From an uncultured Cellulophaga sp. (lineage in GTDB: Bacteria; Bacteroidota; Bacteroidia; Flavobacteriales; Flavobacteriaceae): a stretch of 64,000 nucleotides of DNA. The notes beneath the pieces are model-generated. The model was not told the DNA's origin. It did not search any database and saw nothing but the letters and a program-made list of their open reading frames with translations. The DNA lies in the NCBI GenBank assembly GCA_947492955.1, contig CANLOV010000012.1:1-64000 (forward strand). The letters are read 5' to 3'. Position 1 is the stretch's first letter. Every line of letters begins with the position of its first letter. Positions 1 through 64,000 of the stretch are shown one piece after another. A program made the translations under genes and the position numbers.

Positions 1-77
<77 letters not shown>

Positions 78-349
78 AAAAAAATATTTTCAAAATTTAG
101 AATCAACAATAAACAGATAAACATATCAATAAAATCTGTACTAAAGTTAAAGGGCAAGAGTCAAAATAATAATTTAAGTTTCATCAATTACATTTCGCTA
201 TTCGATTTTGTCTATTAGATATTAAAAATCGATAAATAACTAAAGAGTAAGTATCAAATTCTAATACACCCTCTAACTGCTAAAGTCTGGTTACTGACTA
301 GTTTTGAACCAAAGAGTAACAACTAAAAAACAAAGACTACCTGTTAAAA
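78..349. other. AT-rich intergenic stretch, no gene seen
   Basis: Between the heptad array and the yebC promoter no convincing reading frame, RNA structure or terminator is visible on either strand. The stretch is AT-rich with low-complexity words. Confidence 0.6.
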
Positions 350-380
350 CTTGCAGCACTATCAAAATTTATTAAATTTG
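350..380 (+). promoter_or_regulatory. Predicted yebC promoter (-33 TTG, -7 TAAATTTG)
   Basis: CTTG at 350-353 is followed after 19 nt by TAAATTTG at 373-380, matching the Bacteroidota housekeeping consensus (TTTG, about 19-20 nt, TAnnTTTG). The expected transcription start is near 386, about 20 nt before the yebC ATG. The HU gene in this window has the same TTG-N19-TAAATTTG arrangement. Confidence 0.6.
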
Positions 381-406
381 CCTACTTACATAAATACACA
401 GTAGAA

Positions 407-1117
407 ATGGGAAGAGCTTTTGAGTTTAGAAAGGCACGTAAAATGAAAAGATGGTCAGCAATGTCCAAAGCCTTTACACGTATTGGAAAAGATATTGTAA
501 TGGCGGTAAAAGAGGGAGGTCCCGACCCAGATTCTAACTCCAGACTTAGAGCTATAATACAAAATGCCAAGGCAGTAAATATGCCTAAGGATAATGTAGA
601 ACGTGCTATAAAAAGAGCTAGCGATAAAAGTTTAGGAGATTTTAAAGAAGTTCTTTTTGAAGGTTACGCACCTCATGGTATTGCTGTATTGGTAGAAACC
701 GCTACAGATAACAACACAAGAACTGTTGCCAATGTACGTAGCTATTTTAATAAATGTGATGGTAGTTTAGGAACTTCTGGTTCTGTAGTTTTTATGTTTG
801 ATCACACCTGTAATTTTAGAATTAATGCAGAAGGTATAGACCCTGAAGAACTAGAATTAGAAATGATAGATTTTGGTGCCGAAGAAGTTTTTGCTGATGA
901 AGACGGTATTCTTATTTATGCTCCTTTTGAAAACTTTGGTGCTATACAAAAAGAATTAGAAGCCAGAGAAATAGAAATTCTTTCTTCTGGTTTCGAACGT
1001 ATACCGCAAGTAACTAAAGAACTAAACGAAGCACAAGTAGCAGATGTAGAAAAACTACTAGAAAAATTAGAAGAAGACGATGATGTACAAAATGTATATC
1101 ATTCTATGAAAGAATAA
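407..1117 (+). CDS. yebC: YebC/PmpR-family translation or transcription regulator
   Basis: The 236-residue protein has the usual family length and spans the whole YebC/PmpR fold. The N-terminus MGRAFEFRKARK is the Bacteroidota version of the family start. It is followed by the conserved region around residues 35-70 (GGPDPDSNSRLR, then MPKDNVERAIKRA) and an acidic C-terminus. Family members act in the cytoplasm; some bind DNA, and recent work ties them to relief of ribosome stalling, so the exact role here is open. The gene stands alone, with a promoter at 350-380 and a strong terminator at 1146-1176. Confidence 0.95.
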   Translation: MGRAFEFRKARKMKRWSAMSKAFTRIGKDIVMAVKEGGPDPDSNSRLRAIIQNAKAVNMPKDNVERAIKRASDKSLGDFKEVLFEGYAPHGIAVLVETATDNNTRTVANVRSYFNKCDGSLGTSGSVVFMFDHTCNFRINAEGIDPEELELEMIDFGAEEVFADEDGILIYAPFENFGAIQKELEAREIEILSSGFERIPQVTKELNEAQVADVEKLLEKLEEDDDVQNVYHSMKE

Positions 1118-1145
1118 TCTTCATTTTTACATACAGTATAACTAA

Positions 1146-1176
1146 AAAGAGACGCTAAATAGCGTCTCTTTTTTTT
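1146..1176 (+). terminator. Intrinsic terminator of yebC
   Basis: An 11-bp perfect stem (AAAGAGACGCT / AGCGTCTCTTT) with a 4-nt loop is followed by a run of T. It starts 28 nt after the yebC stop codon. Confidence 0.9.
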
Positions 1177-1279
1177 ATTTACTAAATTGATATTAAATAT
1201 TTTACTCCTACTACTTGTGTAATAACAGTAAGTAAAATATAATTAAAGATATATCGTATTATTTTTAATTTAAACACTC

Positions 1280-1903
1280 TTATCTAACATTTATACGCTT
1301 TATTAAATTTTCTAAATCTACATTTTTAGAATTAACAATTAAAAAATCAAATGTTTTGGATTTTGAAGTAATTAGAAATTGTGTATGGTAATTAACCTCT
1401 CCTTCTAATTCAATTAAATACTTTATTTTAATTATTTTAGATTTATTAGTTGTTATAAATTTATTTTCTAATCTTTTGTAATTAATACCAATACCAGCCC
1501 AACTTTCTTCTACTTGCGAACGAACCATTCCTAAATACTGATTTGCTAATTGCTTATTTAATGGAACATACTCTCCTTTTCTTATAAAAATGTGACTAGA
1601 ATAACCATCCTTTTCTGCAAAAATCATATATCCAAATGGTACATTCGTTATATTCTTAATTGATGATTTTATATATTCTACTTCTTTAAAATCTTTTGCT
1701 TTCTTTATTAAGTTAAACTCTAGCTCTTCTGTTTCTATTTTTTCATATTCTTTAGGAAGTAATATTGATGCATTCAAAAAATCTATCTGATGTTCATTAT
1801 AGTTTTCTTTATCTAGTTGTTCTTCTGAGGCATTCTTATTTTTGCAACCGATTAAACACAAAAACAAAATGAATTTTATCAATAATTTATTTTCTTTTAA
1901 CAT
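1280..1903 (-). CDS. Hypothetical lipoprotein, last gene of the ebo operon
   Basis: The 207-residue protein begins with a basic start, a hydrophobic segment and a lipobox ending LIGC at residue 20, so it is probably a lipoprotein. No known domain is recognised in the mature part, which is lysine- and isoleucine-rich with predicted beta strands. It overlaps the end of the TMEM220-like gene by 17 nt, which makes co-transcription very likely. The function is unknown; context would only suggest a link to the ebo pathway. Confidence 0.7.
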   Translation of the reverse strand: MLKENKLLIKFILFLCLIGCKNKNASEEQLDKENYNEHQIDFLNASILLPKEYEKIETEELEFNLIKKAKDFKEVEYIKSSIKNITNVPFGYMIFAEKDGYSSHIFIRKGEYVPLNKQLANQYLGMVRSQVEESWAGIGINYKRLENKFITTNKSKIIKIKYLIELEGEVNYHTQFLITSKSKTFDFLIVNSKNVDLENLIKRINVR

Positions 1904-2240
1904 AGCTAATTCTAAAAGTATACAAAAACATCATAATAGAAATTATTAATAAGCCAAAGGCTTCTCTACCCAACTCTACATTTTTTATATCTCCATCATC
2001 CAAATCGAAACCTTGAAATTCTGGTGGATACAGGTAAATAAAGCCAATAAAAGATACTATTGCAGCTACTAATAAAACTTTAGACGAAACCTTAGACAAT
2101 GCAAACAATACTGACAAAACTGCTGCGGCTCCCCATATTAGTATCCAGATGAAAGAATCTGGGTCATTATACTGCAAAACTGCTGAAAATAAAAACAGTG
2201 CTGCAAACAAAAAACCAATAATTTTAAATACAATTTTCAT
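1887..2240 (-). CDS. TMEM220-family small membrane protein
   Basis: This 117-residue protein has about four hydrophobic helices and matches the transmembrane family 220 pattern, including the early QYNDPDSF signature near residue 23 and a C-terminal Lys/Arg tail. It starts 6 nt after eboF stops, so it belongs to the same transcript. Its biochemical role is unknown. Its place behind eboF suggests a membrane accessory role for the ebo system, but this is inference. Confidence 0.75.
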   Translation of the reverse strand: MKIVFKIIGFLFAALFLFSAVLQYNDPDSFIWILIWGAAAVLSVLFALSKVSSKVLLVAAIVSFIGFIYLYPPEFQGFDLDDGDIKNVELGREAFGLLIISIMMFLYTFRISYVKRK

Positions 2241-2246
2241 ACAATA

Positions 2247-3620
2247 TTAATTTAATATATGTTGTTCTAAAATAGCGCAAACCTCTGTAGGCTCTATATT
2301 TTCCTTTTCAATTTTTTCTTTATTATTAGTAATAAAAATAGGATAGTCTACTTTATCTTCTGGTATTCTACCATGAGAACCTTTAATAAGATTAGCATCT
2401 ATAGGTATAATATCTAAAACGGTTCTAAAGCCTAACTTCTTTTTTAATAGCTTCCAAGCTACTTTTAAAAGCACTAGTTTATCTTTAGGATTGATAAGCA
2501 TTTCTACCGGATCATAGCCTGGTTTTTTATGTATATCTACCATACGTGCATAATCTGGCGCTTTTTTATCATCTAACCAAAAATAGTAGGTAAACCAAGA
2601 ATTTGCATCTGCTATTACTACCAAATCTCCACAACGGTGATGATTTAGCTTAGCATCTACTATTTCATTATCGCTCAATACCTTTTCTACTCCTTTTACA
2701 CTTTGTAATAATTTCTTTACTTCCGATTTAAGTGCTTTGTCATTTAAATAAATATGAGCAAGCTGATGATCTGCGACCGCAAAAGCCTTACTTGCCCCAG
2801 CATCTAGTAATTCTAAACCTCTTTCCGTTCTAATATTTATATATCCTTCTTTTCTTAAAATTCTGTTTAAATGAATAGGATTATTTACATTAGTAATTCC
2901 ATATTCAGAAAGTAAAATAATATTTGCGTCTTGAGATTCATAATAGCCTACCAATTGCTTTACCACGGTATCTATTTCTTGTAAATCTTTGGCTATAATA
3001 TCAAAATTAAGTCCGTAGCGTTGTAAATTATAATCTAAATGTGGTAGATAAATTAAATTTAAAGTTGGGTTGTGCTGTTTATCTGTTTCTATAGCTGCAT
3101 CTGCAATCCACTGACTAGATTTTATAGAGGTTTTAGGGCCCCAAAAGTTAAATAATGGAAAAGTTCCTAAATTACTTTGCAAGGTATCTCGTAACTCAGT
3201 CGGATGCGAATATATATCTGGTATTTTTCTGCCATCTGCTAAATAATTAGGCCTTGGAGTTACACTATAGTCCGTTGTACTATACATATTATACCACCAA
3301 AAAAGATTAGCACAAGTAAAATTAGGGTTCTTCTTCTTTAATTTATCCCATAATTTTTCTGCTTGTACTAGTTTATTGGATTGACGCCAAAACTTTACTT
3401 CACATTCCTCTTTAAAATACCATCCATTACCCACAATACCATGCTCAGAAGGATGCTTACCTGTTAGATAAGTAGATTGTGCACTGCAGGTTACCGCTGG
3501 TAATACTGGTGCTATAGTGGCAGCTTTTCCTTTTTCTAAAAACGATTTTATAAATGGCGTATGCTCACCTATTAACCGTTGTGTTAAGCCCACTACGTTT
3601 ATAACTACCGTTTTCTGCAT
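2247..3620 (-). CDS. eboF: EboF-like alkaline phosphatase superfamily protein (NPP-type)
   Basis: The 457-residue protein has the alkaline phosphatase / nucleotide pyrophosphatase fold and no signal peptide. The candidate nucleophile is Thr44 in PAVTCSAQSTYLTG. Several metal-binding positions differ from the family. The first Asp (usually IDGL) reads VVGL near residue 10. The region PHLDYNLQRYG keeps Asp196 but has Gln200 where His is expected. The usual SDHG reads SEYG at 238-241. A C-terminal GSHGR is kept. The gene lies 4 nt after eboE and closes the eboABCDEF set. Whether it is still a hydrolase is uncertain. Confidence 0.85.
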   Translation of the reverse strand: MQKTVVINVVGLTQRLIGEHTPFIKSFLEKGKAATIAPVLPAVTCSAQSTYLTGKHPSEHGIVGNGWYFKEECEVKFWRQSNKLVQAEKLWDKLKKKNPNFTCANLFWWYNMYSTTDYSVTPRPNYLADGRKIPDIYSHPTELRDTLQSNLGTFPLFNFWGPKTSIKSSQWIADAAIETDKQHNPTLNLIYLPHLDYNLQRYGLNFDIIAKDLQEIDTVVKQLVGYYESQDANIILLSEYGITNVNNPIHLNRILRKEGYINIRTERGLELLDAGASKAFAVADHQLAHIYLNDKALKSEVKKLLQSVKGVEKVLSDNEIVDAKLNHHRCGDLVVIADANSWFTYYFWLDDKKAPDYARMVDIHKKPGYDPVEMLINPKDKLVLLKVAWKLLKKKLGFRTVLDIIPIDANLIKGSHGRIPEDKVDYPIFITNNKEKIEKENIEPTEVCAILEQHILN

Positions 3621-3624
3621 GCGT

Positions 3625-4818
3625 TTACAATCTATTTTTTAACCACTGAATTTCTCTAACAATACCTTGTAACAAATCTGTTTTTAAGGTAGCTGGTAAA
3701 ACATCCCAGGTATAAGTTTCTATCTCTAAATGTTTAGAAACTTCATTTTCTTTTATATAAGCTATAACCTTTAAAATTTGGTCTTGAGTAGAAAATAATT
3801 GATTAAATTTTTCTACAAAAATAGGCACATGAAAATGTGCTCGTAATTCTTTATAATTACCTCGTTCTTCTAATACCGCTGGTAAATCATTATAAGTTTT
3901 TACTGTATCACCAATTTTTTCGGTTACTTGATGCAAATAAGTTGGCTCGTTAAACAAGGCTAATGAATCCCATACTTCTGATTTATTTTCATCATTAAAA
4001 ATAATTTTAAGTGCTGAACTCACTTGTATTTTCCCTACTTTAATTCTTTCTTTTTTAAATAAGCCTAAAGTATCTACAGGCTCTTCGTAAGCTAAAGAAA
4101 AATGGCAAACATCGTAACACACAGTAATATATCTGAGTACTAATTGTTCGGCTTTAGCCTTATCTATATTTAGCTCTTTTTGTAAAATTTCTATTGCTAT
4201 AGGCTTTAAAAAATACGTGAAGAAAAATATTACTTCCTCACTATTTTCTATAAGTCCGTCTGGTTCTGGCTCAATATCTAAATGTAAATATTTACCTGTT
4301 TTATTTTCTAAGGCATATAAATGCAAAATTATTTCTGATAAATTTGCTGCTCCCCTTTTAAAAGCATCATTTATGGCAGCCATAGAACCATGCCAATATT
4401 TATAACTAATGGGCGATGTAGATATACCACCTTCCATTCCGTCTGGAATTAAATATGCTAATTGATTAAATAAACGTTTGGTATATACTACTCTCTCTTC
4501 TGTTGTCCAATCTGGTGCATGTACTTGGTCTTTTACTACCTCATTATGGAAATTACCATAAGGAAATCCATTCATGGTAAACACATAAATTCCGTTTTGG
4601 TCTAACCATTTTTTAAATTCAGTAAGATTATCTCCTCTATTTAATTCTTCACTAGCAATATTAGATAATCGTAAACCTAATCCAAATAAGTCTTCCCCAG
4701 CTACTTCTGATTTTATTTTTGGAACGTATTCTTTTAAAGATTCTATAGTTTCTTGCCAATCTCCACCAGCATGTATATTGGTGCAATAACTTACATGGTG
4801 TTTGTTTTTTACAAGCAT
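3625..4818 (-). CDS. eboE: Metabolite traffic protein EboE
   Basis: The 397-residue protein fits EboE, a TIM-barrel protein related to xylose isomerase/AP endonuclease-type barrels. The N-terminus HHVSYCTNIHAGGDW, the GISTSPISYKYWHG region near 140 and the LHLDIEPEPDG stretch near 185 are the recognisable parts. Glu, His and Asp residues there could form a metal site. It sits 1 nt from eboD and 4 nt from eboF in one operon. In cyanobacteria ebo genes are needed to move a scytonemin precursor to the periplasm; the cargo in flavobacteria is unknown. Confidence 0.9.
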   Translation of the reverse strand: MLVKNKHHVSYCTNIHAGGDWQETIESLKEYVPKIKSEVAGEDLFGLGLRLSNIASEELNRGDNLTEFKKWLDQNGIYVFTMNGFPYGNFHNEVVKDQVHAPDWTTEERVVYTKRLFNQLAYLIPDGMEGGISTSPISYKYWHGSMAAINDAFKRGAANLSEIILHLYALENKTGKYLHLDIEPEPDGLIENSEEVIFFFTYFLKPIAIEILQKELNIDKAKAEQLVLRYITVCYDVCHFSLAYEEPVDTLGLFKKERIKVGKIQVSSALKIIFNDENKSEVWDSLALFNEPTYLHQVTEKIGDTVKTYNDLPAVLEERGNYKELRAHFHVPIFVEKFNQLFSTQDQILKVIAYIKENEVSKHLEIETYTWDVLPATLKTDLLQGIVREIQWLKNRL

Positions 4819-4819
4819 A

Positions 4820-5971
4820 TTATAATGTATTTAATAGAGTTATTGCCGCCCTCATTTTATCATAATCTATAGTATGTACATCGTGCTTTACTCCTATTTC
4901 AGATATTAATGTTATGGTTAACTCTCCTCCTAAATGCTCTCTAAACTCTTCTATGCCTCTTAGTAACTCTTCTGTTTTTTCATCATCCTTAAAGGGAATA
5001 GCAATTGTAAATCCTATTGCTTTTAATACTTCAATAATACTACTTAAAGTATCTTTATCTATTAAACCTATTAAATGTGCATAGGTAACATCTAATGCCA
5101 TACCAATAGCTACAGCTTCTCCATGACGCAGGCTATAATTGGTCATGTACTCCAATTTATGTGCTGCCCAATGCCCAAAATCTAAAGGTCTGGAAGAACC
5201 ACTTTCAAAAGGATCACCGCCTTGTGCTATATGCTGCATATGCATCTCTGCACATTTGTAAATTAGATATTGCATAGGGTCTTCTTCCCTATTTCGTAAG
5301 CTTTTAGCATTCTCTTTTATATAACTAAAAAAATCGGCATCTTTTATAAGTGCTACTTTTATAGCTTCAGCTATACCCGAAATCCAATCGCGCTGCTCTA
5401 ATGTTTTTAAAAAATCGCTATCGTTAATAATTGCATAAGGAGTAGAAAAAGTTCCTAAGAAATTTTTCTTCCCAAAAATATTAACACTGTTTTTTACTCC
5501 TACAGCAGCATCATTTTGCGATAATACTGTGGTAGGAACACGAATAAGTTTTACTCCTCTATGCGCTATAGTTGCTGCATAACCTACCATATCTACAATA
5601 GCACCACCACCAATTGCAACCACAAAAGAATGCCTACAAATAGCATTAGTATTTATTGCTTCTAAAATTTTAGTGACATTAGTTGCATCATTTTTGCAAG
5701 CTTCTCCTCCTGCAATAACTATTTGCTCTGTATAATTAAGGGTCTCTTTATGGGCTTCACTATAATTTTTAATCGCAGTAGATAAATTAGGGTGAGCTTC
5801 TGCAACACCACTATCTATTACAAATAATACTTTTATAGGTTCGTTATTTTTATATTGATGTATTACATCTTTAAACAAACTGTTATTTATAGCAAACAGT
5901 TGTTTTGTAAAATACAGTTTGTATTCGTAATTTATTTTAAAAGATTGCGCTATGGTAGGCATTAATTCCAT
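4820..5971 (-). CDS. eboD: EboD, 3-dehydroquinate synthase-like enzyme
   Basis: This 383-residue protein belongs to the sugar-phosphate cyclase / dehydroquinate synthase family. The NAD-binding GGGAIVDMVGYAA segment, PTTVLSQNDAAVG, and the Zn-binding set (Glu in SGIAEAIK, His in DFGHWAAH and LRHGEAVAIGM) are all present. Where housekeeping AroB has SVGGKT, this protein has AVGVKN, pointing to another substrate than DAHP. It lies between eboC (13 nt) and eboE (1 nt). An alternative start is Met4 (MPTIAQ). Confidence 0.88.
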   Translation of the reverse strand: MELMPTIAQSFKINYEYKLYFTKQLFAINNSLFKDVIHQYKNNEPIKVLFVIDSGVAEAHPNLSTAIKNYSEAHKETLNYTEQIVIAGGEACKNDATNVTKILEAINTNAICRHSFVVAIGGGAIVDMVGYAATIAHRGVKLIRVPTTVLSQNDAAVGVKNSVNIFGKKNFLGTFSTPYAIINDSDFLKTLEQRDWISGIAEAIKVALIKDADFFSYIKENAKSLRNREEDPMQYLIYKCAEMHMQHIAQGGDPFESGSSRPLDFGHWAAHKLEYMTNYSLRHGEAVAIGMALDVTYAHLIGLIDKDTLSSIIEVLKAIGFTIAIPFKDDEKTEELLRGIEEFREHLGGELTITLISEIGVKHDVHTIDYDKMRAAITLLNTL

Positions 5972-5984
5972 TTAAAAAATATTT

Positions 5985-6863
5985 TTAGGTAACAGCAAAT
6001 AATTTAGATAAATACATGGACAAGGGTAATAAAAGTAAAATTAATAAACCATACCACCAATAACTAAAACCAGCAGCTAAAGCAGCATCTAAAACTACAA
6101 TAGATAGTACTCCTGAAATAACTGCTTTTTTAATATTTTTTGATGTATTATTAATAAATGCTTTTCGTAAAGGTTTTAGTATTAAAAATAAGAACAACAA
6201 TAAAAAAGGAATACTTTGAAATGGTATTACGGCTATTCTTTCAAATTGAAATTTCAACACTAATACTACTACACATATATACAACAAACCTGCAAGTACA
6301 ATATTATTTTTATTATTTCCGTGCACTTCTCCCCTACTAATTAATGTAATTGCAAAAATGTAAACTACCGGAATAATGGCGTACTTTATGTCTATTAACA
6401 TACCTACAGCAGTTGTTCCTAATAATAAATTTAGTCCTCTACAGATTCCCATATTTAATGGTCCTAAAAAAGCTATTTTTTTTAAAATAGCATCGTATAG
6501 TATAATTGCTCCAGATAATATCATTGCAATATTACCCGATAATGTGCTTACAAAAAAAGCGAGCCCAACTCCAATAAACATTAAAATTGCCCCAAAAAAA
6601 GCAGCAGATTTTAACGAAACTATCCCACTAGGAATAGGTCTTTCTGGACGTTCTACTTGGTCTAACTTATAATCAAATACATCATTTAAAACTACCCCTC
6701 CGGCATATAGAAAAACTGATGATAGTACTAAAAATGCATTGGTAATCCACGAAGATTCTAAAACAATACCGACTATACCTATACCTGCAAAAATATCTGC
6801 CATTGCTGTTGGCAAATTAGCAGGACGCATTAATCGTAAATACCCGTTAGAAACTATATTCAT
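5985..6863 (-). CDS. eboC: UbiA-like prenyltransferase EboC
   Basis: The 292-residue polytopic protein has about eight or nine membrane helices and the first UbiA Asp-rich motif (NDVFDYKLDQVERPERP, around residues 59-76). The second Asp-rich motif of true prenyltransferases is weak: the matching loop reads EVHGNNKNN. This is what one expects of the EboC branch rather than MenA or UbiA. It is immediately adjacent to eboB (0 nt). It probably acts in the inner membrane on the pathway's lipid or aromatic precursor; the substrate is not known. Confidence 0.9.
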   Translation of the reverse strand: MNIVSNGYLRLMRPANLPTAMADIFAGIGIVGIVLESSWITNAFLVLSSVFLYAGGVVLNDVFDYKLDQVERPERPIPSGIVSLKSAAFFGAILMFIGVGLAFFVSTLSGNIAMILSGAIILYDAILKKIAFLGPLNMGICRGLNLLLGTTAVGMLIDIKYAIIPVVYIFAITLISRGEVHGNNKNNIVLAGLLYICVVVLVLKFQFERIAVIPFQSIPFLLLFLFLILKPLRKAFINNTSKNIKKAVISGVLSIVVLDAALAAGFSYWWYGLLILLLLPLSMYLSKLFAVT

Positions 6864-7769
6864 TTATATTACGTCTGTATCTATTTTAGGCTTTTGCCCT
6901 CTTAAGACACTGTTATCATTAAATAAATCGGTCTGGTTTATTCCCTTAGCATTTAACCAATCAGACTCTTTCATTTTTCCATTTTTACCAAACACGTCTA
7001 AAGCATTTTGATAACATGTTTTTACTACATGCTCCTTAGCTATACCACGTTGTAACATTAAAGCTGCTGTTTTTGGCACTGCTAATGGATCACTAACTCC
7101 CCAATCGGCAGAGCTATCTACAATAATATTAGTACTACCATATTGTTTAACTACTTCTACCATACGTTCATTACCCATTTTTGTTTTAGGGTAAATAGTA
7201 AATGCCGCAATAAAACCTCTATCTAAGACCTCTTTTACCGTTTCTTCGTTGTTATGATCTATTATAACATTTGCAGGATCTAAGCCATGTTCTAAGCACA
7301 CTTCCATACTCTTTATAGTTCCTGCTTTTTTATCTCTGTGCGGTGTATGTACTTGTACAACCATATCTAACTCCTTAGCCATCTCTAGCTGAAGTCTAAA
7401 ATATTTATCTTCTGCGGCTGTTTGATCATCATAACCTATTTCACCAATAGCAACTACATTTTCTTTATGCAGGTACAAAGGCAATAATTCTATCACTTGC
7501 TCTGCTAATGCTTCGTTATTTGCTTCTTTAGAATTTAAACCTATTGTACAATAGTGTTTTATTCCAAACTGACTTGCTCTAAATGGTTCCCAACCAACTA
7601 AACTACTGTAATAATCCTGAAAAGAACCTACTTGCGTTCTTGGTTGCCCTAACCAAAAAGAAGGCTCTATTAATGCAACAACTCCGGCAGCTGCCATTGC
7701 CTCATAATCATCTGTAGTTCTAGACGTCATGTGTACATGCGGGTCTATAAACATCATTTTCTCTTCCAT
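6864..7769 (-). CDS. eboB: EboB, TatD-family metal-dependent hydrolase
   Basis: About 300 residues form a TatD-like amidohydrolase TIM barrel. The metal ligands are visible: DPHVHM at the start, GEIGYD, VHTPHRD, IDHNNEE and the late DSSADWG. The start is set at the ATG at 7769 (MEEKMMFIDPH), only 2 nt after the eboA stop. An upstream ATG at 7793 would add eight residues and overlap eboA by 22 nt; it cannot be excluded. It is the second gene of the ebo operon. Confidence 0.88.
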   Translation of the reverse strand: MEEKMMFIDPHVHMTSRTTDDYEAMAAAGVVALIEPSFWLGQPRTQVGSFQDYYSSLVGWEPFRASQFGIKHYCTIGLNSKEANNEALAEQVIELLPLYLHKENVVAIGEIGYDDQTAAEDKYFRLQLEMAKELDMVVQVHTPHRDKKAGTIKSMEVCLEHGLDPANVIIDHNNEETVKEVLDRGFIAAFTIYPKTKMGNERMVEVVKQYGSTNIIVDSSADWGVSDPLAVPKTAALMLQRGIAKEHVVKTCYQNALDVFGKNGKMKESDWLNAKGINQTDLFNDNSVLRGQKPKIDTDVI

Positions 7770-7771
7770 AT

Positions 7772-8632
7772 CTATTCTTTTAGAGTTTCCCAACTCAATT
7801 CTTTATTTTTTATTAATTGTAATAATTTTGGGTAATTACTTAATAATTCTTTTGCCTCTTTATTTTCCGAGTAAAAACAACATAAGCTAGCTGCCTTTTT
7901 AACTAAAGCGTTTTCGTTATTAAATAGTATACACATATCTTTTAACAACTTATCATCTAAAAATTTAGTAATAGGCCGCCAAAAATGAGGATCCACCTCT
8001 CTTCTTGCTGCCCAACGCTCGTGTGCATAATCAGATATAATTCTTGCTAATTCTTTATTTGCTTTAATAGCTATATCGTTTATTTTACTTAAATCTCGTT
8101 CTAAAAAGGCAGCTTTTAAATACATTTGGTTCCATTCCTCATCACTAAAATATAATCCTGGATATGGATTTTTTAATGCTATCGCATCAAAAACTGAAAC
8201 AATATTGGTTCGCAACGCATCTACAGCGACATGCTTATACTTTTTTGGATTTGGTAATAAAACCAAAAATTTTAAAAATGTTTCTAATTCTCCTTTATCT
8301 GCTACTTGAATAATATTGGCAACTTTAGGCTCAAAAAAACTTTTATCTACCTCTAAAACAGCTACCAATAGATATATTCTCGCTATTTCTAGTAACGTAG
8401 CATCTTTTTCTCTTAAGTACTTTTGTACCTCAGAGACCTCATCTAACAATTCTAAAGCTTCATTTTCTTTAACTTTAGATGTTAATAAACTATAGGTAAG
8501 GTATAAATCTTTGGTAGATTTATTTTCTATAATTAATACTACTTTTTCTTGTAACCACTTTTTATTTTCAGCAGTAAATTTATTCTGTATTATATCTAAT
8601 AATTGTTCTGCTACATTTTTCAATTCCATCAC
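7772..8632 (-). CDS. eboA: EboA domain protein, first gene of the ebo operon
   Basis: The 286-residue, mostly helical soluble protein is recognised as EboA by position and by features such as the YAHERWAARREVDPHFWRP segment near residue 205. No catalytic residues are known for the family. It leads the operon eboABCDEF-TMEM220-lipoprotein, about 7.4 kb with gaps of at most 13 nt. The 181 bp between it and the divergent miaE must hold both promoters. Only weak -7-like words (TATATTTT) are visible there. Confidence 0.85.
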   Translation of the reverse strand: MMELKNVAEQLLDIIQNKFTAENKKWLQEKVVLIIENKSTKDLYLTYSLLTSKVKENEALELLDEVSEVQKYLREKDATLLEIARIYLLVAVLEVDKSFFEPKVANIIQVADKGELETFLKFLVLLPNPKKYKHVAVDALRTNIVSVFDAIALKNPYPGLYFSDEEWNQMYLKAAFLERDLSKINDIAIKANKELARIISDYAHERWAARREVDPHFWRPITKFLDDKLLKDMCILFNNENALVKKAASLCCFYSENKEAKELLSNYPKLLQLIKNKELSWETLKE

Positions 8633-8813
8633 AATTTTAATAATTTATATACCAATTTACTATACAACATTCTTCTATGGCTTTTAAAAATATAACAAAT
8701 AGATAAAACAAACACATAAGTGAATCATAAAGTATTAATTATAGTATTTCCTATTTATTTTTAATAGTGATCATAAATTAAATTCTTTATAATTTAGCTA
8801 TAAATAATATCGT

Positions 8814-9395
8814 ATGTTAGGTTTAAAATTACCAACCGACCCACGCTGGGTAAATATTGTAGAAAAGAACATTGATGAAATACTTAGTGATCATGCCTAT
8901 TGTGAGCAAAAAGCTGCTAGTACTGCAATTTCGCTTATTATTTCATTTCCAGAATATACCGATTTAGTAAAAGAAATGATTGCTTTATCTAGAGAAGAAA
9001 TGGGTCATTTTAAGATGGTACACGATAAAATTATTGCTCGTGGACAAACTTTAGCCAGAGATCGCAAAGATGAATATGTAATAGCGCTACTTAAGTTTTT
9101 TCCAAAAGGCGGAAGCAGAACTACACAATTAGTACACCGTCTATTATATGCTGCGCTTATTGAAGCTCGTAGTTGTGAACGTTTTAGATTATTATCTGAA
9201 GAGTTAGAAGATAAAGAATTAGCCGATTTTTATCATAAATTAATGGTAAGTGAAGCTGGGCATTACACCATGTTTTTATCTTTTGCCAGACAATATGGAG
9301 ACCGTATAGAAGTTGATAAAAAGTGGGATGATTTATTAGAATACGAAGCAACTATTATGAAAAACTTAGGAACTAACGAAAGTATTCATGGCTAA
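8814..9395 (+). CDS. miaE: tRNA-(ms[2]io[6]A)-hydroxylase
   Basis: The 193-residue protein matches MiaE, the di-iron monooxygenase that hydroxylates the isopentenyl side chain of ms2i6A37 in tRNAs reading UNN codons. The ferritin-like iron ligands are visible in SREEMGHFKM (about residues 62-71) and SEAGHYTMF (about 144-152), with further Glu in EARSCERF. Length and start agree with the family. It is a single-gene unit divergent from the ebo operon, ended by the hairpin at 9402-9433. Confidence 0.95.
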   Translation: MLGLKLPTDPRWVNIVEKNIDEILSDHAYCEQKAASTAISLIISFPEYTDLVKEMIALSREEMGHFKMVHDKIIARGQTLARDRKDEYVIALLKFFPKGGSRTTQLVHRLLYAALIEARSCERFRLLSEELEDKELADFYHKLMVSEAGHYTMFLSFARQYGDRIEVDKKWDDLLEYEATIMKNLGTNESIHG

Positions 9396-9401
9396 AAAAA
9401 C

Positions 9402-9433
9402 AAAAGGTAGCAATTTAAAATTGCTACCTTTTT
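9402..9433. terminator. Bidirectional terminator between miaE and DUF2853 gene
   Basis: The stem AAAAGGTAGCAAT / ATTGCTACCTTTTT is flanked by A-runs on the left and T-runs on the right. It can therefore stop transcription from miaE (plus) and from the convergent DUF2853 gene (minus). Confidence 0.9.
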
Positions 9434-9481
9434 GATATTTTAATGCTCTAATGTTACTTTAAAACATTACTTGTGTATTTT

Positions 9482-9823
9482 TTATTTGTACACAGACTCT
9501 TTTTTAAAGTGTATCGCTAATAAATAATATACTACAGCTCTATACTTATTTCTTTCAGATTTACCATATTTTTCTATAACAGCATTAATACCCTCTGTTA
9601 AAGCCGGACTATCTGCTAATCCTAATTTCTTAATTAAGAAATTATTTTTAACTGTGTCTAATTCTTTTTGATCAGAACCAGATACTGTTGAAGCATCTTT
9701 ATTGTAAATAGAAGGACCACATCCTATAGTAACTTTAGTTAGTAAATCCATATCTGGAGTTACTCCTATTTTAGTTTTTAAATCTGAAGCGTACTTTTCT
9801 ATTAGCTCGTCTCTTTTACTCAT
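9482..9823 (-). CDS. DUF2853 family protein
   Basis: The 113-residue small cytoplasmic helical protein is recognised as DUF2853 from its start (MSKRDELIEKYASDLK) and its C-terminal KYRAVVYYLLAIHF-like helix. The function of the family is not known. It lies 36 nt after menD and may be read through from the menaquinone operon, ending at the shared terminator at 9402-9433. Confidence 0.88.
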   Translation of the reverse strand: MSKRDELIEKYASDLKTKIGVTPDMDLLTKVTIGCGPSIYNKDASTVSGSDQKELDTVKNNFLIKKLGLADSPALTEGINAVIEKYGKSERNKYRAVVYYLLAIHFKKESVYK

Positions 9824-9859
9824 CTTAATAAGTGTTATTTTTTAGTTAATGATTAAAAA

Positions 9860-11581
9860 TTAACCGTAAGATATAAAATCAAAATAACTAAGCAAAATTT
9901 TATTGTTTAATAATCTAGGAGTTTTTATCTCTAATAGTTTGGGCTCTTCAGAATTATCATAAAAATTATTTAACACAGTTACTAACGATTCCTCATCAGA
10001 AGCCTTTAAATACTGCATATTATACATTTTACATAAATGGCTTACCTCTAAATTATGTGTAGTCTCAAAATAAGTTTCAAAATTATTAGTTTTATCGCAT
10101 CCAGGTAATATTCTAAAAATTCCGCCTCCCGAATTGTTAAATAAAATAATTCTAAAATCTTTTCTTATATAATTATTCCACAATGCATTACTATCATATA
10201 AAAAACTTAAATCTCCTGTTATAAATATCGTAGGTTCTTTATGGAATATAGCTGCTCCAATAGCCGTAGAGGTACTACCATCTATACCACTAGTTCCCCT
10301 ATTACAATATACGTTTACAGAAGCATCTAAATTAAATAACTGAGCATACCTAACCGAAGAACTATTGGCTAATTGCAATTGGTTTTTTTGGGGTACACTT
10401 TTTAACACATGGCTAAAAGCTAACATATCTGAAAAAGGAATTTCATCTATATATTCACTTCGTTTAGTTTCGTAGTTTTCTTTTACGAGCGCCCATTTTC
10501 TATAATAATCGCTTTCTACAACTTTTATATTGTTTAAAAAAGTACTAAAAAAACTGTTTACATCTGTTTTAAAATGATGTGATAAACAGAAAAATGTATC
10601 GTTTGCCTTTTTACTATCTACATGCCAATGGTGTTCTGGCTTGTAAGTTCTTAAGAAAGCTTTTATTTTTTTGGACACAATTAACCCTCCAAAAGTAAGT
10701 AGTATATCTGGCTGTAGCTCTTTAAAAAGCGTTTCATACTTTTCAGATTTTTCTATTGGTGCTATAATGCTATCAATACTTGGAAAAAAATTAGGGTGAT
10801 GTAAATTAGAAGTAGTTTCTGTAAAAACCAATACAGAATCGTCTTCTGCTAATTCATCTAAAAATTGTTGTTCTACAGTATTAGGTGCATTTACACCTAC
10901 TAAAATCATTTTTCTTTTAGCAGTATTCCAAATAGTTGTAAACTCATTTACATCTAATTGATTTTCATTACCTTCTTCTTCGTCTGACACTACAAAAGGT
11001 GTTACCGTAGATTTTTCTAAAATAGTATACAAAGGCTCCTCAAAAGGTACATTTATGTGTACTGGCACTTGCTCTTTCTTAGCTATTTTTAGTGCTGTAT
11101 GTAACTCAGCATCATTATAACTTTGTACTTCTAATTGATTAGGTGATGCTGCATCTATTTCTCTAGAAACATCTAATTTTAAATTTGCTGAATAACCAAT
11201 ATGATTAGCAAAAACGTTTTCTTGCCTTATAGTTTGTCCGTCCCCTATATCAATTTTATAAGAAGGCCTATCTGCAGATATTACTACTAAAGGAATATCA
11301 CTGTAAAAAGCTTCGGTAATAGCCGGATAATAATTTAACAAAGCACTACCAGAAGTACATACAACAGCTACAGGTTCTTTTAATTGCTGTGCTATACCCA
11401 AAGCAAAAAAAGCAGCACAGCGCTCATCTACAATACTATAACACTTAAAAAATGAATCTTCGGAAAAACTAATTGTTAAAGGGGCATTTCTAGACCCAGG
11501 AGATATTACTATATTTTTTATACCTTTTGCTTTGCAATGGTATACAACAGACTGCGCTGAGGGTATGTTAGAACATTTCAT
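9860..11581 (-). CDS. menD: SEPHCHC synthase MenD
   Basis: The 573-residue thiamine-diphosphate enzyme joins isochorismate and 2-oxoglutarate in menaquinone synthesis. The N-terminal SPGSRNAPL motif (about residues 27-35), the catalytic Glu region SGSALLNYYPAI, and the ThDP/Mg motif GDLSFLYDSNAL plus NNSGGGIF (about 455-490) are all present. Length is normal. It follows menF by 38 nt in the order thioesterase, menF, menD. menB, menC, menE and menA are not in this window. Confidence 0.96.
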   Translation of the reverse strand: MKCSNIPSAQSVVYHCKAKGIKNIVISPGSRNAPLTISFSEDSFFKCYSIVDERCAAFFALGIAQQLKEPVAVVCTSGSALLNYYPAITEAFYSDIPLVVISADRPSYKIDIGDGQTIRQENVFANHIGYSANLKLDVSREIDAASPNQLEVQSYNDAELHTALKIAKKEQVPVHINVPFEEPLYTILEKSTVTPFVVSDEEEGNENQLDVNEFTTIWNTAKRKMILVGVNAPNTVEQQFLDELAEDDSVLVFTETTSNLHHPNFFPSIDSIIAPIEKSEKYETLFKELQPDILLTFGGLIVSKKIKAFLRTYKPEHHWHVDSKKANDTFFCLSHHFKTDVNSFFSTFLNNIKVVESDYYRKWALVKENYETKRSEYIDEIPFSDMLAFSHVLKSVPQKNQLQLANSSSVRYAQLFNLDASVNVYCNRGTSGIDGSTSTAIGAAIFHKEPTIFITGDLSFLYDSNALWNNYIRKDFRIILFNNSGGGIFRILPGCDKTNNFETYFETTHNLEVSHLCKMYNMQYLKASDEESLVTVLNNFYDNSEEPKLLEIKTPRLLNNKILLSYFDFISYG

Positions 11582-11619
11582 CTAACACAAAAATACAACC
11601 TGTGTTTTTGTTTACCCAA

Positions 11620-12741
11620 TTATTTATTTGAATTCACCAGAATTTTACGCATAGTAATACTTTTAGCCACTGTTTCTTCCCATTCTTTCTCTGGTACAGA
11701 TGCTGCTGTTATACCTCCGCCAACATATATATATGCTTTATTTTCTTTTAATTGCATACACCTAAGGTTTACAAAAAGTGCTGTTTTATTCTTAATTACC
11801 TTATATGCTTTGTTTTCCTGATTTCTTCTTGTTGCGCTTCTATCTTTTTGTTCTTTATAATTTAACTCCCCCAAAAAACCAGTATAATATGCTCTATTGT
11901 AATTTTCGTTTTCTATTATAAAATTCTTAGCTGTATTTTTAGGAAGCCCGCATACAGCGGGGGTTGGGTGTAATACATTTAAAACTTCTTTAATATGATT
12001 GGTTTTAAGCATCCCTTTCACCGATGTTCTTAAATGCCATAAATTACCCGCTCTAAACGATTCTGCTTCCGAAATTTTTAATGCAGTAACATTATCCTCC
12101 AAGGCATCAACAATGTATTGAGTTACCATTTGTTGCTCCTCTAATTCTTTTGCTCCCCAAGTAGGGCTTTCTTCCCCAGTATAGGTTTGAGTTCCTGCTA
12201 AAGACATGGTTGTTAATTGCTTGTTTTCTGTCTTTAATAATATTTCTGGTGTTGCTCCCAACCACATCCCTATTTTAGGATGATACCATAAATAACAGAA
12301 AGCAGAACTATAGGTTGCTAAAAGGGTATTAAAAAGTGCTACAGGTTTGCTATCATAATCTACTTCCTCAATTTTTCTGGATAATACTACTTTTTTAAAA
12401 TCCCCTTTATGGATCGTAGCTATTCCTTTTTTTACAAGGTTGATGTGAAATTCTTTACCTTCATCATCTATATTCAATGTTTGTTTTAAATTGGCTTTAT
12501 TTGATGCTGGCAAATTATAATCTACCTTTTCTACTTCATTAGGTTTTAATAACACAACAGGGCTATCAGCATCAAAAGGAGCAAAAACAAATCCTGTTTC
12601 TGTATAATCTTTTACATGATAAAGTTCTGCATTGTTTTGCATTACAGCTACTACCTTATTCTCATTTGGTTTTCTGTAAATAACAAACGCATTTTCTTCA
12701 GAAATATGAGTTTCTATTTTTTGTAACAGGGAGGCAAGCAT
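11620..12741 (-). CDS. menF: Isochorismate synthase (MenF/EntC type)
   Basis: The 373-residue chorismate-using enzyme carries the family motifs KKVVLSRKIE (about 123-132), LGATPEILL, LAGTQTY and HPTPAVCGLPK (about 263-273). It converts chorismate to isochorismate. Its place directly before menD assigns it to menaquinone rather than siderophore synthesis. It starts 1 nt after the upstream thioesterase gene. Confidence 0.94.
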   Translation of the reverse strand: MLASLLQKIETHISEENAFVIYRKPNENKVVAVMQNNAELYHVKDYTETGFVFAPFDADSPVVLLKPNEVEKVDYNLPASNKANLKQTLNIDDEGKEFHINLVKKGIATIHKGDFKKVVLSRKIEEVDYDSKPVALFNTLLATYSSAFCYLWYHPKIGMWLGATPEILLKTENKQLTTMSLAGTQTYTGEESPTWGAKELEEQQMVTQYIVDALEDNVTALKISEAESFRAGNLWHLRTSVKGMLKTNHIKEVLNVLHPTPAVCGLPKNTAKNFIIENENYNRAYYTGFLGELNYKEQKDRSATRRNQENKAYKVIKNKTALFVNLRCMQLKENKAYIYVGGGITAASVPEKEWEETVAKSITMRKILVNSNK

Positions 12742-12742
12742 A

Positions 12743-13165
12743 TTATTTTTTAGGCAATGAAATCGTTGTGAGTTTACAAAGAGAAATTAAATTATCTGCA
12801 ACATCTGTAATTCTAATTTCCCATAATTGAGTAGTACGTCCTTTGTGTATAAAAGTAGCTTTAGCGTATACTTCACCTTCGCTAATACTCTTTAAATGGT
12901 TAGCAGACACCTCTATACCACGAACATAAAATTCTTGTGCATTTAAAAATATATAGGAAGCAGCACTACCAACACTTTCTGCTAACGCAATAGTTGCTCC
13001 ACCATGCAAAACACCATCTGGCTGATATACTTTTTTTGTTACAGGCATTTTTGCCACTAAAAAATCTTCTCCAACATCTATATATTCTATCTCTAATGTT
13101 TCCATTAAAGTGCCTTTACACGTTTCATTACAAATTTTAAGAATCTTCTCTTTATATTCGTTCAT
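12743..13165 (-). CDS. PaaI-type hotdog thioesterase, probable DHNA-CoA thioesterase
   Basis: The 140-residue hotdog-fold protein has the signature DGVLHGGATIALAESVGS (about residues 50-67), containing the His-Gly-Gly loop and catalytic Glu of the PaaI/4HBT-II class. As the first gene of the menF-menD operon it is probably the thioesterase hydrolysing 1,4-dihydroxy-2-naphthoyl-CoA (MenI role). That substrate is inferred from context, since the fold alone does not define it. Confidence 0.88.
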   Translation of the reverse strand: MNEYKEKILKICNETCKGTLMETLEIEYIDVGEDFLVAKMPVTKKVYQPDGVLHGGATIALAESVGSAASYIFLNAQEFYVRGIEVSANHLKSISEGEVYAKATFIHKGRTTQLWEIRITDVADNLISLCKLTTISLPKK

Positions 13166-13252
13166 TAGAGCTTTTTTTGTAAAAATAACATATTAAGACC
13201 TCAACTAAAGAATTAGCTATACATTTTAGTTGTTTTTAAGTTATAAAAAATA

Positions 13253-14242
13253 TTATTTGCTTTTTAACTTCCAAGTACGAATCCATTTATACTGTGTTGT
13301 CCTTTCCTCTTCTGATGCTTTATCAAATATACCCCCATCATCAGGAATTGGATTCCAATCATACGTTTCAATTGCCATATGTAAATATGCAGGCATATCC
13401 CACTCTACTGATGGTTTTATACTATAAACATATTTTCCATCTAAAAAAAACTGTACTTCTTCCTTAGACTTCCACCAAGCACCATAAACAAAAAAACGCT
13501 CCCAATTTTTATCTTCAGTTGCTATACTACCTTGTTTTTGTATGGATTCTGGATTACAACTTGTTTTACGATGAATTGTATTGGAATGGTATATTTTATC
13601 CCAATCCTTAGCCCATTCTTTTGTTTTTTCTGTTGTTCTTCCTACACATTCTTGAATATCTAACTCTAATTTTTTCTCGCAATCGTATTTAGTCATAAGC
13701 CAAAAAGTAGAAGACATTACCGTTTTATTGGCTTTCATTTTACATTCGAAATACCAACCTACTTTACCTGAGTTTTTGGAACGTACAATACCGCCTTGAT
13801 GTGTAAACTTTTTTCCATTTATGGTTTCTGGACTACTTAATTTACTAACAACTACATTTAAACTTCCGTTTTTTACACTTACATTACTAGCTTTAAATAA
13901 ACCTGGAGGTCTTCCTATCCACATCCAACTATTACCTACAGGCTCTTTCTGCCATTTAGCAGTGTTTAAATAATCCCCATTAAACTCATCGGACATATTA
14001 TCTACCTTTTCCCAAACTTTCTGCTTTGGTTTTGGGTCCTCTCCTAAATTAAAGGTTGGCTTATTGCCATTTAATATGGGGTTATTGTTAAAAGTTTTCT
14101 GTTGTATAAATTCACTTTCTAGTGTGGTTTTTTCTTCTTCAGAGCTTTTAACATGGCTACTACCGCATCTTAGGTTTAATGGCGTAATTAAAAATAGTAA
14201 CATTAATTTTACCCCAACAAATTTAAACCATTGCAACTTCAT
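13253..14242 (-). CDS. GH16 family glycoside hydrolase (agarase/porphyranase-like), probable lipoprotein
   Basis: The 329-residue protein has a signal-like N-terminus with Cys26 in NLRC (an imperfect lipobox), a low-complexity linker to about residue 75, then a GH16 beta-jelly-roll domain. The catalytic motif ExDxxE reads ELDIQE at residues 193-198, giving nucleophile Glu193 and acid/base Glu198. The subsite residues WMWIGRPPGLF and DGKYVYSI resemble beta-agarase/porphyranase subfamilies, which cut red-algal galactans. It is a lone gene without a SusCD pair. The exact substrate cannot be read from sequence alone. Confidence 0.85.
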   Translation of the reverse strand: MKLQWFKFVGVKLMLLFLITPLNLRCGSSHVKSSEEEKTTLESEFIQQKTFNNNPILNGNKPTFNLGEDPKPKQKVWEKVDNMSDEFNGDYLNTAKWQKEPVGNSWMWIGRPPGLFKASNVSVKNGSLNVVVSKLSSPETINGKKFTHQGGIVRSKNSGKVGWYFECKMKANKTVMSSTFWLMTKYDCEKKLELDIQECVGRTTEKTKEWAKDWDKIYHSNTIHRKTSCNPESIQKQGSIATEDKNWERFFVYGAWWKSKEEVQFFLDGKYVYSIKPSVEWDMPAYLHMAIETYDWNPIPDDGGIFDKASEEERTTQYKWIRTWKLKSK

Positions 14243-14350
14243 CTTATAAAAATTTATTTTTTATAAAAATGCAAGAAATAAGATTAATTTATAGGTGCAT
14301 ATTACCTAAAACATAGAACAAATGATTTTTTATAAAAACCTTCTAAATAG

Positions 14351-15988
14351 TTATACTTTTAAATCTATCTGCTTTAAATTTTCTATGCGATTTCGCTTTA
14401 AAAAAGCATCAATAGTTTCAAAATGCTCTATTACTCGTTTATCCTTAAACTCAAATACTTTCTGTGATAATCCCTGTAAAAAATCTCTATCGTGAGAAAC
14501 TAGTATTAAAGTACCATTAAACTCTAATAAAGCTTCTTTTAAAACATCTTTGGATTTTATATCTAAGTGATTGGTAGGCTCATCTAAAATTAACACGTTT
14601 ACTGGTTCTAATAATAGTTTCACCATTGCCAAACGTGTTTTTTCTCCACCAGATAGTACACTTACTTTCTTTTCTAAATCATCGCCACCAAACATAAAAC
14701 GTCCTAAGATATTTTTAATTTGCGTTCGCATATCTCCTTTTGCTACCTCATCTACAGTTTGGAAAATAGTTAAATCTGGATCTAACAAAGAAGCTTGGTT
14801 CTGAGCAAAATACCCCACTTTTGCATTATGCCCTAAATAACATTCTCCTTCAAAATCTATTTCACCCATAATAGCTTTTATCATAGTAGATTTACCTTCC
14901 CCATTACGCCCTACAAAGGATACTTTTTCGCCACGAGCTATAGACATATTAGCCTCTTTAAAAACTATATGTTCTCCGTAGCTTTTAGATAAGTCTTTTG
15001 CGGTTACTGGGTAATCTCCCGAACGCGGCGCGTCTGGAAAACGTAATTTTAAAGACGAGGTATCTATCTCATCTATCTCTATAATTTGTAGCTTTTCTAA
15101 CATACGTTCTCTAGAGGTAACCTGATTGGTTTTAGAATAGGTTCCCTTAAAACGATCTATAAAAGCTTGGTTGTCTGCTATAAATTTTTGTTGTTCTTGG
15201 TATGCTTTTATTTGGTGCGCTCTACGGTCTTTTCGTAATTCTAAATAATGAGAATAATTAGCCTTATAATCATAAATACGCCCCATAGTTACTTCTACAG
15301 TTCTGTTGGTAATATTATCTATAAAAGCTTTATCATGAGAAATAACAATAACTGCTTTGGCTTTATTTAATAAAAAATCTTCTAGCCATATTACTGATTC
15401 TATATCTACATGGTTTGTAGGCTCATCTAACAAAATTAAATCGGGCTTCTTTAATAGTAGCTTAGCTAATTCTATACGCATACGCCAACCACCACTAAAC
15501 TCACTTGTTAACCTAGTAAAATCTGTTCTCTTAAACCCAAGTCCTGCTAAAGCTTTTTCTACTTCTGCTTCATAATTAATTTCTTCTAGCGCATAATAAT
15601 GTTCTCCAAGCTCTGAAACTTTGGTGATTATTTTCATATAATCATCAGACTCGTAATCGGTTCTTGTTTCTAGCTCTTTATTTAAACGCTCCATTTCATC
15701 TCGCATTTCAAAAATATGACTGTAGGCCTTGGAAGCTTCTTCAAAAACGGTACAATCATCCTCTGTTAGTAAATGCTGTGGTAAATATGCAATAACTACA
15801 TCCTTTGGGTATCTAATTCCTCCTTTATTAGCTTTTTGTACTCCTGCTATAATTTTCATCATAGTAGACTTTCCTGCTCCATTTTTACCCATTAGGGCAA
15901 TTTTATCATTTTCATTTATAGTAAAAGAAACATCACTAAATAGAGTATGTCCGCTAAATTCTACTGCAATATTATCTACAGAAATCAT
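14351..15988 (-). CDS. ABC-F family ATPase (YbiT/EttA type)
   Basis: The 545-residue protein has two ATP-binding cassettes and no membrane segment. Walker A GKNGAGKS (about residue 34) and GRNGEGKS (about 357), two signatures (FSGGWRMR and LSGGEKTR) and Walker B LILLDEPTNHVD / VLILDEPTNHLD are present. The linker between them carries the charged helices typical of ABC-F. These proteins work at the ribosome E site, relieving stalls or protecting from antibiotics. Which subfamily this is cannot be settled by eye; YbiT-like is most probable. Confidence 0.93.
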   Translation of the reverse strand: MISVDNIAVEFSGHTLFSDVSFTINENDKIALMGKNGAGKSTMMKIIAGVQKANKGGIRYPKDVVIAYLPQHLLTEDDCTVFEEASKAYSHIFEMRDEMERLNKELETRTDYESDDYMKIITKVSELGEHYYALEEINYEAEVEKALAGLGFKRTDFTRLTSEFSGGWRMRIELAKLLLKKPDLILLDEPTNHVDIESVIWLEDFLLNKAKAVIVISHDKAFIDNITNRTVEVTMGRIYDYKANYSHYLELRKDRRAHQIKAYQEQQKFIADNQAFIDRFKGTYSKTNQVTSRERMLEKLQIIEIDEIDTSSLKLRFPDAPRSGDYPVTAKDLSKSYGEHIVFKEANMSIARGEKVSFVGRNGEGKSTMIKAIMGEIDFEGECYLGHNAKVGYFAQNQASLLDPDLTIFQTVDEVAKGDMRTQIKNILGRFMFGGDDLEKKVSVLSGGEKTRLAMVKLLLEPVNVLILDEPTNHLDIKSKDVLKEALLEFNGTLILVSHDRDFLQGLSQKVFEFKDKRVIEHFETIDAFLKRNRIENLKQIDLKV

Positions 15989-16164
15989 AAGTTATTTTTA
16001 AAATGCAGTGCAAAACTAAAAAAAGTAGCCTATAAACAAGAGCTATTATAAAACAATAAATAATAATACTAAACCTTATACCTTTAAACTTTATAATTTC
16101 ATATAAAAAAGTTATACCTTAGGGTAGTAATATATTAGTTTTACCCACACCTTAAAAAGTAACT

Positions 16165-16689
16165 ATGAAAACTACTGATAAAGCAAAAACAACATCAATG
16201 TCCACTACTGCAACAGAAAAACATACTATATACGACATTGCTATCAATGCTATAAATGGCACTCCTATTTCACTTGCCGATTTTAAAGGAAAAAAAATAC
16301 TTTTTGTAAATGTAGCTTCTGAATGTGGTTTTACCAATCAGTATAAAGAATTGCAAAAATTAAGTGATACCTACCCAGAGCAACTCGTAGTAATTGGTTC
16401 TCCATGTAATCAGTTTGGAAAGCAAGAGCCTGGAGATGCAACACAGATTCAAGAATTTTGTACTGTAAACTTTGGTGTTACTTTTTTACTTACCGAAAAA
16501 ATTGATGTAAAAGGAGGCCAACAACATCCATTATACAAATGGCTTACTTCTAAAGAGCTTAATGGAAAAAAGAATGCTGGTGTAAAATGGAATTTTCAAA
16601 AATATTTAGTTGATGAAAAAGGAAATTTTATAGATTATTATTTTTCTATTACTAAACCAATGAGTTCTAAAATTACCAAGCATATATAG
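16165..16689 (+). CDS. Glutathione peroxidase family protein
   Basis: The 174-residue thiol peroxidase has the peroxidatic Cys in VASECGFTNQY (about residue 52), the second conserved motif CNQFGKQEPG and the late WNFQKYLVD. A Thr/Ser-rich leader of about 20 residues precedes the domain; it is not a clear signal peptide. In bacteria such enzymes usually take electrons from thioredoxin rather than glutathione. It overlaps the next gene by one base and faces the photolyase operon, suggesting an oxidative-stress context. Confidence 0.93.
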   Translation: MKTTDKAKTTSMSTTATEKHTIYDIAINAINGTPISLADFKGKKILFVNVASECGFTNQYKELQKLSDTYPEQLVVIGSPCNQFGKQEPGDATQIQEFCTVNFGVTFLLTEKIDVKGGQQHPLYKWLTSKELNGKKNAGVKWNFQKYLVDEKGNFIDYYFSITKPMSSKITKHI

Positions 16690-17126
16690 TGTATTTAACT
16701 GGCTTTAAACTTTTATTAGATTTTGGATTAGTTGTTTTAATTTGGATAGTGCAACGTATTGTATATCCTAGTTTTCTCTATTACAACAATAAGGATTTAA
16801 TTGTATGGCATAAAAAATACACTTCTCGGTTTAGTTTTATAGTTATACCATTAATGCTTGGGCAGCTAGGTATTTCTTTATACCAAATTAACACCGTAAT
16901 TAACAGCTATACTATTGTAAACCTTATACTCATAATTCTTGTGTGGCTATCTACTTTTTTGCAGTTTGTTCCTATACATATGCGTATTTCAAACGGTATT
17001 ATTAATGATAATACCCTGAATATACTTGTGAAAAATAACTGGATAAGGACCGTATTATGGACTCTGATATTCTTATTCAATATTTTACACCTGATAATTA
17101 CAGATGCTAAAATTATTTTAAGATAA
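16689..17126 (+). CDS. Small polytopic membrane protein, GTG start
   Basis: The 145-residue protein has four hydrophobic helices (about 5-25, 47-67, 75-97, 118-140). No named family is certain. The start is a GTG whose G is the last base of the peroxidase TAG stop, an arrangement that implies translational coupling. Its last 9 nt overlap the convergent CIA30 gene. Position suggests a role with the peroxidase or the neighbouring light-stress operon, but that is inference. Confidence 0.75.
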   Translation: MYLTGFKLLLDFGLVVLIWIVQRIVYPSFLYYNNKDLIVWHKKYTSRFSFIVIPLMLGQLGISLYQINTVINSYTIVNLILIILVWLSTFLQFVPIHMRISNGIINDNTLNILVKNNWIRTVLWTLIFLFNILHLIITDAKIILR

Positions 17127-17609
17127 TACTATAGTATCTATCTCTAATTTAAAACTCTCTGCTTTTTTGTTTCCTATTAAAAAAGCTATCTCTTCTATAC
17201 TTTCGCCATCATAATTTGGCATATCTAATTTACGCCCTCTAAACACTGGGTACATATCTGATAAAGAAATCTCTATAACTTCCCAATCTTTAGAGGTATT
17301 AAATACTGTTGTATAAGAATGCTTATCTGTTACTTTAGCTTTTATTCTAAATTGATACTTTTTTTCATCTCCCCTAATCCTTACTATAATTTTTGAATAC
17401 GGTTTTGTATTCATTTTATTAAACTGATATCGTAAAGAAGAAAACCCTCCATTGTTTTCTAATGAAACATACCCTTTAAAAACACCTTTACCTTGCTCAT
17501 TTAAATAAATTTCTGAGGAAGATTTTCCTCCCATCACAACATCATTTACTGTACGCCAGTCGCTAATACTAACTAATTTATTAAACTTAAATATAGGTGA
17601 TGATTGCAT
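17118..17609 (-). CDS. CIA30 family protein
   Basis: The 163-residue protein fits the CIA30 (complex I intermediate-associated 30) domain, a galactose-binding-like beta sandwich. The WRTVNDVVMGGKSSSE start and the GGFSSLRY motif are typical. Mitochondrial CIA30 helps assemble NADH dehydrogenase. Bacterial members are often found next to photolyases or NAD(P)-binding proteins and have no defined role. It is the last gene of the photolyase operon, 14 nt after the preceding gene. Confidence 0.85.
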   Translation of the reverse strand: MQSSPIFKFNKLVSISDWRTVNDVVMGGKSSSEIYLNEQGKGVFKGYVSLENNGGFSSLRYQFNKMNTKPYSKIIVRIRGDEKKYQFRIKAKVTDKHSYTTVFNTSKDWEVIEISLSDMYPVFRGRKLDMPNYDGESIEEIAFLIGNKKAESFKLEIDTIVLS

Positions 17610-17623
17610 TTTTAATAGCTGTT

Positions 17624-18049
17624 TTATGAATCGTAATAACTTAAATTTAAAAAAGCATTTTTTAGATCTATCATCTTTTCTATAAACTTTTTGTTATTCG
17701 TATAGTTCTTATTTTTACTACACTTTATAAAATTTCCGTTAGCATGTATACTAAATGTTTGTGCATTATAAATTACAAGTCTGTAATAGGGTATTATCCA
17801 TGAATAACGTTCTAGCCTGTTTGTAAAATGTACAATAATTCCTTTGGGTCTTAATTCTATATTGGTATAATTTACAGCTATAGTATCTAAGTTTTTTGGT
17901 TTTAACTTAGGACTAAATTCACTAACCACTAACCTACTAGAACCAACACTTCCCATTTTTAATTTTTCTAAAAAAGAAAATGCTTTACCAACCAAATTAA
18001 TACTTTCTTTAGTATAATCTATATTCTTATAACTTGTATTAAACACCAT
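17624..18049 (-). CDS. Hypothetical protein in photolyase operon
   Basis: The 141-residue soluble protein is of unrecognised family, without signal peptide or membrane helix. It has a mixed alpha/beta look, with a central stretch (IELRPKGIIVHFTNRLERYSW) reminiscent of a PH-like or TATA-fold strand pattern and a Lys/Asn-rich C-terminus. It lies 16 nt after the SDR gene and 14 nt before CIA30, so it is co-transcribed. No function can be assigned. Confidence 0.7.
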   Translation of the reverse strand: MVFNTSYKNIDYTKESINLVGKAFSFLEKLKMGSVGSSRLVVSEFSPKLKPKNLDTIAVNYTNIELRPKGIIVHFTNRLERYSWIIPYYRLVIYNAQTFSIHANGNFIKCSKNKNYTNNKKFIEKMIDLKNAFLNLSYYDS

Positions 18050-18065
18050 TGTTTTTGTTTTACAT

Positions 18066-19496
18066 TTAGCTTGCTAATTTGCGTAACATTCCTTTAAAAA
18101 TAAAGCCATGAAAAGGCAATACTAAATACCAATACAACCTGCCCGATAAACCTAAAGGTCTAAATGTGGCAGTTTGCATTAATTTATCATCTACAATTTT
18201 AAACTCTAACCAAGCTTCTCCTGGGAGTTTCATTTCTGCAAATAACAACAATCTTCCTTCTTCTTTATTTGCATAAAGCACACGCCAAAAATCTATAGAA
18301 TCGCCCGCTATTAAAGTATTTTCATTTGTTCTTCCTCTTCGAAGTCCTACCCCTCCAAAAAGTTTATCTAAATACCCTCTTATTCTCCATAACCAATTGG
18401 CATAGTACCAACCAGTTTTTCCGCCTATACGCCATATTTTAGCAATAGATTTTTGTTTATCTACATATTTTTTAGCTCTTTTATCTACAAAACACCCAAA
18501 AATTGGCACTTCTATAAAGTCCGATATTTCAATAGCTATCTCTCCGCTTATAAAAGCATCTTTCCAACTAGATATTATTTCGTTATTTTTTATTTTAACA
18601 AATGCCTTATCTAATGATTCTTTATAGGATTGCGTGCTAATATTTAAAATTTCTGATAATCGGTTATCAGAACATATTACCTCTACCTTCATACTACTTA
18701 CCAGAGCTGTGGCTAGTTTATAAGAAGTGGATGTTACAAAATATAACCAGTACGATGATAATTTGGGAGTCATTACTGGTAATGTAATTATGGTTCGTTT
18801 TAAGTTTCTTTTTTTACCAAACTCTAGCAACATTTCTTTATAAGATAAAATACTAGAACCGCCAATATCAAAACTCTGATTATATGTTTTGCTATTGAAT
18901 AGTGTTTTAAATAAAAATGATAAAACATCTGCTATACCAATAGGTTGGCATTTAGTATTTAACCATTTTGGCGTAATCATTAAAGGTAATTTTTCTACTA
19001 TATCTCTAATAATTTCAAAAGAAGCGCTACCAGAACCTATAATAATACCTGCCCGTAATGTGGTAAAATTATAATTACCAATGCCGAGCTCTTTTTCTAC
19101 ATTTTTTCTAGAAGTTAAATGCTTAGATAAATTATCATCATTTACAATACCACTAAGGTAAATCACATGCTTACAATCTGTTTTTTGTAATGCTTTTCTA
19201 AAATTAACTGCACATTGCAACTCTAATGCTTCGTAATTATTAGATTTAGACATAGAGTGTACTAAATAATAAGCTCCTACAATATCTTTTGGTATATTTT
19301 CTAAACTATCATTATCTAATAAATCTACCTTTACTAAAGTTATATATTTTCTTAATGATTGTGCACACGAAAACCGGTCTAAATCTCTAACACAACAAAT
19401 TACATGATACTCATTTTCTATTAAAATAGGTAAAAGTCGTTTTCCTATATACCCCGTGGCACCAGTTAACAATATTTTTTTTCTGTTATCTCCCAT
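18066..19496 (-). CDS. SDR family NAD(P)-binding protein with C-terminal DUF2867
   Basis: The 476-residue two-domain protein has an atypical short-chain dehydrogenase Rossmann domain (TGATGYIGKRL near residue 12; YLVHSM near 80) up to about 300. A DUF2867 domain follows, with the GWYYANWLWRIRG and GLRRGR signatures near 365-390. Proteins of this architecture recur beside bacterial photolyases. The substrate is unknown. It starts 1 nt after the FeS-type photolyase gene. Confidence 0.9.
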   Translation of the reverse strand: MGDNRKKILLTGATGYIGKRLLPILIENEYHVICCVRDLDRFSCAQSLRKYITLVKVDLLDNDSLENIPKDIVGAYYLVHSMSKSNNYEALELQCAVNFRKALQKTDCKHVIYLSGIVNDDNLSKHLTSRKNVEKELGIGNYNFTTLRAGIIIGSGSASFEIIRDIVEKLPLMITPKWLNTKCQPIGIADVLSFLFKTLFNSKTYNQSFDIGGSSILSYKEMLLEFGKKRNLKRTIITLPVMTPKLSSYWLYFVTSTSYKLATALVSSMKVEVICSDNRLSEILNISTQSYKESLDKAFVKIKNNEIISSWKDAFISGEIAIEISDFIEVPIFGCFVDKRAKKYVDKQKSIAKIWRIGGKTGWYYANWLWRIRGYLDKLFGGVGLRRGRTNENTLIAGDSIDFWRVLYANKEEGRLLLFAEMKLPGEAWLEFKIVDDKLMQTATFRPLGLSGRLYWYLVLPFHGFIFKGMLRKLAS

Positions 19497-19497
19497 A

Positions 19498-20985
19498 TCA
19501 TATTTCTAAGGTTGATAAATATTGTTCTCCGTGATTAAGGTGTTTTTGTTGTTTTTCTACGGGCATCTTATCAAACATACGAATTAACATTCCTAATCTT
19601 GGATTAGATAAAAAGAAACTGCGGTGTGTATGCATAAATCGCCAAAAAAGACCATCCCAAACAGCTTGCCACTCCCCTTTTTTATAGTTACTCATTTTTA
19701 GTAAATAATTGCTACCGCTTATATAAGGTTTTGTTGCCATAAGACCTCCGTCTGCAAACTGACTCATTCCATAAATATTTGGCACCATTACCCAATCATA
19801 AGCATCTATAAAAAGTTCCATAAACCATTGGTATACCTCATCGGGATCAAACTCACATAGCATCATAAAATTGCCCAATACCATTAAACGTTCTATATGA
19901 TGGCAATAGCCTGTTTTTAGTATTTTTTTAATGGTTTTATCTATCGGAGGAATACCAGTAGTACCATCATAAAAAGAAGCTGGTATTTTTCTTTTAAAAT
20001 CCCAAAAATTAGTGGTTCTTTCTTCTGTTCCTCTAGCCTCATACATTCCCCTTATAAACTCTCTCCACCCTATTATTTGGCGAACAAAACCTTCTGTAGA
20101 GTTAATAGGAATACTATTTTCTTGGGCATATTGCAAACAGGCTTCTATAACTTCTTGTGGTGTTATTAGCCCCACATTTAACATTGGTGTTAATACGCTA
20201 TGGTTTAATATAGAATTTTCGGCTACAATAGCATCTTCATAGACTCCAAATTCCATAAAACGTTGCTCAAAAAACTGATACAACCAAGCTTTTGTAGTTT
20301 CAAAATCGGTTGGATATAATGCATAATCTGTAAGTGTTCCTAAATGATTAGAAAAATTTACGGCAACATATTCTTTAGCCTCCTTATAGTAACTATCTGT
20401 ATCTGGAAAATGAATAGCTGGCGGTACTTTTTTAGCAGGATACTTTTTTCTATTCTCAGTATCGAACGTCCATTTACCACCCGTTGGTTTACCGTCTGTA
20501 TCTATAAGTATATTTCGCTTTTTACGCTGGTCTGTATAAAAGGAAGTTTGATGGTATTTCTTTTTATCAACACGAAAAAAATAAGCTAAATCCTCCTGTG
20601 TATTTAAAAATAAAGGTGAATTGTATACTTTAGTGGTAATAGCACATTCTAAACATGCTTTCTCTATTCTTTTCTGAAGCCAATTATCTGTTACATCTAT
20701 ATAATTAATATGAGTAACACCTTTACGTTTTAACTCGGGTATAAATTTCCTTATATCTGAAATATCTTCCGTTGCTTCTACATAATACAACTTACAATTT
20801 TTATCTTTCTGTAAATAATCTGCATAATGTTTCATACTAGCTCTATGGAAAGCTATTTTTTGTTTATGAAATGGATATTGCTTAAAAAATAAATACTCTT
20901 CAATTAAATAAACAGGAGTATTTGTCTCTACAAGTAGCGGTTTTTTAAATAATTGATGCGGGAATATAATACTAATACTTTTCAT
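19498..20985 (-). CDS. FeS-BCP-type cryptochrome/photolyase lacking the cluster cysteines
   Basis: The 495-residue protein matches the FeS-BCP / PhrB-like (6-4) photolyase family throughout, including the N-terminal HPLFF-like antenna domain and the strongly conserved [22 protein letters not shown] and GMSQFADGG segments (362-414). The four cysteines that hold the [4Fe-4S] cluster in this family are absent. The MNCL position reads IPPI at 345-348, and the YCxxC...C stretch after MSNY reads [14 protein letters not shown] at 435-448. It probably still binds FAD. It overlaps the DUF2256 gene by ATGA. Confidence 0.88.
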
Positions 20986-21110
20986 TTATTTTTTCTACAA
21001 CGTTCGCTACAATATTTTACTGCTTCCCAATTCTTTTCCCATTTCTTACGCCAACTAAATGGTAGTTTACACACCAGACATATCTTTTGAGGTAAATGTT
21101 CTTTTTTCAT
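20982..21110 (-). CDS. DUF2256 mini-protein (zinc-ribbon-like)
   Basis: This 42-residue gene sits between the flavin reductase and the FeS-type photolyase. The protein reads [20 protein letters not shown] at its start. It carries two cysteine pairs, CLVC (11-14) and CSERC (34-38), as in DUF2256, a tiny family found next to cryptochromes and likely to bind zinc. Its TGA stop overlaps the next ATG (ATGA), and it starts 1 nt after the flavin reductase stop, so it is clearly part of the operon. Confidence 0.9.
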
Positions 21111-21111
21111 T

Positions 21112-21738
21112 TTAAAACTTTGGCACTTCGGTTACTCTAGCATACGGATAACGGTCTATCTTTTTTAAAGAATAATAACTATTAAGCCCAGAAATACCAA
21201 TACTATTAGTTGCTTCTAAATCTACATCATTAGCAACAAAAGCATTTTCTGGAACTATTAAATGCTCTATTTCTCCTATCATTAAAATTGTATTATTTAA
21301 AGGAATATCAATGGCTTGTTTAAAACGCAAACCCATTTTAAAATTACTTTCTTTTACAAAAGGAGCTTTAAAACCAGGAATATATTCTTCGGTAAGTTTA
21401 CAAGCTGTAAACTCTGAAACTTCTGCTTTAAATTTAGCCGATGTATAATGTGCTTTTTCTGCAAATTCTGGGTGAATATGATTAATTGTATAAAAACCAT
21501 TTTCCATTATATTATTATACGTATGCCTTGGCACCTCTGAAGTAGGCCTTACAACAAAACCTAATAGTGCAGGCGCACTTCCTAAATGCACTACAGAACT
21601 AAAAACAGCAACATTAGTTTGTGTTTCGTTATTAATAGTCCCTATTAAATTTGCTGGTTTAATACCTGTAACCGAGTTCATAATTTTTATTTTAGATACT
21701 CGGTCTAATTCTTGTATATCTTGCTTTGTGTAATGCAT
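21112..21738 (-). CDS. Flavin reductase family protein (FMN-binding)
   Basis: The 208-residue flavin-reductase-like split beta-barrel protein has the FMN-contacting [16 protein letters not shown] region near residue 42 and [17 protein letters not shown] near 81. It could supply reduced flavin to, or exchange flavin with, the photolyase proteins beside it. It overlaps the preceding photolyase stop by one base (TAATG). Confidence 0.9.
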
Positions 21739-23198
21739 TATTTTCTTTTATTTACATGGGTAGCTAGTATGCGTTTCTTTTCATTTTGTACCGCTGGGTG
21801 CTTTTTATGCCCCCATATTTTATCTCTGGCTAGTTTAGCACTTTCTTGTAAATCTACAATTGGGCTTGGGTAATGTTCTCCTATAGTAACACCACAAAAA
21901 CTTTGTTCTAAGGCTGTCATTTTCCAAGGCTCATGTATATAAGCTATAGGAACATTAGCTAATTCTGGAATCCATTTTTTAATAAACTCTCCATCTGGGT
22001 CGTGCTCGTATGAATTTTTTACAGGATTATATAAGCGTACGGTATTTACTCCTGTTGTACCTGCTTGCATTTGAAACTGCGGGTAATGTATTCCAGGCTC
22101 ATAATCTAAAAACTGTCTTGCTAAATGATATACACCATCTCTCCAATCCTGATCTAAATTCAATGTTAAGAAAGAAACTACCATAGCTCGCATTCTAAAA
22201 TTTATCCACCCTGTTTGCTCTACCGCTCGCATACAAGCATCTATCAAAGGAAAACCAGTGGCCCCAGTTTTCCAAGCTTTAATAAAGCTTTCATTTTTAT
22301 GATGTTTTAATAACTCATAACCCTTATTAATACATAAAGTTTCATAACTACATTCTACTTCGAACTTTTGTATAAAATGACAATGCCAATGTAAACGTGT
22401 TAGCATACCCGAAAATGCCCTTTTGTGTTTTGGTGCATTAGGATGATTACTGATAAACTGAAAAGCTTGTTTTAGACTGATATTACCCCATGCCAAATAA
22501 GGAGATATTCTACTACAAGAAACTCTACTTTCTTTAGGTTTAGATATGTGCCTATGATAATTAAATCCCCTTTTTGCTGCAAAAGATTTTAAATATCGCC
22601 AAGCATTTACTTCTCCTGCTGGCTGATAATATTCAGGATATATTTCTAATTTATTTTCTAATTTTTCTGGTAACACAAAAGGCTGTTCAAAAGACGCTAT
22701 TTTAGAAACTGAATATTGGTTTTTAAGCACAGGCTTGTGCATGGTTACATGCCATTGTTTGTTCCAATTATTTCTGTTTTTTATACCTCTTATAATGCCG
22801 TCTCTCTGGCATTCTACCCATTTAGTTTTCTCAGCAGCACACAATAAAGCTACTTTCTTATCGCGTTTCCATGTAATTTGCGTACCGCTTTCTTGATAGC
22901 TAAAGAGTTGTTCTATATTAAATTTTTGATGTAAAAATTTAAAAGCAGTTAAGGCATTTTCATAGAAAATATGCACACTCCTATTAAATTCTTTAAGTGT
23001 AGTATTCATCACTTTTAATGAATGATACACAAATTGTAAATGACGAAAGCTTGTATCTGGATATTCTATAAGTTCGGGTTCCATAAAATATACTATTAAA
23101 TACGGAATACCTGCTTGCTCTGCTCTAAACATGGGTTCATGATCCTGTAAGCGTAGGTCTCGTTTTAACCAAACAATATTTATTGTTTCCTTTTTCAA
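21738..23198 (-). CDS. Divergent FAD-binding cryptochrome/photolyase, TTG start
   Basis: The 486-residue protein has the photolyase alpha/beta domain first (NIVWLKRDLRLQDHEP, residues 7-22) and the FAD domain after about 200 (SRISPYLAWGNIS, 229-241; TGFPLIDACMRAVEQTGW, 314-331). FAD Asp is present in LDYEP (364-368), but the segment that normally reads NNGGWQWAAG is HYPQFQMQAG (371-380). The proximal electron-transfer Trp is therefore Phe375 and the flavin-N5 Asn is not conserved. Start is TTG, overlapping the previous TGA as TTGA. Confidence 0.88.
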   Translation of the reverse strand: MKKETINIVWLKRDLRLQDHEPMFRAEQAGIPYLIVYFMEPELIEYPDTSFRHLQFVYHSLKVMNTTLKEFNRSVHIFYENALTAFKFLHQKFNIEQLFSYQESGTQITWKRDKKVALLCAAEKTKWVECQRDGIIRGIKNRNNWNKQWHVTMHKPVLKNQYSVSKIASFEQPFVLPEKLENKLEIYPEYYQPAGEVNAWRYLKSFAAKRGFNYHRHISKPKESRVSCSRISPYLAWGNISLKQAFQFISNHPNAPKHKRAFSGMLTRLHWHCHFIQKFEVECSYETLCINKGYELLKHHKNESFIKAWKTGATGFPLIDACMRAVEQTGWINFRMRAMVVSFLTLNLDQDWRDGVYHLARQFLDYEPGIHYPQFQMQAGTTGVNTVRLYNPVKNSYEHDPDGEFIKKWIPELANVPIAYIHEPWKMTALEQSFCGVTIGEHYPSPIVDLQESAKLARDKIWGHKKHPAVQNEKKRILATHVNKRK

Positions 23199-24313
23199 TA
23201 GCTTAATTGTTTTTTACATTTTTTCCAAAACGCGAAAAATGAGGGGAAATATCCTTCTACAGTAAACATCCAATCTCTAGGTTCTTCTACACCCGTATAG
23301 TGCTTATTTAAAGGATGTTCTTTGTAATAGATTGTTTTAAGCGGATACGATGCTGCTAAATCACTAAACTCTCCAACATAAACTTTGATATTATCTATAT
23401 TTTCTTCGGCGAGTTGCAACACAAAATCAATTGTATTTTTAGCAATAGGATATTGTTTAAAATGTGATGGCTCTAGCAATAAAATTCTATTTGCTGTAAG
23501 TTCTTTTTTCCAGTTGGGATCTAGGTTATAAAAATTATAAATGCATATAGGTAAATTTTCATCTATGGTAATTGGCTTTTTTGGTAGTAATGGTGTTTCT
23601 AAGATTAATTCTGTTGTGCTTTTTAAAACCTCTGGAATAGTTAAAAATGAAAAAGCTTTGTAAGGCACATCTAAAAAAGTGTCTTTTTGATCAGAAAAAC
23701 AATACTTATTAATGTTCTCCTGATTGGCTACATATTTTTTATTAGCATTAGTACCAGCCACCCATTGCCAGCTTAAGGCATTACTTGCCCAATCTGCATC
23801 TAATAAATGGTAATACATCCATTGGGCTGGCATTTTCCAATGACTCTGCCCTATGTTACAAGCAATTGAGGCAATGTACATTCGTAGATGATTGTGCATA
23901 TAACCTGTATCATAAAAATCATTAATGGCTTTATCTATAGCTTCTATACCTGTAGTAGCTAATACTACCGCCTCTGGAATAAAAGTATGTGCTACTGGTG
24001 CTTGCTTGTGTTTTAAATCAGTATTAATAGCATCACCTTTTGCTATCCATACTTGCTGCCAATAATCTCTCCATGCTAATTCCTGTATAAATTTTTCAAT
24101 TTTAGCAGGCTCATACCCTTTCTCTAAAACTTTAGAAAGGATTAATTTAGTAGAAATAACTCCTCTAGAGATATAAGGAGACAAATAAGTTACAGCACCA
24201 TTAATAAAATTTCTTGTAGCTCCGTATTTTACAGGTTTAATAGCACTAACACGCTGTAATACCTCTGTATATGATGTTGGAAACGTAGAAATTTCATCTT
24301 TAAATAATTCCAT
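23195..24313 (-). CDS. Photolyase FAD-domain protein with C-terminal alpha/beta domain
   Basis: The 372-residue protein starts directly with the photolyase FAD domain: YLSPYISRGVIS (43-54), FIQELAWRDYW (75-85), TGYMHNHLRMYIAS (136-149), and DADWASNALSWQWVAGT (172-188) with Trp182 and Asn178 retained. It lacks the usual N-terminal antenna domain. Instead about 120 residues (250-372) follow that look alpha/beta (NRILLLEPSHFKQYPI) and resemble a photolyase N-terminal domain. The order would then be swapped. It may bind FAD and act in repair or sensing. Confidence 0.87.
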   Translation of the reverse strand: MELFKDEISTFPTSYTEVLQRVSAIKPVKYGATRNFINGAVTYLSPYISRGVISTKLILSKVLEKGYEPAKIEKFIQELAWRDYWQQVWIAKGDAINTDLKHKQAPVAHTFIPEAVVLATTGIEAIDKAINDFYDTGYMHNHLRMYIASIACNIGQSHWKMPAQWMYYHLLDADWASNALSWQWVAGTNANKKYVANQENINKYCFSDQKDTFLDVPYKAFSFLTIPEVLKSTTELILETPLLPKKPITIDENLPICIYNFYNLDPNWKKELTANRILLLEPSHFKQYPIAKNTIDFVLQLAEENIDNIKVYVGEFSDLAASYPLKTIYYKEHPLNKHYTGVEEPRDWMFTVEGYFPSFFAFWKKCKKQLSY

Positions 24314-24601
24314 TTATCGCTTACTTATTTTATTGCCAGATATATCTCTTTGCCTAGAACATTTAAATCGTTTTATATCTGGGTTGCGTTTTTTTAAATG
24401 TTTTTGACTAACACCACTATTAACCCTTTTTCGCCAGCGCTTAAAACTAGATTGCTTAAGGTTATTACGCATTAGTTTAATAACTTCTTTTTCTGGTGTT
24501 CCAAACTGAAATAAAATAGCCTCGAAAGGAGTACGATCCTCCCAAGCCATTTCTATAATACGATCTAATTCTATTGCTGTAAATTGTTTTGTAACTGCCA
24601 T
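24314..24601 (-). CDS. TIGR03643 / DUF2805 family protein
   Basis: The 95-residue basic protein fits TIGR03643 (DUF2805): the helix pair around AWEDRTPFEAILFQFGTPE (about 19-37) followed by a Lys/Arg-rich tail with FKRWRKRVNSG. The family clusters with photolyases and may bind nucleic acid, given its charge. The stop is immediately followed by the next ATG. Function unknown. Confidence 0.88.
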   Translation of the reverse strand: MAVTKQFTAIELDRIIEMAWEDRTPFEAILFQFGTPEKEVIKLMRNNLKQSSFKRWRKRVNSGVSQKHLKKRNPDIKRFKCSRQRDISGNKISKR

Positions 24602-24605
24602 TTAA

Positions 24606-25007
24606 CTATACTTTTTCCCAGATTTGCTCCGTATTTAGATAAAAACTACCTAAAGAATTAAAATTACATTCCTCTGGTGCTATTATTGAAAGAAACATTT
24701 CTTCATTTTCTCTTTTGTATAAATGATACACTTTTCCGATTATAGGCTCAAAATTAAATTTAGCACTAAAAATGAGCTTATTATACTCAAACTCTTGTAG
24801 CATTTTATCATATTCAGCTTTTAATTCTTCATACTTAGCCGCCACTTTATGGTTTACTTTATTAATGCTCCTATTCTTCCAGGAAATATTATCGTTTGTA
24901 GTAATTACTGGGGCTCCAACAGAAGTTGCATAAGGTTTTAATGCTGCATCATATTTCTGAGTCTCTTCATTAAAAACTACATTATCTGGTTTCTTAGCTT
25001 TCGGCAT
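24606..25007 (-). CDS. DUF2452 family protein
   Basis: The 133-residue soluble protein matches DUF2452, with PYATSVGAPVI near residue 25 and FNFEPIIGKVYHLYKRENEE near 103. The family is frequent in photolyase neighbourhoods and has no proven function. It lies 4 nt before the TIGR03643 gene and 13 nt after the Lacal_2735 gene. Confidence 0.88.
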   Translation of the reverse strand: MPKAKKPDNVVFNEETQKYDAALKPYATSVGAPVITTNDNISWKNRSINKVNHKVAAKYEELKAEYDKMLQEFEYNKLIFSAKFNFEPIIGKVYHLYKRENEEMFLSIIAPEECNFNSLGSFYLNTEQIWEKV

Positions 25008-25020
25008 TTGTATACAAGTA

Positions 25021-25188
25021 TTATGAATCTAATATTTCAAGTTTATTCATTACTTCATTAGCCTCAAAAACTTTTTGGTCGCTCATTTTTCTATTAGTTG
25101 TAGAAAGTTTATGGGCTTCTTCTAAAAGCTTATTGTATTTAACTTGTAATTTCTCTTTCTCAGATTTCTTTTTAAATAATTTCAACAT
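25021..25188 (-). CDS. Lacal_2735-family small protein, first gene of photolyase operon
   Basis: This 55-residue gene heads the operon. The protein starts MLKLFKKKSEKEKLQVKYNK and continues as one amphipathic helix pair rich in Lys and Glu, ending LEILDS, as in the Lacal_2735 family of flavobacteria. It is cytoplasmic; no function is known. Its ATG is 28 nt from the 32-bp regulatory element at 25217-25248. Confidence 0.85.
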   Translation of the reverse strand: MLKLFKKKSEKEKLQVKYNKLLEEAHKLSTTNRKMSDQKVFEANEVMNKLEILDS

Positions 25189-25204
25189 TTCTCTTTTTAT
25201 TATC

Positions 25205-25251
25205 TAAAGATACAAATTGTTTAACTTAAACATAAAAAAGTTAAACAATTT
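25205..25251 (-). promoter_or_regulatory. Operator/promoter of photolyase operon 1 (32-bp inverted-repeat element)
   Basis: Perfect 12-bp arms AAATTGTTTAAC (25214-25225) and GTTAAACAATTT (25240-25251) are separated by 14 nt. Inside lies a second palindrome, TGTTTAA-C-TTAAACA (25218-25232). On the minus strand a -7-like box TATCTTTA (25205-25212) follows directly, and no TTG is present at the -33 position. This suggests a promoter controlled by a protein bound to the repeat. The same 32-bp span recurs at 39041-39072 upstream of the second photolyase operon. Confidence 0.75.
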
Positions 25252-25406
25252 TAATTTTAAAATAACAGAATTAATAATAGTGTATAACTATTTATTACTT
25301 AGATTAAAAAAATTAGTTTACTATTGGGAAGAGTTGTGACAGTTTTTTTAGGGCTATCGAAAGAATATTTAGCTAATGTCTACTCTTTACAAACATTAAT
25401 AAAAAA

Positions 25407-25436
25407 GAAAAACCCCTTGAAAAATCAAGGGGTTTT
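25407..25436 (-). terminator. Terminator of the tRNA gene
   Basis: Read on the minus strand, the perfect stem AAAACCCCTTGA / TCAAGGGGTTTT with a short loop begins 4 nt after the tRNA 3' end and is followed by TTTCTTTTTT. Confidence 0.9.
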
Positions 25437-25440
25437 GTTG

Positions 25441-25514
25441 TAGCGAGAACGGGAGTTGAACCCGTGACCTCCGGGTTATGAATCCGACGCTCTAACCAAC
25501 TGAGCTACCTCGCC
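25441..25514 (-). tRNA. tRNA-Met (anticodon CAT)
   Basis: The 74-nt cloverleaf has acceptor GGCGAGG paired with TCTCGCT (one terminal G-U), D stem GCTC/GAGC, anticodon loop TTCATAA and T arm ACGGG-TTCAACT-CCCGT. Discriminator is A and no CCA is encoded. The CAT anticodon would also fit the lysidine-modified Ile2 tRNA; the overall sequence looks like Bacteroidota elongator tRNA-Met, which I favour. An initiator is unlikely because the anticodon stem lacks three consecutive G-C pairs next to the loop. Confidence 0.93.
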
Positions 25515-25683
25515 ATTTCTGCTTTAAAATGCCTTATTTGATAAAGAGCAATCCTAAAACGGCTGCAAATATATAGTTAAATTTCTTCTTGTTCAAAATA
25601 ACTTGACAAAAAAATTATTAGCATCAAATATTTTTTTATCATTAAGAAATATATATATTGCCACCGTAAACATTATTTTTAGA

Positions 25684-26070
25684 ATGAGCGATAAAATTAA
25701 ATACGAGATAGAGTTTGTTATACAATCATCTAGACAATTACTATATCAGTACATATCTACACCATCTGGTTTATCGGAGTGGTTTGCAGATAATGTAAAC
25801 TCTAGAGGAGAAATATTTGTTTTTATTTGGGATGGAGCTGAAGAAGAAGCAAAATTATTAAAAAAGAAAAGTGATGAGTTTGTTAAACTTTGTTGGATTG
25901 ATGATGAAGACGAAGATTATTACTTTGAATTAAAAATTATAGTAGATGAGATTACCTCTGACCTTTCTTTATTTATAACTGATTTTGCTGATGAAGATGA
26001 ATTAGATGAAGCTAAGATGTTATGGGAAAACCAAGTAGCTAGCTTAAAACAAGTTTTAGGTTCTAAGTAA
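25684..26070 (+). CDS. START-like domain protein
   Basis: This 128-residue protein belongs to the START-like (SRPBCC/AHSA1-related) family common in Bacteroidota. It starts MSDKIKYEIEFVIQSSRQLL, contains GLSEWFADNV near residue 31, and has a strongly acidic C-terminal half. The start is set at 25684; an in-frame ATG 81 nt upstream would add a hydrophobic non-conserved tail. The family has a hydrophobic ligand cavity but no known ligand. A hairpin at 26100-26125 ends its transcript. Confidence 0.88.
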   Translation: MSDKIKYEIEFVIQSSRQLLYQYISTPSGLSEWFADNVNSRGEIFVFIWDGAEEEAKLLKKKSDEFVKLCWIDDEDEDYYFELKIIVDEITSDLSLFITDFADEDELDEAKMLWENQVASLKQVLGSK

Positions 26071-26091
26071 AAGATATATTTGATAAAGCAG

Positions 26092-26099
26092 TATATTTG
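26092..26099 (+). promoter_or_regulatory. Predicted -7 box of the pabC-like gene
   Basis: TATATTTG is a perfect TAnnTTTG. The expected start (about 26106) leaves a leader of about 20 nt before the ATG at 26126. An identical TATATTTG stands 17 bp earlier at 26075-26082. No TTG lies at the -33 position. Confidence 0.45.
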
Positions 26100-26125
26100 G
26101 CCTTGATTTTTTCAAGGCTTTTTTT
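26100..26125 (+). terminator. Terminator of START-like gene abutting the next ATG
   Basis: GCCTTGA-TTTTT-TCAAGGC followed by seven T ends exactly one base before the ATG of the pabC-like gene. It overlaps that gene's probable promoter and leader. Confidence 0.75.
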
Positions 26126-26971
26126 ATGATTAATTTTAACGGAGAGATTTTTTCTAAAGACACTTTTTTTTTAAACCATAACAATAGAGGCTATCGTTAT
26201 GGAGATTCTTTATTTGAAACTTTACGAGTTATTGATAAAAAAATTATCTTCTGGGAAGATCACTACCTTAGACTTATGTCGTCTATGCGAATTCTAAGAA
26301 TGGAAATTCCTATGAATTTTACAATGGAGTTTTTACAAGAACAAATTTTAAGTACTGTAGCGGCTAATAGTAATGAACAAAATATAGCACGTGTTCGCTT
26401 ATCTGTATTTAGAAATGATGGTGGTTTTTATACCCCAAACACCAATGATATTTCATATATAATAGAAGTAGAAAAATTAAACAATTCTTTCTATACATTA
26501 AGTAAAGACACTTATGAGGTAGAACTTTTTAAAGATTTTTATGTAAATCCCGATATGTTATCTACCTTAAAAACTAATAATAAAATTATTAATGTTGTAG
26601 GTAGCATTTTTGCTAAAGAGAATAATTACAATAATTGTCTATTATTGAACAATGCTAAACAAGTTGTAGAATCTTTAAATGGTAATATATTTCTTGTAAA
26701 AGGGAATACAATTAAAACACCTCCAAAAAAAGATGGTTGTTTAAACGGTATTATTCGTAAAAAATTAATAGATATAATTTCTAAAATAGAACCCTACAAT
26801 TTAGAAGAAACTTCTATTTCTCCTTTTGAACTACAAAAAGCTGACGAATTATTTATAACCAATGCCATTGTTGGCATACAGCCAATATCAAAATATAGAA
26901 AAAAGAATTATACGGCTACCGTTTCTTCTGATTTACTAGGGAAGTTAAATGCAGCAGCCAAGTTAACTTAA
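26126..26971 (+). CDS. pabC: Aminotransferase class IV (probable 4-amino-4-deoxychorismate lyase)
   Basis: The 281-residue PLP enzyme of fold type IV has the N-terminal RGYRYGDSLFETLRV motif (about 21-35), the PLP-Lys in LSTLKTNNKI (about residue 152) and the SLNGNIFLV phosphate-binding region near 188. The family covers aminodeoxychorismate lyase and branched-chain or D-amino acid aminotransferases. The single-gene context and sequence favour PabC (p-aminobenzoate for folate), at moderate certainty. Its last 4 nt overlap the convergent yqgE-like gene. Confidence 0.82.
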   Translation: MINFNGEIFSKDTFFLNHNNRGYRYGDSLFETLRVIDKKIIFWEDHYLRLMSSMRILRMEIPMNFTMEFLQEQILSTVAANSNEQNIARVRLSVFRNDGGFYTPNTNDISYIIEVEKLNNSFYTLSKDTYEVELFKDFYVNPDMLSTLKTNNKIINVVGSIFAKENNYNNCLLLNNAKQVVESLNGNIFLVKGNTIKTPPKKDGCLNGIIRKKLIDIISKIEPYNLEETSISPFELQKADELFITNAIVGIQPISKYRKKNYTATVSSDLLGKLNAAAKLT

Positions 26972-27531
26972 TTAAGACTCGGATTTTCTGGAGAATTACA
27001 CCATAAAAGATAGTCTCCTCCTAATTCTTTCATTTTTTCTTTCCAAAAGAAAGAACTTTCGGATTGTTTTATAATATCTCTGTTAGATTTATTTTTTGTA
27101 ACTACCCATGATTTTAGTGATAACTCCTGATTTAATTGTAGAGATTCCCAACCAGAATATCCTAGAAAAAAACGAATTTCCATATTAGATATTTCATTAC
27201 TATTTATAAGGTCTACTATATTTTCAAAATCACCTCCCCAATATATACCATCAGATATCTCAATACTATTTTCTATTAAATGAGGAACAACATGTATAAA
27301 ATATAGATTATCCTGTTCTACAGGGCCGCCATTGTATACTCTATATGGCATAGTTATTTCTGAAACTAAATCGGATATTGTATACTCTAAGGGTTTATTT
27401 AATATAAACCCCACAGAACCTTGGTTATTATGCTCCGCAAGTAATACAACAGCTCTATTAAAAGAAACATCTCCCGTTAATGTTGGATCGGCAATTAAAA
27501 GTTTTCCTTTTTGAGGTTCTATTTGATCCAT
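26968..27531 (-). CDS. YqgE/AlgH family protein
   Basis: The 187-residue protein matches the YqgE/AlgH fold. It starts MDQIEPQKGKLLIADPTL, then has FNRAVVLLAEHNNQGSVGF and LNKPL near residues 24-48, and the YNGGPVEQDNLYFIH and FLGYSGWESLQL motifs. The family is widespread and of unproven function; AlgH affects alginate expression in Pseudomonas. It is monocistronic, with coding ends overlapping by 4 nt with the pabC-like gene. Confidence 0.93.
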   Translation of the reverse strand: MDQIEPQKGKLLIADPTLTGDVSFNRAVVLLAEHNNQGSVGFILNKPLEYTISDLVSEITMPYRVYNGGPVEQDNLYFIHVVPHLIENSIEISDGIYWGGDFENIVDLINSNEISNMEIRFFLGYSGWESLQLNQELSLKSWVVTKNKSNRDIIKQSESSFFWKEKMKELGGDYLLWCNSPENPSLN

Positions 27532-27595
27532 AAGCTATAAGTTTAATCTACTTAAATATAAGAAAAACATTATTAATAAAAAATAGACTATACAA

Positions 27596-27622
27596 AAAAA
27601 GCACCCAAAATGGGTGCTTTTT
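27596..27622 (-). terminator. Terminator of the HU gene
   Basis: On the minus strand the stem AAAAAGCACCCA / TGGGTGCTTTTT is followed by further T, 25 nt after the HU stop codon. Confidence 0.9.
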
Positions 27623-27646
27623 ATCTTTTGTATAAAACAATAAACC

Positions 27647-27919
27647 TTAGTTTACAGCTTTACCTAATTCTGCTCCAGCTTTAAATTTTACAACATTTTT
27701 AGCTGCAATTTTTATAGTTGCTCCAGTTTGTGGGTTTCTACCATCTCTTGCTTCTCTTTTAGATACAGACCATGATCCAAAACCTACTAAAGAAACTCTA
27801 TCTCCTTTTTTAAGAGTACCTTCTACATTACCTAAGAAAGACTCTAATGATTTTTTTGCTGCTGCTTTTGTAATACCAGCATCAGCTGCCATTGCATCGA
27901 TTAACTCTGTTTTGTTCAT
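27647..27919 (-). CDS. hup: HU family DNA-binding protein
   Basis: The 90-residue HU-type nucleoid protein has the helical dimerisation half (residues 1-45), the SLVGFGSWSVSKREARDGRNPQTG beta-arm region near 43-66 (Arg/Lys-rich, with the Pro of the DNA-bending tip) and the C-terminal helix. It binds and bends DNA nonspecifically. It has a textbook promoter (27965-27994), leader of about 39 nt and its own terminator, as expected for an abundant protein. Confidence 0.96.
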   Translation of the reverse strand: MNKTELIDAMAADAGITKAAAKKSLESFLGNVEGTLKKGDRVSLVGFGSWSVSKREARDGRNPQTGATIKIAAKNVVKFKAGAELGKAVN

Positions 27920-27964
27920 AATTGAATTATATTAATTGTTGTTAAAAATAATTTTTTACCCTAA

Positions 27965-27994
27965 CAAATTTATACGGATTTATGATTAACGCAA
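27965..27994 (-). promoter_or_regulatory. Predicted HU promoter
   Basis: Read on the minus strand: TTG (27994-27992), 19 nt, then TAAATTTG (27972-27965). This is the best promoter match in the window and is identical in layout to the yebC promoter. Confidence 0.7.
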
Positions 27995-28096
27995 GTAAAA
28001 TCAATGGAAATGCCCGTTTTTGTTAATAACTTAAGGACTTTGTTGATAAAGTAAGGCGTTTTTTACGAATCTCCTGAGCCTAGTGATAGCAAGGGT

Positions 28097-29065
28097 TTAG
28101 CAAATAATTGCATTTTCTTTTAGTTTTAACCCATTTAAAACTTCCGATGTCTTCATTTTTCGCTTACCTGGTAATTGTATTTCTAACAGTTTTATATACC
28201 CCCCTTTTACAGCTACTCGTATACTCTTTTTATCTATTAATAAGTAACCTGTTGTATAACTATGTATTTCCTTTTCCATAACAGCATCATATATTTTAAG
28301 AAAAACTTCTTCATCATCGTTCTTTAATATAGCCCAAGATGCTGGGTAGGGACTTAAACCTCTTATATGATTGTATATGGCTTCTATAGATTGTTCCCAG
28401 TTTATTTTACAGGTATCCTTGTGTATTTTAAAAGCTTCTTTTAATTCCTCTGTATCGTTTTGTGGTATGGTCTCTATTGTACCTGCTTCTATTTGCTGTA
28501 TTGTTTTTATAACTAAGCTAGCTCCTATTTCCTTTAACTTATCGTGTAATGTACCTGCCGTATCGTTAGGTGCTATACTTGTTTTCTCTTGTAATATAAT
28601 TTCTCCTGTATCTATTTTATCATCTATAAAAAAGGTAGAAACACCCGTTTCTGTTTCTCCGTTTATAATAGCCCAGTTAATGGGTGCTGCTCCTCTATAA
28701 TTAGGCAACAATGAAGAATGCAGGTTAAATGTACCATATTTAGGTATTTGCCACACCACTTTTGGCAACATTCTAAATGCTACTACTACTTGCAGGTTTA
28801 TATTTAAAGCTGTTAATTCTTCTAAGAAAGATTCACTTTTTAAATTTGTGGGTTGCAATACCTTTAAATTATTTGCTACCGCATATTTTTTAACGGCAGA
28901 CTCTTGTAATTTCCTTCCCCTACCCGCTGGTTTATCTGGTGCCGTAATAACACCTACTACATTATATCCATTCTCTACAAGTTGTGTTAATGTGGCAACA
29001 GCAAACTCTGGTGTACCCATAAATACAATTCGTAATTCTTTCTTATCTACTAATTTCATATTCAT
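28097..29065 (-). CDS. fmt: Methionyl-tRNA formyltransferase
   Basis: The 322-residue enzyme formylates initiator Met-tRNA. The formyltransferase domain shows RIVFMGTPEFAV (12-23), HSSLLPNYRGAAPINWAI (about 117-134, catalytic His) and the SLLPNYRG loop. The C-terminal OB-fold domain begins near 210. The start overlaps the end of recQ by 23 nt. Met3 (MKLVDKKE) is an alternative start that shortens the overlap. Confidence 0.95.
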   Translation of the reverse strand: MNMKLVDKKELRIVFMGTPEFAVATLTQLVENGYNVVGVITAPDKPAGRGRKLQESAVKKYAVANNLKVLQPTNLKSESFLEELTALNINLQVVVAFRMLPKVVWQIPKYGTFNLHSSLLPNYRGAAPINWAIINGETETGVSTFFIDDKIDTGEIILQEKTSIAPNDTAGTLHDKLKEIGASLVIKTIQQIEAGTIETIPQNDTEELKEAFKIHKDTCKINWEQSIEAIYNHIRGLSPYPASWAILKNDDEEVFLKIYDAVMEKEIHSYTTGYLLIDKKSIRVAVKGGYIKLLEIQLPGKRKMKTSEVLNGLKLKENAIIC

Positions 29066-30941
29066 TTTTAGTATTTATAATAATATAGTTGTCTTGTAAC
29101 AAATGTTGTAATGCTTCTATAATATTATCTTCCTTATAGGCTAATTCTTTTATTAATACCCTAGAAGTAGCTGTTTTTATCTTTAACAAGCTTATTATAT
29201 CTTGTTTTATCAATTTTAATACATCCGTATCAATAGTATTATTTTGCAAACATATATCACACTTTCCACAATCCGTTTTCTTTTCTCCAAAATATTTAAG
29301 CAACAACTTATTTCTACATTGCGTACTATTATTAATATACGCTAACATGCTTTTAATATTATTTATTTTTAACTGTTGTTGTTCTTTTAACTTTTTTCCA
29401 AAAAAATTAATTGTTCTATCGTCTTCTCTTGGTACCAAAAAAGTAAGTTCTATATCATTATTTTGCGCTTTATAGCTTATAAACTCTCTTTTTGCTAATT
29501 CTTCTAAAACACTATTAACTTGTTGTTCTGTTACATTTGCTTTTTTAGCTATAAGAAACATATTTAGTTTTGTTTCGTGCTCAAAAACACCTCCATAGGT
29601 TCTTAAAATTGTTTGTACTATGGGGGCATTACTTTGGTTATGCTCTAAATAAGAAAATAATTGTTGTTTAGATGCTAAAAACTGTATGGTAGTTTTTCTA
29701 GAAAACGATTCTGATAATGCTATAACAGAATTTTGATCTAACACTCGCAATCCATTATAGGTAAGCATAGCTTTTAATTGATAAGTATCGCAAAAGGCAT
29801 TGAAATTTAATTGATAGGTTTCATCATTCCCCATTCCATATGGAATTTGAAAATAATTACTAAGCTTATTATATAGTAGTTTTACAAAACTAATGTCTGG
29901 TAACACATTTACAAACTGATTCTTAACCGTATTTTCATCTTCTTTATTTGTTAAAACAATAGCTGCTGCAGGTTTACCATCTCTACCTGCCCTACCTGCT
30001 TCCTGAAAATAATTCTCAATACTATCTGGTATTTGATAATGTACTACTAATTGCACATCTGGTTTGTCTATACCCATTCCAAATGCGTTAGTAGCTACCA
30101 TAACTTGCACTTTATTTTCTAACCAAAGATCTAATCGTTCTTTTTTATCTTTTTTAGAAATACCTCCATGAAAGAAAGCAGCCTTACAATTATTTTCATT
30201 TAAATAAAAAGATAGTTCATGTGCTAAACGCCTAGTTCTTACATAAACTATAACGCTTTTAGTTGCTTTATTACAAAGCTCTTTTAAACTATACTTTTTA
30301 TCTTCTTTTCTATAAACTTTAAAAACTATATTATCTCTGGCAAAAGAATCTTTAACCGTACTATGGTTTTTAAATTGTAAATTTTCTACTATATCTTTTG
30401 CAACTTGTTCCGTTGCTGTAGCTGTTAGTGCTAATAAAGGTACTTGTGGTACTAATGTTCTTATAGCCGAACACTCTAAATATGCTGGTCTAAAATCGTG
30501 TCCCCATTGCGATATACAATGAGCTTCGTCTACAGCAACTAAACTTACATTCATCTGCTGAATTCTGTTACGCACCATTTCTTGCTGCAAACGTTCTGGT
30601 GATAGGTATAAAAACTTATAATTACCATAAAGACAATTATCTAATAAGTTTATAACTTCATCTATAGGAATACCTCCTGTAATAGCAATAGCTTTTATTC
30701 CTTTTGCAGTTAAACTAGCTACTTGGTTTTGAATTAAGGCTACCAAAGGAGAAATAACAATACAAATACCCTCTTGCACTAAAGCAGGAACCTGATAACA
30801 TACAGACTTACCCCCACCGGTTGGTAAAAGAGCCAAAACATCTTGTTTATTTAATACTGAATTTATTATCTGTTTTTGTGACCCTCTAAATGTGGAAAAA
30901 CCCCAATACTGCTCTAAAATTTCCTCTGGGCTTTTTTGCAT
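29043..30941 (-). CDS. recQ: RecQ-type ATP-dependent DNA helicase
   Basis: The 632-residue superfamily 2 helicase has Walker A LLPTGGGKSVCYQ (about 39-51), the DEAH box VDEAHCISQWGHDFR, motif VI YFQEAGRAGRDG (about 318-329), a zinc-binding region ending CGKCDIC (about 565-571) and a winged-helix part. There is no HRDC domain after it, giving the short RecQ form. It unwinds DNA in recombination repair. Its ATG overlaps the upstream ATPase stop by one base (TAATG). Confidence 0.92.
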   Translation of the reverse strand: MQKSPEEILEQYWGFSTFRGSQKQIINSVLNKQDVLALLPTGGGKSVCYQVPALVQEGICIVISPLVALIQNQVASLTAKGIKAIAITGGIPIDEVINLLDNCLYGNYKFLYLSPERLQQEMVRNRIQQMNVSLVAVDEAHCISQWGHDFRPAYLECSAIRTLVPQVPLLALTATATEQVAKDIVENLQFKNHSTVKDSFARDNIVFKVYRKEDKKYSLKELCNKATKSVIVYVRTRRLAHELSFYLNENNCKAAFFHGGISKKDKKERLDLWLENKVQVMVATNAFGMGIDKPDVQLVVHYQIPDSIENYFQEAGRAGRDGKPAAAIVLTNKEDENTVKNQFVNVLPDISFVKLLYNKLSNYFQIPYGMGNDETYQLNFNAFCDTYQLKAMLTYNGLRVLDQNSVIALSESFSRKTTIQFLASKQQLFSYLEHNQSNAPIVQTILRTYGGVFEHETKLNMFLIAKKANVTEQQVNSVLEELAKREFISYKAQNNDIELTFLVPREDDRTINFFGKKLKEQQQLKINNIKSMLAYINNSTQCRNKLLLKYFGEKKTDCGKCDICLQNNTIDTDVLKLIKQDIISLLKIKTATSRVLIKELAYKEDNIIEALQHLLQDNYIIINTKNEYEISR

Positions 30942-31504
30942 TAAATTAAATTTAGTTCTTCTAATATAAATGCAATACGGTTTTCTATAGTATCCTTAGG
31001 TATTGTATTTATTTTATAACCACATTGGGTATAATTAGCTATAAGATGTTTTTCTATAGCCACCCCTTCTTCATAACTTTCGAAACGCTCATTATCAGTG
31101 GTATATATTTGTTCCCACATAGGTAAAAGAAAAATAGTATCGTATATATTTTCTTTTGTTGCGTTTACATAATCGTTTCCATATTCCTGATTAAAATAAT
31201 CCATATATGCCAAAACATCTGGTATTCCTCTATCAAAAAAAACCACTTCTTTATCAATATACAAAGACGCTTTATAATGATCTATTCTTCCGTTTAAAAG
31301 TTTTTTATTAAAACTCTCAGAGTCAGACACTAATGCTATTGGATTTGTATCAAAAGATTGTATATCTCCACTATTTTTTGCTTCTAGGGTTATATCCCTA
31401 ATAACTTCATGAAAACATGTATAACCTGCTTTTTCTAGTCCATTAATAACAGAGGTTTTCCCCGTTCCGGGTCCACCAGTAATAACAATTTTTTTTGATT
31501 TCAA
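30941..31504 (-). CDS. AAA-family P-loop ATPase/kinase-like protein
   Basis: This small P-loop protein has Walker A TGGPGTGKTS right at the N-terminus, FFDRGIPDVLAY as Walker B-like region and a C-terminal helical part. It resembles the AAA_28/NadR-type nucleotide kinases, and its substrate is unknown. The start is set at the TTG at 31504 (LKSKKIVITGG), since homologous P-loops begin within a few residues. A GTG at 31543 would add 13 residues and is the other choice. It is coupled to recQ. Confidence 0.8.
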   Translation of the reverse strand: MKSKKIVITGGPGTGKTSVINGLEKAGYTCFHEVIRDITLEAKNSGDIQSFDTNPIALVSDSESFNKKLLNGRIDHYKASLYIDKEVVFFDRGIPDVLAYMDYFNQEYGNDYVNATKENIYDTIFLLPMWEQIYTTDNERFESYEEGVAIEKHLIANYTQCGYKINTIPKDTIENRIAFILEELNLI

Positions 31505-31571
31505 AGCAGTATTTTTTAGAATTACAAAGTAATGAAATACCACCTTAATTAAAAAATTGATACTGATACTT

Positions 31572-31579
31572 TATATTTG
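31572..31579 (+). promoter_or_regulatory. Predicted -7 box of the DUF493 gene
   Basis: A perfect TATATTTG lies 13 nt before the ATG at 31593. No -33 TTG stands at the usual distance; one occurs at 31557-31559, too close. This is therefore a tentative call. Confidence 0.4.
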
Positions 31580-31592
31580 CAAAAAAAATTAA

Positions 31593-31880
31593 ATGGAATC
31601 TGAAAAATCAGAAGAATTTTATAAAAAATTAAAAATTCAATTAGAAGATACTTCAAAATGGCCTTCTAACTATTTATACAAGTTTATAGTACCTACATCC
31701 GAAGAAAAAATTAATCAGATTAATGCTATTTTTGATAATATCGGTGCTATCATAGAATCTAAAAAATCTAAAACAGGTAAATACACAAGCCTTTCTATTA
31801 CTGTTCGCCTTAAAAATCCTGATGCAGTGATAAAAAAATACAAAGAAGTTGGTAAAATAGGAGGAGTTATATCTTTATAA
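31593..31880 (+). CDS. DUF493 family protein
   Basis: The 95-residue protein belongs to the DUF493/YbeD family, an ACT-like alpha/beta fold. Recognisable are WPSNYLYKFIVPT near residue 23 and KTGKYTSLSITV near 60. It may act as a small regulatory or ligand-binding protein; the role is unproven. It is a short single-gene unit just upstream of the DUF4290-murA operon. Confidence 0.9.
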   Translation: MESEKSEEFYKKLKIQLEDTSKWPSNYLYKFIVPTSEEKINQINAIFDNIGAIIESKKSKTGKYTSLSITVRLKNPDAVIKKYKEVGKIGGVISL

Positions 31881-31896
31881 AATAGTAATTGTGCTA

Positions 31897-31904
31897 TAAT
31901 TTTG
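31897..31904 (+). promoter_or_regulatory. Predicted -7 box of the DUF4290-murA operon
   Basis: TAATTTTG fits TAnnTTTG and lies 66 nt upstream of the DUF4290 start. A second near match, TACTTTG, follows at 31906-31912. No clear -33 element is seen. Confidence 0.4.
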
Positions 31905-31970
31905 CTACTTTGCAATCGTTATAAGTGTACATACTTCCTTTAGCAAAACCTTTTAAGCAAAAAATTTAAT

Positions 31971-32636
31971 TTGGATCAAGTAGAAAATTTAGAGTATAAT
32001 ACTGAGCGTCCACAGCTCATTATACCAGAGTACGGAAGACATTTTCAAAAAATGGTGGATCATGCAGTATCAATTACTGATGATGCAGAGCGTAATAAAA
32101 TAGCAAAAGCTATTATTAGCGTTATGGGAAATTTACAGCCTCATTTAAGAGATGTTCCCGATTTTCAGCATAAACTATGGGATCAATTATTTATTATGTC
32201 TGATTTTAAATTAGATGTAGAATCGCCATTTCCTATTACAAGTAAAGAAGTTTTACAAGAAAGACCAGCTCCTTTAAAATACCCTCAAAACTTTCCTAAA
32301 TATCGTTTTTACGGTAATAACATTAAAAGAATGATTGATGTTGCTGTAGAATGGGAAAAAGGAGATATGAGAGATGGCTTAGAGTATGCCATAGCTAATC
32401 ATATGAAAAAATGCTACCTAAACTGGAATAAAGATGTGGTAGATGATAGTGCTATTTTTAATCATTTATTTGAATTAAGTGATGGTCGTATAGATTTAGC
32501 AAAAGCTGATGTTAAACTTACTGATAGTGGTCAGTTCTTAAAAAATAGAGTTGCTAAAAGCTCTAAAGCTTATAACAATAGCAAAAAGAACCAAAGAAAC
32601 AACAACAATAATCATCGTTCTAAAAAACGATACTAA
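31971..32636 (+). CDS. DUF4290 family protein, TTG start
   Basis: The 221-residue protein is recognised as DUF4290 from YNTERPQLIIPEYGRH near residue 10 and the MRDGLEYAIANHMKKCYLNWN segment near 130. Restricted to Bacteroidota, it is usually placed just before murA, as here (14 nt). The C-terminus is rich in Asn, Lys and Arg, suggesting contact with nucleic acid or an acidic partner. The start must be TTG: an in-frame stop lies directly upstream and homologs begin at this point. Confidence 0.9.
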   Translation: MDQVENLEYNTERPQLIIPEYGRHFQKMVDHAVSITDDAERNKIAKAIISVMGNLQPHLRDVPDFQHKLWDQLFIMSDFKLDVESPFPITSKEVLQERPAPLKYPQNFPKYRFYGNNIKRMIDVAVEWEKGDMRDGLEYAIANHMKKCYLNWNKDVVDDSAIFNHLFELSDGRIDLAKADVKLTDSGQFLKNRVAKSSKAYNNSKKNQRNNNNNHRSKKRY

Positions 32637-32650
32637 TATTTCAGCGTTAA

Positions 32651-33958
32651 ATGGGAACATTTAAAATTGAGGGTGGACACCAATTAAAAGGTGATATTAC
32701 ACCACAAGGCGCAAAAAACGAAGCTTTACAAATACTTTGCGCCGTACTTTTAACTCCAGAAGAAGTAACTATTCACAATATTCCAGATATTGTAGATGTA
32801 AATAAATTAATAGCCTTACTAGAAGATTTAGGAGTAAAAATCCAAAAAAAAGGAAAAGGTTCTTATACTTTTAAGGCTGATGATGTTAATTTAGATTACC
32901 TACAATCCGAACAATTTAAAAAAGATGGTCGTGGTTTAAGAGGCTCTATTATGCTAGTTGGTCCTTTATTAGCTCGTTTTGGAAAAGGATACATTCCTAA
33001 ACCAGGAGGAGATAAAATTGGAAGAAGAAGATTAGATACACATTTTGAAGGACTTATTAAATTAGGTGCTAAATTTAGATATAATAAAGAAGAATTATTT
33101 TACGGTGTTGAAGCTGAAAAGCTAACGGGGACTTACATGCTTTTAGATGAAGCTTCTGTTACTGGTACTGCAAATATTCTTATGGCTGCTGTTTTAGCAG
33201 AAGGAGAAACTACCATATACAATGCCGCTTGCGAACCTTATTTACAGCAATTAGCAAAAATGCTAAACCGCATGGGAGCTAAAATTTCTGGTGTTGGTTC
33301 TAATTTATTAACTATAGAAGGTGTTAAAGCATTAGGAGGTACAGAACACACCATGCTGCCTGATATGATAGAGATTGGTAGCTGGATTGGTCTTGCCGCT
33401 ATGACAAAAAGTGAGCTTACCATTAAAAACGTAAGTTGGAAAGATTTAGGACAAATTCCTACTACTTTTAGAAAACTAGGTATTACTGTTGAGCAAAAAG
33501 GAGATGATATTTATATCCCTGCTCACAAAGATGGTTATGAAATACAAAACTTTATCGATGGTTCTATTTTAACCATTGCCGATGCTCCATGGCCAGGACT
33601 TACTCCAGATATTTTAAGTATTATACTAGTTGTTGCTTCACAAGCCAAAGGAGAAGTGCTAATACACCAAAAAATGTTCGAGAGTCGTTTGTTTTTTGTA
33701 GATAAATTAATAGATATGGGCGCTAAAATTATTCTTTGCGACCCACATAGAGCTACTGTAATGGGACACAATTTTAAATCTACTTTAAAAGCTACTACTA
33801 TGGTTTCTCCGGATATTAGAGCAGGTGTTTCACTATTAATTGCTGCTTTATCTGCAAAAGGTACATCTACCATTCATAATATTGAACAAATAGACCGTGG
33901 TTATGAAAATATAGACGAACGTTTACGTGCTATTGGCGCTAAAATTGTTCGCTTGTAA
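32651..33958 (+). CDS. murA: UDP-N-acetylglucosamine 1-carboxyvinyltransferase MurA
   Basis: The 435-residue enzyme catalyses the first committed step of peptidoglycan synthesis. KNEALQILCA (22-31) holds the catalytic Lys22-Asn23 pair, and GRRRLDTH follows the active-site loop. The loop residue that is Cys115 in E. coli (GGCAIG) is Asp121 here (GGDKIG). The Asp version is known in mycobacterial MurA and makes the enzyme insensitive to fosfomycin. It is co-transcribed with DUF4290 and ended by the hairpin at 33982-34012. Confidence 0.96.
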   Translation: MGTFKIEGGHQLKGDITPQGAKNEALQILCAVLLTPEEVTIHNIPDIVDVNKLIALLEDLGVKIQKKGKGSYTFKADDVNLDYLQSEQFKKDGRGLRGSIMLVGPLLARFGKGYIPKPGGDKIGRRRLDTHFEGLIKLGAKFRYNKEELFYGVEAEKLTGTYMLLDEASVTGTANILMAAVLAEGETTIYNAACEPYLQQLAKMLNRMGAKISGVGSNLLTIEGVKALGGTEHTMLPDMIEIGSWIGLAAMTKSELTIKNVSWKDLGQIPTTFRKLGITVEQKGDDIYIPAHKDGYEIQNFIDGSILTIADAPWPGLTPDILSIILVVASQAKGEVLIHQKMFESRLFFVDKLIDMGAKIILCDPHRATVMGHNFKSTLKATTMVSPDIRAGVSLLIAALSAKGTSTIHNIEQIDRGYENIDERLRAIGAKIVRL

Positions 33959-33981
33959 AACAACATATTTATAAAAAAACT

Positions 33982-34012
33982 AAAAGGAGCTAATTGTCAT
34001 TAGCTCCTTTTT
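33982..34012. terminator. Bidirectional terminator between murA and pirin gene
   Basis: The perfect 13-bp stem AAAAGGAGCTAAT / ATTAGCTCCTTTT with a 4-nt loop is flanked by an A-run and a T-run. It serves murA (plus) and the convergent pirin gene (minus). Confidence 0.92.
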
Positions 34013-34051
34013 ATTTTTACTCGATAATCGAGATATAAATGTTTCATTTAC

Positions 34052-35047
34052 TTACTTCTCTATAACCGTACCATCTGGAAATTTTGCAAAACGCCCTTTA
34101 TCTTTAGTGTGTACATTATCCGCATGCGGCCATGGCCAACCGCCAAATTGTGTTAATCTATATTCGTCCATTGCTTGTTCTATCTCCTCATGGGTATTCA
34201 TTACAAAAGGCCCATGCTTAGCTATAGGTTCTTCTATTGCTTTACCTTGTAACATTAAAAAATGAGCGCTCTTATTACCTACTTTAATTTTTACTTCATT
34301 ATTAGAAACCAATTCTACACCATAATTGGGCGCTATCTTCTGGTCATTAATTTCTATACTATCTCCTTCATAAAAATAAAGCGTTCTGTTAACTTCATTT
34401 TTAGCAGCAGGTAATACATACTCTGTATTGGCATCGATATGAATATTCCATATAGCAACTTCATTTACTGGGTTTACAGCCCAAGAGTTTGGCGCTGGTT
34501 TTAATGCAGCAATACCTTTATAATCTCCTGCTATAACTTTTACTTTACTATTTTCTTCTACTACTACCGGAATATCTTCGTGCCATAGCATTGCAAAATG
34601 TGGATCTACAAACTTATCTGCTTTTGGTAGATTTAACCATATTTGAAACAATTCTAAAGGGTTTTCTTCTTCCGTTTTTAGCAAGGGAAACATTTCCGAA
34701 TGTTGTACACCACGACCAGCTGTCATCCATTGCACATCTCCTTCTCCAAAACGACCTGCAGAACCTAATGAATCTGAATGATCACAATATCCTTTATTCG
34801 CAATTGTTATGGTTTCAAAACCTCTATGTGGGTGATAAGGAAAACCTGGAATTGTTCTCCCATGATACATACGAAAACCATCTTTTACCGTAAAATCATT
34901 ACCTAAAGTTCTTCCTTCTAAAGATACAGCCGGACTCATATCTTCTTTTCCTTTTGGATATTGATCATAATGGTATACACAAAACAAAAATGGGTCTTGC
35001 GTTTGCCATGGAAATCCTAATGGAAATATATTCTTTATTGCTTTCAT
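34052..35047 (-). CDS. Pirin family protein
   Basis: The 331-residue bicupin has the pirin metal site in HPHRGFETITI (about 72-82) and AGRGVQHSEMF (about 109-119), which supply the three His and one Glu. Pirins are iron proteins; some are quercetin dioxygenases and others redox sensors. The C-terminal extension ending in GGWPWPHADNVHTKDKGRFA is typical of long pirins. It appears monocistronic. Confidence 0.92.
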   Translation of the reverse strand: MKAIKNIFPLGFPWQTQDPFLFCVYHYDQYPKGKEDMSPAVSLEGRTLGNDFTVKDGFRMYHGRTIPGFPYHPHRGFETITIANKGYCDHSDSLGSAGRFGEGDVQWMTAGRGVQHSEMFPLLKTEEENPLELFQIWLNLPKADKFVDPHFAMLWHEDIPVVVEENSKVKVIAGDYKGIAALKPAPNSWAVNPVNEVAIWNIHIDANTEYVLPAAKNEVNRTLYFYEGDSIEINDQKIAPNYGVELVSNNEVKIKVGNKSAHFLMLQGKAIEEPIAKHGPFVMNTHEEIEQAMDEYRLTQFGGWPWPHADNVHTKDKGRFAKFPDGTVIEK

Positions 35048-35087
35048 ACTAATTCCTTTTCTAATCTATTCTTCATCTAACTAATAA

Positions 35088-35507
35088 TTAATCATACATT
35101 TTTTTCATAACAACAAAATCTATACCTCCTTTGTTATATGTTTTAGTTGTTTTAAGCATTCCAAATTTCTTATAAAAATTAATTTTATTTGCTCTTGCAT
35201 TACACCAAATACTAGCAACATTTTTATGTTCAGCAAACTTAAACACATGCTTTAACAATAATGTTGCGTAGCCCTTACCTTGTGCTGTATGTATAGTTGC
35301 CAACTTTCTAAATTGGGCTTGGTTATTTTTTATAAAAAGTGACACTATAGAAACTAGCTCATTATTAACATAACAACCAAAATGAAAACCACTATTATCT
35401 TCTTTAAGCTTTATATAATCCATAGGTTTATTAGGCCACATTACCGAATGTCTAAGTTGCCATGTATCTACAGCTGCTATCTCTTTTATAATTAATTCCG
35501 TATTCAT
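35088..35507 (-). CDS. GNAT family N-acetyltransferase
   Basis: This 139-residue single GNAT domain has the acetyl-CoA-binding AQGKGYATLLLKHVF motif (about 77-91) and the late NARANKINFYKKFGM helix. The acceptor substrate is unknown. It stands alone, 70 nt after the NTF2-like gene, from which it is separated by a terminator. Confidence 0.9.
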   Translation of the reverse strand: MNTELIIKEIAAVDTWQLRHSVMWPNKPMDYIKLKEDNSGFHFGCYVNNELVSIVSLFIKNNQAQFRKLATIHTAQGKGYATLLLKHVFKFAEHKNVASIWCNARANKINFYKKFGMLKTTKTYNKGGIDFVVMKKMYD

Positions 35508-35516
35508 TCAATAAAA

Positions 35517-35555
35517 AAAGATTATTAAAACCTAAATTAAGCTTTAATAATCTTT
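35517..35555 (-). terminator. Terminator of the NTF2-like gene
   Basis: On the minus strand the 13-bp perfect stem AAAGATTATTAAA / TTTAATAATCTTT with a 13-nt loop is followed by TTTT, 23 nt after the stop codon at 35578. Confidence 0.8.
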
Positions 35556-35577
35556 AAAAAAAATATGATATTATATC

Positions 35578-35943
35578 TTATGCTCCCATTGTATAAAAAT
35601 ACTGTTCGCTTGCAATTTTCCCATCTTTTACTTCGTAAAGACAAACTTCTTCCATTTGTTGTCTGCCTCTTTCTTTAAAGGTACAGTCAAAACTCATTTT
35701 TGCCGTAAAAAAGTTTCCTGCAACAACTGGTTCTGAAATTTCACTAGCATGAAAATCTTCTACACTTTCTAACCATTCTTTACTTTTATTCCAAACGTTT
35801 TGCTTTCCAGAAGTTAATTCTCCTGACATACCTGGCATTTCTTTACTTACCACATTATCTGCGTATAGCTCGTTAATACATTCAAGGTTTTTACCTTCTG
35901 TGCACATCTGTTTCCATTTACTAGCTACTTCTTGTGTATTCAT
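35578..35943 (-). CDS. NTF2/SnoaL-like protein
   Basis: The 121-residue NTF2-like cone-fold protein has NTQEVASKWKQMCTEG at the start and a FDCTFKERGRQQMEEVCLYEV strand pair near 85-105. It resembles the SnoaL-like domain group used as small enzymes or ligand binders. The specific role is unknown. It lies 104 nt after the DUF1801 gene and has its own terminator. Confidence 0.85.
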   Translation of the reverse strand: MNTQEVASKWKQMCTEGKNLECINELYADNVVSKEMPGMSGELTSGKQNVWNKSKEWLESVEDFHASEISEPVVAGNFFTAKMSFDCTFKERGRQQMEEVCLYEVKDGKIASEQYFYTMGA

Positions 35944-36047
35944 GATTTATATTTTTAAGTTTTCTTTCCTAAAAATAAGTAAAATTTAAATGTTATGTTT
36001 TAAATAACTGTTACGATTTTCTTACAATTAATTTAATAGATAAGGAA

Positions 36048-36467
36048 TTAACTGTTATACTTCTTATCCATTATATCATAAGAGCTTTTAATAATTTCTG
36101 ATAATATGTTAATATTTACATCTGCCATTCTCTTAATATACAAACAAGATTTCCCTGTTTTATAAGGTCCTAATTGCTGTAATAAGTCCTCATAAGCATC
36201 AAAACCAGTCATAATATAAATGGTAATATTTTGCTTTCGAGGAGAAAAAGCGGTTAATGGCATATCTCCTTCCCTACCTGTATCATACTTATAATGGTAA
36301 CTACCAAAACCAACTATACTATTTCCCCACATTACAGGAGGTTTTCCTGTTATTTTCTGCATTACATCTAATAATGCATAGCAATCTTTATGCTTAGTAG
36401 TATCCGTTATTGCATCTAAAAACTCGGTTACCGAAGCTTGGCTAGGAATGGTCTTATTTTTTGCCAT
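36048..36467 (-). CDS. DUF1801 domain protein
   Basis: The 139-residue protein is recognised as DUF1801 (YdhG-like) by PPVMWGNSIVGFGSYHY near residue 43 and GREGDMPLTAFSPRKQNITIYI near 69. The fold is alpha/beta; the function is unproven. It follows the photolyase gene by 39 nt, with a perfect hairpin in the gap, so it is probably part of photolyase operon 2. Confidence 0.88.
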   Translation of the reverse strand: MAKNKTIPSQASVTEFLDAITDTTKHKDCYALLDVMQKITGKPPVMWGNSIVGFGSYHYKYDTGREGDMPLTAFSPRKQNITIYIMTGFDAYEDLLQQLGPYKTGKSCLYIKRMADVNINILSEIIKSSYDIMDKKYNS

Positions 36468-36469
36468 GG

Positions 36470-36500
36470 TTTTGTATTTTAATCCCTTTAAAATACAAAA
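36470..36500 (-). repeat. 13-bp perfect inverted repeat between photolyase and DUF1801
   Basis: TTTTGTATTTTAA and TTAAAATACAAAA are separated by 5 nt (TCCCT). The repeat begins 2 nt before the DUF1801 ATG and 6 nt after the photolyase stop. In RNA this is a stem of A-U pairs with one G-C per arm, without a following U-run, so it is not an ordinary terminator. Confidence 0.8.
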
Positions 36501-36506
36501 AAGAAT

Positions 36507-37814
36507 TTAGCCAACTGCCTCTTTATATGTTTTAAGACAACGTTCTCTTGCCATTTTATGGTCTACCATTTTATTAGGGTAAGTAAGTTCTTGTAGTTCT
36601 GGCACCCACTTATTTATATATGCTCTTTGTTTATCGAACTTATCTACCTGCGTCATTGGATTAAAAATTCTAAAATAGGGTGCTGCATCTACTCCACTAC
36701 CGGCAGCCCATTGCCAATTGCCTATATTACTACTTAATTCGTAATCTAATAGTTTTTCCGCAAAATAAGCTTCTCCCCAACGCCAGTCTATTAGCAAGTG
36801 TTTGCATAAAAAACTAGCTACTAACATACGTACTCTATTGTGCATATGTCCCGTGGCATTTAATTCTCGCATACCAGCATCTACTAAAGCATAGCCTGTT
36901 TGCCCTTGTGTCCATTTTTTAAACTCAGCCTCATTATTACGCCAAATAATACGGTCGTATTTAGGTCTAAAAGCTTTATTTATAGTATGCGGAAAATGCC
37001 ATAATATTTGCATAAAAAATTCTCTCCATATCAACTCATTCCAAAAAATTTCGTTCTCCTCTGCTATTGCTTTCTGCACCATTTTACGCACCGATACTGT
37101 ACCAAATCGCAAATGAGGAGCCAATCTAGATGTTCCATTTTTTATTGCTGGGTAATCTCTTGTTTTTTCGTAATTCTGAATTAAGTTAGGGCTTACAATA
37201 TATTCTGGAACTTTAATGGTAGAAACTGTAAAACCAATATCTTGTAATGTTAACTGCTTAAAATCTATATTTTTAATGCAATTATTTAAATTATCTTCTG
37301 ATGGGTGTGACTTTATATGGGTTCCTTTAAAATTACTTTTCCACTTATTTTTATAAGGAGTATATACTACATATGGAGTTCCATCGTCTTTTACAATTTC
37401 AGATTTTTCAAAAACAACCTGATCTTTGTAACTATTAAAAGATATATTTCTTTCTTTTAAAAACTGACTTACCTGCTCGTCTCTTTCTTTTGCATACGGC
37501 TCATAATCGTGATTGGTATGTACTACTTTAATTTGATACGTTTGCTGCAAGTTTTGAAATACTTCTAATGGTTTTCCTAAGTAAATAGAAATACCACTTT
37601 TAAAACTTTCTTTTAAATACTTGTGCATTTTACAAAGCGACTGATGTATAAAGGTAACCCTAGCATCATTTTTAGGAAGTTTTTCTAAAATTTCGGTATC
37701 AAAAATAAAAATAGGCAACACAGGTACATTTTCTTTTAATGCAGCACATAAACCTACATTATCTTTTAACCTTAAATCTCTTCGAAACCAAAATAGCGTT
37801 ACTTCTTGCTTCAT
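36507..37814 (-). CDS. phrB: Class I cryptochrome/DNA photolyase
   Basis: This 435-residue protein is a canonical photolyase. The N-terminal antenna domain shows TLFWFRRDLRLKDN (6-19). The FAD domain has TSRLAPHLRFGTVS, WREFFMQILWHFP, TGHMHNRVRMLVASF and the complete LLDYELSSNIGNWQWAAG segment with Trp and Asn in the active-site positions. It should repair cyclobutane pyrimidine dimers using blue light. It is the third gene of operon 2, which has the shared 32-bp element. Confidence 0.94.
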   Translation of the reverse strand: MKQEVTLFWFRRDLRLKDNVGLCAALKENVPVLPIFIFDTEILEKLPKNDARVTFIHQSLCKMHKYLKESFKSGISIYLGKPLEVFQNLQQTYQIKVVHTNHDYEPYAKERDEQVSQFLKERNISFNSYKDQVVFEKSEIVKDDGTPYVVYTPYKNKWKSNFKGTHIKSHPSEDNLNNCIKNIDFKQLTLQDIGFTVSTIKVPEYIVSPNLIQNYEKTRDYPAIKNGTSRLAPHLRFGTVSVRKMVQKAIAEENEIFWNELIWREFFMQILWHFPHTINKAFRPKYDRIIWRNNEAEFKKWTQGQTGYALVDAGMRELNATGHMHNRVRMLVASFLCKHLLIDWRWGEAYFAEKLLDYELSSNIGNWQWAAGSGVDAAPYFRIFNPMTQVDKFDKQRAYINKWVPELQELTYPNKMVDHKMARERCLKTYKEAVG

Positions 37815-37824
37815 AAATATGTTA

Positions 37825-38508
37825 CTATATTTTTAGAGTTGATATCCCTCCGTCTACTTTTAATACTTGTCCAGTTATCCACGAAGATTTATCACTCAAT
37901 AATAATACAGCAACATTAGCAATATCCAATACATTACCTACTCTCTTTAAAGGGTGACGTTCTGCCATTGCTTCTCTTTTTTTATCGTTATTTAAAAGTC
38001 TTTTGGCTAATGGCGTATCTATAAGGGAAGGTGCTATTACATTTACACGTATTTTTGGTGCATACTCTGCCGCTAATGATTTAGCAAAGCCTTCTATAGC
38101 TCCTTTAGATGCGGCAACACTAGTATGAAATGGCATTCCTGTTTGTACAGCAACTGTACTAAAGAAAACAACACTAGAATTATCTGCCAATCTACTCTCT
38201 ATAGTTTTAAAAGCTTTTATTAAACTAAAAAAATTAATATGCATATCTTTCTCAAAAGCATCTGCACCTAACATTTTTAATGGTTTAAGATTAATACTTC
38301 CTGGGCAGTATACAAAACCATGTAATTCGTTAGGTAAAGTAGTTACATCTAACTCATCTGTTAGCGCATTAAATAAAATATGATTTGCATTTTCTATCCT
38401 TTCTTTTGTTCTAGAGGCAATAAAAACATTGTAGTCATTATTTAATTGTTCTGCAATAGCATTACCAATACCATAAGAACCGCCGATAAGTAGTATATTC
38501 TTTTTCAT
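37825..38508 (-). CDS. SDR family oxidoreductase
   Basis: The 227-residue short-chain dehydrogenase has the NAD(P)-binding IGGSYGIGNAIA start (8-19). A Ser is present in FFSTVAVQTG (about 113-122), but the usual YxxxK is not read cleanly: the segment is SVAASKGAIEGF, so the Tyr of the YxxxK is replaced by Ser/Val with Lys kept. The C-terminus GQVLKVDGG is normal. Lost Tyr may mean altered chemistry. Between photolyase (10 nt) and SRPBCC gene (5 nt). Confidence 0.88.
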   Translation of the reverse strand: MKKNILLIGGSYGIGNAIAEQLNNDYNVFIASRTKERIENANHILFNALTDELDVTTLPNELHGFVYCPGSINLKPLKMLGADAFEKDMHINFFSLIKAFKTIESRLADNSSVVFFSTVAVQTGMPFHTSVAASKGAIEGFAKSLAAEYAPKIRVNVIAPSLIDTPLAKRLLNNDKKREAMAERHPLKRVGNVLDIANVAVLLLSDKSSWITGQVLKVDGGISTLKI

Positions 38509-38513
38509 TTAAC

Positions 38514-39011
38514 TTAGATTGTTTTCATTGATAATTCACTTTTTACACCTTCTACTTTCCCAAAAAGTTCTATTAATTTTTGTTCTCTAAATTTAAATAT
38601 TCCTTTTAATTGCCTTTTCACAAATAACAGATGAGCAAATCTCCCTAATATACCTAATGGAAGCTTGTAATCTACAATATCTTCCATTACTATATATCCG
38701 TTCACTTTTTTTATAAAATGTTTATGATGCCACAGACTATAAGGCCCAAAACGCTGCTCATCTACAAAATACTCTTCATCTTTTACATGAGTTATTTCTG
38801 TAACCCATTTTGTAGAATAGCCAGCAAAAGGTGATATTTTATATTGAATAATTTGCCCTGCATACATTGGACCTACTTCCTCTGTCTGAATATCGAACGA
38901 CATATGGTCTGGGGTAATTAATCCTAAATTTTGTGGCGTAGATAAAAAATTCCATGCTTGCTCTTTACTTATAGGTAATGCTTGTTTGGCATGGATTTGA
39001 TATAATTTCAT
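38514..39011 (-). CDS. SRPBCC family protein, first gene of photolyase operon 2
   Basis: The 165-residue SRPBCC (polyketide cyclase/START-related) protein has LPISKEQAWNFLSTPQNL near residue 12 and the LWHHKHFIKKV strand near 94. It binds some hydrophobic ligand in family terms; the ligand is unknown. It leads operon 2 (SRPBCC-SDR-phr-DUF1801). The start lies 29 nt from the 32-bp element at 39041-39072. Confidence 0.87.
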   Translation of the reverse strand: MKLYQIHAKQALPISKEQAWNFLSTPQNLGLITPDHMSFDIQTEEVGPMYAGQIIQYKISPFAGYSTKWVTEITHVKDEEYFVDEQRFGPYSLWHHKHFIKKVNGYIVMEDIVDYKLPLGILGRFAHLLFVKRQLKGIFKFREQKLIELFGKVEGVKSELSMKTI

Positions 39012-39025
39012 AAACTAATTTTTAT

Positions 39026-39072
39026 CAAATTTAATCATTTTTGTTTAAATATTTAAACATTAAGTTAAACAA
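39026..39072 (-). promoter_or_regulatory. Operator/promoter of photolyase operon 2 (32-bp element)
   Basis: TTGTTTAAA (39041-39049) and GTTAAACAA (39064-39072) frame 14 nt, the same 32-bp span as upstream of operon 1. Inside is the perfect 18-bp palindrome TGTTTAAAT-ATTTAAACA (39042-39059). A perfect -7 box TAAATTTG lies at 39033-39026 on the minus strand, with no TTG at -33, where the element itself sits. The layout suggests control by a factor binding across the -33 region. Confidence 0.75.
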
Positions 39073-39282
39073 AATATAATAAAATAAAGTGTATTTTTAT
39101 CTTACTAAGTAGCTTAAAAAAAGGAACTTTTTACATAACGGGGATGAGTATTTTTAGAAAATTTCGGAATCTTTTAACGACCAACTCTATAATGATTTCT
39201 AAGAGTTATGAGCAATTAAAAAATAATATCTATTAACATAAAATGAATCCAATTTATTAATACCATAAATTAAAAATCCATT

Positions 39283-39675
39283 ATGAAATGGAAAATAATT
39301 AAAGAGCATAAAAGAAAATATGCAGACACATCATATTATCTAAAAGCGGAAAGAGATGTAGCAAATGGTACTCTTTTATTAGAAATTAAGTGGGTTGAAA
39401 ATTTTATGTATGACTTATCAGTTGATTTATATACAAAAAATACTGGTCTAAAATCTATTTTCAAAAAAGTATCGAAGTGTTATATTTATGGTCATTTAGT
39501 CCCATATTATGACCGTATTGAAAAATATGGATATCAAATAATGAGAATTACAGATTACTCTCCTATGAATAAATTTAAGAGATTAAAAGAACTTCAAGGA
39601 GACAGTGTCTTGAATTGGAACTTATTTAATAAGAATAATATAGAGATTAAAACATCATTACCTGAGAAAATATAA
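39283..39675 (+). CDS. Hypothetical protein
   Basis: The 130-residue basic protein belongs to no family I recognise. It lacks a signal peptide or membrane segment and contains many Tyr and Lys (YLKAERDVANGTLLLEIKW near 19). It is the only plus-strand gene between two minus-strand operons and has no obvious partners, so it may be a lineage-specific orphan. The start context (ATGAAATGG after an A-rich leader) is acceptable. Confidence 0.6.
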   Translation: MKWKIIKEHKRKYADTSYYLKAERDVANGTLLLEIKWVENFMYDLSVDLYTKNTGLKSIFKKVSKCYIYGHLVPYYDRIEKYGYQIMRITDYSPMNKFKRLKELQGDSVLNWNLFNKNNIEIKTSLPEKI

Positions 39676-39716
39676 TTATAGAATGAAAAGTACTCAATAA
39701 TTTAATTAAATAATTA

Positions 39717-40772
39717 CTACAAAGCACTCATCCCTCCATCTACATTATAAAAAGTGCTTTCTTCAAATTCTTCCATTAAAATTTCAATAGCAATTTTACT
39801 ACGCTTTCCGGTCTCACATAGCATATAAATAGGTTTATCTGGATTTATTTCATCTAAACGGTCATCTACCTCAACCAAAGGAATATTAATACTACCCTCT
39901 AAATGGTCGTCTTCATACTCGTTTTCGGTACGGACATCTATTAGCTGTATGTCTGCCTTATTTTTTAGCAATTCTTGTAATTTAGCTAAAGAAACAGCAG
40001 CTATATTTACACAAGAAGCGTCTTCGTAGGTTTCTTGTAATTGTTTTATATTTAAATTTTCTGGTTGCAATTGAAATTTTATTTTTTGATATGATTGTTG
40101 TAATCCGTTAAATAATAATAGGGTACCACTTAAATTTTCTCCTATTCCTGTAATTACTTTTACCGCCTCTAATGCTTGTAAATTACCTACTATTCCTGGT
40201 ACTACTCCTAATACTCCGTTATCGTTACAATTAGGAATTTCTGCACTATTGGGCATATTAGGAAACAAACAACGATAGGTTGGTCCGCCTTGGTAATTAA
40301 ACACACTTACCTGACCTTCAAAACTATGTAAGGCTCCATAGATAAATGGCTTTTTTAAAATAACACAAGCATCGTTTACTAAATACCGTGTTGCAAAATT
40401 ATCGGAAGCATCTACTACCAAATCAAAATCTGCTATTATTTCTAATGCATTTTTTGGGGTTAAAAACGTATCATAAGTTTTAAATGTAGTTTCGGAATTT
40501 TGTGCCTTTAATTTCTCTAAAGCTACTTGCAATTTGGGCGCACCAATATCTGGTTCTGAATATAAAACTTGCCTTTGTAAATTACTTAGATCTACAACAT
40601 CTTGCTCTACCATACCTAAAACACCTACGCCCATTGCATTTAAGTACTGTAATACAGGAATTCCTAATCCGCCAACGCCTATAACTAATACTTTTGCTTT
40701 GGAAAGTTTTTGTTGCGCTTCTGCCCCAAACTCTTTTAAGGTAGTTTGTCGTATGTATCTTTTACTTTTCAA
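39717..40772 (-). CDS. moeB: ThiF/MoeB-type adenylyltransferase with C-terminal rhodanese domain
   Basis: The 351-residue protein has an E1-like domain with ATP-binding VGVGGLGIPVLQYL (32-45), the CLFPNMP...IPNC segment supplying the conserved Cys, and NGVLGVVPGIVG. A rhodanese domain follows from about 255, with active Cys in MLCETGKRS. It should adenylate the C-terminal Gly-Gly of the MoaD-like protein, and the rhodanese may supply sulfur. Start is TTG (no better in-frame choice), overlapping mobA by 11 nt. Confidence 0.92.
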   Translation of the reverse strand: MKSKRYIRQTTLKEFGAEAQQKLSKAKVLVIGVGGLGIPVLQYLNAMGVGVLGMVEQDVVDLSNLQRQVLYSEPDIGAPKLQVALEKLKAQNSETTFKTYDTFLTPKNALEIIADFDLVVDASDNFATRYLVNDACVILKKPFIYGALHSFEGQVSVFNYQGGPTYRCLFPNMPNSAEIPNCNDNGVLGVVPGIVGNLQALEAVKVITGIGENLSGTLLLFNGLQQSYQKIKFQLQPENLNIKQLQETYEDASCVNIAAVSLAKLQELLKNKADIQLIDVRTENEYEDDHLEGSINIPLVEVDDRLDEINPDKPIYMLCETGKRSKIAIEILMEEFEESTFYNVDGGMSAL

Positions 40773-41355
40773 TTTGTTTTATTTTTAGTTGGGCAATTTT
40801 ATATTCTTCTTTAGAATTTGTATTGAACAAAACTTCTTCATTTTCTGGAAAAACCAAAGCTACATTATGTTCTAATAAAAATTTTCGAGGGCTTTTACTT
40901 GCTCCTTTGTTTAAAAACGTAATTGCTTTTTTTAAGCCATTAGGTTCCCAAATAGCACATAGGGGTTCTGGTAATTTACTTGCTCTGGAAGCAAAAGCCG
41001 TGCTTATTTTTGTGCCATCTCTTTCTTTTACCAACTGCGCTATAGCTTTATTATTTAACAAAGGTAAATCGCAAGCTATCACTAACCAAGCTACTTCTGT
41101 ATATTTATGATGTGCACTTAAAATACCATTAAATGGTCCTTTATATGTATTATCATCTAAAATAGTTTTAAATGCTGGTGAAACTTCTGGTACTTGCTCC
41201 TTGCGAACACTTAAAAAAACGTCATCGCAAAAGTTTTGCAAGAGTTGGTATGCATACTCTTGCTGGGGTATTCCATGATACTCTATACGCCCTTTATCTG
41301 TTCCCATACGGGTACTTTTACCACCAGATAATACAAGTCCGTATAACTTTTTCAT
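40762..41355 (-). CDS. mobA: Molybdenum cofactor guanylyltransferase
   Basis: The 197-residue nucleotidyltransferase has the GTP-binding signature VLSGGKSTRMGTDKG (8-22) and the WLVIACDLPLLNNKAI Mg site near 90. It attaches GMP to molybdopterin to give the bis-MGD form used by DMSO-reductase-type enzymes. It lies 18 nt after moaA. Confidence 0.92.
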   Translation of the reverse strand: MKKLYGLVLSGGKSTRMGTDKGRIEYHGIPQQEYAYQLLQNFCDDVFLSVRKEQVPEVSPAFKTILDDNTYKGPFNGILSAHHKYTEVAWLVIACDLPLLNNKAIAQLVKERDGTKISTAFASRASKLPEPLCAIWEPNGLKKAITFLNKGASKSPRKFLLEHNVALVFPENEEVLFNTNSKEEYKIAQLKIKQIEK

Positions 41356-41373
41356 ACCATTAAAATAAAATAA

Positions 41374-42360
41374 TTATCCACCAATAGAGGTCATAGAACT
41401 ATCAAAAACAGAAGAAGAATGTAATTTTTGCGCTTCAAAACCTGTTTTTGCTTTACTTCCTATGGCTTTTAAAACGTAAGCAATTACATTTTGTTCTGCA
41501 TTTTCGCCTCTTAGAATATCTCTTAGGTTTGTGCTTGGCTTTGCATACAAACAAGTAACTACATCTCCGGTAGCAGATATTCGTAACCTATTGCAAGTAC
41601 CACAAAATGTACGGCTAAAAGATGGTATTAAACCAAACGTACTTTTATGTCCTTTAATTTTATAATTTACAGAGGTAGATGTTTTAGGCGATGGTAATAA
41701 TTCTATTTCAGAATATTTAGATTTTATATGATTTAAAATATTTTCGTAGGTCCAATTAATAGTATTAAATGTTTTAGACCCTCCGTTAAATGGCATTTCT
41801 TCTAAAAAACGTACACCAATATCATAATTCTTCATCAACTCTAAAATGGGTAATATATCTTCTGTATTTTGTCCGTCTAAAACAATAAAATTTACCCGTA
41901 CGTTAAATCCTTCTGTGATTAAACGTAGTAGGTTATTATAAACAGTTTCAAACTCGTTTCTTCTTGTTATGCGCTCAAAAGATTCTTTGCTAATAGCATC
42001 TAAACTTACGTTTATATTTTTTATACCTAATTGCTTTAACTCATCTATATGCGGCCCTATAAGCGTTGCATTTGTAGTAATAGAGATATCGTTTAAGCCT
42101 TTTAGTGTAGTTAGGTTTCGTAATAAAACCATTAAATCTTTACGTACAAAAGGTTCTCCTCCTGTAATTCGGATTTTATTAACGCCTTGCCCAACCATAA
42201 TTTTACTTAACGTAAAAAGCTCTTCCAGTGTAAATAATTTGTCTTTCTTAACAAAATTAATTCCTTCTGCTGGCATACAATAATTACAGCGTAGATTACA
42301 ACGGTCTGTAACGGACAAACGCAGATAATCTATTACTCTATTATGGTTATCTATTAACAT
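41374..42360 (-). CDS. moaA: GTP 3',8-cyclase MoaA
   Basis: The 328-residue radical SAM enzyme makes the first molybdopterin intermediate. The N-terminal cluster motif is CNLRCNYC (21-28). The C-terminal cluster Cys are in FCGTCNRLR and VTCLYA. The C-terminal Gly-Gly tail (TSIGG), needed for activity in MoaA, is intact. It follows the moaD-like gene by 45 nt. Confidence 0.96.
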   Translation of the reverse strand: MLIDNHNRVIDYLRLSVTDRCNLRCNYCMPAEGINFVKKDKLFTLEELFTLSKIMVGQGVNKIRITGGEPFVRKDLMVLLRNLTTLKGLNDISITTNATLIGPHIDELKQLGIKNINVSLDAISKESFERITRRNEFETVYNNLLRLITEGFNVRVNFIVLDGQNTEDILPILELMKNYDIGVRFLEEMPFNGGSKTFNTINWTYENILNHIKSKYSEIELLPSPKTSTSVNYKIKGHKSTFGLIPSFSRTFCGTCNRLRISATGDVVTCLYAKPSTNLRDILRGENAEQNVIAYVLKAIGSKAKTGFEAQKLHSSSVFDSSMTSIGG

Positions 42361-42405
42361 ATAACTTAATTATTAGGCTACTCTTTGTATAGAAACAAAG
42401 ATACA

Positions 42406-42651
42406 TTATCCGCCACTAACTGGTGGTATTAATGCTATTTCATCGTATGTATCTATAGCAGTATTATCTTTTGCGTAATTATTGTTAACTGCCACTGCTA
42501 AAGATGATAGTTTTTTTAAGTCTGGATATGTATTTGACAAATAATCTTTTAATGCCTTTACTGTTTTTAAGGAACTTACCTTAGCAACGGGAATAGATAA
42601 AGATGAACATCCAACTATATCTTTTGTTATTCCAAATAATAATATATTCAT
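42406..42651 (-). CDS. moaD: MoaD/ThiS-family sulfur carrier
   Basis: The 81-residue beta-grasp protein ends in PPVSGG; the terminal Gly-Gly is the site of adenylation and thiocarboxylation. As the first gene of the moaD-moaA-mobA-moeB operon it is the small subunit of molybdopterin synthase. No moaE, moaC or moeA lies in the window. Confidence 0.9.
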   Translation of the reverse strand: MNILLFGITKDIVGCSSLSIPVAKVSSLKTVKALKDYLSNTYPDLKKLSSLAVAVNNNYAKDNTAIDTYDEIALIPPVSGG

Positions 42652-42882
42652 CTTCTTTCTCTTTCTTTAATAATCTATAAAACATACGGAAAAACACCAC
42701 TTTTTAGATTATTATCTTTCTGTAACAAAGTTATAAAAACCTCTTTTTGTTTCTACCGTATAAAACGTTAAATATTATTTCAATTTATAAAGTAGGGTTT
42801 TTGCTTAGATAGTTGTTTTAAAAGTAACAACCCCAATTACCAAACCTTAAAAGCTATGATAATCATTTATAAAAATATTATT

Positions 42883-43068
42883 ATGGGTATAATTAAAGAA
42901 ATTATTCAACTTAGCGCTATAGGCGCATTATCTAAATGGCACAAAGCGTTTGTACTTTTACTATTTTCCGTCATTGTAGTTACATTATTAACAATGTTAA
43001 CTGTGCTAATTGTAAACGGAAATGGCGCTAGTATTAATTTTGGTTATTTATACCATACGGATTATTAG
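42883..43068 (+). CDS. Putative small membrane protein
   Basis: About 61 residues from the ATG at 42883 (MGIIKEIIQL) make a short amphipathic start, one strong transmembrane helix (AFVLLLFSVIVVTLLTMLTV) and a short tail. A start at 42856 would add nine residues. No family is recognised. It sits divergent from the moa operon and ends 1 nt before the convergent peptidase gene. It may be real, but the evidence is only an open frame with a good membrane helix. Confidence 0.45.
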   Translation: MGIIKEIIQLSAIGALSKWHKAFVLLLFSVIVVTLLTMLTVLIVNGNGASINFGYLYHTDY

Positions 43069-43069
43069 G

Positions 43070-44542
43070 CTACCTATAAATCATCGCATTTTCAAAACTA
43101 CCTTTGTCTTTTTGTAAATCGATAAGAAATCCGTTTACAACTGCATATGCTATTTTATTGTCTTTCTTCAATAAAAAAGTAGGGTTTATACCTACTTCTA
43201 AATGTAGTGGTGGCACCTCATAAAAACTACTAATTACATGTAATGGTTTTGCCACTTGTAGCTGTGCAGATGGTATATTTTTAACTCTAACATATGTGTA
43301 TCCCTGTTTTAATAATGCCATAGCATCTAACTTAGCATATTCCTTTATTGTATTTAGTATTTTAGGATATACTTTTCCTTCTGTAACCGTATAATCGGTT
43401 CCCTTAAAAGTTTCATAGCCGTAATACGTAGATAAATCTCCCTGGTCTAAAATTCTACTACTATAATAAAAATCATCATGCGCATCATTATCTACCTCTA
43501 GCCTATTAATTCCAATATCTAAAATATGCTTATTACCTAAAAGTTCATAGGTAACAGCTTCTAATTTTAAATCGAAAAGCTTACGATCATTCTCTGGTAT
43601 TTTATCATAATCTGATAAAGGTATATCTACATAATTCTGTTTTGCTATGGTATATATAGCCGATAGAATTGATACATAATTTAATTTACGTATTTCTTGT
43701 TTTTCTACATCATTTGCATATCCACCAGATTCTATTAAAATAGTACTTGTTCCCCATTTTTGTATATTATCTCCAAAAGCTCTAGGTTCAAAATCATCGT
43801 TGTACTTGCCTACTTGTCCTGGTGCATATTTTTGAATAATAGCATTCATAAATGCAATAACCTTCATTGCATTACCACGTACTTCATTAATATCTTTCTC
43901 GTAATTATAAGCTGGTGCTAAATAAGATATTGTTGCTGGCTTATCTGTTAATTCTGCATTATAGTATGTGCTTTGATCGTGTAAATTAAATCCAAAATCT
44001 GCTTGCAAGCTATCTCTAACGCGCTTTAATGTTATACCTTCTGGAGATTGTAATCTTAAAGCGTCTCTATTAATATCTATACCTAAAGTGTTTCTCCTTT
44101 TATATACCTCTGCTCCATCTGGGTTTAACATTGGTAAAAAATGAAGCGTTAAATTTTCTAGAATAGCTTTCTTTTCGCTCTTAAAATCGTTACTATCTAA
44201 AAAATTAAAAATATCAAAAATAGCTTGGGTTGCCGTAGGTTCATTTCCATGCATTTGCGACCATAAAAAAACACTTGTTTTACCGCTACCAATACTTATT
44301 AAAGATAAATCTCTACCCTCTATTGATTTTCCTACTACTTGTACCTTAAATTTAGAATTAGTAGCATACTTGGCTATTAATGGCTGAATATCTTTATGCT
44401 TAATCCTTCTTTTCTCTATACTTTGCTCTTTATACTCATCATAAGTTTCATATAAGGCTGTTGTTATATTCTTTTCTTGGCAAGCGCCAAATACACACAC
44501 AAGTAAAGTTACTGTTAAGGTGGTAAAAATTTTAATCTTCAT
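43070..44542 (-). CDS. M14 family zinc carboxypeptidase, lipoprotein
   Basis: The 490-residue protein has a lipoprotein signal (lipobox FGAC, Cys20). The M14 domain covers about 45-300: zinc ligands in HGNEPTATQ (His and Glu, about 105-113) and FNLHDQ (His), DINRDA for substrate binding, and the general base Glu in ILIESGGY. An Ala/Tyr-rich beta domain follows. It removes C-terminal residues from peptides in the periplasm, or from cell-wall peptides. It overlaps the amidase gene by 11 nt. Confidence 0.9.
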   Translation of the reverse strand: MKIKIFTTLTVTLLVCVFGACQEKNITTALYETYDEYKEQSIEKRRIKHKDIQPLIAKYATNSKFKVQVVGKSIEGRDLSLISIGSGKTSVFLWSQMHGNEPTATQAIFDIFNFLDSNDFKSEKKAILENLTLHFLPMLNPDGAEVYKRRNTLGIDINRDALRLQSPEGITLKRVRDSLQADFGFNLHDQSTYYNAELTDKPATISYLAPAYNYEKDINEVRGNAMKVIAFMNAIIQKYAPGQVGKYNDDFEPRAFGDNIQKWGTSTILIESGGYANDVEKQEIRKLNYVSILSAIYTIAKQNYVDIPLSDYDKIPENDRKLFDLKLEAVTYELLGNKHILDIGINRLEVDNDAHDDFYYSSRILDQGDLSTYYGYETFKGTDYTVTEGKVYPKILNTIKEYAKLDAMALLKQGYTYVRVKNIPSAQLQVAKPLHVISSFYEVPPLHLEVGINPTFLLKKDNKIAYAVVNGFLIDLQKDKGSFENAMIYR

Positions 44543-45200
44543 ATATTACATTCTTTTCTGGAGTTGGTTTAAAATTAAGATTTTTGGTGGCTTTTTTTAC
44601 TTTTTCTAAAAAATCTTTTCCAGGATCAACTTTTTTAGTTCTATAGTTCGCATCTTTTTCTAACCACAATTCGTGATTTACAAAATTAGTATACTCATAA
44701 TGCCCAATTAAATAATCTATCTCATATTTTTCTTTTAAATATTTCACCAACCATATATTAGCCTCTAATTGTTCTTTTGTTAAAGGTTTTTCTGGCCCGC
44801 CAACATTCTCTATCCCAATGGCACAATGATTTAAACCAATAACGTGCCTAGCCATTATAGTTTCTTTCATTAATCTATAAATAGTACCATCTTGGTCTAC
44901 TAAAAAATGAGCAGATACATTTAAATTACCAGCACCTTTTATATCTGGCCTTGTATTAGCAAGTGTTACATTTTTAAAAGCTTTAAACGATTTTTCTAAT
45001 GTTGGTATAGCTGTCCAATGCAACACAATTATTTTAGGGCTAATTGTAGGCGCTATCTGCTTTATATTATAATGCTCTTGTAGATATTGTAGTGTTAATT
45101 CTTTTCTTTCTTTATTAAAAACAATAGGCTTATCTATTATTTTTTTAGATTGTGCACAAGAAATTAAAAAAAGGAATGGTAAAAAATAAAGTAATCTCAT
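44532..45200 (-). CDS. N-acetylmuramoyl-L-alanine amidase (Amidase_2), lipoprotein
   Basis: About 222 residues from the ATG at 45200 (MRLLYFLPFLFLISC) with lipobox LISC. The amidase_2 zinc ligands are visible in VLHWTA (His), RHVIGLNHCAIGIENVG and LIGHYEY, with a late VDPGKDF motif. It cleaves the bond between muramic acid and L-Ala in peptidoglycan or muropeptides. It is coupled to the M14 gene by 11-nt overlap; the two may work in sequence on wall peptides. A TTG two codons upstream is not needed. Confidence 0.9.
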   Translation of the reverse strand: MRLLYFLPFLFLISCAQSKKIIDKPIVFNKERKELTLQYLQEHYNIKQIAPTISPKIIVLHWTAIPTLEKSFKAFKNVTLANTRPDIKGAGNLNVSAHFLVDQDGTIYRLMKETIMARHVIGLNHCAIGIENVGGPEKPLTKEQLEANIWLVKYLKEKYEIDYLIGHYEYTNFVNHELWLEKDANYRTKKVDPGKDFLEKVKKATKNLNFKPTPEKNVIYED

Positions 45201-45289
45201 AAACAAATATACACTCTAATACAATACTATTATTACAAATTTGTACGTTTATATATTTTATATTTACCTTAAAAGTGAAAACCTAAAAA

Positions 45290-45619
45290 ATGGATTTACA
45301 AGATCAATTAAAAAATCTTTTTCCAGAACATGTTTCAGAAGAAAAAGAAGATACTACTCCTACTGAAAAAGGTATTTGGATGCAAGAAGACCCTATTATT
45401 TGTAAGTATGAGAAAAGAAAGGGAAAACCAATTACTATTATAGAAGGATATACTGGAGCCGATGATGATTTTAAAAAACTGGCCAAAGAGATAAAGAAAA
45501 AACTTAGTGTTGGGGGTAGTTTTAAAAACGAAACCATTATAATACAAGGAGACTACAGAGATAAAATTATGGCCCTTTTAAAAGATAAAGGCTTTAAAGT
45601 GAAACGTGTAGGAGGTTAG
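45290..45619 (+). CDS. SUI1/eIF1-like translation initiation factor
   Basis: The 109-residue protein has the SUI1 domain from about residue 40: KRKGKPITIIEGY, the GGSFKNETIIIQGD core and the end KGFKVKRVGG. Such YciH-like proteins occur in some bacteria and may check start-site selection. It is monocistronic between the amidase and the DUF1835 operon. Confidence 0.92.
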   Translation: MDLQDQLKNLFPEHVSEEKEDTTPTEKGIWMQEDPIICKYEKRKGKPITIIEGYTGADDDFKKLAKEIKKKLSVGGSFKNETIIIQGDYRDKIMALLKDKGFKVKRVGG

Positions 45620-45685
45620 TTTTTTGTTAATTTCTTTTTAATTAGTAACATTAAATAGTACTTTTAAAACTTAAACCAACACCTA

Positions 45686-46609
45686 ATGAGTACTCAATTA
45701 CACATTACCAACGGCGACATGTTTACCAAGAAACTTAAGTCGCTAAACATTAAAGGGGATATTATAACCTGGAGAGAAATGCTATGTGAAGGCCAAACAT
45801 TAAATAATGTTGGCAGTGAATCTTTTTGGAAAACACGTTTTGACTTCCTTAATAAGAATTATAAAATTTCTAAAGCTACCTTTGTAGAAAAGACATTAAA
45901 GGAATACCGTTCTTTGTGTAATCATAAACAACAAGACCAAATTGTTTTATGGTTTGGTAATGATTTATTTTGTCAGATAAATTTATTGGCTGTTGTTAGT
46001 TGGTTAAAGTCGCATAGAAAATATGCTGAAATATCGCTAGTTGTAAATAATAGTAAAACAGAATCTTTTGAGTTAGATGATTTATCTACAGAAGCGTTAA
46101 AAAGTTCTTTTGAAAATAGAACAGTATTAACGCAAGACGATATTGAATATGCAGATTATATATGGCAATTGTATTGTAGTGATAATCCTATTAGGTTAGA
46201 AAATTTAACCAATTATAAAAATTATAGTTTTAAATATTTACCAGAGGCAATAACTGCACACTTAAAACGTTTTCCGACCATTAAAAACGGATTAAACAGT
46301 ATAGAAAATAATCTTTTACATATAGCATCTAACAAAAAAATAGTTTCAAAAAAACAATTATTAGAAACTGCCTTAGACTCTCAAAAAAAATATGGTTTTG
46401 GAGATTTACAACACGAAAAAATTATTTCTTCTTTAAGACCTTTATTCTCTAACTTTAACCCTGTAAGATTAACAAAAAAAGGAAAAGAAATATTAGAAGG
46501 CAAAACCAATTACTACTCTTTTATTAAAAATGATAATATTTATTTAGGTGGTGCTCTAAAATATAACTTTTTATATAATTCTGCTTCTGACAGAATATTA
46601 AAACTATAA
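45686..46609 (+). CDS. DUF1835 domain protein
   Basis: The 307-residue protein starts with the DUF1835 signature (LHITNGDMFTKKL, then DIITWREMLCEG near 31) and contains IVLWFGNDLFCQINLL near 93. A C-terminal DUF3658-like helical half follows. The biochemical role is unknown. It leads a three-gene operon with a nucleoside phosphorylase (2 nt) and a binding protein (1 nt). Confidence 0.9.
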   Translation: MSTQLHITNGDMFTKKLKSLNIKGDIITWREMLCEGQTLNNVGSESFWKTRFDFLNKNYKISKATFVEKTLKEYRSLCNHKQQDQIVLWFGNDLFCQINLLAVVSWLKSHRKYAEISLVVNNSKTESFELDDLSTEALKSSFENRTVLTQDDIEYADYIWQLYCSDNPIRLENLTNYKNYSFKYLPEAITAHLKRFPTIKNGLNSIENNLLHIASNKKIVSKKQLLETALDSQKKYGFGDLQHEKIISSLRPLFSNFNPVRLTKKGKEILEGKTNYYSFIKNDNIYLGGALKYNFLYNSASDRILKL

Positions 46610-46611
46610 AC

Positions 46612-47481
46612 ATGCAATTAAGTCCGTCTGAGCTTATTCTAAATGCGGATAATAGCATTTACCATTTAAATTTACTTCCAGAAGATATAGCCAACACAAT
46701 TATTACAGTAGGAGACCCAGACCGGGTTGCTAGTGTTTCTAAATATTTTGATACCATTGAAGTTAAAAAAGGAAAACGAGAATTTTATACACATACAGGT
46801 ACCTTAAATGGTAAAAGAATTACTGTAATCTCTACAGGTATAGGTACAGATAATATAGATATTGTTTTAAATGAGTTAGATGCGCTCGTTAATATCGATT
46901 TTAAAACAAGAAGTGTTAAGACACATAAAACAAGCCTAGATATTATAAGAATTGGTACATCTGGAGCTATACAACCAGAAATACCAATTGATTCTTTTTT
47001 AGTAAGTGAATATGCTATTGGTTTTGATAATTTACTTCATTTTTATGATAGTGAGCATATACAATACCACGATATGCAAAATGCTTTTACCGCACATACA
47101 AATTGGTTTTCACATAAGTCTACTCCCTATATCGTTAAAGCAGATGATAGTCTTTTAAAAAAAATAATATCTGATAATATTCAGGTAGGTTTCACAGCAA
47201 CCAATGTTGGTTTTTATGGCCCTCAAGGAAGACAAGTGCGACTAAAAACGCAGGATACAAACCTAAATACTAAATTATCTAGTTTTGCTTATAACAATTT
47301 AAAAATCACAAATTTAGAAATGGAAACTTCTGGCATATATGGCCTATCTAAACTTTTAGGACATAAAGCTGTTTCTTTAAATTGTATTTTAGCTAACAGA
47401 AGTACCGGAGATTTTTCTAAAAACCCTTCAAAAGCAGTAGATTTGCTTATAAAAGACACATTACATAAACTTACCGCGTAA
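46612..47481 (+). CDS. Uridine phosphorylase-like nucleoside phosphorylase
   Basis: The 289-residue phosphorylase superfamily I enzyme has ITVGDPDRVASVSKYF (31-46), the phosphate-binding RIGTSGAIQPEIP (about 109-121) and the ribose-binding NLEMETSGIYGL (about 239). It probably splits a pyrimidine or purine nucleoside with phosphate; the base specificity cannot be read here. Operon context with DUF1835 and a binding-like protein is shared with other flavobacteria. Confidence 0.9.
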   Translation: MQLSPSELILNADNSIYHLNLLPEDIANTIITVGDPDRVASVSKYFDTIEVKKGKREFYTHTGTLNGKRITVISTGIGTDNIDIVLNELDALVNIDFKTRSVKTHKTSLDIIRIGTSGAIQPEIPIDSFLVSEYAIGFDNLLHFYDSEHIQYHDMQNAFTAHTNWFSHKSTPYIVKADDSLLKKIISDNIQVGFTATNVGFYGPQGRQVRLKTQDTNLNTKLSSFAYNNLKITNLEMETSGIYGLSKLLGHKAVSLNCILANRSTGDFSKNPSKAVDLLIKDTLHKLTA

Positions 47482-47482
47482 C

Positions 47483-48328
47483 ATGAAAACTGTAAAAATT
47501 ATTGGTGTTCCCGAGCATTTTAACATGCCTTGGCATTTAGCAATTGAAGAAGGTGCTTTTGAAGAAAGAGGCATAGATTTACAATGGACAGATATTCCTG
47601 AAGGTACAGGAAGAATGTGTCAAATGTTACAAGACAATGAAACGGATTTAGCTATTATACTTACAGAAGGTATTGTAAAAAGTATTTCTGGAGGAAATCC
47701 TACAAAAATAGTACAAGAATATATTGCTACTCCTTTACAATGGGGCATACATGTTGCAGCAGATAGTAACTATAAAACTGTTGCCGATATAGAAAATACA
47801 AAAGCTGCAATTAGCAGATATGGTAGTGGTAGCCACTTAATGGCATATGTAAATGCGCAAAATAATAATTGGAATACCGAAAATCTTAAATTTGAAGTGG
47901 TTAATAATTTAAGTGATGCAATAGAAAATCTTACTAATGGTACTGCTGATTATTTTATGTGGGAGCATTTTACAACAAAACCATTAGTAGATAATGGCAC
48001 ATTTAGAAGATTAGACGATTGTCCTACTCCTTGGCCTTGTTTTGTTATTGCTGCGAGTACAAACTTTATTACAGAGCACAACAAAACATTACATCATATT
48101 TTAGAAATTATAAATTTATATACCGAAGAGTTTAAATCTATTCCTAGTATAGATAAAACTTTAGCCAATAAATATGAACTTAAATTAGAAGACATAATAT
48201 CATGGCTAAGTATTACCAAATGGAGTCAGTCTCAAATAAAAGAAGCTACAATTAAGCAAGTACAAAAGCAACTGTTAGATTTAAATCTTATAGAAAAAGA
48301 AGTTGCTATAGACTCATTAATAATATAA
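47483..48328 (+). CDS. Substrate-binding-like protein without signal peptide (Ca3427/NMT1-like)
   Basis: The 281-residue type 2 periplasmic-binding fold is related to ThiY/NMT1-like proteins: VKIIGVPEHFNMPWHLAIEEG at the start, ILTEGIVKSISGG near 59 and YGSGSHLMAYV near 113. It resembles the Ca3427 group. It has no signal peptide or lipobox, and no ABC permease or ATPase genes lie nearby, so it is probably cytoplasmic. It may bind a nucleoside- or thiamine-related ligand or act as an enzyme; this is inference. Confidence 0.82.
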   Translation: MKTVKIIGVPEHFNMPWHLAIEEGAFEERGIDLQWTDIPEGTGRMCQMLQDNETDLAIILTEGIVKSISGGNPTKIVQEYIATPLQWGIHVAADSNYKTVADIENTKAAISRYGSGSHLMAYVNAQNNNWNTENLKFEVVNNLSDAIENLTNGTADYFMWEHFTTKPLVDNGTFRRLDDCPTPWPCFVIAASTNFITEHNKTLHHILEIINLYTEEFKSIPSIDKTLANKYELKLEDIISWLSITKWSQSQIKEATIKQVQKQLLDLNLIEKEVAIDSLII

Positions 48329-48339
48329 CGCTAATTAAA

Positions 48340-48777
48340 CTATAACTGTTTTTCTAAAAAATATTTATTAATTAAGCTTTCAAACTTAACATCAGATAAT
48401 GGCTTTTGAATATACTCATTAATATTAGGGTTATTCTTAGCTTCTATAGCATGTTTTTCGTCATTGCTTATTGTTATCATAACAATAACAATTTTATCTT
48501 TAATTTCTTTACTAACTCTTTCTTCGTAGGCCTCTAAAAACTCCCAACCGTTCATAACGGGCATATTAATATCTAAAATTAACAGACATGGTGTTATAAA
48601 TGATACGTTTTCACCGTATGATTTATCGTTCTCTAAAAAATCTAACGCTTGTTTTCCATTTAAAGCGGTATTTACCTGTATATCTAAATTTAATTTATTA
48701 ATAAAAATTTTATTAATAAAATTAGTAGACTCATCATCATCGACAAGAAGGATTGATTTTAATTCTAATGGTATCAT
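48340..48777 (-). CDS. Single-domain response regulator
   Basis: The 145-residue receiver domain alone shows acidic pair VDDDES (14-19), phospho-acceptor Asp in LILDINMPVMNG (about residue 68), Thr/Ser in VMITISND and Lys in YIQKPL. No output domain is present, so it must signal through protein partners. No sensor kinase is found in the window. The convergent binding-protein gene ends 11 nt away. Confidence 0.92.
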   Translation of the reverse strand: MIPLELKSILLVDDDESTNFINKIFINKLNLDIQVNTALNGKQALDFLENDKSYGENVSFITPCLLILDINMPVMNGWEFLEAYEERVSKEIKDKIVIVMITISNDEKHAIEAKNNPNINEYIQKPLSDVKFESLINKYFLEKQL

Positions 48778-48938
48778 ATTTAATTGGTTTAGGTTTGGGT
48801 TAACAATTAAATGTAATAATTTTCTTTCTAAAAAAATGGCTTTTTATGATTTTTTTCATGACATATGCTATTTTTGTCTAGTTATGTTACCTTTATATTA
48901 AATTTTAGATAAAAAAAGGTTAAACAAAATAATTTTTG

Positions 48939-49595
48939 TTACCATACAATTTTCTCCTTTTTCAATGTTTTATTTACCTCACTAAAATGTTTATTCCCAA
49001 ACCAAAACCCTCGATTTGCACTTAATGGAGATGGATGCCCAGACTCAAAAATATAATGCCTACTAGTATCTATAAATTTCTTTTTCTTTTTAGCATAAGC
49101 TCCCCACAATAAAAATATTACTCCTTCTTTTTCTACTGCTATTTTTTTTATAACTGAATCTGTAAATGTTTCCCAACCTTTTTTTTGATGACTCCCTGCT
49201 GCTCCAGACCTAACTGTTAAAGTAGCATTTAATAATAGTACGCCTTGTTTTGCCCACGACTCCAAGTTTCCACTCTCTGGATAGGGCTTATTTATATCAT
49301 TAGTTAACTCTTTAAAAATATTAACCAATGAAGGAGGGTGTTTTATGCCTTCTTGTACAGAAAAACACAAACCATTTGCTTGTCCTTCTCCATGATAAGG
49401 GTCTTGCCCAATAATAACTACTTTTACCGCATTAAACGAACAGTGATTAAAAGCGTTAAAAATAAGTTCCTTTTTAGGGTAACATGTAGCTTCTTTATAC
49501 TCTTGTTCTACAAAAGAAGATAGGTTAATAAAATATGGTTTATTAAACTCGTTAAAAAGCACTTCTTTCCAACTTTTTTCAAGATGAGATATCAT
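48939..49595 (-). CDS. ung: Uracil-DNA glycosylase
   Basis: The 218-residue family 1 UDG shows catalytic GQDPYHGEGQANGLCFSV (62-79), the Leu-loop HPSPLSANRGFWFG (about 186-199) and Asp in the QDPYH motif. It removes uracil from DNA for base excision repair. It is a single-gene unit. Confidence 0.96.
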   Translation of the reverse strand: MISHLEKSWKEVLFNEFNKPYFINLSSFVEQEYKEATCYPKKELIFNAFNHCSFNAVKVVIIGQDPYHGEGQANGLCFSVQEGIKHPPSLVNIFKELTNDINKPYPESGNLESWAKQGVLLLNATLTVRSGAAGSHQKKGWETFTDSVIKKIAVEKEGVIFLLWGAYAKKKKKFIDTSRHYIFESGHPSPLSANRGFWFGNKHFSEVNKTLKKEKIVW

Positions 49596-49658
49596 AATTA
49601 TTTAATCATTTTAATAAAGAACTAAATTAATTTAAAATACAAAAACAAAGTTTTTTTC

Positions 49659-52600
49659 CTAGTTAACTTTTATATATTGAAGATAATCATTGTTTTTAGC
49701 AGCGATAATGTAGTTATTTTCCTTAATACCTATTACTTGCATATCTTTTACATCGCCTGACACAAAAAAGCCTGTTTCTGATGCTGGGATAACTTTAAAA
49801 GTTCCGTTACCGTTTCCTTTTAAAAACTGACCATAACTTGCATCGTTTCTGGGAGTTTCTACTTCTGAAACATATAAATTACCCACAATAAGTGCATCTA
49901 AAAAACCATCTTTATCATAATCATTTACCAAAATCTTATTTATACTAGAAATTTGTGCTTCTTGTGGTAACTTATGCACTATTAGTTTTCCGTTTTTGTT
50001 TTCTAGGTATATACTTGCAAAGGATTTTACTTGGTAGTGCACTGCCGTTTCTAAAGATTTTTCTGAATATACATCTTCTAAAGTGGCTTTAGAAAAACTC
50101 TCATAATTTTTAAATTTTTGCTTTATTCCTGGTATTTGTTGCGAGGAACATTCTCTACCTCTCACAGGGTATTGTTCTCCTTCATTATAATAACTTAATA
50201 CAATATCATCCTTATTATCTTTATCAAAATCATTCATATAAATATCAAAAGTTTCATCTTCAGTAGCTTTGTATTTATAGTTTAGCCCATTATTCCCTAC
50301 TATATAATCTACGTCTCCATCGTTATCAAAATCTCCTTCTTCTATACTCCACCACCAACCTGTAGTATCTGTTGATAGTCCTAAATCTTCTGAAACTTCT
50401 TTAAAACCATTCTGCGTGTTTTTAAAAACTTTTATAGGCATCCACTCTCCTACCATAATAATATCTTGCCAACCATCATTATTATAATCTGTAATAACAG
50501 CACTGGTTGCCATTCCGAGATTTTTAAATTGATTAGATACAGACTCTTTAAAAAAGTTGAATTTTATATTTTCTTTATCGCTATTATTTTTTAACAAATA
50601 TGTTGTTGCTGGTGATGGGTATTTTCCTGGAACCTGTCTTCCTAAAACCAATATATCTTGTTTGCCGTCTTTATCAAAATCGGCTGTATATACTTTTGAA
50701 GTACTGGTGAGCATACTTGGTAATGCATTAGCTGCCGCCTTTGTAAATTCTCCCTCTCCATTATTTACATATAACCTATCTTGTAATAATTTAGAATCTG
50801 GCGAAAATTCGTATCCGCCACTTGTAACATATAAATCGTTATCTCCATCATTATCAGCATCAAAAAACAATGCATTTATATCCTCATTTAATTTATCATC
50901 CTTAAAAACTGCTAGCTCTTGCTTTAAAAACCCATTACCTGTTTGTATAAATATAGCACCACTTTTTCCAAATGAAGCTCCTATATAATAATCTTCTAAA
51001 CCATCATTATTTACGTCGCCAACAGCCAAAGCAGGGCCAAAACTAGACATTTTATGTGGCAATAATACTTGATACTTAAAGTCATCAAAATTATTCTCTT
51101 GATGCTTATATTTCGGAAATACATTTTTTATATCTGTTACAAATAATGGTTTTTCTTTATTTGTAGATATACTTTCCGCAACTGCATTTGTATATTTTAA
51201 ATGAATACTTTTATTAACAGAAATATTTTCTATAGTTTGTACTTTTCCATCTGTCCAAATTACTTTAAGCTCATCTATACTATCTACTGTTCCTAAACCA
51301 AAATGTAATTCTGGAGCTACTGAGGACTGAAAGCCTCTTGTTAGTGTTAACTCTTGCATTTGTTGCCTAGCACCAACTTTTATATAAACTCTATTACCTA
51401 ATCCAAATTTATTTCCTTTTGCCCCCTCGAAACTTACTTTTAAATAATTACTTGTCTCAGCACTTTTATTTTCAAAAACAGAAGCATAATCATCTATATT
51501 ATTGGTTATAATTTCTAAATCTCCATCATTATCTAAATCTGCATAAGAAACTCCGTTGGAAAAGCCTTCATAAGTAATTCCCCATTTTTTATTTACCTGT
51601 TCAAAATCTAAATCCCCTTTATTTTTAAACATAAAATTATCTATCTTCTCAGAAGGGATTTCCATGCTTAAGGCTAATTTTTTATCATCGTCTATTTTTA
51701 TCTCCTTTAGCTTCGTAAAATAATCTCTATTATTTACTTCTCTACGGGTACCATTAGTTACAAATAAATCTTTATAGCCATCATTATCAAAATCTGCAAA
51801 TAACGGACCCCAACTCCAATCTGTAGAGGAGGTTCCTGTAATCCTAGATACATCTGAAAAATGTGGAACACCATTAGTATAAACACCTGTGTTTGCCTGA
51901 AAACAGTTTTGCATATATTGATAATGAAATCCTGCATTTACAACATCCCAAAACAAAGTAGGATTCATACTAGCCATATTTGCTTTTTGGCGCCTATTAC
52001 TCTTAGCATCCATATCTACCTGAAAAACATCTAAATTTCCATCATTATTAAAATCTGCAATATCTACTCCCATACCATAAAAGGCTGTATGTGCAGTTGC
52101 TTTTTTTACAACTTCTTTATAAGTACCATCTTGCTGATTAATATAGAGGTAATCTGGCGAACTAAAATCGTTAGATATGTATATATCTGGCCAAGAATCG
52201 TTATTTAAATCTCCTACAGTAGCACTTAACGAAAGTCCAAAACTTTTTAGCCCTGCTGCTTTTGTAACATCTGTAAAAAATTTTCCATCATTTCTATATA
52301 GATGGTCTGTTTCTACATCTGTTACATTTCTCATTTTATTGGTATAAACAAATGTTGGCGCGTTAAAAGGTGTTTCTGGATAATTAGCCACATAAACATC
52401 TAAATCTCCGTCTTTATCATAATCTAAAAATGTAGCTTGCACACTATTCCCTATATCGTCTAAACCATAGTCCGATGCTTTCTCTGTAAAGGTTCCGTTT
52501 TTATTATTTATAAATAACTGATTGCCTTTAGGATTAAATTTTCCTGCTACAGAACAATAAATATCTAAATAACCATCATCATTAACATCTGCCATGGTAA

Positions 52601-52958
52601 CACCTGTATACCAACGATTATCCCCTGCCATATTAGCTTTCGCTGTAATATCTTCGAATTCTAAATTTCCTTTATTTAAATAGAGTTTATTAGAGACCTG
52701 GTTTCCTGTAAAATAAATATCTTGTAAGCCATCATTATTAATATCTCCTACAGCCACACCACCACCCATGTATAGGTAAGAATAGGTGAAGTAATTTAAA
52801 GAATCGTTCTCTGTAAGTGTATTACTAAATTTAATATTTGAACTGGTATGTTTTACATTGGAGAATATTGTAGCATCTTTATTTTCTATACGTTGCGTAC
52901 AACTAATAAGCTGAAGTAATAAAACAAAAAAAGCAATTTTACATATATTCATCCTCAT
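49659..52958 (-). CDS. FG-GAP/VCBS repeat lipoprotein with ASPIC/UnbV domain
   Basis: The roughly 1,099-residue protein starts MRMNICKIAFFVLLLQLISC, a lipoprotein signal. It contains many FG-GAP/VCBS blades with Ca-binding DxNxDGxxD motifs (DINNDGLQDIY, DYDKDGDLDVY and others) forming beta-propellers, and an ASPIC/UnbV domain near 505-590. Such proteins often follow SusCD genes in marine Bacteroidota and may bind glycans at the cell surface; the role is unproven. It follows glpD by 24 nt. A GTG three codons upstream was not used. Confidence 0.88.
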   Translation of the reverse strand: MRMNICKIAFFVLLLQLISCTQRIENKDATIFSNVKHTSSNIKFSNTLTENDSLNYFTYSYLYMGGGVAVGDINNDGLQDIYFTGNQVSNKLYLNKGNLEFEDITAKANMAGDNRWYTGVTMADVNDDGYLDIYCSVAGKFNPKGNQLFINNKNGTFTEKASDYGLDDIGNSVQATFLDYDKDGDLDVYVANYPETPFNAPTFVYTNKMRNVTDVETDHLYRNDGKFFTDVTKAAGLKSFGLSLSATVGDLNNDSWPDIYISNDFSSPDYLYINQQDGTYKEVVKKATAHTAFYGMGVDIADFNNDGNLDVFQVDMDAKSNRRQKANMASMNPTLFWDVVNAGFHYQYMQNCFQANTGVYTNGVPHFSDVSRITGTSSTDWSWGPLFADFDNDGYKDLFVTNGTRREVNNRDYFTKLKEIKIDDDKKLALSMEIPSEKIDNFMFKNKGDLDFEQVNKKWGITYEGFSNGVSYADLDNDGDLEIITNNIDDYASVFENKSAETSNYLKVSFEGAKGNKFGLGNRVYIKVGARQQMQELTLTRGFQSSVAPELHFGLGTVDSIDELKVIWTDGKVQTIENISVNKSIHLKYTNAVAESISTNKEKPLFVTDIKNVFPKYKHQENNFDDFKYQVLLPHKMSSFGPALAVGDVNNDGLEDYYIGASFGKSGAIFIQTGNGFLKQELAVFKDDKLNEDINALFFDADNDGDNDLYVTSGGYEFSPDSKLLQDRLYVNNGEGEFTKAAANALPSMLTSTSKVYTADFDKDGKQDILVLGRQVPGKYPSPATTYLLKNNSDKENIKFNFFKESVSNQFKNLGMATSAVITDYNNDGWQDIIMVGEWMPIKVFKNTQNGFKEVSEDLGLSTDTTGWWWSIEEGDFDNDGDVDYIVGNNGLNYKYKATEDETFDIYMNDFDKDNKDDIVLSYYNEGEQYPVRGRECSSQQIPGIKQKFKNYESFSKATLEDVYSEKSLETAVHYQVKSFASIYLENKNGKLIVHKLPQEAQISSINKILVNDYDKDGFLDALIVGNLYVSEVETPRNDASYGQFLKGNGNGTFKVIPASETGFFVSGDVKDMQVIGIKENNYIIAAKNNDYLQYIKVN

Positions 52959-52982
52959 AAGACACACATTATTAACTATTAT

Positions 52983-54641
52983 TTACACTGCCGCCGGAGT
53001 AGCATGCCTCTCTATTTCCATAGTTAAAATATTGGCATACTCTGCTATTTTTTCTTCTGATAAATTAAAGGTAGTTTTAAATTCTTTTAAAATAACATCC
53101 TGATATTTTCGTATACTATCTATATCAAAATACAATCTTCCTGTTCTACGAATAAAAAAATCCATAGGAGTTTGTACACCTTCATAATTAATACAGAAGT
53201 GTAATTCTGCTTTTAGCATACGCTCGTATAAATCCTTTGCTTTAGTTACTTTAAATATTTCTAAAATATCTTCTACTTGTTTACCATAAGTTGTAGTAAG
53301 GTACCATGCATCATAATGCTTAAAACCAAAAGGTTCTATTCTATTATATAATGTATTTATATACTGTTTTACCTCTTCGTAATTTGCCCATGGACCGCCA
53401 CATAATGAAATTTGATCTGTAAACGATTTCTTAGTTTCTTTTTTATAATTATCTTCTAACTTATCTTGTACAATATCTAAGATACGTTCTGCCATTTTTC
53501 TATACCCTGTAAGCTTACCACCGGCAATACTTATTAATCCGGTATCAGAAGTAAAAATTTCATCTTTTCTAGATAATTCTGAAGGCGATTTTCCGTCTTC
53601 GTGGATTAATGGGCGTACTCCTGCCCAGCTAGAAATAATATCTTTTTTTTCTAAATAAATATCAGGAAACATATTATTTGTGCCATTAATAATATAAGTA
53701 GCATCTGTATCATCAGCAATAATATTATTTTTATCTGCTTTATAATCTGTATCGGTAGTACCTACATACGTAACTTTTCCTCTTGGTATTGCAAACATCA
53801 TTCTACCATCTGGTACATCAAAATAAACTGACTGCTTTAAAGGTAATTTGCTATGTGGAAAAACTAAATGTACTCCTTTAGTTAAATGTAACTGTTTTCC
53901 CTTTTTAGATTTATTAATACTCCTAAGCTCATCTACCCAAGGGCCTGCCGCATTAATAACATACTTAGATTTAATTTCATATTTTTCTCCAGAAATTTGG
54001 TCTTCTATAGCTACCCCCGCTATTTTATTATCTTTCTCAATAAAATCTACTACTTGGCTATAATTTAAAGCTGTTCCCGAAAAATTTAAAGCTGTTTTTA
54101 TGTTTTCTATGGTTAGCCTTGCGTCATCTGTTCTATATTCTGCATAATAACCAGAACCTTTTAATATACTTTTTGGAAGCAATGGCTCTAATTTCATTGT
54201 GGCAGATTTACCTAGCATTTTACGCCTGTCGTCTCCTTTAACTTTTGCTAAAATATCATAGACTTTTAAGCCTATAGAGGTCATAAACTTACCATAGGAA
54301 CCGTTTTTAATAAGCGGTAGCAACATTTTCTCTGGAATTACCAAGTGTGGAGCCAACTTATGTACAATTAAACGCTCTGTTCCTACTTCATTCACCAATT
54401 TAAAATCGAACTGCTTTAGATAGCGTAGTCCTCCATGGATTAATTTAGTTGATTTGCTACTTGTTCCTGATGCAAAATCTCTTTTTTCTACCAAAGCAAC
54501 TTTCATCCCTCTAGATGCAGCATCTAATAATATTCCTGCTCCTGTAATACCACCACCTATAACCACCAAATCATATTCGGTTTCTTTTAAGGTTGTAATC
54601 GTATTTTGCCTATCAAGGTTTGTAAACCTTTTTGTTTGCAT
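52983..54641 (-). CDS. glpD: FAD-dependent glycerol-3-phosphate dehydrogenase
   Basis: The 552-residue membrane-associated flavoprotein oxidises sn-glycerol-3-phosphate to dihydroxyacetone phosphate and passes electrons to menaquinone. It shows the dinucleotide-binding VVIGGGITGAGILLDA (25-40), ASGTSSKSTKLIHGGLRYL (57-75) and a C-terminal DAO_C domain. It follows glpK by 37 nt. In this window it most probably handles glycerol released by the GH36 enzyme. Confidence 0.96.
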   Translation of the reverse strand: MQTKRFTNLDRQNTITTLKETEYDLVVIGGGITGAGILLDAASRGMKVALVEKRDFASGTSSKSTKLIHGGLRYLKQFDFKLVNEVGTERLIVHKLAPHLVIPEKMLLPLIKNGSYGKFMTSIGLKVYDILAKVKGDDRRKMLGKSATMKLEPLLPKSILKGSGYYAEYRTDDARLTIENIKTALNFSGTALNYSQVVDFIEKDNKIAGVAIEDQISGEKYEIKSKYVINAAGPWVDELRSINKSKKGKQLHLTKGVHLVFPHSKLPLKQSVYFDVPDGRMMFAIPRGKVTYVGTTDTDYKADKNNIIADDTDATYIINGTNNMFPDIYLEKKDIISSWAGVRPLIHEDGKSPSELSRKDEIFTSDTGLISIAGGKLTGYRKMAERILDIVQDKLEDNYKKETKKSFTDQISLCGGPWANYEEVKQYINTLYNRIEPFGFKHYDAWYLTTTYGKQVEDILEIFKVTKAKDLYERMLKAELHFCINYEGVQTPMDFFIRRTGRLYFDIDSIRKYQDVILKEFKTTFNLSEEKIAEYANILTMEIERHATPAAV

Positions 54642-54678
54642 AATTTTCTTTTTCTAATTTAATATTTAGCAATAATCT

Positions 54679-56172
54679 TTACTCGTTTTCCCAACTCATA
54701 CTACGTTTTATAGCTTTTTGCCAACCTTTGTATTTTTTACTTCTATTTTCTTCTGCCATTTTTGAGTTAAATATAGTATCTATACTTTTACTACTGAGAA
54801 CATCTTTTTCTGTCCATAATCCTATGGTAATACCTGCTAAATAAGCTGCTCCAAGTGCTGTAGATTCTACCGAAGCAGGTCTTATTACTTCTTTATTTAA
54901 AATATCTGCTTGGAATTGCATTAGGTAATTATTTGCTGATGCGCCTCCGTCTACTTTTAACGACTTTAGTTCTACCTCAGCATCATTCTGCATAGCTTCT
55001 AGAATATCTCTTGTTTGGTAGGCTAAACTATCTAGAGTTGCCCTAACAATATGCCTCTGACCGGTATCCCTAGTTAAACCAAAAATAGCACCACGTGCAT
55101 ACATATCCCAATAAGGTGCTCCCAAACCTGCAAAAGCTGGCACTACATATACAGGATTATCTTCTGCTAGTTCTTGTGCAATTTTTTCTGATTCTTTAGC
55201 ATTACTAATTAGTTTTACCTCGTCTCTAAGCCATTGTATTGCTGCACCTGCAATAAAAATACTTCCTTCTAATGCATATACAACTTTTCCGTTGAGTCCC
55301 CAGGCTATTGTAGTTAAAAGACCATTTTTAGAATACTGAGGTTTTTCACCAGTATTCATCAACATAAAACAACCTGTACCATAAGTGTTTTTTGCTTCTC
55401 CTTTCTTAAAACACGCCTGCCCAAACAACGCTGCTTGTTGATCACCAATAATACTTGTTATAGGAATTTTTACCCCTCCAATTTCATAATCTCCAAAATG
55501 AGATGCCGAAGGCTTTACTTCTGGCAACATACTCATAGGAATTCCTAATTCATTAATCAACTTTTGATCCCATTCTAAACTATTAATATTATAAATTAAA
55601 GATCTAGATGCATTTGTATAATCGGTTACGTGTTGTTTTCTATTCGTTAAATTCCAGACCAACCATGTATCTACCGTTCCAAAAAGCAAATTACCTTCTT
55701 TTGCTTTTTTTCTGGCTCCATCTACATTATCTAAAATCCACTTTATTTTTGTTGCAGAAAAATAAGAATCTATAATTAATCCTGTGTTTTCCTTTACATA
55801 TTTAGATAAACCTCTCTTTTTTAAATCTTCACAAATAGGAGCTGTTCGTTTATCTTGCCAAACAATGGCGTTATATATTGGCTCTCCTGTTTGCTTATCC
55901 CAAATAATAGTTGTTTCTCTTTGGTTAGTAATACCAATGCTACTTACTTGGTTAATAGATATATTTTGGTTGATTAATAAATTTTTAAAAACATTTAATT
56001 GCGAGTCTAATATATCTTTAGGATTATGTTCTATCCACCCAGAAACAGGGTAAATCTGAGGAAACTCTTGTTGTTCTATTCCTACTATTTCCCCACTACA
56101 ATTTACAAGTAAAGCTCTAGAACTTGTAGTTCCTTGATCTAATGCTATTATATATTTTTTTTCTGAAATCAT
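54679..56172 (-). CDS. glpK: Glycerol kinase
   Basis: The 497-residue FGGY-family kinase has the family starts [14 protein letters not shown] (10-23) and [14 protein letters not shown] (about 78-91, glycerol-contacting Arg-Glu), Trp in [20 protein letters not shown] and the [11 protein letters not shown] loop. It phosphorylates glycerol to sn-glycerol-3-phosphate. It follows the symporter gene by 13 nt; no glpF facilitator is in the operon. Confidence 0.97.
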
Positions 56173-56185
56173 TTCTAATTCTTAC

Positions 56186-57844
56186 TTAAAAAATGAAATA
56201 AGTACTTAAAACTAAAAGTGTAATAATAACACCTACTATTTTAGCGTATTTCCAAGGTTCTATATTTATTTCTTCTGTAATTTTTGGCGTATATATTTTT
56301 GTATTAGGATATAGCATGCCCATTAACAACATAAAGCCTACGTTAATAACAAAAAGGATTCCCATAATATGTAAAAAGTGAGGGTATGCCTTAGCTTTTA
56401 TAATTCCTAACGCTTTAATATCTGTGATACCTTTAAGTGCTGCTTCTGCCATTGCTGCATCTACAAAATAAGGACTAAGTACAAATTGACTTATTAAATA
56501 CATAAGCACACCTACTGTTAAAACAATTTTAACTGCTATTGCAGGTACATTTTTAGTAAGCATCCCAACTACAACTACTGCTAAAATTGGCCCACTTAAA
56601 CTTCCTAAAGATTCCTGAATATAGGAAAATAATCCGTCTGATGCATTGACTATAAAAGGTGCTATAGTCATAGAAATAATAGCTAATACTATTCCAAATA
56701 CTTTACCTGCTTTAACCATTTTTAATTCTGAAGCATTGCTATTAAAATATTGTCTATAAAGATCTACACCAAATAATGTTGAACTACTATTTAGTAAGCT
56801 ATTAAAAGAACTTAAGACAGCTCCAAATAAAACTGCTGCAAAGAAACCTAAAAATCCTGCTGGTAATACTTTACGAACTAATGCAGGGTATGCCTGATCT
56901 GCATTTTCTAAATTACCATCGAACAAATGCCAAGCAATAATACCCGGTAATACTACTATAATTGGAATTAAGAATTTTACAAACCCTGCTAATATCATTC
57001 CTTTTTGTCCTTCCTTTAAACTTTTAGCTCCGAATACACGTTGTAATATAGATTGGTTTGTTCCCCAATAATACATTTGTGCTATCATCATTCCTGTGAA
57101 AATAGTGCTAAAAGGAATAAAAGAATCTATTTCTCCTTTGGCATTAAATTTTTCTGGGTTTGCTTCCCAAAGCTTAGTTAGCCCATCGGAAACACTACCA
57201 CCATCACCAATCATCATTAAACCAAAAACAGGAATTAATAAACCTCCTATTAATAAACCTATAGCATTTACTAAATCTGATACTGCTACAGCTTTTAAAC
57301 CACCAAAAATGGCATAAATAGAACCTATTATTCCTATAGACCAAACAGATACCCAGATTATTGTAGATTGTGGTACTCCTAACACTTCTGGCAAATTAAA
57401 CATTGTGCTAAAAGCTAAAGAACCAGAATATAATATCGTGGGCAATAATACCACTCCAAAAGCAACTAAAAATAATATAGATAATATAGATTTTGCTTGA
57501 GCATCAAATCGTTCCTGAATAAATTCTGGGATTGTTGTAATACCAGATTGCATATATTTTGGCAATAAGTATATCGCTGTAACAATCATAGAAATTGCAG
57601 CCAATGTTTCCCATGCCATTACTAAAACTCCTTGTGCAAAAGACTGTCCGTTTAAGCCTACTATTTGCTCTGCGGAAAGGTTTGTTAGCAATAAAGATCC
57701 CGCTATTGTAATATACCCAAGGCTTCGGCCTCCTAAATAATAGCCATCAGCAGATTTTTCATCTGTTTTTCGTGTAGCATACCATGCAATAAAAGCAACT
57801 AATGATGTAAAACCAAGAAATGAAATAATTGATAATGTACCCAT
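56186..57844 (-). CDS. SLC5-type solute:sodium symporter
   Basis: The 552-residue inner-membrane transporter has about 13-14 helices, with GYYLGGRSLGY (35-45), a Na/substrate region TNLSAEQIVGLNGQ near 54 and the helix GSIYAIFGGLKAVAVSDL near 173. It is in the vSGLT/SglT-like group, which import sugars or sugar alcohols with sodium. Between glpK (13 nt) and the alpha-galactosidase (13 nt), it is the natural inner-membrane importer for the heteroside cleaved by the latter. Confidence 0.92.
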   Translation of the reverse strand: MGTLSIISFLGFTSLVAFIAWYATRKTDEKSADGYYLGGRSLGYITIAGSLLLTNLSAEQIVGLNGQSFAQGVLVMAWETLAAISMIVTAIYLLPKYMQSGITTIPEFIQERFDAQAKSILSILFLVAFGVVLLPTILYSGSLAFSTMFNLPEVLGVPQSTIIWVSVWSIGIIGSIYAIFGGLKAVAVSDLVNAIGLLIGGLLIPVFGLMMIGDGGSVSDGLTKLWEANPEKFNAKGEIDSFIPFSTIFTGMMIAQMYYWGTNQSILQRVFGAKSLKEGQKGMILAGFVKFLIPIIVVLPGIIAWHLFDGNLENADQAYPALVRKVLPAGFLGFFAAVLFGAVLSSFNSLLNSSSTLFGVDLYRQYFNSNASELKMVKAGKVFGIVLAIISMTIAPFIVNASDGLFSYIQESLGSLSGPILAVVVVGMLTKNVPAIAVKIVLTVGVLMYLISQFVLSPYFVDAAMAEAALKGITDIKALGIIKAKAYPHFLHIMGILFVINVGFMLLMGMLYPNTKIYTPKITEEINIEPWKYAKIVGVIITLLVLSTYFIF

Positions 57845-57857
57845 AATTTAGTTGTTT

Positions 57858-59630
57858 TTATTTTTTTAAAGTTAGCCTTAATAATCCACAAGCCGGAGTT
57901 TCTATTTCTATTAATCCTTTTGTTAATATAATATCTTTTTTATTTACAATAGAACCTTTACAGTTATATACTTCTAATTCATATATACCTAAATCCTTAG
58001 ACATTCTTAATATAACAGCTGTATTTAACTGAGCATTAATAACATCTATTTTACTTTCTTTATTATTTAAGGTAATTACATACTCATCATAAACTCCAAT
58101 AATACGATGATTGTTTTTAACAATTTGCTTTATTGGATAATTTGCTAAAGGTTTAGAGGGTATAAAATCTCCCTCCATTAAAATAGACGCATTCTCTTTC
58201 CAATACTCTGTATAAAAAGAAACCATATTTAATTGATCTTGGGGTATTTTATGCAACATTACAGATACTTGTGGTACACCAAATAAGGTATTTACCATTT
58301 GTAATGCTGCTACCTCTACAGGTTCTTTAACATGCCAAGTAATCATATCTGAATGTACAGCTGTATTACCACATAACATTTTTATATCGGCAATTCTTAC
58401 CCTGTTCATTGTTGCATCTCCTGGGCAATCGAAAGCTCTTAACATGTTTCCATATTTACGCATTGCCGGGCCTATATATTTTTGTCTAAACTCTATAAAA
58501 ATCTCAGGATTTATGTTTTGTAATGTAGTTATAACATCTGTTAACAGCCTGTCTACCGCAAGGTTTATAGACCCATAATCTCTTCCATTTTCTTTTCCTA
58601 AAGGCGTATCTTTATATAACCTAAAATCATCTATAAAATCTAATTTTAACCCATCTAATTTCCAGTCTTTTACCGCATTTGCATATATGTTGATAAGATA
58701 TGCTCTAATCTCTGGATAACGAGGATCAAACACTGGAGCCCAACGATGATCTTCTGTTAAAAATTTACCTTTAAACTTCTTATAAGCCTTTGATTTTTTT
58801 CCACAAAAAGGTACTGAATACCACAAGGCTACTTTCATATCTAAATTATGGATGCTTGATACGAACGATGCCATCTCTGGTATACGATCTGGTTGCCAAT
58901 CTCCGGTATAATCGTACCCTCTATTGTTATCATTTGTTTGCCAGCCATCATCTATAATAATAGCCTTATAACCAATACTACTTGCTATTTTACATTCTTT
59001 TAATAATGTAGGTATATCTAAATCTTGATGAAATTGATACCATGTAGAATACAAAGGCTCTTTAGCTATTGCGGGCACATATGCTGGCTTTAAGACTTCA
59101 AAAGTTTCCCACCATTGAGATACATCCATTAAAGCATTTGAAAAAAGAATATTTCTATAATCTAAACGCAATTGAGTTTTAAACTTTTTTAATTTATACT
59201 CCTGCTCAGAAAAAAAAGTAATGTGACAATAAAAATAATTATCTTCTTCTCGTATACGCGCATTCATCTCTAACTTATCTATAGCATTAGCACACGCAAA
59301 TGTTAACACATTAACATCATCATTCCCAAATAAACTAATAACAGGCGAATCTATAGATATTCTAGATTCCATATGATCTAATTCCCAATCTGCCTGAATC
59401 CTTTTAGCAAAATCTGTTGTTGGTTTCCATACTCCCTTTACATTTATTGCTGGTATTTTCCATTGCAGTGTTATAGGTTTTATATAACCATTCTCTTTAT
59501 TATTTATTTCAAAATCGTAAAAAACAATACCTTCTTTATCATAAACTTTAGTTAATGATGTTTTAATTGTATTATCTACCGCTTGAATTTTAATTTCATC
59601 TGCCTTCTTTTCAATGGTATTTATATTCAT
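57858..59630 (-). CDS. GH36-type alpha-galactosidase, cytoplasmic
   Basis: The 590-residue protein has a beta-sandwich N-terminus, then a TIM barrel: AIIIDDGWQTND (223-234), WAPVFDPRYPE (297-307) and the nucleophile Asp331 in GLKLDFIDDF. The acid/base is probably in AFDCPGD (399-405). GH36 enzymes release alpha-linked galactose. No signal peptide is seen, so it should cut an imported small galactoside inside the cell. Its operon-mates glpK and glpD point to a galactosyl-glycerol substrate. Confidence 0.87.
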   Translation of the reverse strand: MNINTIEKKADEIKIQAVDNTIKTSLTKVYDKEGIVFYDFEINNKENGYIKPITLQWKIPAINVKGVWKPTTDFAKRIQADWELDHMESRISIDSPVISLFGNDDVNVLTFACANAIDKLEMNARIREEDNYFYCHITFFSEQEYKLKKFKTQLRLDYRNILFSNALMDVSQWWETFEVLKPAYVPAIAKEPLYSTWYQFHQDLDIPTLLKECKIASSIGYKAIIIDDGWQTNDNNRGYDYTGDWQPDRIPEMASFVSSIHNLDMKVALWYSVPFCGKKSKAYKKFKGKFLTEDHRWAPVFDPRYPEIRAYLINIYANAVKDWKLDGLKLDFIDDFRLYKDTPLGKENGRDYGSINLAVDRLLTDVITTLQNINPEIFIEFRQKYIGPAMRKYGNMLRAFDCPGDATMNRVRIADIKMLCGNTAVHSDMITWHVKEPVEVAALQMVNTLFGVPQVSVMLHKIPQDQLNMVSFYTEYWKENASILMEGDFIPSKPLANYPIKQIVKNNHRIIGVYDEYVITLNNKESKIDVINAQLNTAVILRMSKDLGIYELEVYNCKGSIVNKKDIILTKGLIEIETPACGLLRLTLKK

Positions 59631-59699
59631 TGGTGTATTTATTTAAAATAATATATAAATGGTTCTATTTTACAGTATATGATATTCTATGCTACACTA

Positions 59700-59741
59700 C
59701 AAATGTATTGCAAAATTATACACTATATACAGTTTTGTATA
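59700..59741 (-). promoter_or_regulatory. Promoter and inverted-repeat operator of the GH36-SLC5-glpKD operon
   Basis: On the minus strand a perfect -7 box TACATTTG (59707-59700) lies 62-70 nt from the GH36 ATG at 59630. No TTG is at -33. Instead the inverted repeat TATAC-AGTTTT-GTATA (59726-59741 on the plus strand) covers that position, and a looser TGTAT-N9-ATACA overlaps it. This looks like a regulator-controlled promoter, separate from the susCD transcript. Confidence 0.55.
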
Positions 59742-59773
59742 CATAAAAAATATATTTGAAAATGTTTTTTAAA

Positions 59774-59804
59774 AAAAGCCAAGTAATTAAATCACCTGGC
59801 TTTT
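59774..59804 (-). terminator. Terminator after susD
   Basis: On the minus strand AAAAGCCA-(G)GT ... AC(T)-TGGCTTTT forms a stem with one mismatch and is followed by more T. It lies 40 nt after the susD stop and separates susCD from the catabolic operon, at least partly. Confidence 0.75.
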
Positions 59805-59844
59805 AATCACTCAATTACAAACTCAAACAAATCAATATCTTTTT

Positions 59845-61455
59845 TTAATACCCATCATTTTGGTCCAAATTAGGGTTCGCATCTCTTTCTGAATTTGGAA
59901 TCCATATTAACTCGTGTTTTCCAGATTGGAAAGTACCACCACTTAATGATTTAGGATGATTGGATTGAGACCCATTAATAACATGTAATGAAGTTGCTCC
60001 CATATAATCATCTGCTAATCCCCAACGTACTAAATCAAAGAAACGATGTCCTTCTCCTGCTAATTCCATAGCTCTTTCATCTATAATAGCCTGCCTCATA
60101 GCTATTTGGTCTAATCCAGCTACTGGTGCTATCATAGCTCTTTCTCTTACCATATTAACATAAGTTTCTGCTTGTGAAGTCATATTATCTTCGTTTAATG
60201 CTTCTGCTAACATTAATAAAACATCGGAATATCTAATAATTCTCCAGTTATTACCCACGTTTGTTCCTAAGAAATCTACATCTGCCCTTGCTCCCAACTC
60301 CATACCAGAATATTTTTTACCATAAATGGCTTCTAAACCTGCATTAGTTGCAGTTGTAATATCCCCATCCACAGGGTTTCCATCATCGTCTACAGTATCT
60401 GCTAAATCTTCAGCGTACAACAAACCTCCATAGCCAGTAGCTCCTGGATAATCATATAGCAATGTTTCGTTTCTTCTAACTTCATCTCCATTAGTTTCAA
60501 ACAAATTTTTTAACCAAGGATTTATTACGTGTCCTTTATCTGGCGATTTTGTTGGTGTTGCATAATCTATATGAAAATTACCCATTGATCCTGCTCCTGG
60601 TATATCTGTACCCCAAACAAAAGTCTCTTGTCCTAAAAATTGTAACTCAAATACAGATTCTGAATTATTTTCATTGGTTACTCCAAAATTATCTCCAAAC
60701 TGTGCCGCAGGTAATAAAGCATACTTACCTACCAATGTAGCTAAAGTTGTATGCGCCATATTCCAATCTTTCATATACAAATAACTCTTACCTTTTAATG
60801 CCGTTGCAGCTCCTGAAGTTGCTCTTCCAATATCATCTCCACTCCATGCTTCTGGTAGCATTGTTTCTGCTTTTTCTAAATCAGAAATTATTTGTGCCCA
60901 AACTGCTTCTGGAGCTGCTTGTTCTACTAATAAATTATCTAAATCTGGCTCATCTATAATTAATGGCACATTACCATATAGATTTACTAAATACCAATAA
61001 TCGAAAGCTCTTAAAAAATAAGCCTGACCTATTAAACTTTCTCTAATAGTTGTATCTGGTATACCTTCTTCTGTTGTATTTAATATAATATTATTACACC
61101 TAGCAATAGATTTATAAAGCTCTTGCCATGGTTCTGTTGCCCAACGACCGTTTCCTGGCTCTCCTTGGAATGTAGACATTAATGTATTTGTGTCGTTAGA
61201 AAATACATTAAACTCATCTGAACGTAATAAAGCTCCTGTATGTATTATACGACCCCAAAAAAATGTTCCTGTTATTGGATGAAAAGCTCCATTTATTGCT
61301 GCATTTACCTGCTCTACAGATGTTCCAAAATTAGCTGTTGATGTTGCATTATTATTCTGTTGTTCAAGAATATCATCAGAACAAGCTGTCGCTACCACTA
61401 ATAACCCAAGGGTTATTGTTTTGCAATAGGATTTTAATTTAAATATTTTTTTCAT
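59845..61455 (-). CDS. susD: SusD/RagB family outer-membrane nutrient-binding lipoprotein
   Basis: The 536-residue protein has a lipoprotein signal (TACSDD, Cys about 25) and the SusD TPR-like helices, with RAFDYWYLVNLYGNVPLI near 147 and the C-terminal RDANPNLDQNDGY. It binds the ligand on the cell surface and acts as lid on SusC. It starts 11 nt after susC ends. The ligand cannot be predicted from this sequence alone; the neighbouring genes suggest a small galactoside. Confidence 0.95.
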   Translation of the reverse strand: MKKIFKLKSYCKTITLGLLVVATACSDDILEQQNNNATSTANFGTSVEQVNAAINGAFHPITGTFFWGRIIHTGALLRSDEFNVFSNDTNTLMSTFQGEPGNGRWATEPWQELYKSIARCNNIILNTTEEGIPDTTIRESLIGQAYFLRAFDYWYLVNLYGNVPLIIDEPDLDNLLVEQAAPEAVWAQIISDLEKAETMLPEAWSGDDIGRATSGAATALKGKSYLYMKDWNMAHTTLATLVGKYALLPAAQFGDNFGVTNENNSESVFELQFLGQETFVWGTDIPGAGSMGNFHIDYATPTKSPDKGHVINPWLKNLFETNGDEVRRNETLLYDYPGATGYGGLLYAEDLADTVDDDGNPVDGDITTATNAGLEAIYGKKYSGMELGARADVDFLGTNVGNNWRIIRYSDVLLMLAEALNEDNMTSQAETYVNMVRERAMIAPVAGLDQIAMRQAIIDERAMELAGEGHRFFDLVRWGLADDYMGATSLHVINGSQSNHPKSLSGGTFQSGKHELIWIPNSERDANPNLDQNDGY

Positions 61456-61466
61456 GATTATTTTTT

Positions 61467-64000
61467 TTAAAAAGTTACCTTAAGACCCAACATAAATGTT
61501 CTTGCATTTGGATATGCTCTTTGATCTAACCCTCTACCCAATAAAGGATTAACATCTGATCTTAACCCTGGAACACCAGAATTTAAATTTGCTCTACCAC
61601 TATTCGTTGATGCCACATCTGGATCATAACCACTATAATCTGTAATTACAAATACATTTTGCACATTTAATGATAACCTAGTTTGTTTAATCCAATCTAC
61701 ACCAAATGCATTTTCAGGGAAGTTATACCCTACTTCTAAGTTTTTTAATCTAAAATAAGACCCGTTTTCTACAAAGAAAGAAGATGGCGCTTTGTTACCT
61801 GCATCATCACCGATAGATGCTCTAGGAATACTAGTGTCTGTATTGCTTGGAGTCCAAGAATTTAATACATCTGTTAGTTTTCCTCCATCTTGCCATAAAA
61901 TATTATAATACCTACTTAAGTTATAAATTTCGTTCCCAGATACTCCGTTAAAATTTAAAGAAAAATCAAAACTTTTATACTCTCCTGTAAAATTAAAACC
62001 ATAGGTAAAATCTGGCGTTGGATTACCAATAACAGTCTGGTCGTCTGCTGTAATACCAGGAACGCCATCTGTATCTACTCTCACAAAATCACCAGTAGTA
62101 GGGTCTACTTTATCTTCAACTATATATCCGTAGAATGCACCTACAGGTCCATTAGCTTCTGTTCTGTTTACAATACGTAAATCCTCATCAACTCCAGGTC
62201 CTAAAATTGTAGCTGGTATATCTTTTGCTTCATTTTTAAGATTAAAAGAAAAATTAGTTCCTACTCTATATGTAAATTCTCCTTCTGATTTTCTATACCC
62301 TAAATCAAATTCAAATCCATTATTAATAAGTGTTCCCGCGTTTCTTACCACTGGTAAACTTACCCCTGCTGTAGAAGGTATATTAATTGGCACTAATGCA
62401 TCCTCTACATCTTTTGAATAATAATCCGCAGAAAAAGTAATAGCACTATTTAGGAAATTCATATCCACACCAATATCAAATGTTTTTGTTGTTTCCCATA
62501 CTAAATTTTCATCTGCTAAAGAGGTTTGCGCTAAACCATTTGCAGTTACCCCATTAAAAGTTGTATTAGATTGGTTTGCAAGAAAGACTGCTTGTGTTGG
62601 ATAAAACTCATCTGGATATGAGCCTAATTCTCCATAGGACATTCTTAACTTAAGAAAATTGATAGTTTCTGAATCCCAAAAGTCTTCATTTGAAATATTC
62701 CAAGCTCCAGATACCGATGGGAAATACCCAACTTGATTATCTTTTGCAAACCTAGACGAAGCGTCTCTTCTTAAGGTTCCAGAAAAAACATACTTATCAT
62801 TAAAGTTATAATTTAAACGCCCAAAATAAGATATTAAACCTGCTTCGCTATCCTGACCTAATAAAATATTTTGATCACTTGCTGGTAATGCACCAACTAC
62901 CTGAATACTATTAGCAGGTGTTCCTTGCCCATAAATACCACTACTCTTTTGGTTCTCTATAAAACGAGTATAACCTAACACTACAGAAACATTATGCTTT
63001 TCGTTAAATGTTTTTTTATAGGATAATGTTGGTTCAAATAATAAGTTTATATCTTCTTGATTAAAGTTTGTAAGATCATTTGTTGTATTAACATTTCTTA
63101 CGGCATCCAAAGTACTCATAAAATACGTTGGTGTAAATTGAAATTGATTAACAGTAGTATAATCAACACCTAAATTAATCGCTGCTGTTAATTCTTCTGT
63201 TACTTTGTAATCTAATTTTAAACTACCAAATAAAGTACGTGTAGTTTCTAAATTGTTTTCTAATGTTGCTAAAGCGTATTGATTAACACCTCCTGGACCT
63301 TGTACTCCTCCAGACGGAGCCTCAAAACCACCTTCATTAGCCTCATTTCTTAATGCAACAGTCGGTGCTGTTGTACCATCAAAACCATACCAATTATTAG
63401 ATTGTAACTTACCTTCGGTAATTCCTAACGATTGTACTAATTTAAATTTTCCAAATTCATGAGTACTATTAAATCTAGCGTTTAACCTTCTAAATCCAGA
63501 ACCTATTAATATACCATCTTGATTAAAATGATTAATAGACGCAAAATAAGATGAGTTTTCGCCACCTCCCGATAATGTTAAGCCATAATCTTCTACAATA
63601 CCACTTTGGAGGTTTTCATCTTGCCAATCGGTATCTACTCCATTGTTAGAAACTACGGTAGAAGAACCATCGTTTACAAAACGCTGATTTAAATAATCTG
63701 TATATTGTTGTCCGTTAATAAAATCTAACTTTTTACTTGGCGTATCGAACCCTAGTCTTGTATTAAGAACAACCTCCAAAGCTTTATTTTTTCTACCATG
63801 ATTTGTTTTAATTAACACCACACCATTAGCTGCTCTAGACCCATAAATAGCTGCTGCTGCTGCATCTTTAAGAACAGAAATATCTTGTATATCGTTAGGG
63901 TTTATATAGTTCATATTATCTACAAACAAACCATCTATGATAAAAAGCGGAGATGCATTACTTAAGGAATTAATACCACGAATAAACACATTTCCTGTTC
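61467..64000 (-). CDS. susC: SusC/RagA TonB-dependent outer-membrane transporter (partial, 5' end outside window)
   Basis: The C-terminal 844 residues are present. The frame is open to the window edge, where it reads TGNVFIRGINSLSN followed by PLFIIDG, the typical plug-domain motif, then VLKDAAAAAIYGSRAANGV (the TonB-dependent SusC signature). The rest is beta-barrel, ending in LGLKVTF with a terminal Phe. The N-terminal signal, carboxypeptidase-like domain and TonB box lie beyond 64000. It imports the SusD-bound ligand into the periplasm. Confidence 0.95.
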   Translation of the reverse strand, partial: TGNVFIRGINSLSNASPLFIIDGLFVDNMNYINPNDIQDISVLKDAAAAAIYGSRAANGVVLIKTNHGRKNKALEVVLNTRLGFDTPSKKLDFINGQQYTDYLNQRFVNDGSSTVVSNNGVDTDWQDENLQSGIVEDYGLTLSGGGENSSYFASINHFNQDGILIGSGFRRLNARFNSTHEFGKFKLVQSLGITEGKLQSNNWYGFDGTTAPTVALRNEANEGGFEAPSGGVQGPGGVNQYALATLENNLETTRTLFGSLKLDYKVTEELTAAINLGVDYTTVNQFQFTPTYFMSTLDAVRNVNTTNDLTNFNQEDINLLFEPTLSYKKTFNEKHNVSVVLGYTRFIENQKSSGIYGQGTPANSIQVVGALPASDQNILLGQDSEAGLISYFGRLNYNFNDKYVFSGTLRRDASSRFAKDNQVGYFPSVSGAWNISNEDFWDSETINFLKLRMSYGELGSYPDEFYPTQAVFLANQSNTTFNGVTANGLAQTSLADENLVWETTKTFDIGVDMNFLNSAITFSADYYSKDVEDALVPINIPSTAGVSLPVVRNAGTLINNGFEFDLGYRKSEGEFTYRVGTNFSFNLKNEAKDIPATILGPGVDEDLRIVNRTEANGPVGAFYGYIVEDKVDPTTGDFVRVDTDGVPGITADDQTVIGNPTPDFTYGFNFTGEYKSFDFSLNFNGVSGNEIYNLSRYYNILWQDGGKLTDVLNSWTPSNTDTSIPRASIGDDAGNKAPSSFFVENGSYFRLKNLEVGYNFPENAFGVDWIKQTRLSLNVQNVFVITDYSGYDPDVASTNSGRANLNSGVPGLRSDVNPLLGRGLDQRAYPNARTFMLGLKVTF

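Follow-up and report, generated by a model that had tools for sequence, protein, structure and literature searches.

The seven genes at the end of the 64,000 nucleotides analysed here (the window), from an uncultured Cellulophaga sp., raise the question of which compound they serve, as they combine a SusC/SusD pair and a GH36-type α-galactosidase with genes of glycerol catabolism. A sequence-only reading had proposed utilisation of α-galactosyl-glycerol (floridoside). All seven genes were found on the minus strand from open frames and profile matches, with families assigned by profile or fold. The contig (C12) continues past the window end to 95,753 bp, and the regulator that the reading had suggested looking for there was located, a GntR gene at C12 64705-65718, ahead of susC. 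The gene order is thus gntR, susC-susD, a terminator-like hairpin, GH36, SSF symporter, glpK, glpD and FG-GAP lipoprotein. The susC gene (61467..64000 in the window) runs through C12:64481 and encodes a TonB-dependent receptor with a full length of 1004 amino acids (C12 61467-64481; TIGR04056, 601 bits, above cut-off). By gene calls and profiles it is adjacent to the gene of the SusD lipoprotein (59845..61455; PF07980, above cut-off). The GH36 gene (57858..59630) is followed by those of an SSF (SLC5-type) sodium/solute symporter (56186..57844; NF007790 of the PRK10484 family, 710 bits, above cut-off), the glycerol kinase GlpK (54679..56172; TIGR01311, 724.7 bits, above cut-off), the glycerol-3-phosphate dehydrogenase-like GlpD (52983..54641) and an FG-GAP/UnbV surface lipoprotein (49659..52967), the last gene of the GH36 operon, for which both the FG-GAP and the UnbV_ASPIC models scored above cut-off and a LISC lipobox was seen by eye. 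The gaps among these five genes, calculated from the coordinates, are 15, 37, 13 and 13 nt, in agreement with the spacing reported before.

The putative α-galactosidase matched the Pfam Melibiase model weakly (28.3 bits, cut-off 27). Its fold resembles those of GH36 enzymes (TM 0.61-0.69 on query length in the best 25 Foldseek matches), and its W, DD, W, K and D columns align with solved GH36 structures, a feature shared with SpAga, AgaA, LaMel36A and the Flavonifractor plautii GH36 galactosaminidase. Its fold, its DDGW pair and its K-x-D nucleophile motif, with the roles that these residues have in GH36 enzymes, place it in the family. D428, the candidate general acid/base, is invariant in 32 sequences and lies outside the stretch aligned to the solved structures. 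Unlike the known GH36 enzymes, the protein scores barely above the Pfam cut-off, is shorter (590 amino acids compared with 654-755 for the known GH36 targets, at 12-16% identity) and belongs to a clade of its own, referred to here as clade A. The sequence indicates that the enzyme has no signal peptide and is cytoplasmic, as the sequence-only reading had stated: the entire open frame comprises 594 codons for 590 residues, and by a simple window measure none of the 70 clade-A proteins has a hydrophobic N-terminus, compared with 12 of 14 outgroup proteins. The nearest relatives of the clade carry signal peptides, and their genes often adjoin those of GH97 enzymes and sulfatases.

GlpK and GlpD convert glycerol to DHAP. 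The GlpD-like protein has the DAO and DAO_C domains, and its best NCBIfam glycerol-3-phosphate models remained below cut-off (NF033461, 479 bits, cut-off 840; PRK12266, 336 bits, cut-off 360). In the genome glpK is the only match at E <= 1e-100 and glpD the only full match, so that the only detected copies of both genes are in this locus, a point in support of α-galactosyl-glycerol utilisation. The absence of a glycerol facilitator, noted earlier for the locus, holds for the genome as well as far as MIP matches and their motifs show: both of its MIP proteins are encoded outside the locus and have NPARS at the second NPA box, where NPARD is the mark of GlpF, and no GlpF-type channel was found. 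One of them scores as an AqpZ equivalog (406 bits); for the other, the general MIP model is the only one passed. The locus shares adjacent glpK and glpD with glpFKD operons, but it lacks GlpF, and the pair appears to be driven together with an α-galactosidase instead.

A 22-bp operator precedes both susC and the GH36 gene. The first copy (C12:64533-64554) lies past the window end; the second, a putative GntR operator (59675..59696, minus strand, with the core GTAGCATAGAATATCATAT at 59677-59695), was absent from the sites used for building the matrix described below and scored 17.2 with it. The operator, AGTAGCATAGnnTATCATAGnA, sits just downstream of a -7-like box, which for the GH36 operon was recognized by eye as TACATTTG (59700..59707, minus strand) by resemblance to the consensus TAnnTTTG. 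Upstream of this box, in the susD/GH36 intergenic region, direct folding gave a strong 14-bp hairpin with a T-run (59766..59804, minus strand; -16 kcal/mol, z -6.3), probably a terminator between susD and the GH36 gene, although a scan for consensus terminators at 59600-59900 returned nothing. No terminator was found 3' of the FG-GAP gene. The earlier reading had named transcription of glpK and glpD independently of the GH36 gene as an argument against itself; the short gaps, the one operator and the one -7-like box suggest that this is not the case.

In the own genome, the sole operator site with no mismatch and the sole site with one mismatch are those before susC and GH36. With two mismatches allowed, the pattern matched 7 times in this genome (7 in the control) and 44 times in 25 genomes (27 in the control), and with three it matched once within the window (1.3 expected); because counts at two mismatches are at or near control, we relied on sites with 0-1 mismatches, on their position and on matrix scores above those of shuffles. 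A matrix built from 50 sites found 72 matches in 69 loci (1.39 Mb), 57 before SusC, 14 before GH36 and 1 elsewhere, and none when it was reversed. As the 50 training sites are inside the scanned loci, there is some circularity in the number obtained for SusC; the sites independent of the training comprise 10 of the 14 before GH36, the GH36 site of the window and those before glpK and glpD. These shared sites place α-galactosidase and glycerol catabolism genes under one predicted operator type.

The glp sites come from other genomes and provide a second argument for the α-galactosyl-glycerol reading. Where glpK or glpD is unlinked to GH36, the operator preceded one of them in 8 of 15 clade-A genomes compared with 1 of 35 others (Fisher p 9e-5), a value of 8 that may be low because glpD upstream regions were covered in 6 of the 15. 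It was found before glpK or glpD in 0 of 31 genomes that lack a GntR orthologue of at least 54% identity (p 2.5e-5). Of the 25 clade-A genomes, 24 have a GntR orthologue, compared with 31 of all 397 genomes (p 3e-31). Some findings run counter to this reading: the operator was absent before the tested glp genes in 7 of the 15 genomes, and 7 genomes that lack clade-A GH36 also have GntR, operator and SusCD. Used as a counter-test, 1 of these 7 had an operator before a tested glp gene. The galK-galT pair of the own genome, on contig C4 and unlinked to the GH36 locus, also counts against it, since no operator was found in that region. A putative galM next to galK was discarded, the protein being GldK-like.

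A third argument comes from the neighbourhoods of 70 non-redundant clade-A loci, the window's included, within 9 kb of GH36 or as much flank as was present (several contigs end near GH36). Glycerol genes (GlpK, GlpD or a GlpK-GlpD fusion) were found in 31 and galactose genes (GalK, GalT or GalE) in 29; 13 loci had both sets, 47 at least one and 23 neither, the last figure speaking against the α-galactosyl-glycerol reading. An SSF symporter was present in 63 loci and an FG-GAP homologue in 50. In the 14 outgroup loci no SSF, glycerol or galactose genes were found within this distance. On the GH36 tree the gene sets changed at least 8 times for the glycerol genes and at least 7 times for galK/galT. 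Nearly all galE cases are in one part of the tree, which also weakens the reading, and galE has uses besides galactose catabolism.

Typical bacterial GH36 enzymes act on raffinose-family sugars, and the locus could serve raffinose or melibiose with the glycerol genes adjacent by chance. We regard this as very improbable in view of the repeated association of glycerol genes with the clade, both by linkage and by operator. The window locus has no invertase, other sucrose-splitting enzyme or fructokinase, and with one query each, homologues of the GH32 and sugar kinase of another locus (L133) were found near GH36 in none of 69 loci. The headgroup of DGDG, α-Gal-(1,6)-β-Gal-glycerol, would also yield galactose and glycerol and would likewise need an α-galactosidase and glycerol genes. 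In one locus (L079) a GH2 β-galactosidase is encoded between GH36 and the symporter, and two others (L097, L102) have a homologue near GH36, an observation that tells against α-galactosyl-glycerol. However, the headgroup requires a β-galactosidase, and homologues of the L079 enzyme were found within 9 kb of GH36 in just these 3 of 69 loci and not in the window locus, which makes DGDG an improbable substrate.

The symporter was compared with vSGLT, to which it has a match of about 220 bits. Of the six galactose contacts of vSGLT named in PMC13099297 (K294, E88, Q69, S91, Q428 and N260), K294, E88, Q69 and Q428 are identical in the window protein, whereas S91 is replaced by Ala and N260 by Gln in 59 of 59 SSF orthologues compared. 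The same Ala and Gln are found in an SSF adjoining galK-galT, which has the identical set of residues, and the site was therefore discarded as proof of galactosyl-glycerol transport. Units of SSF with GlpKD, or with GlpK and GlpD, occur without GH36 in five loci (L131, L132, L133, L135 and L144) with the same site residues, and the window SSF reaches 85% identity with the stand-alone form of L144. These units weigh against the α-galactosyl-glycerol reading; with them in mind, the transported compound could be glycerol or galactose, the locus being a general uptake unit with an added α-galactosidase and the heteroside not its real inducer. We consider this unlikely. A cytoplasmic GH36 requires import of the intact substrate, the SSF is beside GH36 in most clade-A loci, among them some with no glycerol genes close by, and 8 of the 63 SSF-bearing loci have no SSF other than a distant one (31-34% identity), as if GH36 needed a symporter neighbour. 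The stand-alone forms nest among the GH36-linked ones on the SSF tree, and four sugar contacts are conserved.

Taking these observations together, the α-galactosyl-glycerol reading of the locus is supported at the level of sequence, and we think it probable that its two operons form a regulon for such a compound, most likely floridoside. SusCD would move the heteroside across the outer membrane. The cytoplasmic location of GH36 and the linkage suggest that the SSF symporter then brings it intact across the inner membrane. We infer that GH36, with α-galactosyl-glycerol as substrate, would split it in the cytoplasm into galactose and glycerol, the latter to be converted to DHAP by GlpK and GlpD if these have the activities of their families, and the former presumably passing to the unlinked galK-galT. 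The linked GntR, with its conserved putative operator before susC, is predicted to control susCD and the GH36-SSF-glpK-glpD operon by binding this operator, probably as a repressor that the heteroside or galactose might release.

Floridoside is preferred solely because it is the commoner compound in red algae; the sequence does not separate it from isofloridoside (1-O-α-galactosyl-glycerol), which gives identical products and would be served by identical genes. PMC8509150 describes a GH36 α-galactosidase that by reverse hydrolysis joins galactose and glycerol to isofloridoside. That isofloridoside is the substrate instead, or that both are used equally, is a possibility of some weight but the less likely one.

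The locus has in common with the SusCD polysaccharide utilisation loci of Bacteroidetes the SusC/SusD pair, a glycoside hydrolase, an inner-membrane symporter and a neighbouring regulator gene with a putative operator ahead of susC. It differs in the glpK-glpD pair at the end, the GntR type of the regulator and the predicted substrate, a small heteroside. GH36 is its only glycoside hydrolase, and no secreted or periplasmic polysaccharide-cleaving enzyme was found in it; as the sole hydrolase is predicted to be cytoplasmic, the locus would work like a PUL without being classed as a polysaccharide PUL.

Floridoside serves red algae as a major osmolyte and a store of carbon, and it has been reported from a cnidarian-algal symbiosis, too. 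In the open-licence literature we found no report of bacteria using it by way of a SusCD locus or regulon. On balance we favour the view that a dedicated regulon, widespread in marine Bacteroidota, turns floridoside into a carbon source. In this view a GntR protein controls a SusCD port, a symporter and the cytoplasmic GH36 of clade A, and glycerol catabolism is recruited either through neighbouring genes, glpK and glpD being separate or fused, or in trans, where glpK or glpD lies elsewhere and has an operator of its own; the sole such pathway detected in the genome studied here would serve bound glycerol. If so, a gene set apparently under one regulator would take up galactose-glycerol in one piece, cleave it within the cell and catabolise both parts, and a SusCD system would be shown to serve a small molecule. 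Clade-A GH36 together with the operator would then be a gene signature for tracing heteroside turnover in metagenomes, and who eats algal osmolytes, and how this is regulated, would become directly testable.

Two further observations concern single genes. GlpK and GlpD are fused into one protein (a match through both halves with no stop) in 14 of 397 genomes. As 3 of these (G138, G177 and G326) have clade-A GH36 and the fusion is thus mostly away from it, which counts against the α-galactosyl-glycerol reading, it was abandoned as proof of a link to GH36. Tree comparison places the window GlpK in a lineage different from that of the fused forms, a point in favour of the reading. The one paper listed for such a fusion in the open-licence literature concerns intranuclear bacteria. 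The GH16 gene at 13253 had been called agarase-like and cited as a further pointer to red algae. Pfam gave nothing for it at 1e-5, and the best match of the protein is porphyranase B (3juu, E 1.2e-72), with the best β-agarase far weaker (E 5.6e-8); it is thus porphyranase-like, not agarase-like.

The seven genes assigned to the predicted floridoside locus from sequence alone lie on the minus strand at the positions claimed, the last five being spaced by 15, 37, 13 and 13 nt (13-37 nt claimed), and domain and family models bore out the proposed families, GlpD less sharply than GlpK. susC is complete on the 95,753 bp contig (C12, 61467-64481, minus strand), the rest of the gene lying beyond the window. 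The sequence-only reading had advised a search upstream of position 64000 for a regulator and galactose genes: the next gene past susC encodes a 337-aa GntR-domain protein (C12, 64705-65718, beyond the window), and galK-galT lie on contig C4. In the genome (3.87 Mb, 57 contigs, 99.8% complete) we found one copy each of glpK (E <= 1e-100) and glpD, both at this locus, with a sole further glpD match of only 25 bits, and two MIP channels, both of the NPARS type.

The matrix for the putative GntR operator was built from 50 sites matching AGTAGCATAGnnTATCATAGnA, taken from the GntR-SusC (or GntR-GH36) gaps of 51 loci. All 51 gaps contained a site scoring at least 14, and in 44 of them TAnnTTTG, the Bacteroidetes -7 consensus, was located at most 18 nt upstream of the operator. 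Scanning 69 loci of clade A, the signal-less GH36 clade that includes the window protein (1.39 Mb), yielded 72 sites (57 before SusC, 14 before GH36 and one elsewhere), training sites included; 10 of the 14 GH36 sites, and the GH36 site of the window, were outside the training set. The reversed matrix found no site in the same loci. In the own genome the sole operator without mismatch precedes susC (C12, 64536-64553) and the sole one with a single mismatch precedes GH36 (59677-59694); the galK-galT region on C4 has none. Because a strong hairpin with a T-run (z -6.3) separates susD from GH36, the locus probably forms two transcripts under one regulator.

Two other sites were noted. An operator-like site of the own genome (C9, 156834-156851; locus L154; matrix score 25, two mismatches) possibly marks a further regulon member; on one side of it is a gene that by eye looks like an acyl-CoA dehydrogenase, on the other one that by eye looks like a sodium/proton antiporter. 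Genome G236 has a one-mismatch operator (C1, 4892097; L185, 8097) 91 bp upstream of a gene for a TetR-like protein, which is followed by GAPDH-like and galactose mutarotase genes.

The 590-aa GH36 protein matched the Melibiase model marginally (28.3 bits, cut-off 27). Its AlphaFold2 model, made from 29 sequences (mean pLDDT 89.1, pTM 0.90), gave in Foldseek 25 best matches to alpha-galactosidases and a galactosaminidase (lowest E 2e-28; TM 0.61-0.69 by query length, 12-16% identity), all of which we take, partly from their titles, to be GH36 members. In a profile alignment to solved structures W197, D227-D228, W270, K329 and D331 stand opposite the known GH36 W, DD, W, K and D, presumably as galactose contacts and nucleophile. 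D428, invariant in 32 sequences and outside the stretch aligned to solved structures, is the likely acid/base. A signal peptide is excluded, since the open frame has only 594 codons for the 590 residues.

Loci were collected from database genomes (53, with titles naming Maribacter, Aquimarina, Kordia, Dokdonia, Croceivirga, Poritiphilus, Saprospiraceae and Lewinellaceae bins and others) and from genomes of the same family (36); after removal of six duplicates and addition of the window they provided 84 GH36 proteins. A FastTree phylogeny divided these into the 70-member clade A (52-69% identical to the window protein) and 14 others (34-48%), with a fork support of 98. Both same-genus genomes in the family sample lack clade-A GH36 and glpK. 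In G334, a genome of that sample, the last 500 residues of GH36 are identical to those of the Maribacter vaceletii protein (L036 and L091), from which the family was taken to be Flavobacteriaceae. A hydrophobic N-terminus was seen in none of the 70 clade-A proteins, as opposed to 12 of the 14 outgroup proteins; thus GH36 is predicted to be cytoplasmic where the symporter, sugar and glycerol genes accompany it.

Within 9 kb of clade-A GH36 (n = 70) we found GntR in 51 loci, SusC and SusD in 56 each, FG-GAP in 50 and an SSF symporter in 63, eight of which had just a distant SSF (31-34% identity). Glycerol genes were present in 31 (separate glpK and glpD in 12, a GlpK-GlpD fusion in 16, glpD alone in three) and galactose genes in 29 (galE 17, galK 12, galT 6); 47 loci had either, 13 both and 23 neither. 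The 14 outgroup loci had no SSF, glycerol or galactose genes. Homologues of one GH97 occurred near six of these 14 and none of 69 clade-A loci, those of one sulfatase near eight and one, respectively. The GH36 proteins of L111-L122 form a related group; most bear signal peptides, GH97 and sulfatase genes are often adjacent, and the group probably represents a different, extracytoplasmic galactoside system.

On the GH36 tree, glycerol genes require at least eight changes and galK/galT at least seven. The window GlpK groups with three other GH36-linked copies and an unlinked one, and this lineage is separate from the fusions and the forms related to them; the link between GH36 and glycerol genes thus arose repeatedly. 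The fusion, a single ORF of about 1059 aa (L086, 11939-15118; also L054, L060, L131, L138 and others), is present in 16 of 70 clade-A loci and, in the family sample, in 14 of 397 genomes. Twelve of the 70 loci (e.g. L041, 11780-12343) carry a LacA/Maa-like O-acetyltransferase gene close to GH36, reminiscent of lacA in the lac operon, and in Aquimarina sp. RZ0 a second, classical GH36 (L050, 10725-12959; Melibiase 342 bits) immediately follows the clade-A gene.

The window symporter matches vSGLT along its length. According to PMC13099297, six vSGLT residues contact galactose (K294, E88, Q69, S91, Q428 and N260); the window protein shares K294, E88, Q69 and Q428, with Ala in place of S91 and Gln in place of N260. 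The same set is found in 59 of 59 SSF orthologues, as well as in the SSF proteins of five stand-alone SSF-glp units and in one SSF beside galK-galT. This fits a sugar-binding symporter and is equally compatible with galactose, galactosyl-glycerol and glycerol as its substrate. SSF genes adjoin GlpKD or GlpK-GlpD without GH36 in L131, L132, L133, L135 and L144, the L133 unit lying next to an apparent set of LacI, GH32-like lipoprotein, MFS and sugar kinase (by eye); such units may serve the uptake of glycerol or other glycerol glycosides.

Among the 25 clade-A genomes of the family sample, 15 have glp genes away from the locus. With the threshold at the 99% level of shuffles, the 21 upstream regions of all 15 revealed an operator before unlinked glpK in five genomes (G236, G388, G001, G018, G377) and before unlinked glpD in three (G211, G086, G341), i.e. 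in 8/15, compared with 1/35 genomes without clade-A GH36 (G075; Fisher p 9e-5). Of 397 genomes, 31 encode a GntR orthologue (54% identity or higher); among these are G075 and all but one (G050) of the 25 with clade-A GH36. Four of the 35 comparison genomes have an orthologue, and the remaining 31, among them G209 with a distant relative (36%), showed no operator before glp genes. None was found before the tested glp genes of G286, G231 and G222, which have GntR and no clade-A GH36, nor before glpK of G384. The regulator thus appears, as judged from these sites, to reach glycerol catabolism too in clade-A genomes.

Seven GntR-bearing genomes without clade-A GH36 retain GntR, operator and SusCD-FG-GAP, and one of them has an operator before a glp gene. 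In two (G032, G379) an outgroup-type GH36 is within the GntR locus, and in G094 a more distant GntR (48%) adjoins a classical GH36 of 748 aa. Since GntR stands beside GH36 of several kinds, the regulator goes with alpha-galactosidases in several settings.

Floridoside and isofloridoside fit the locus evidence alike. A literature search covering few subscription papers found, among the matches listed, no bacterial floridoside use via such a locus. The GH16 lipoprotein at 13253-14242 of the window, which had been called agarase-like, had no Pfam match at 1e-5 and proved porphyranase-like, with porphyranase B closest, which is compatible with life on red algae.
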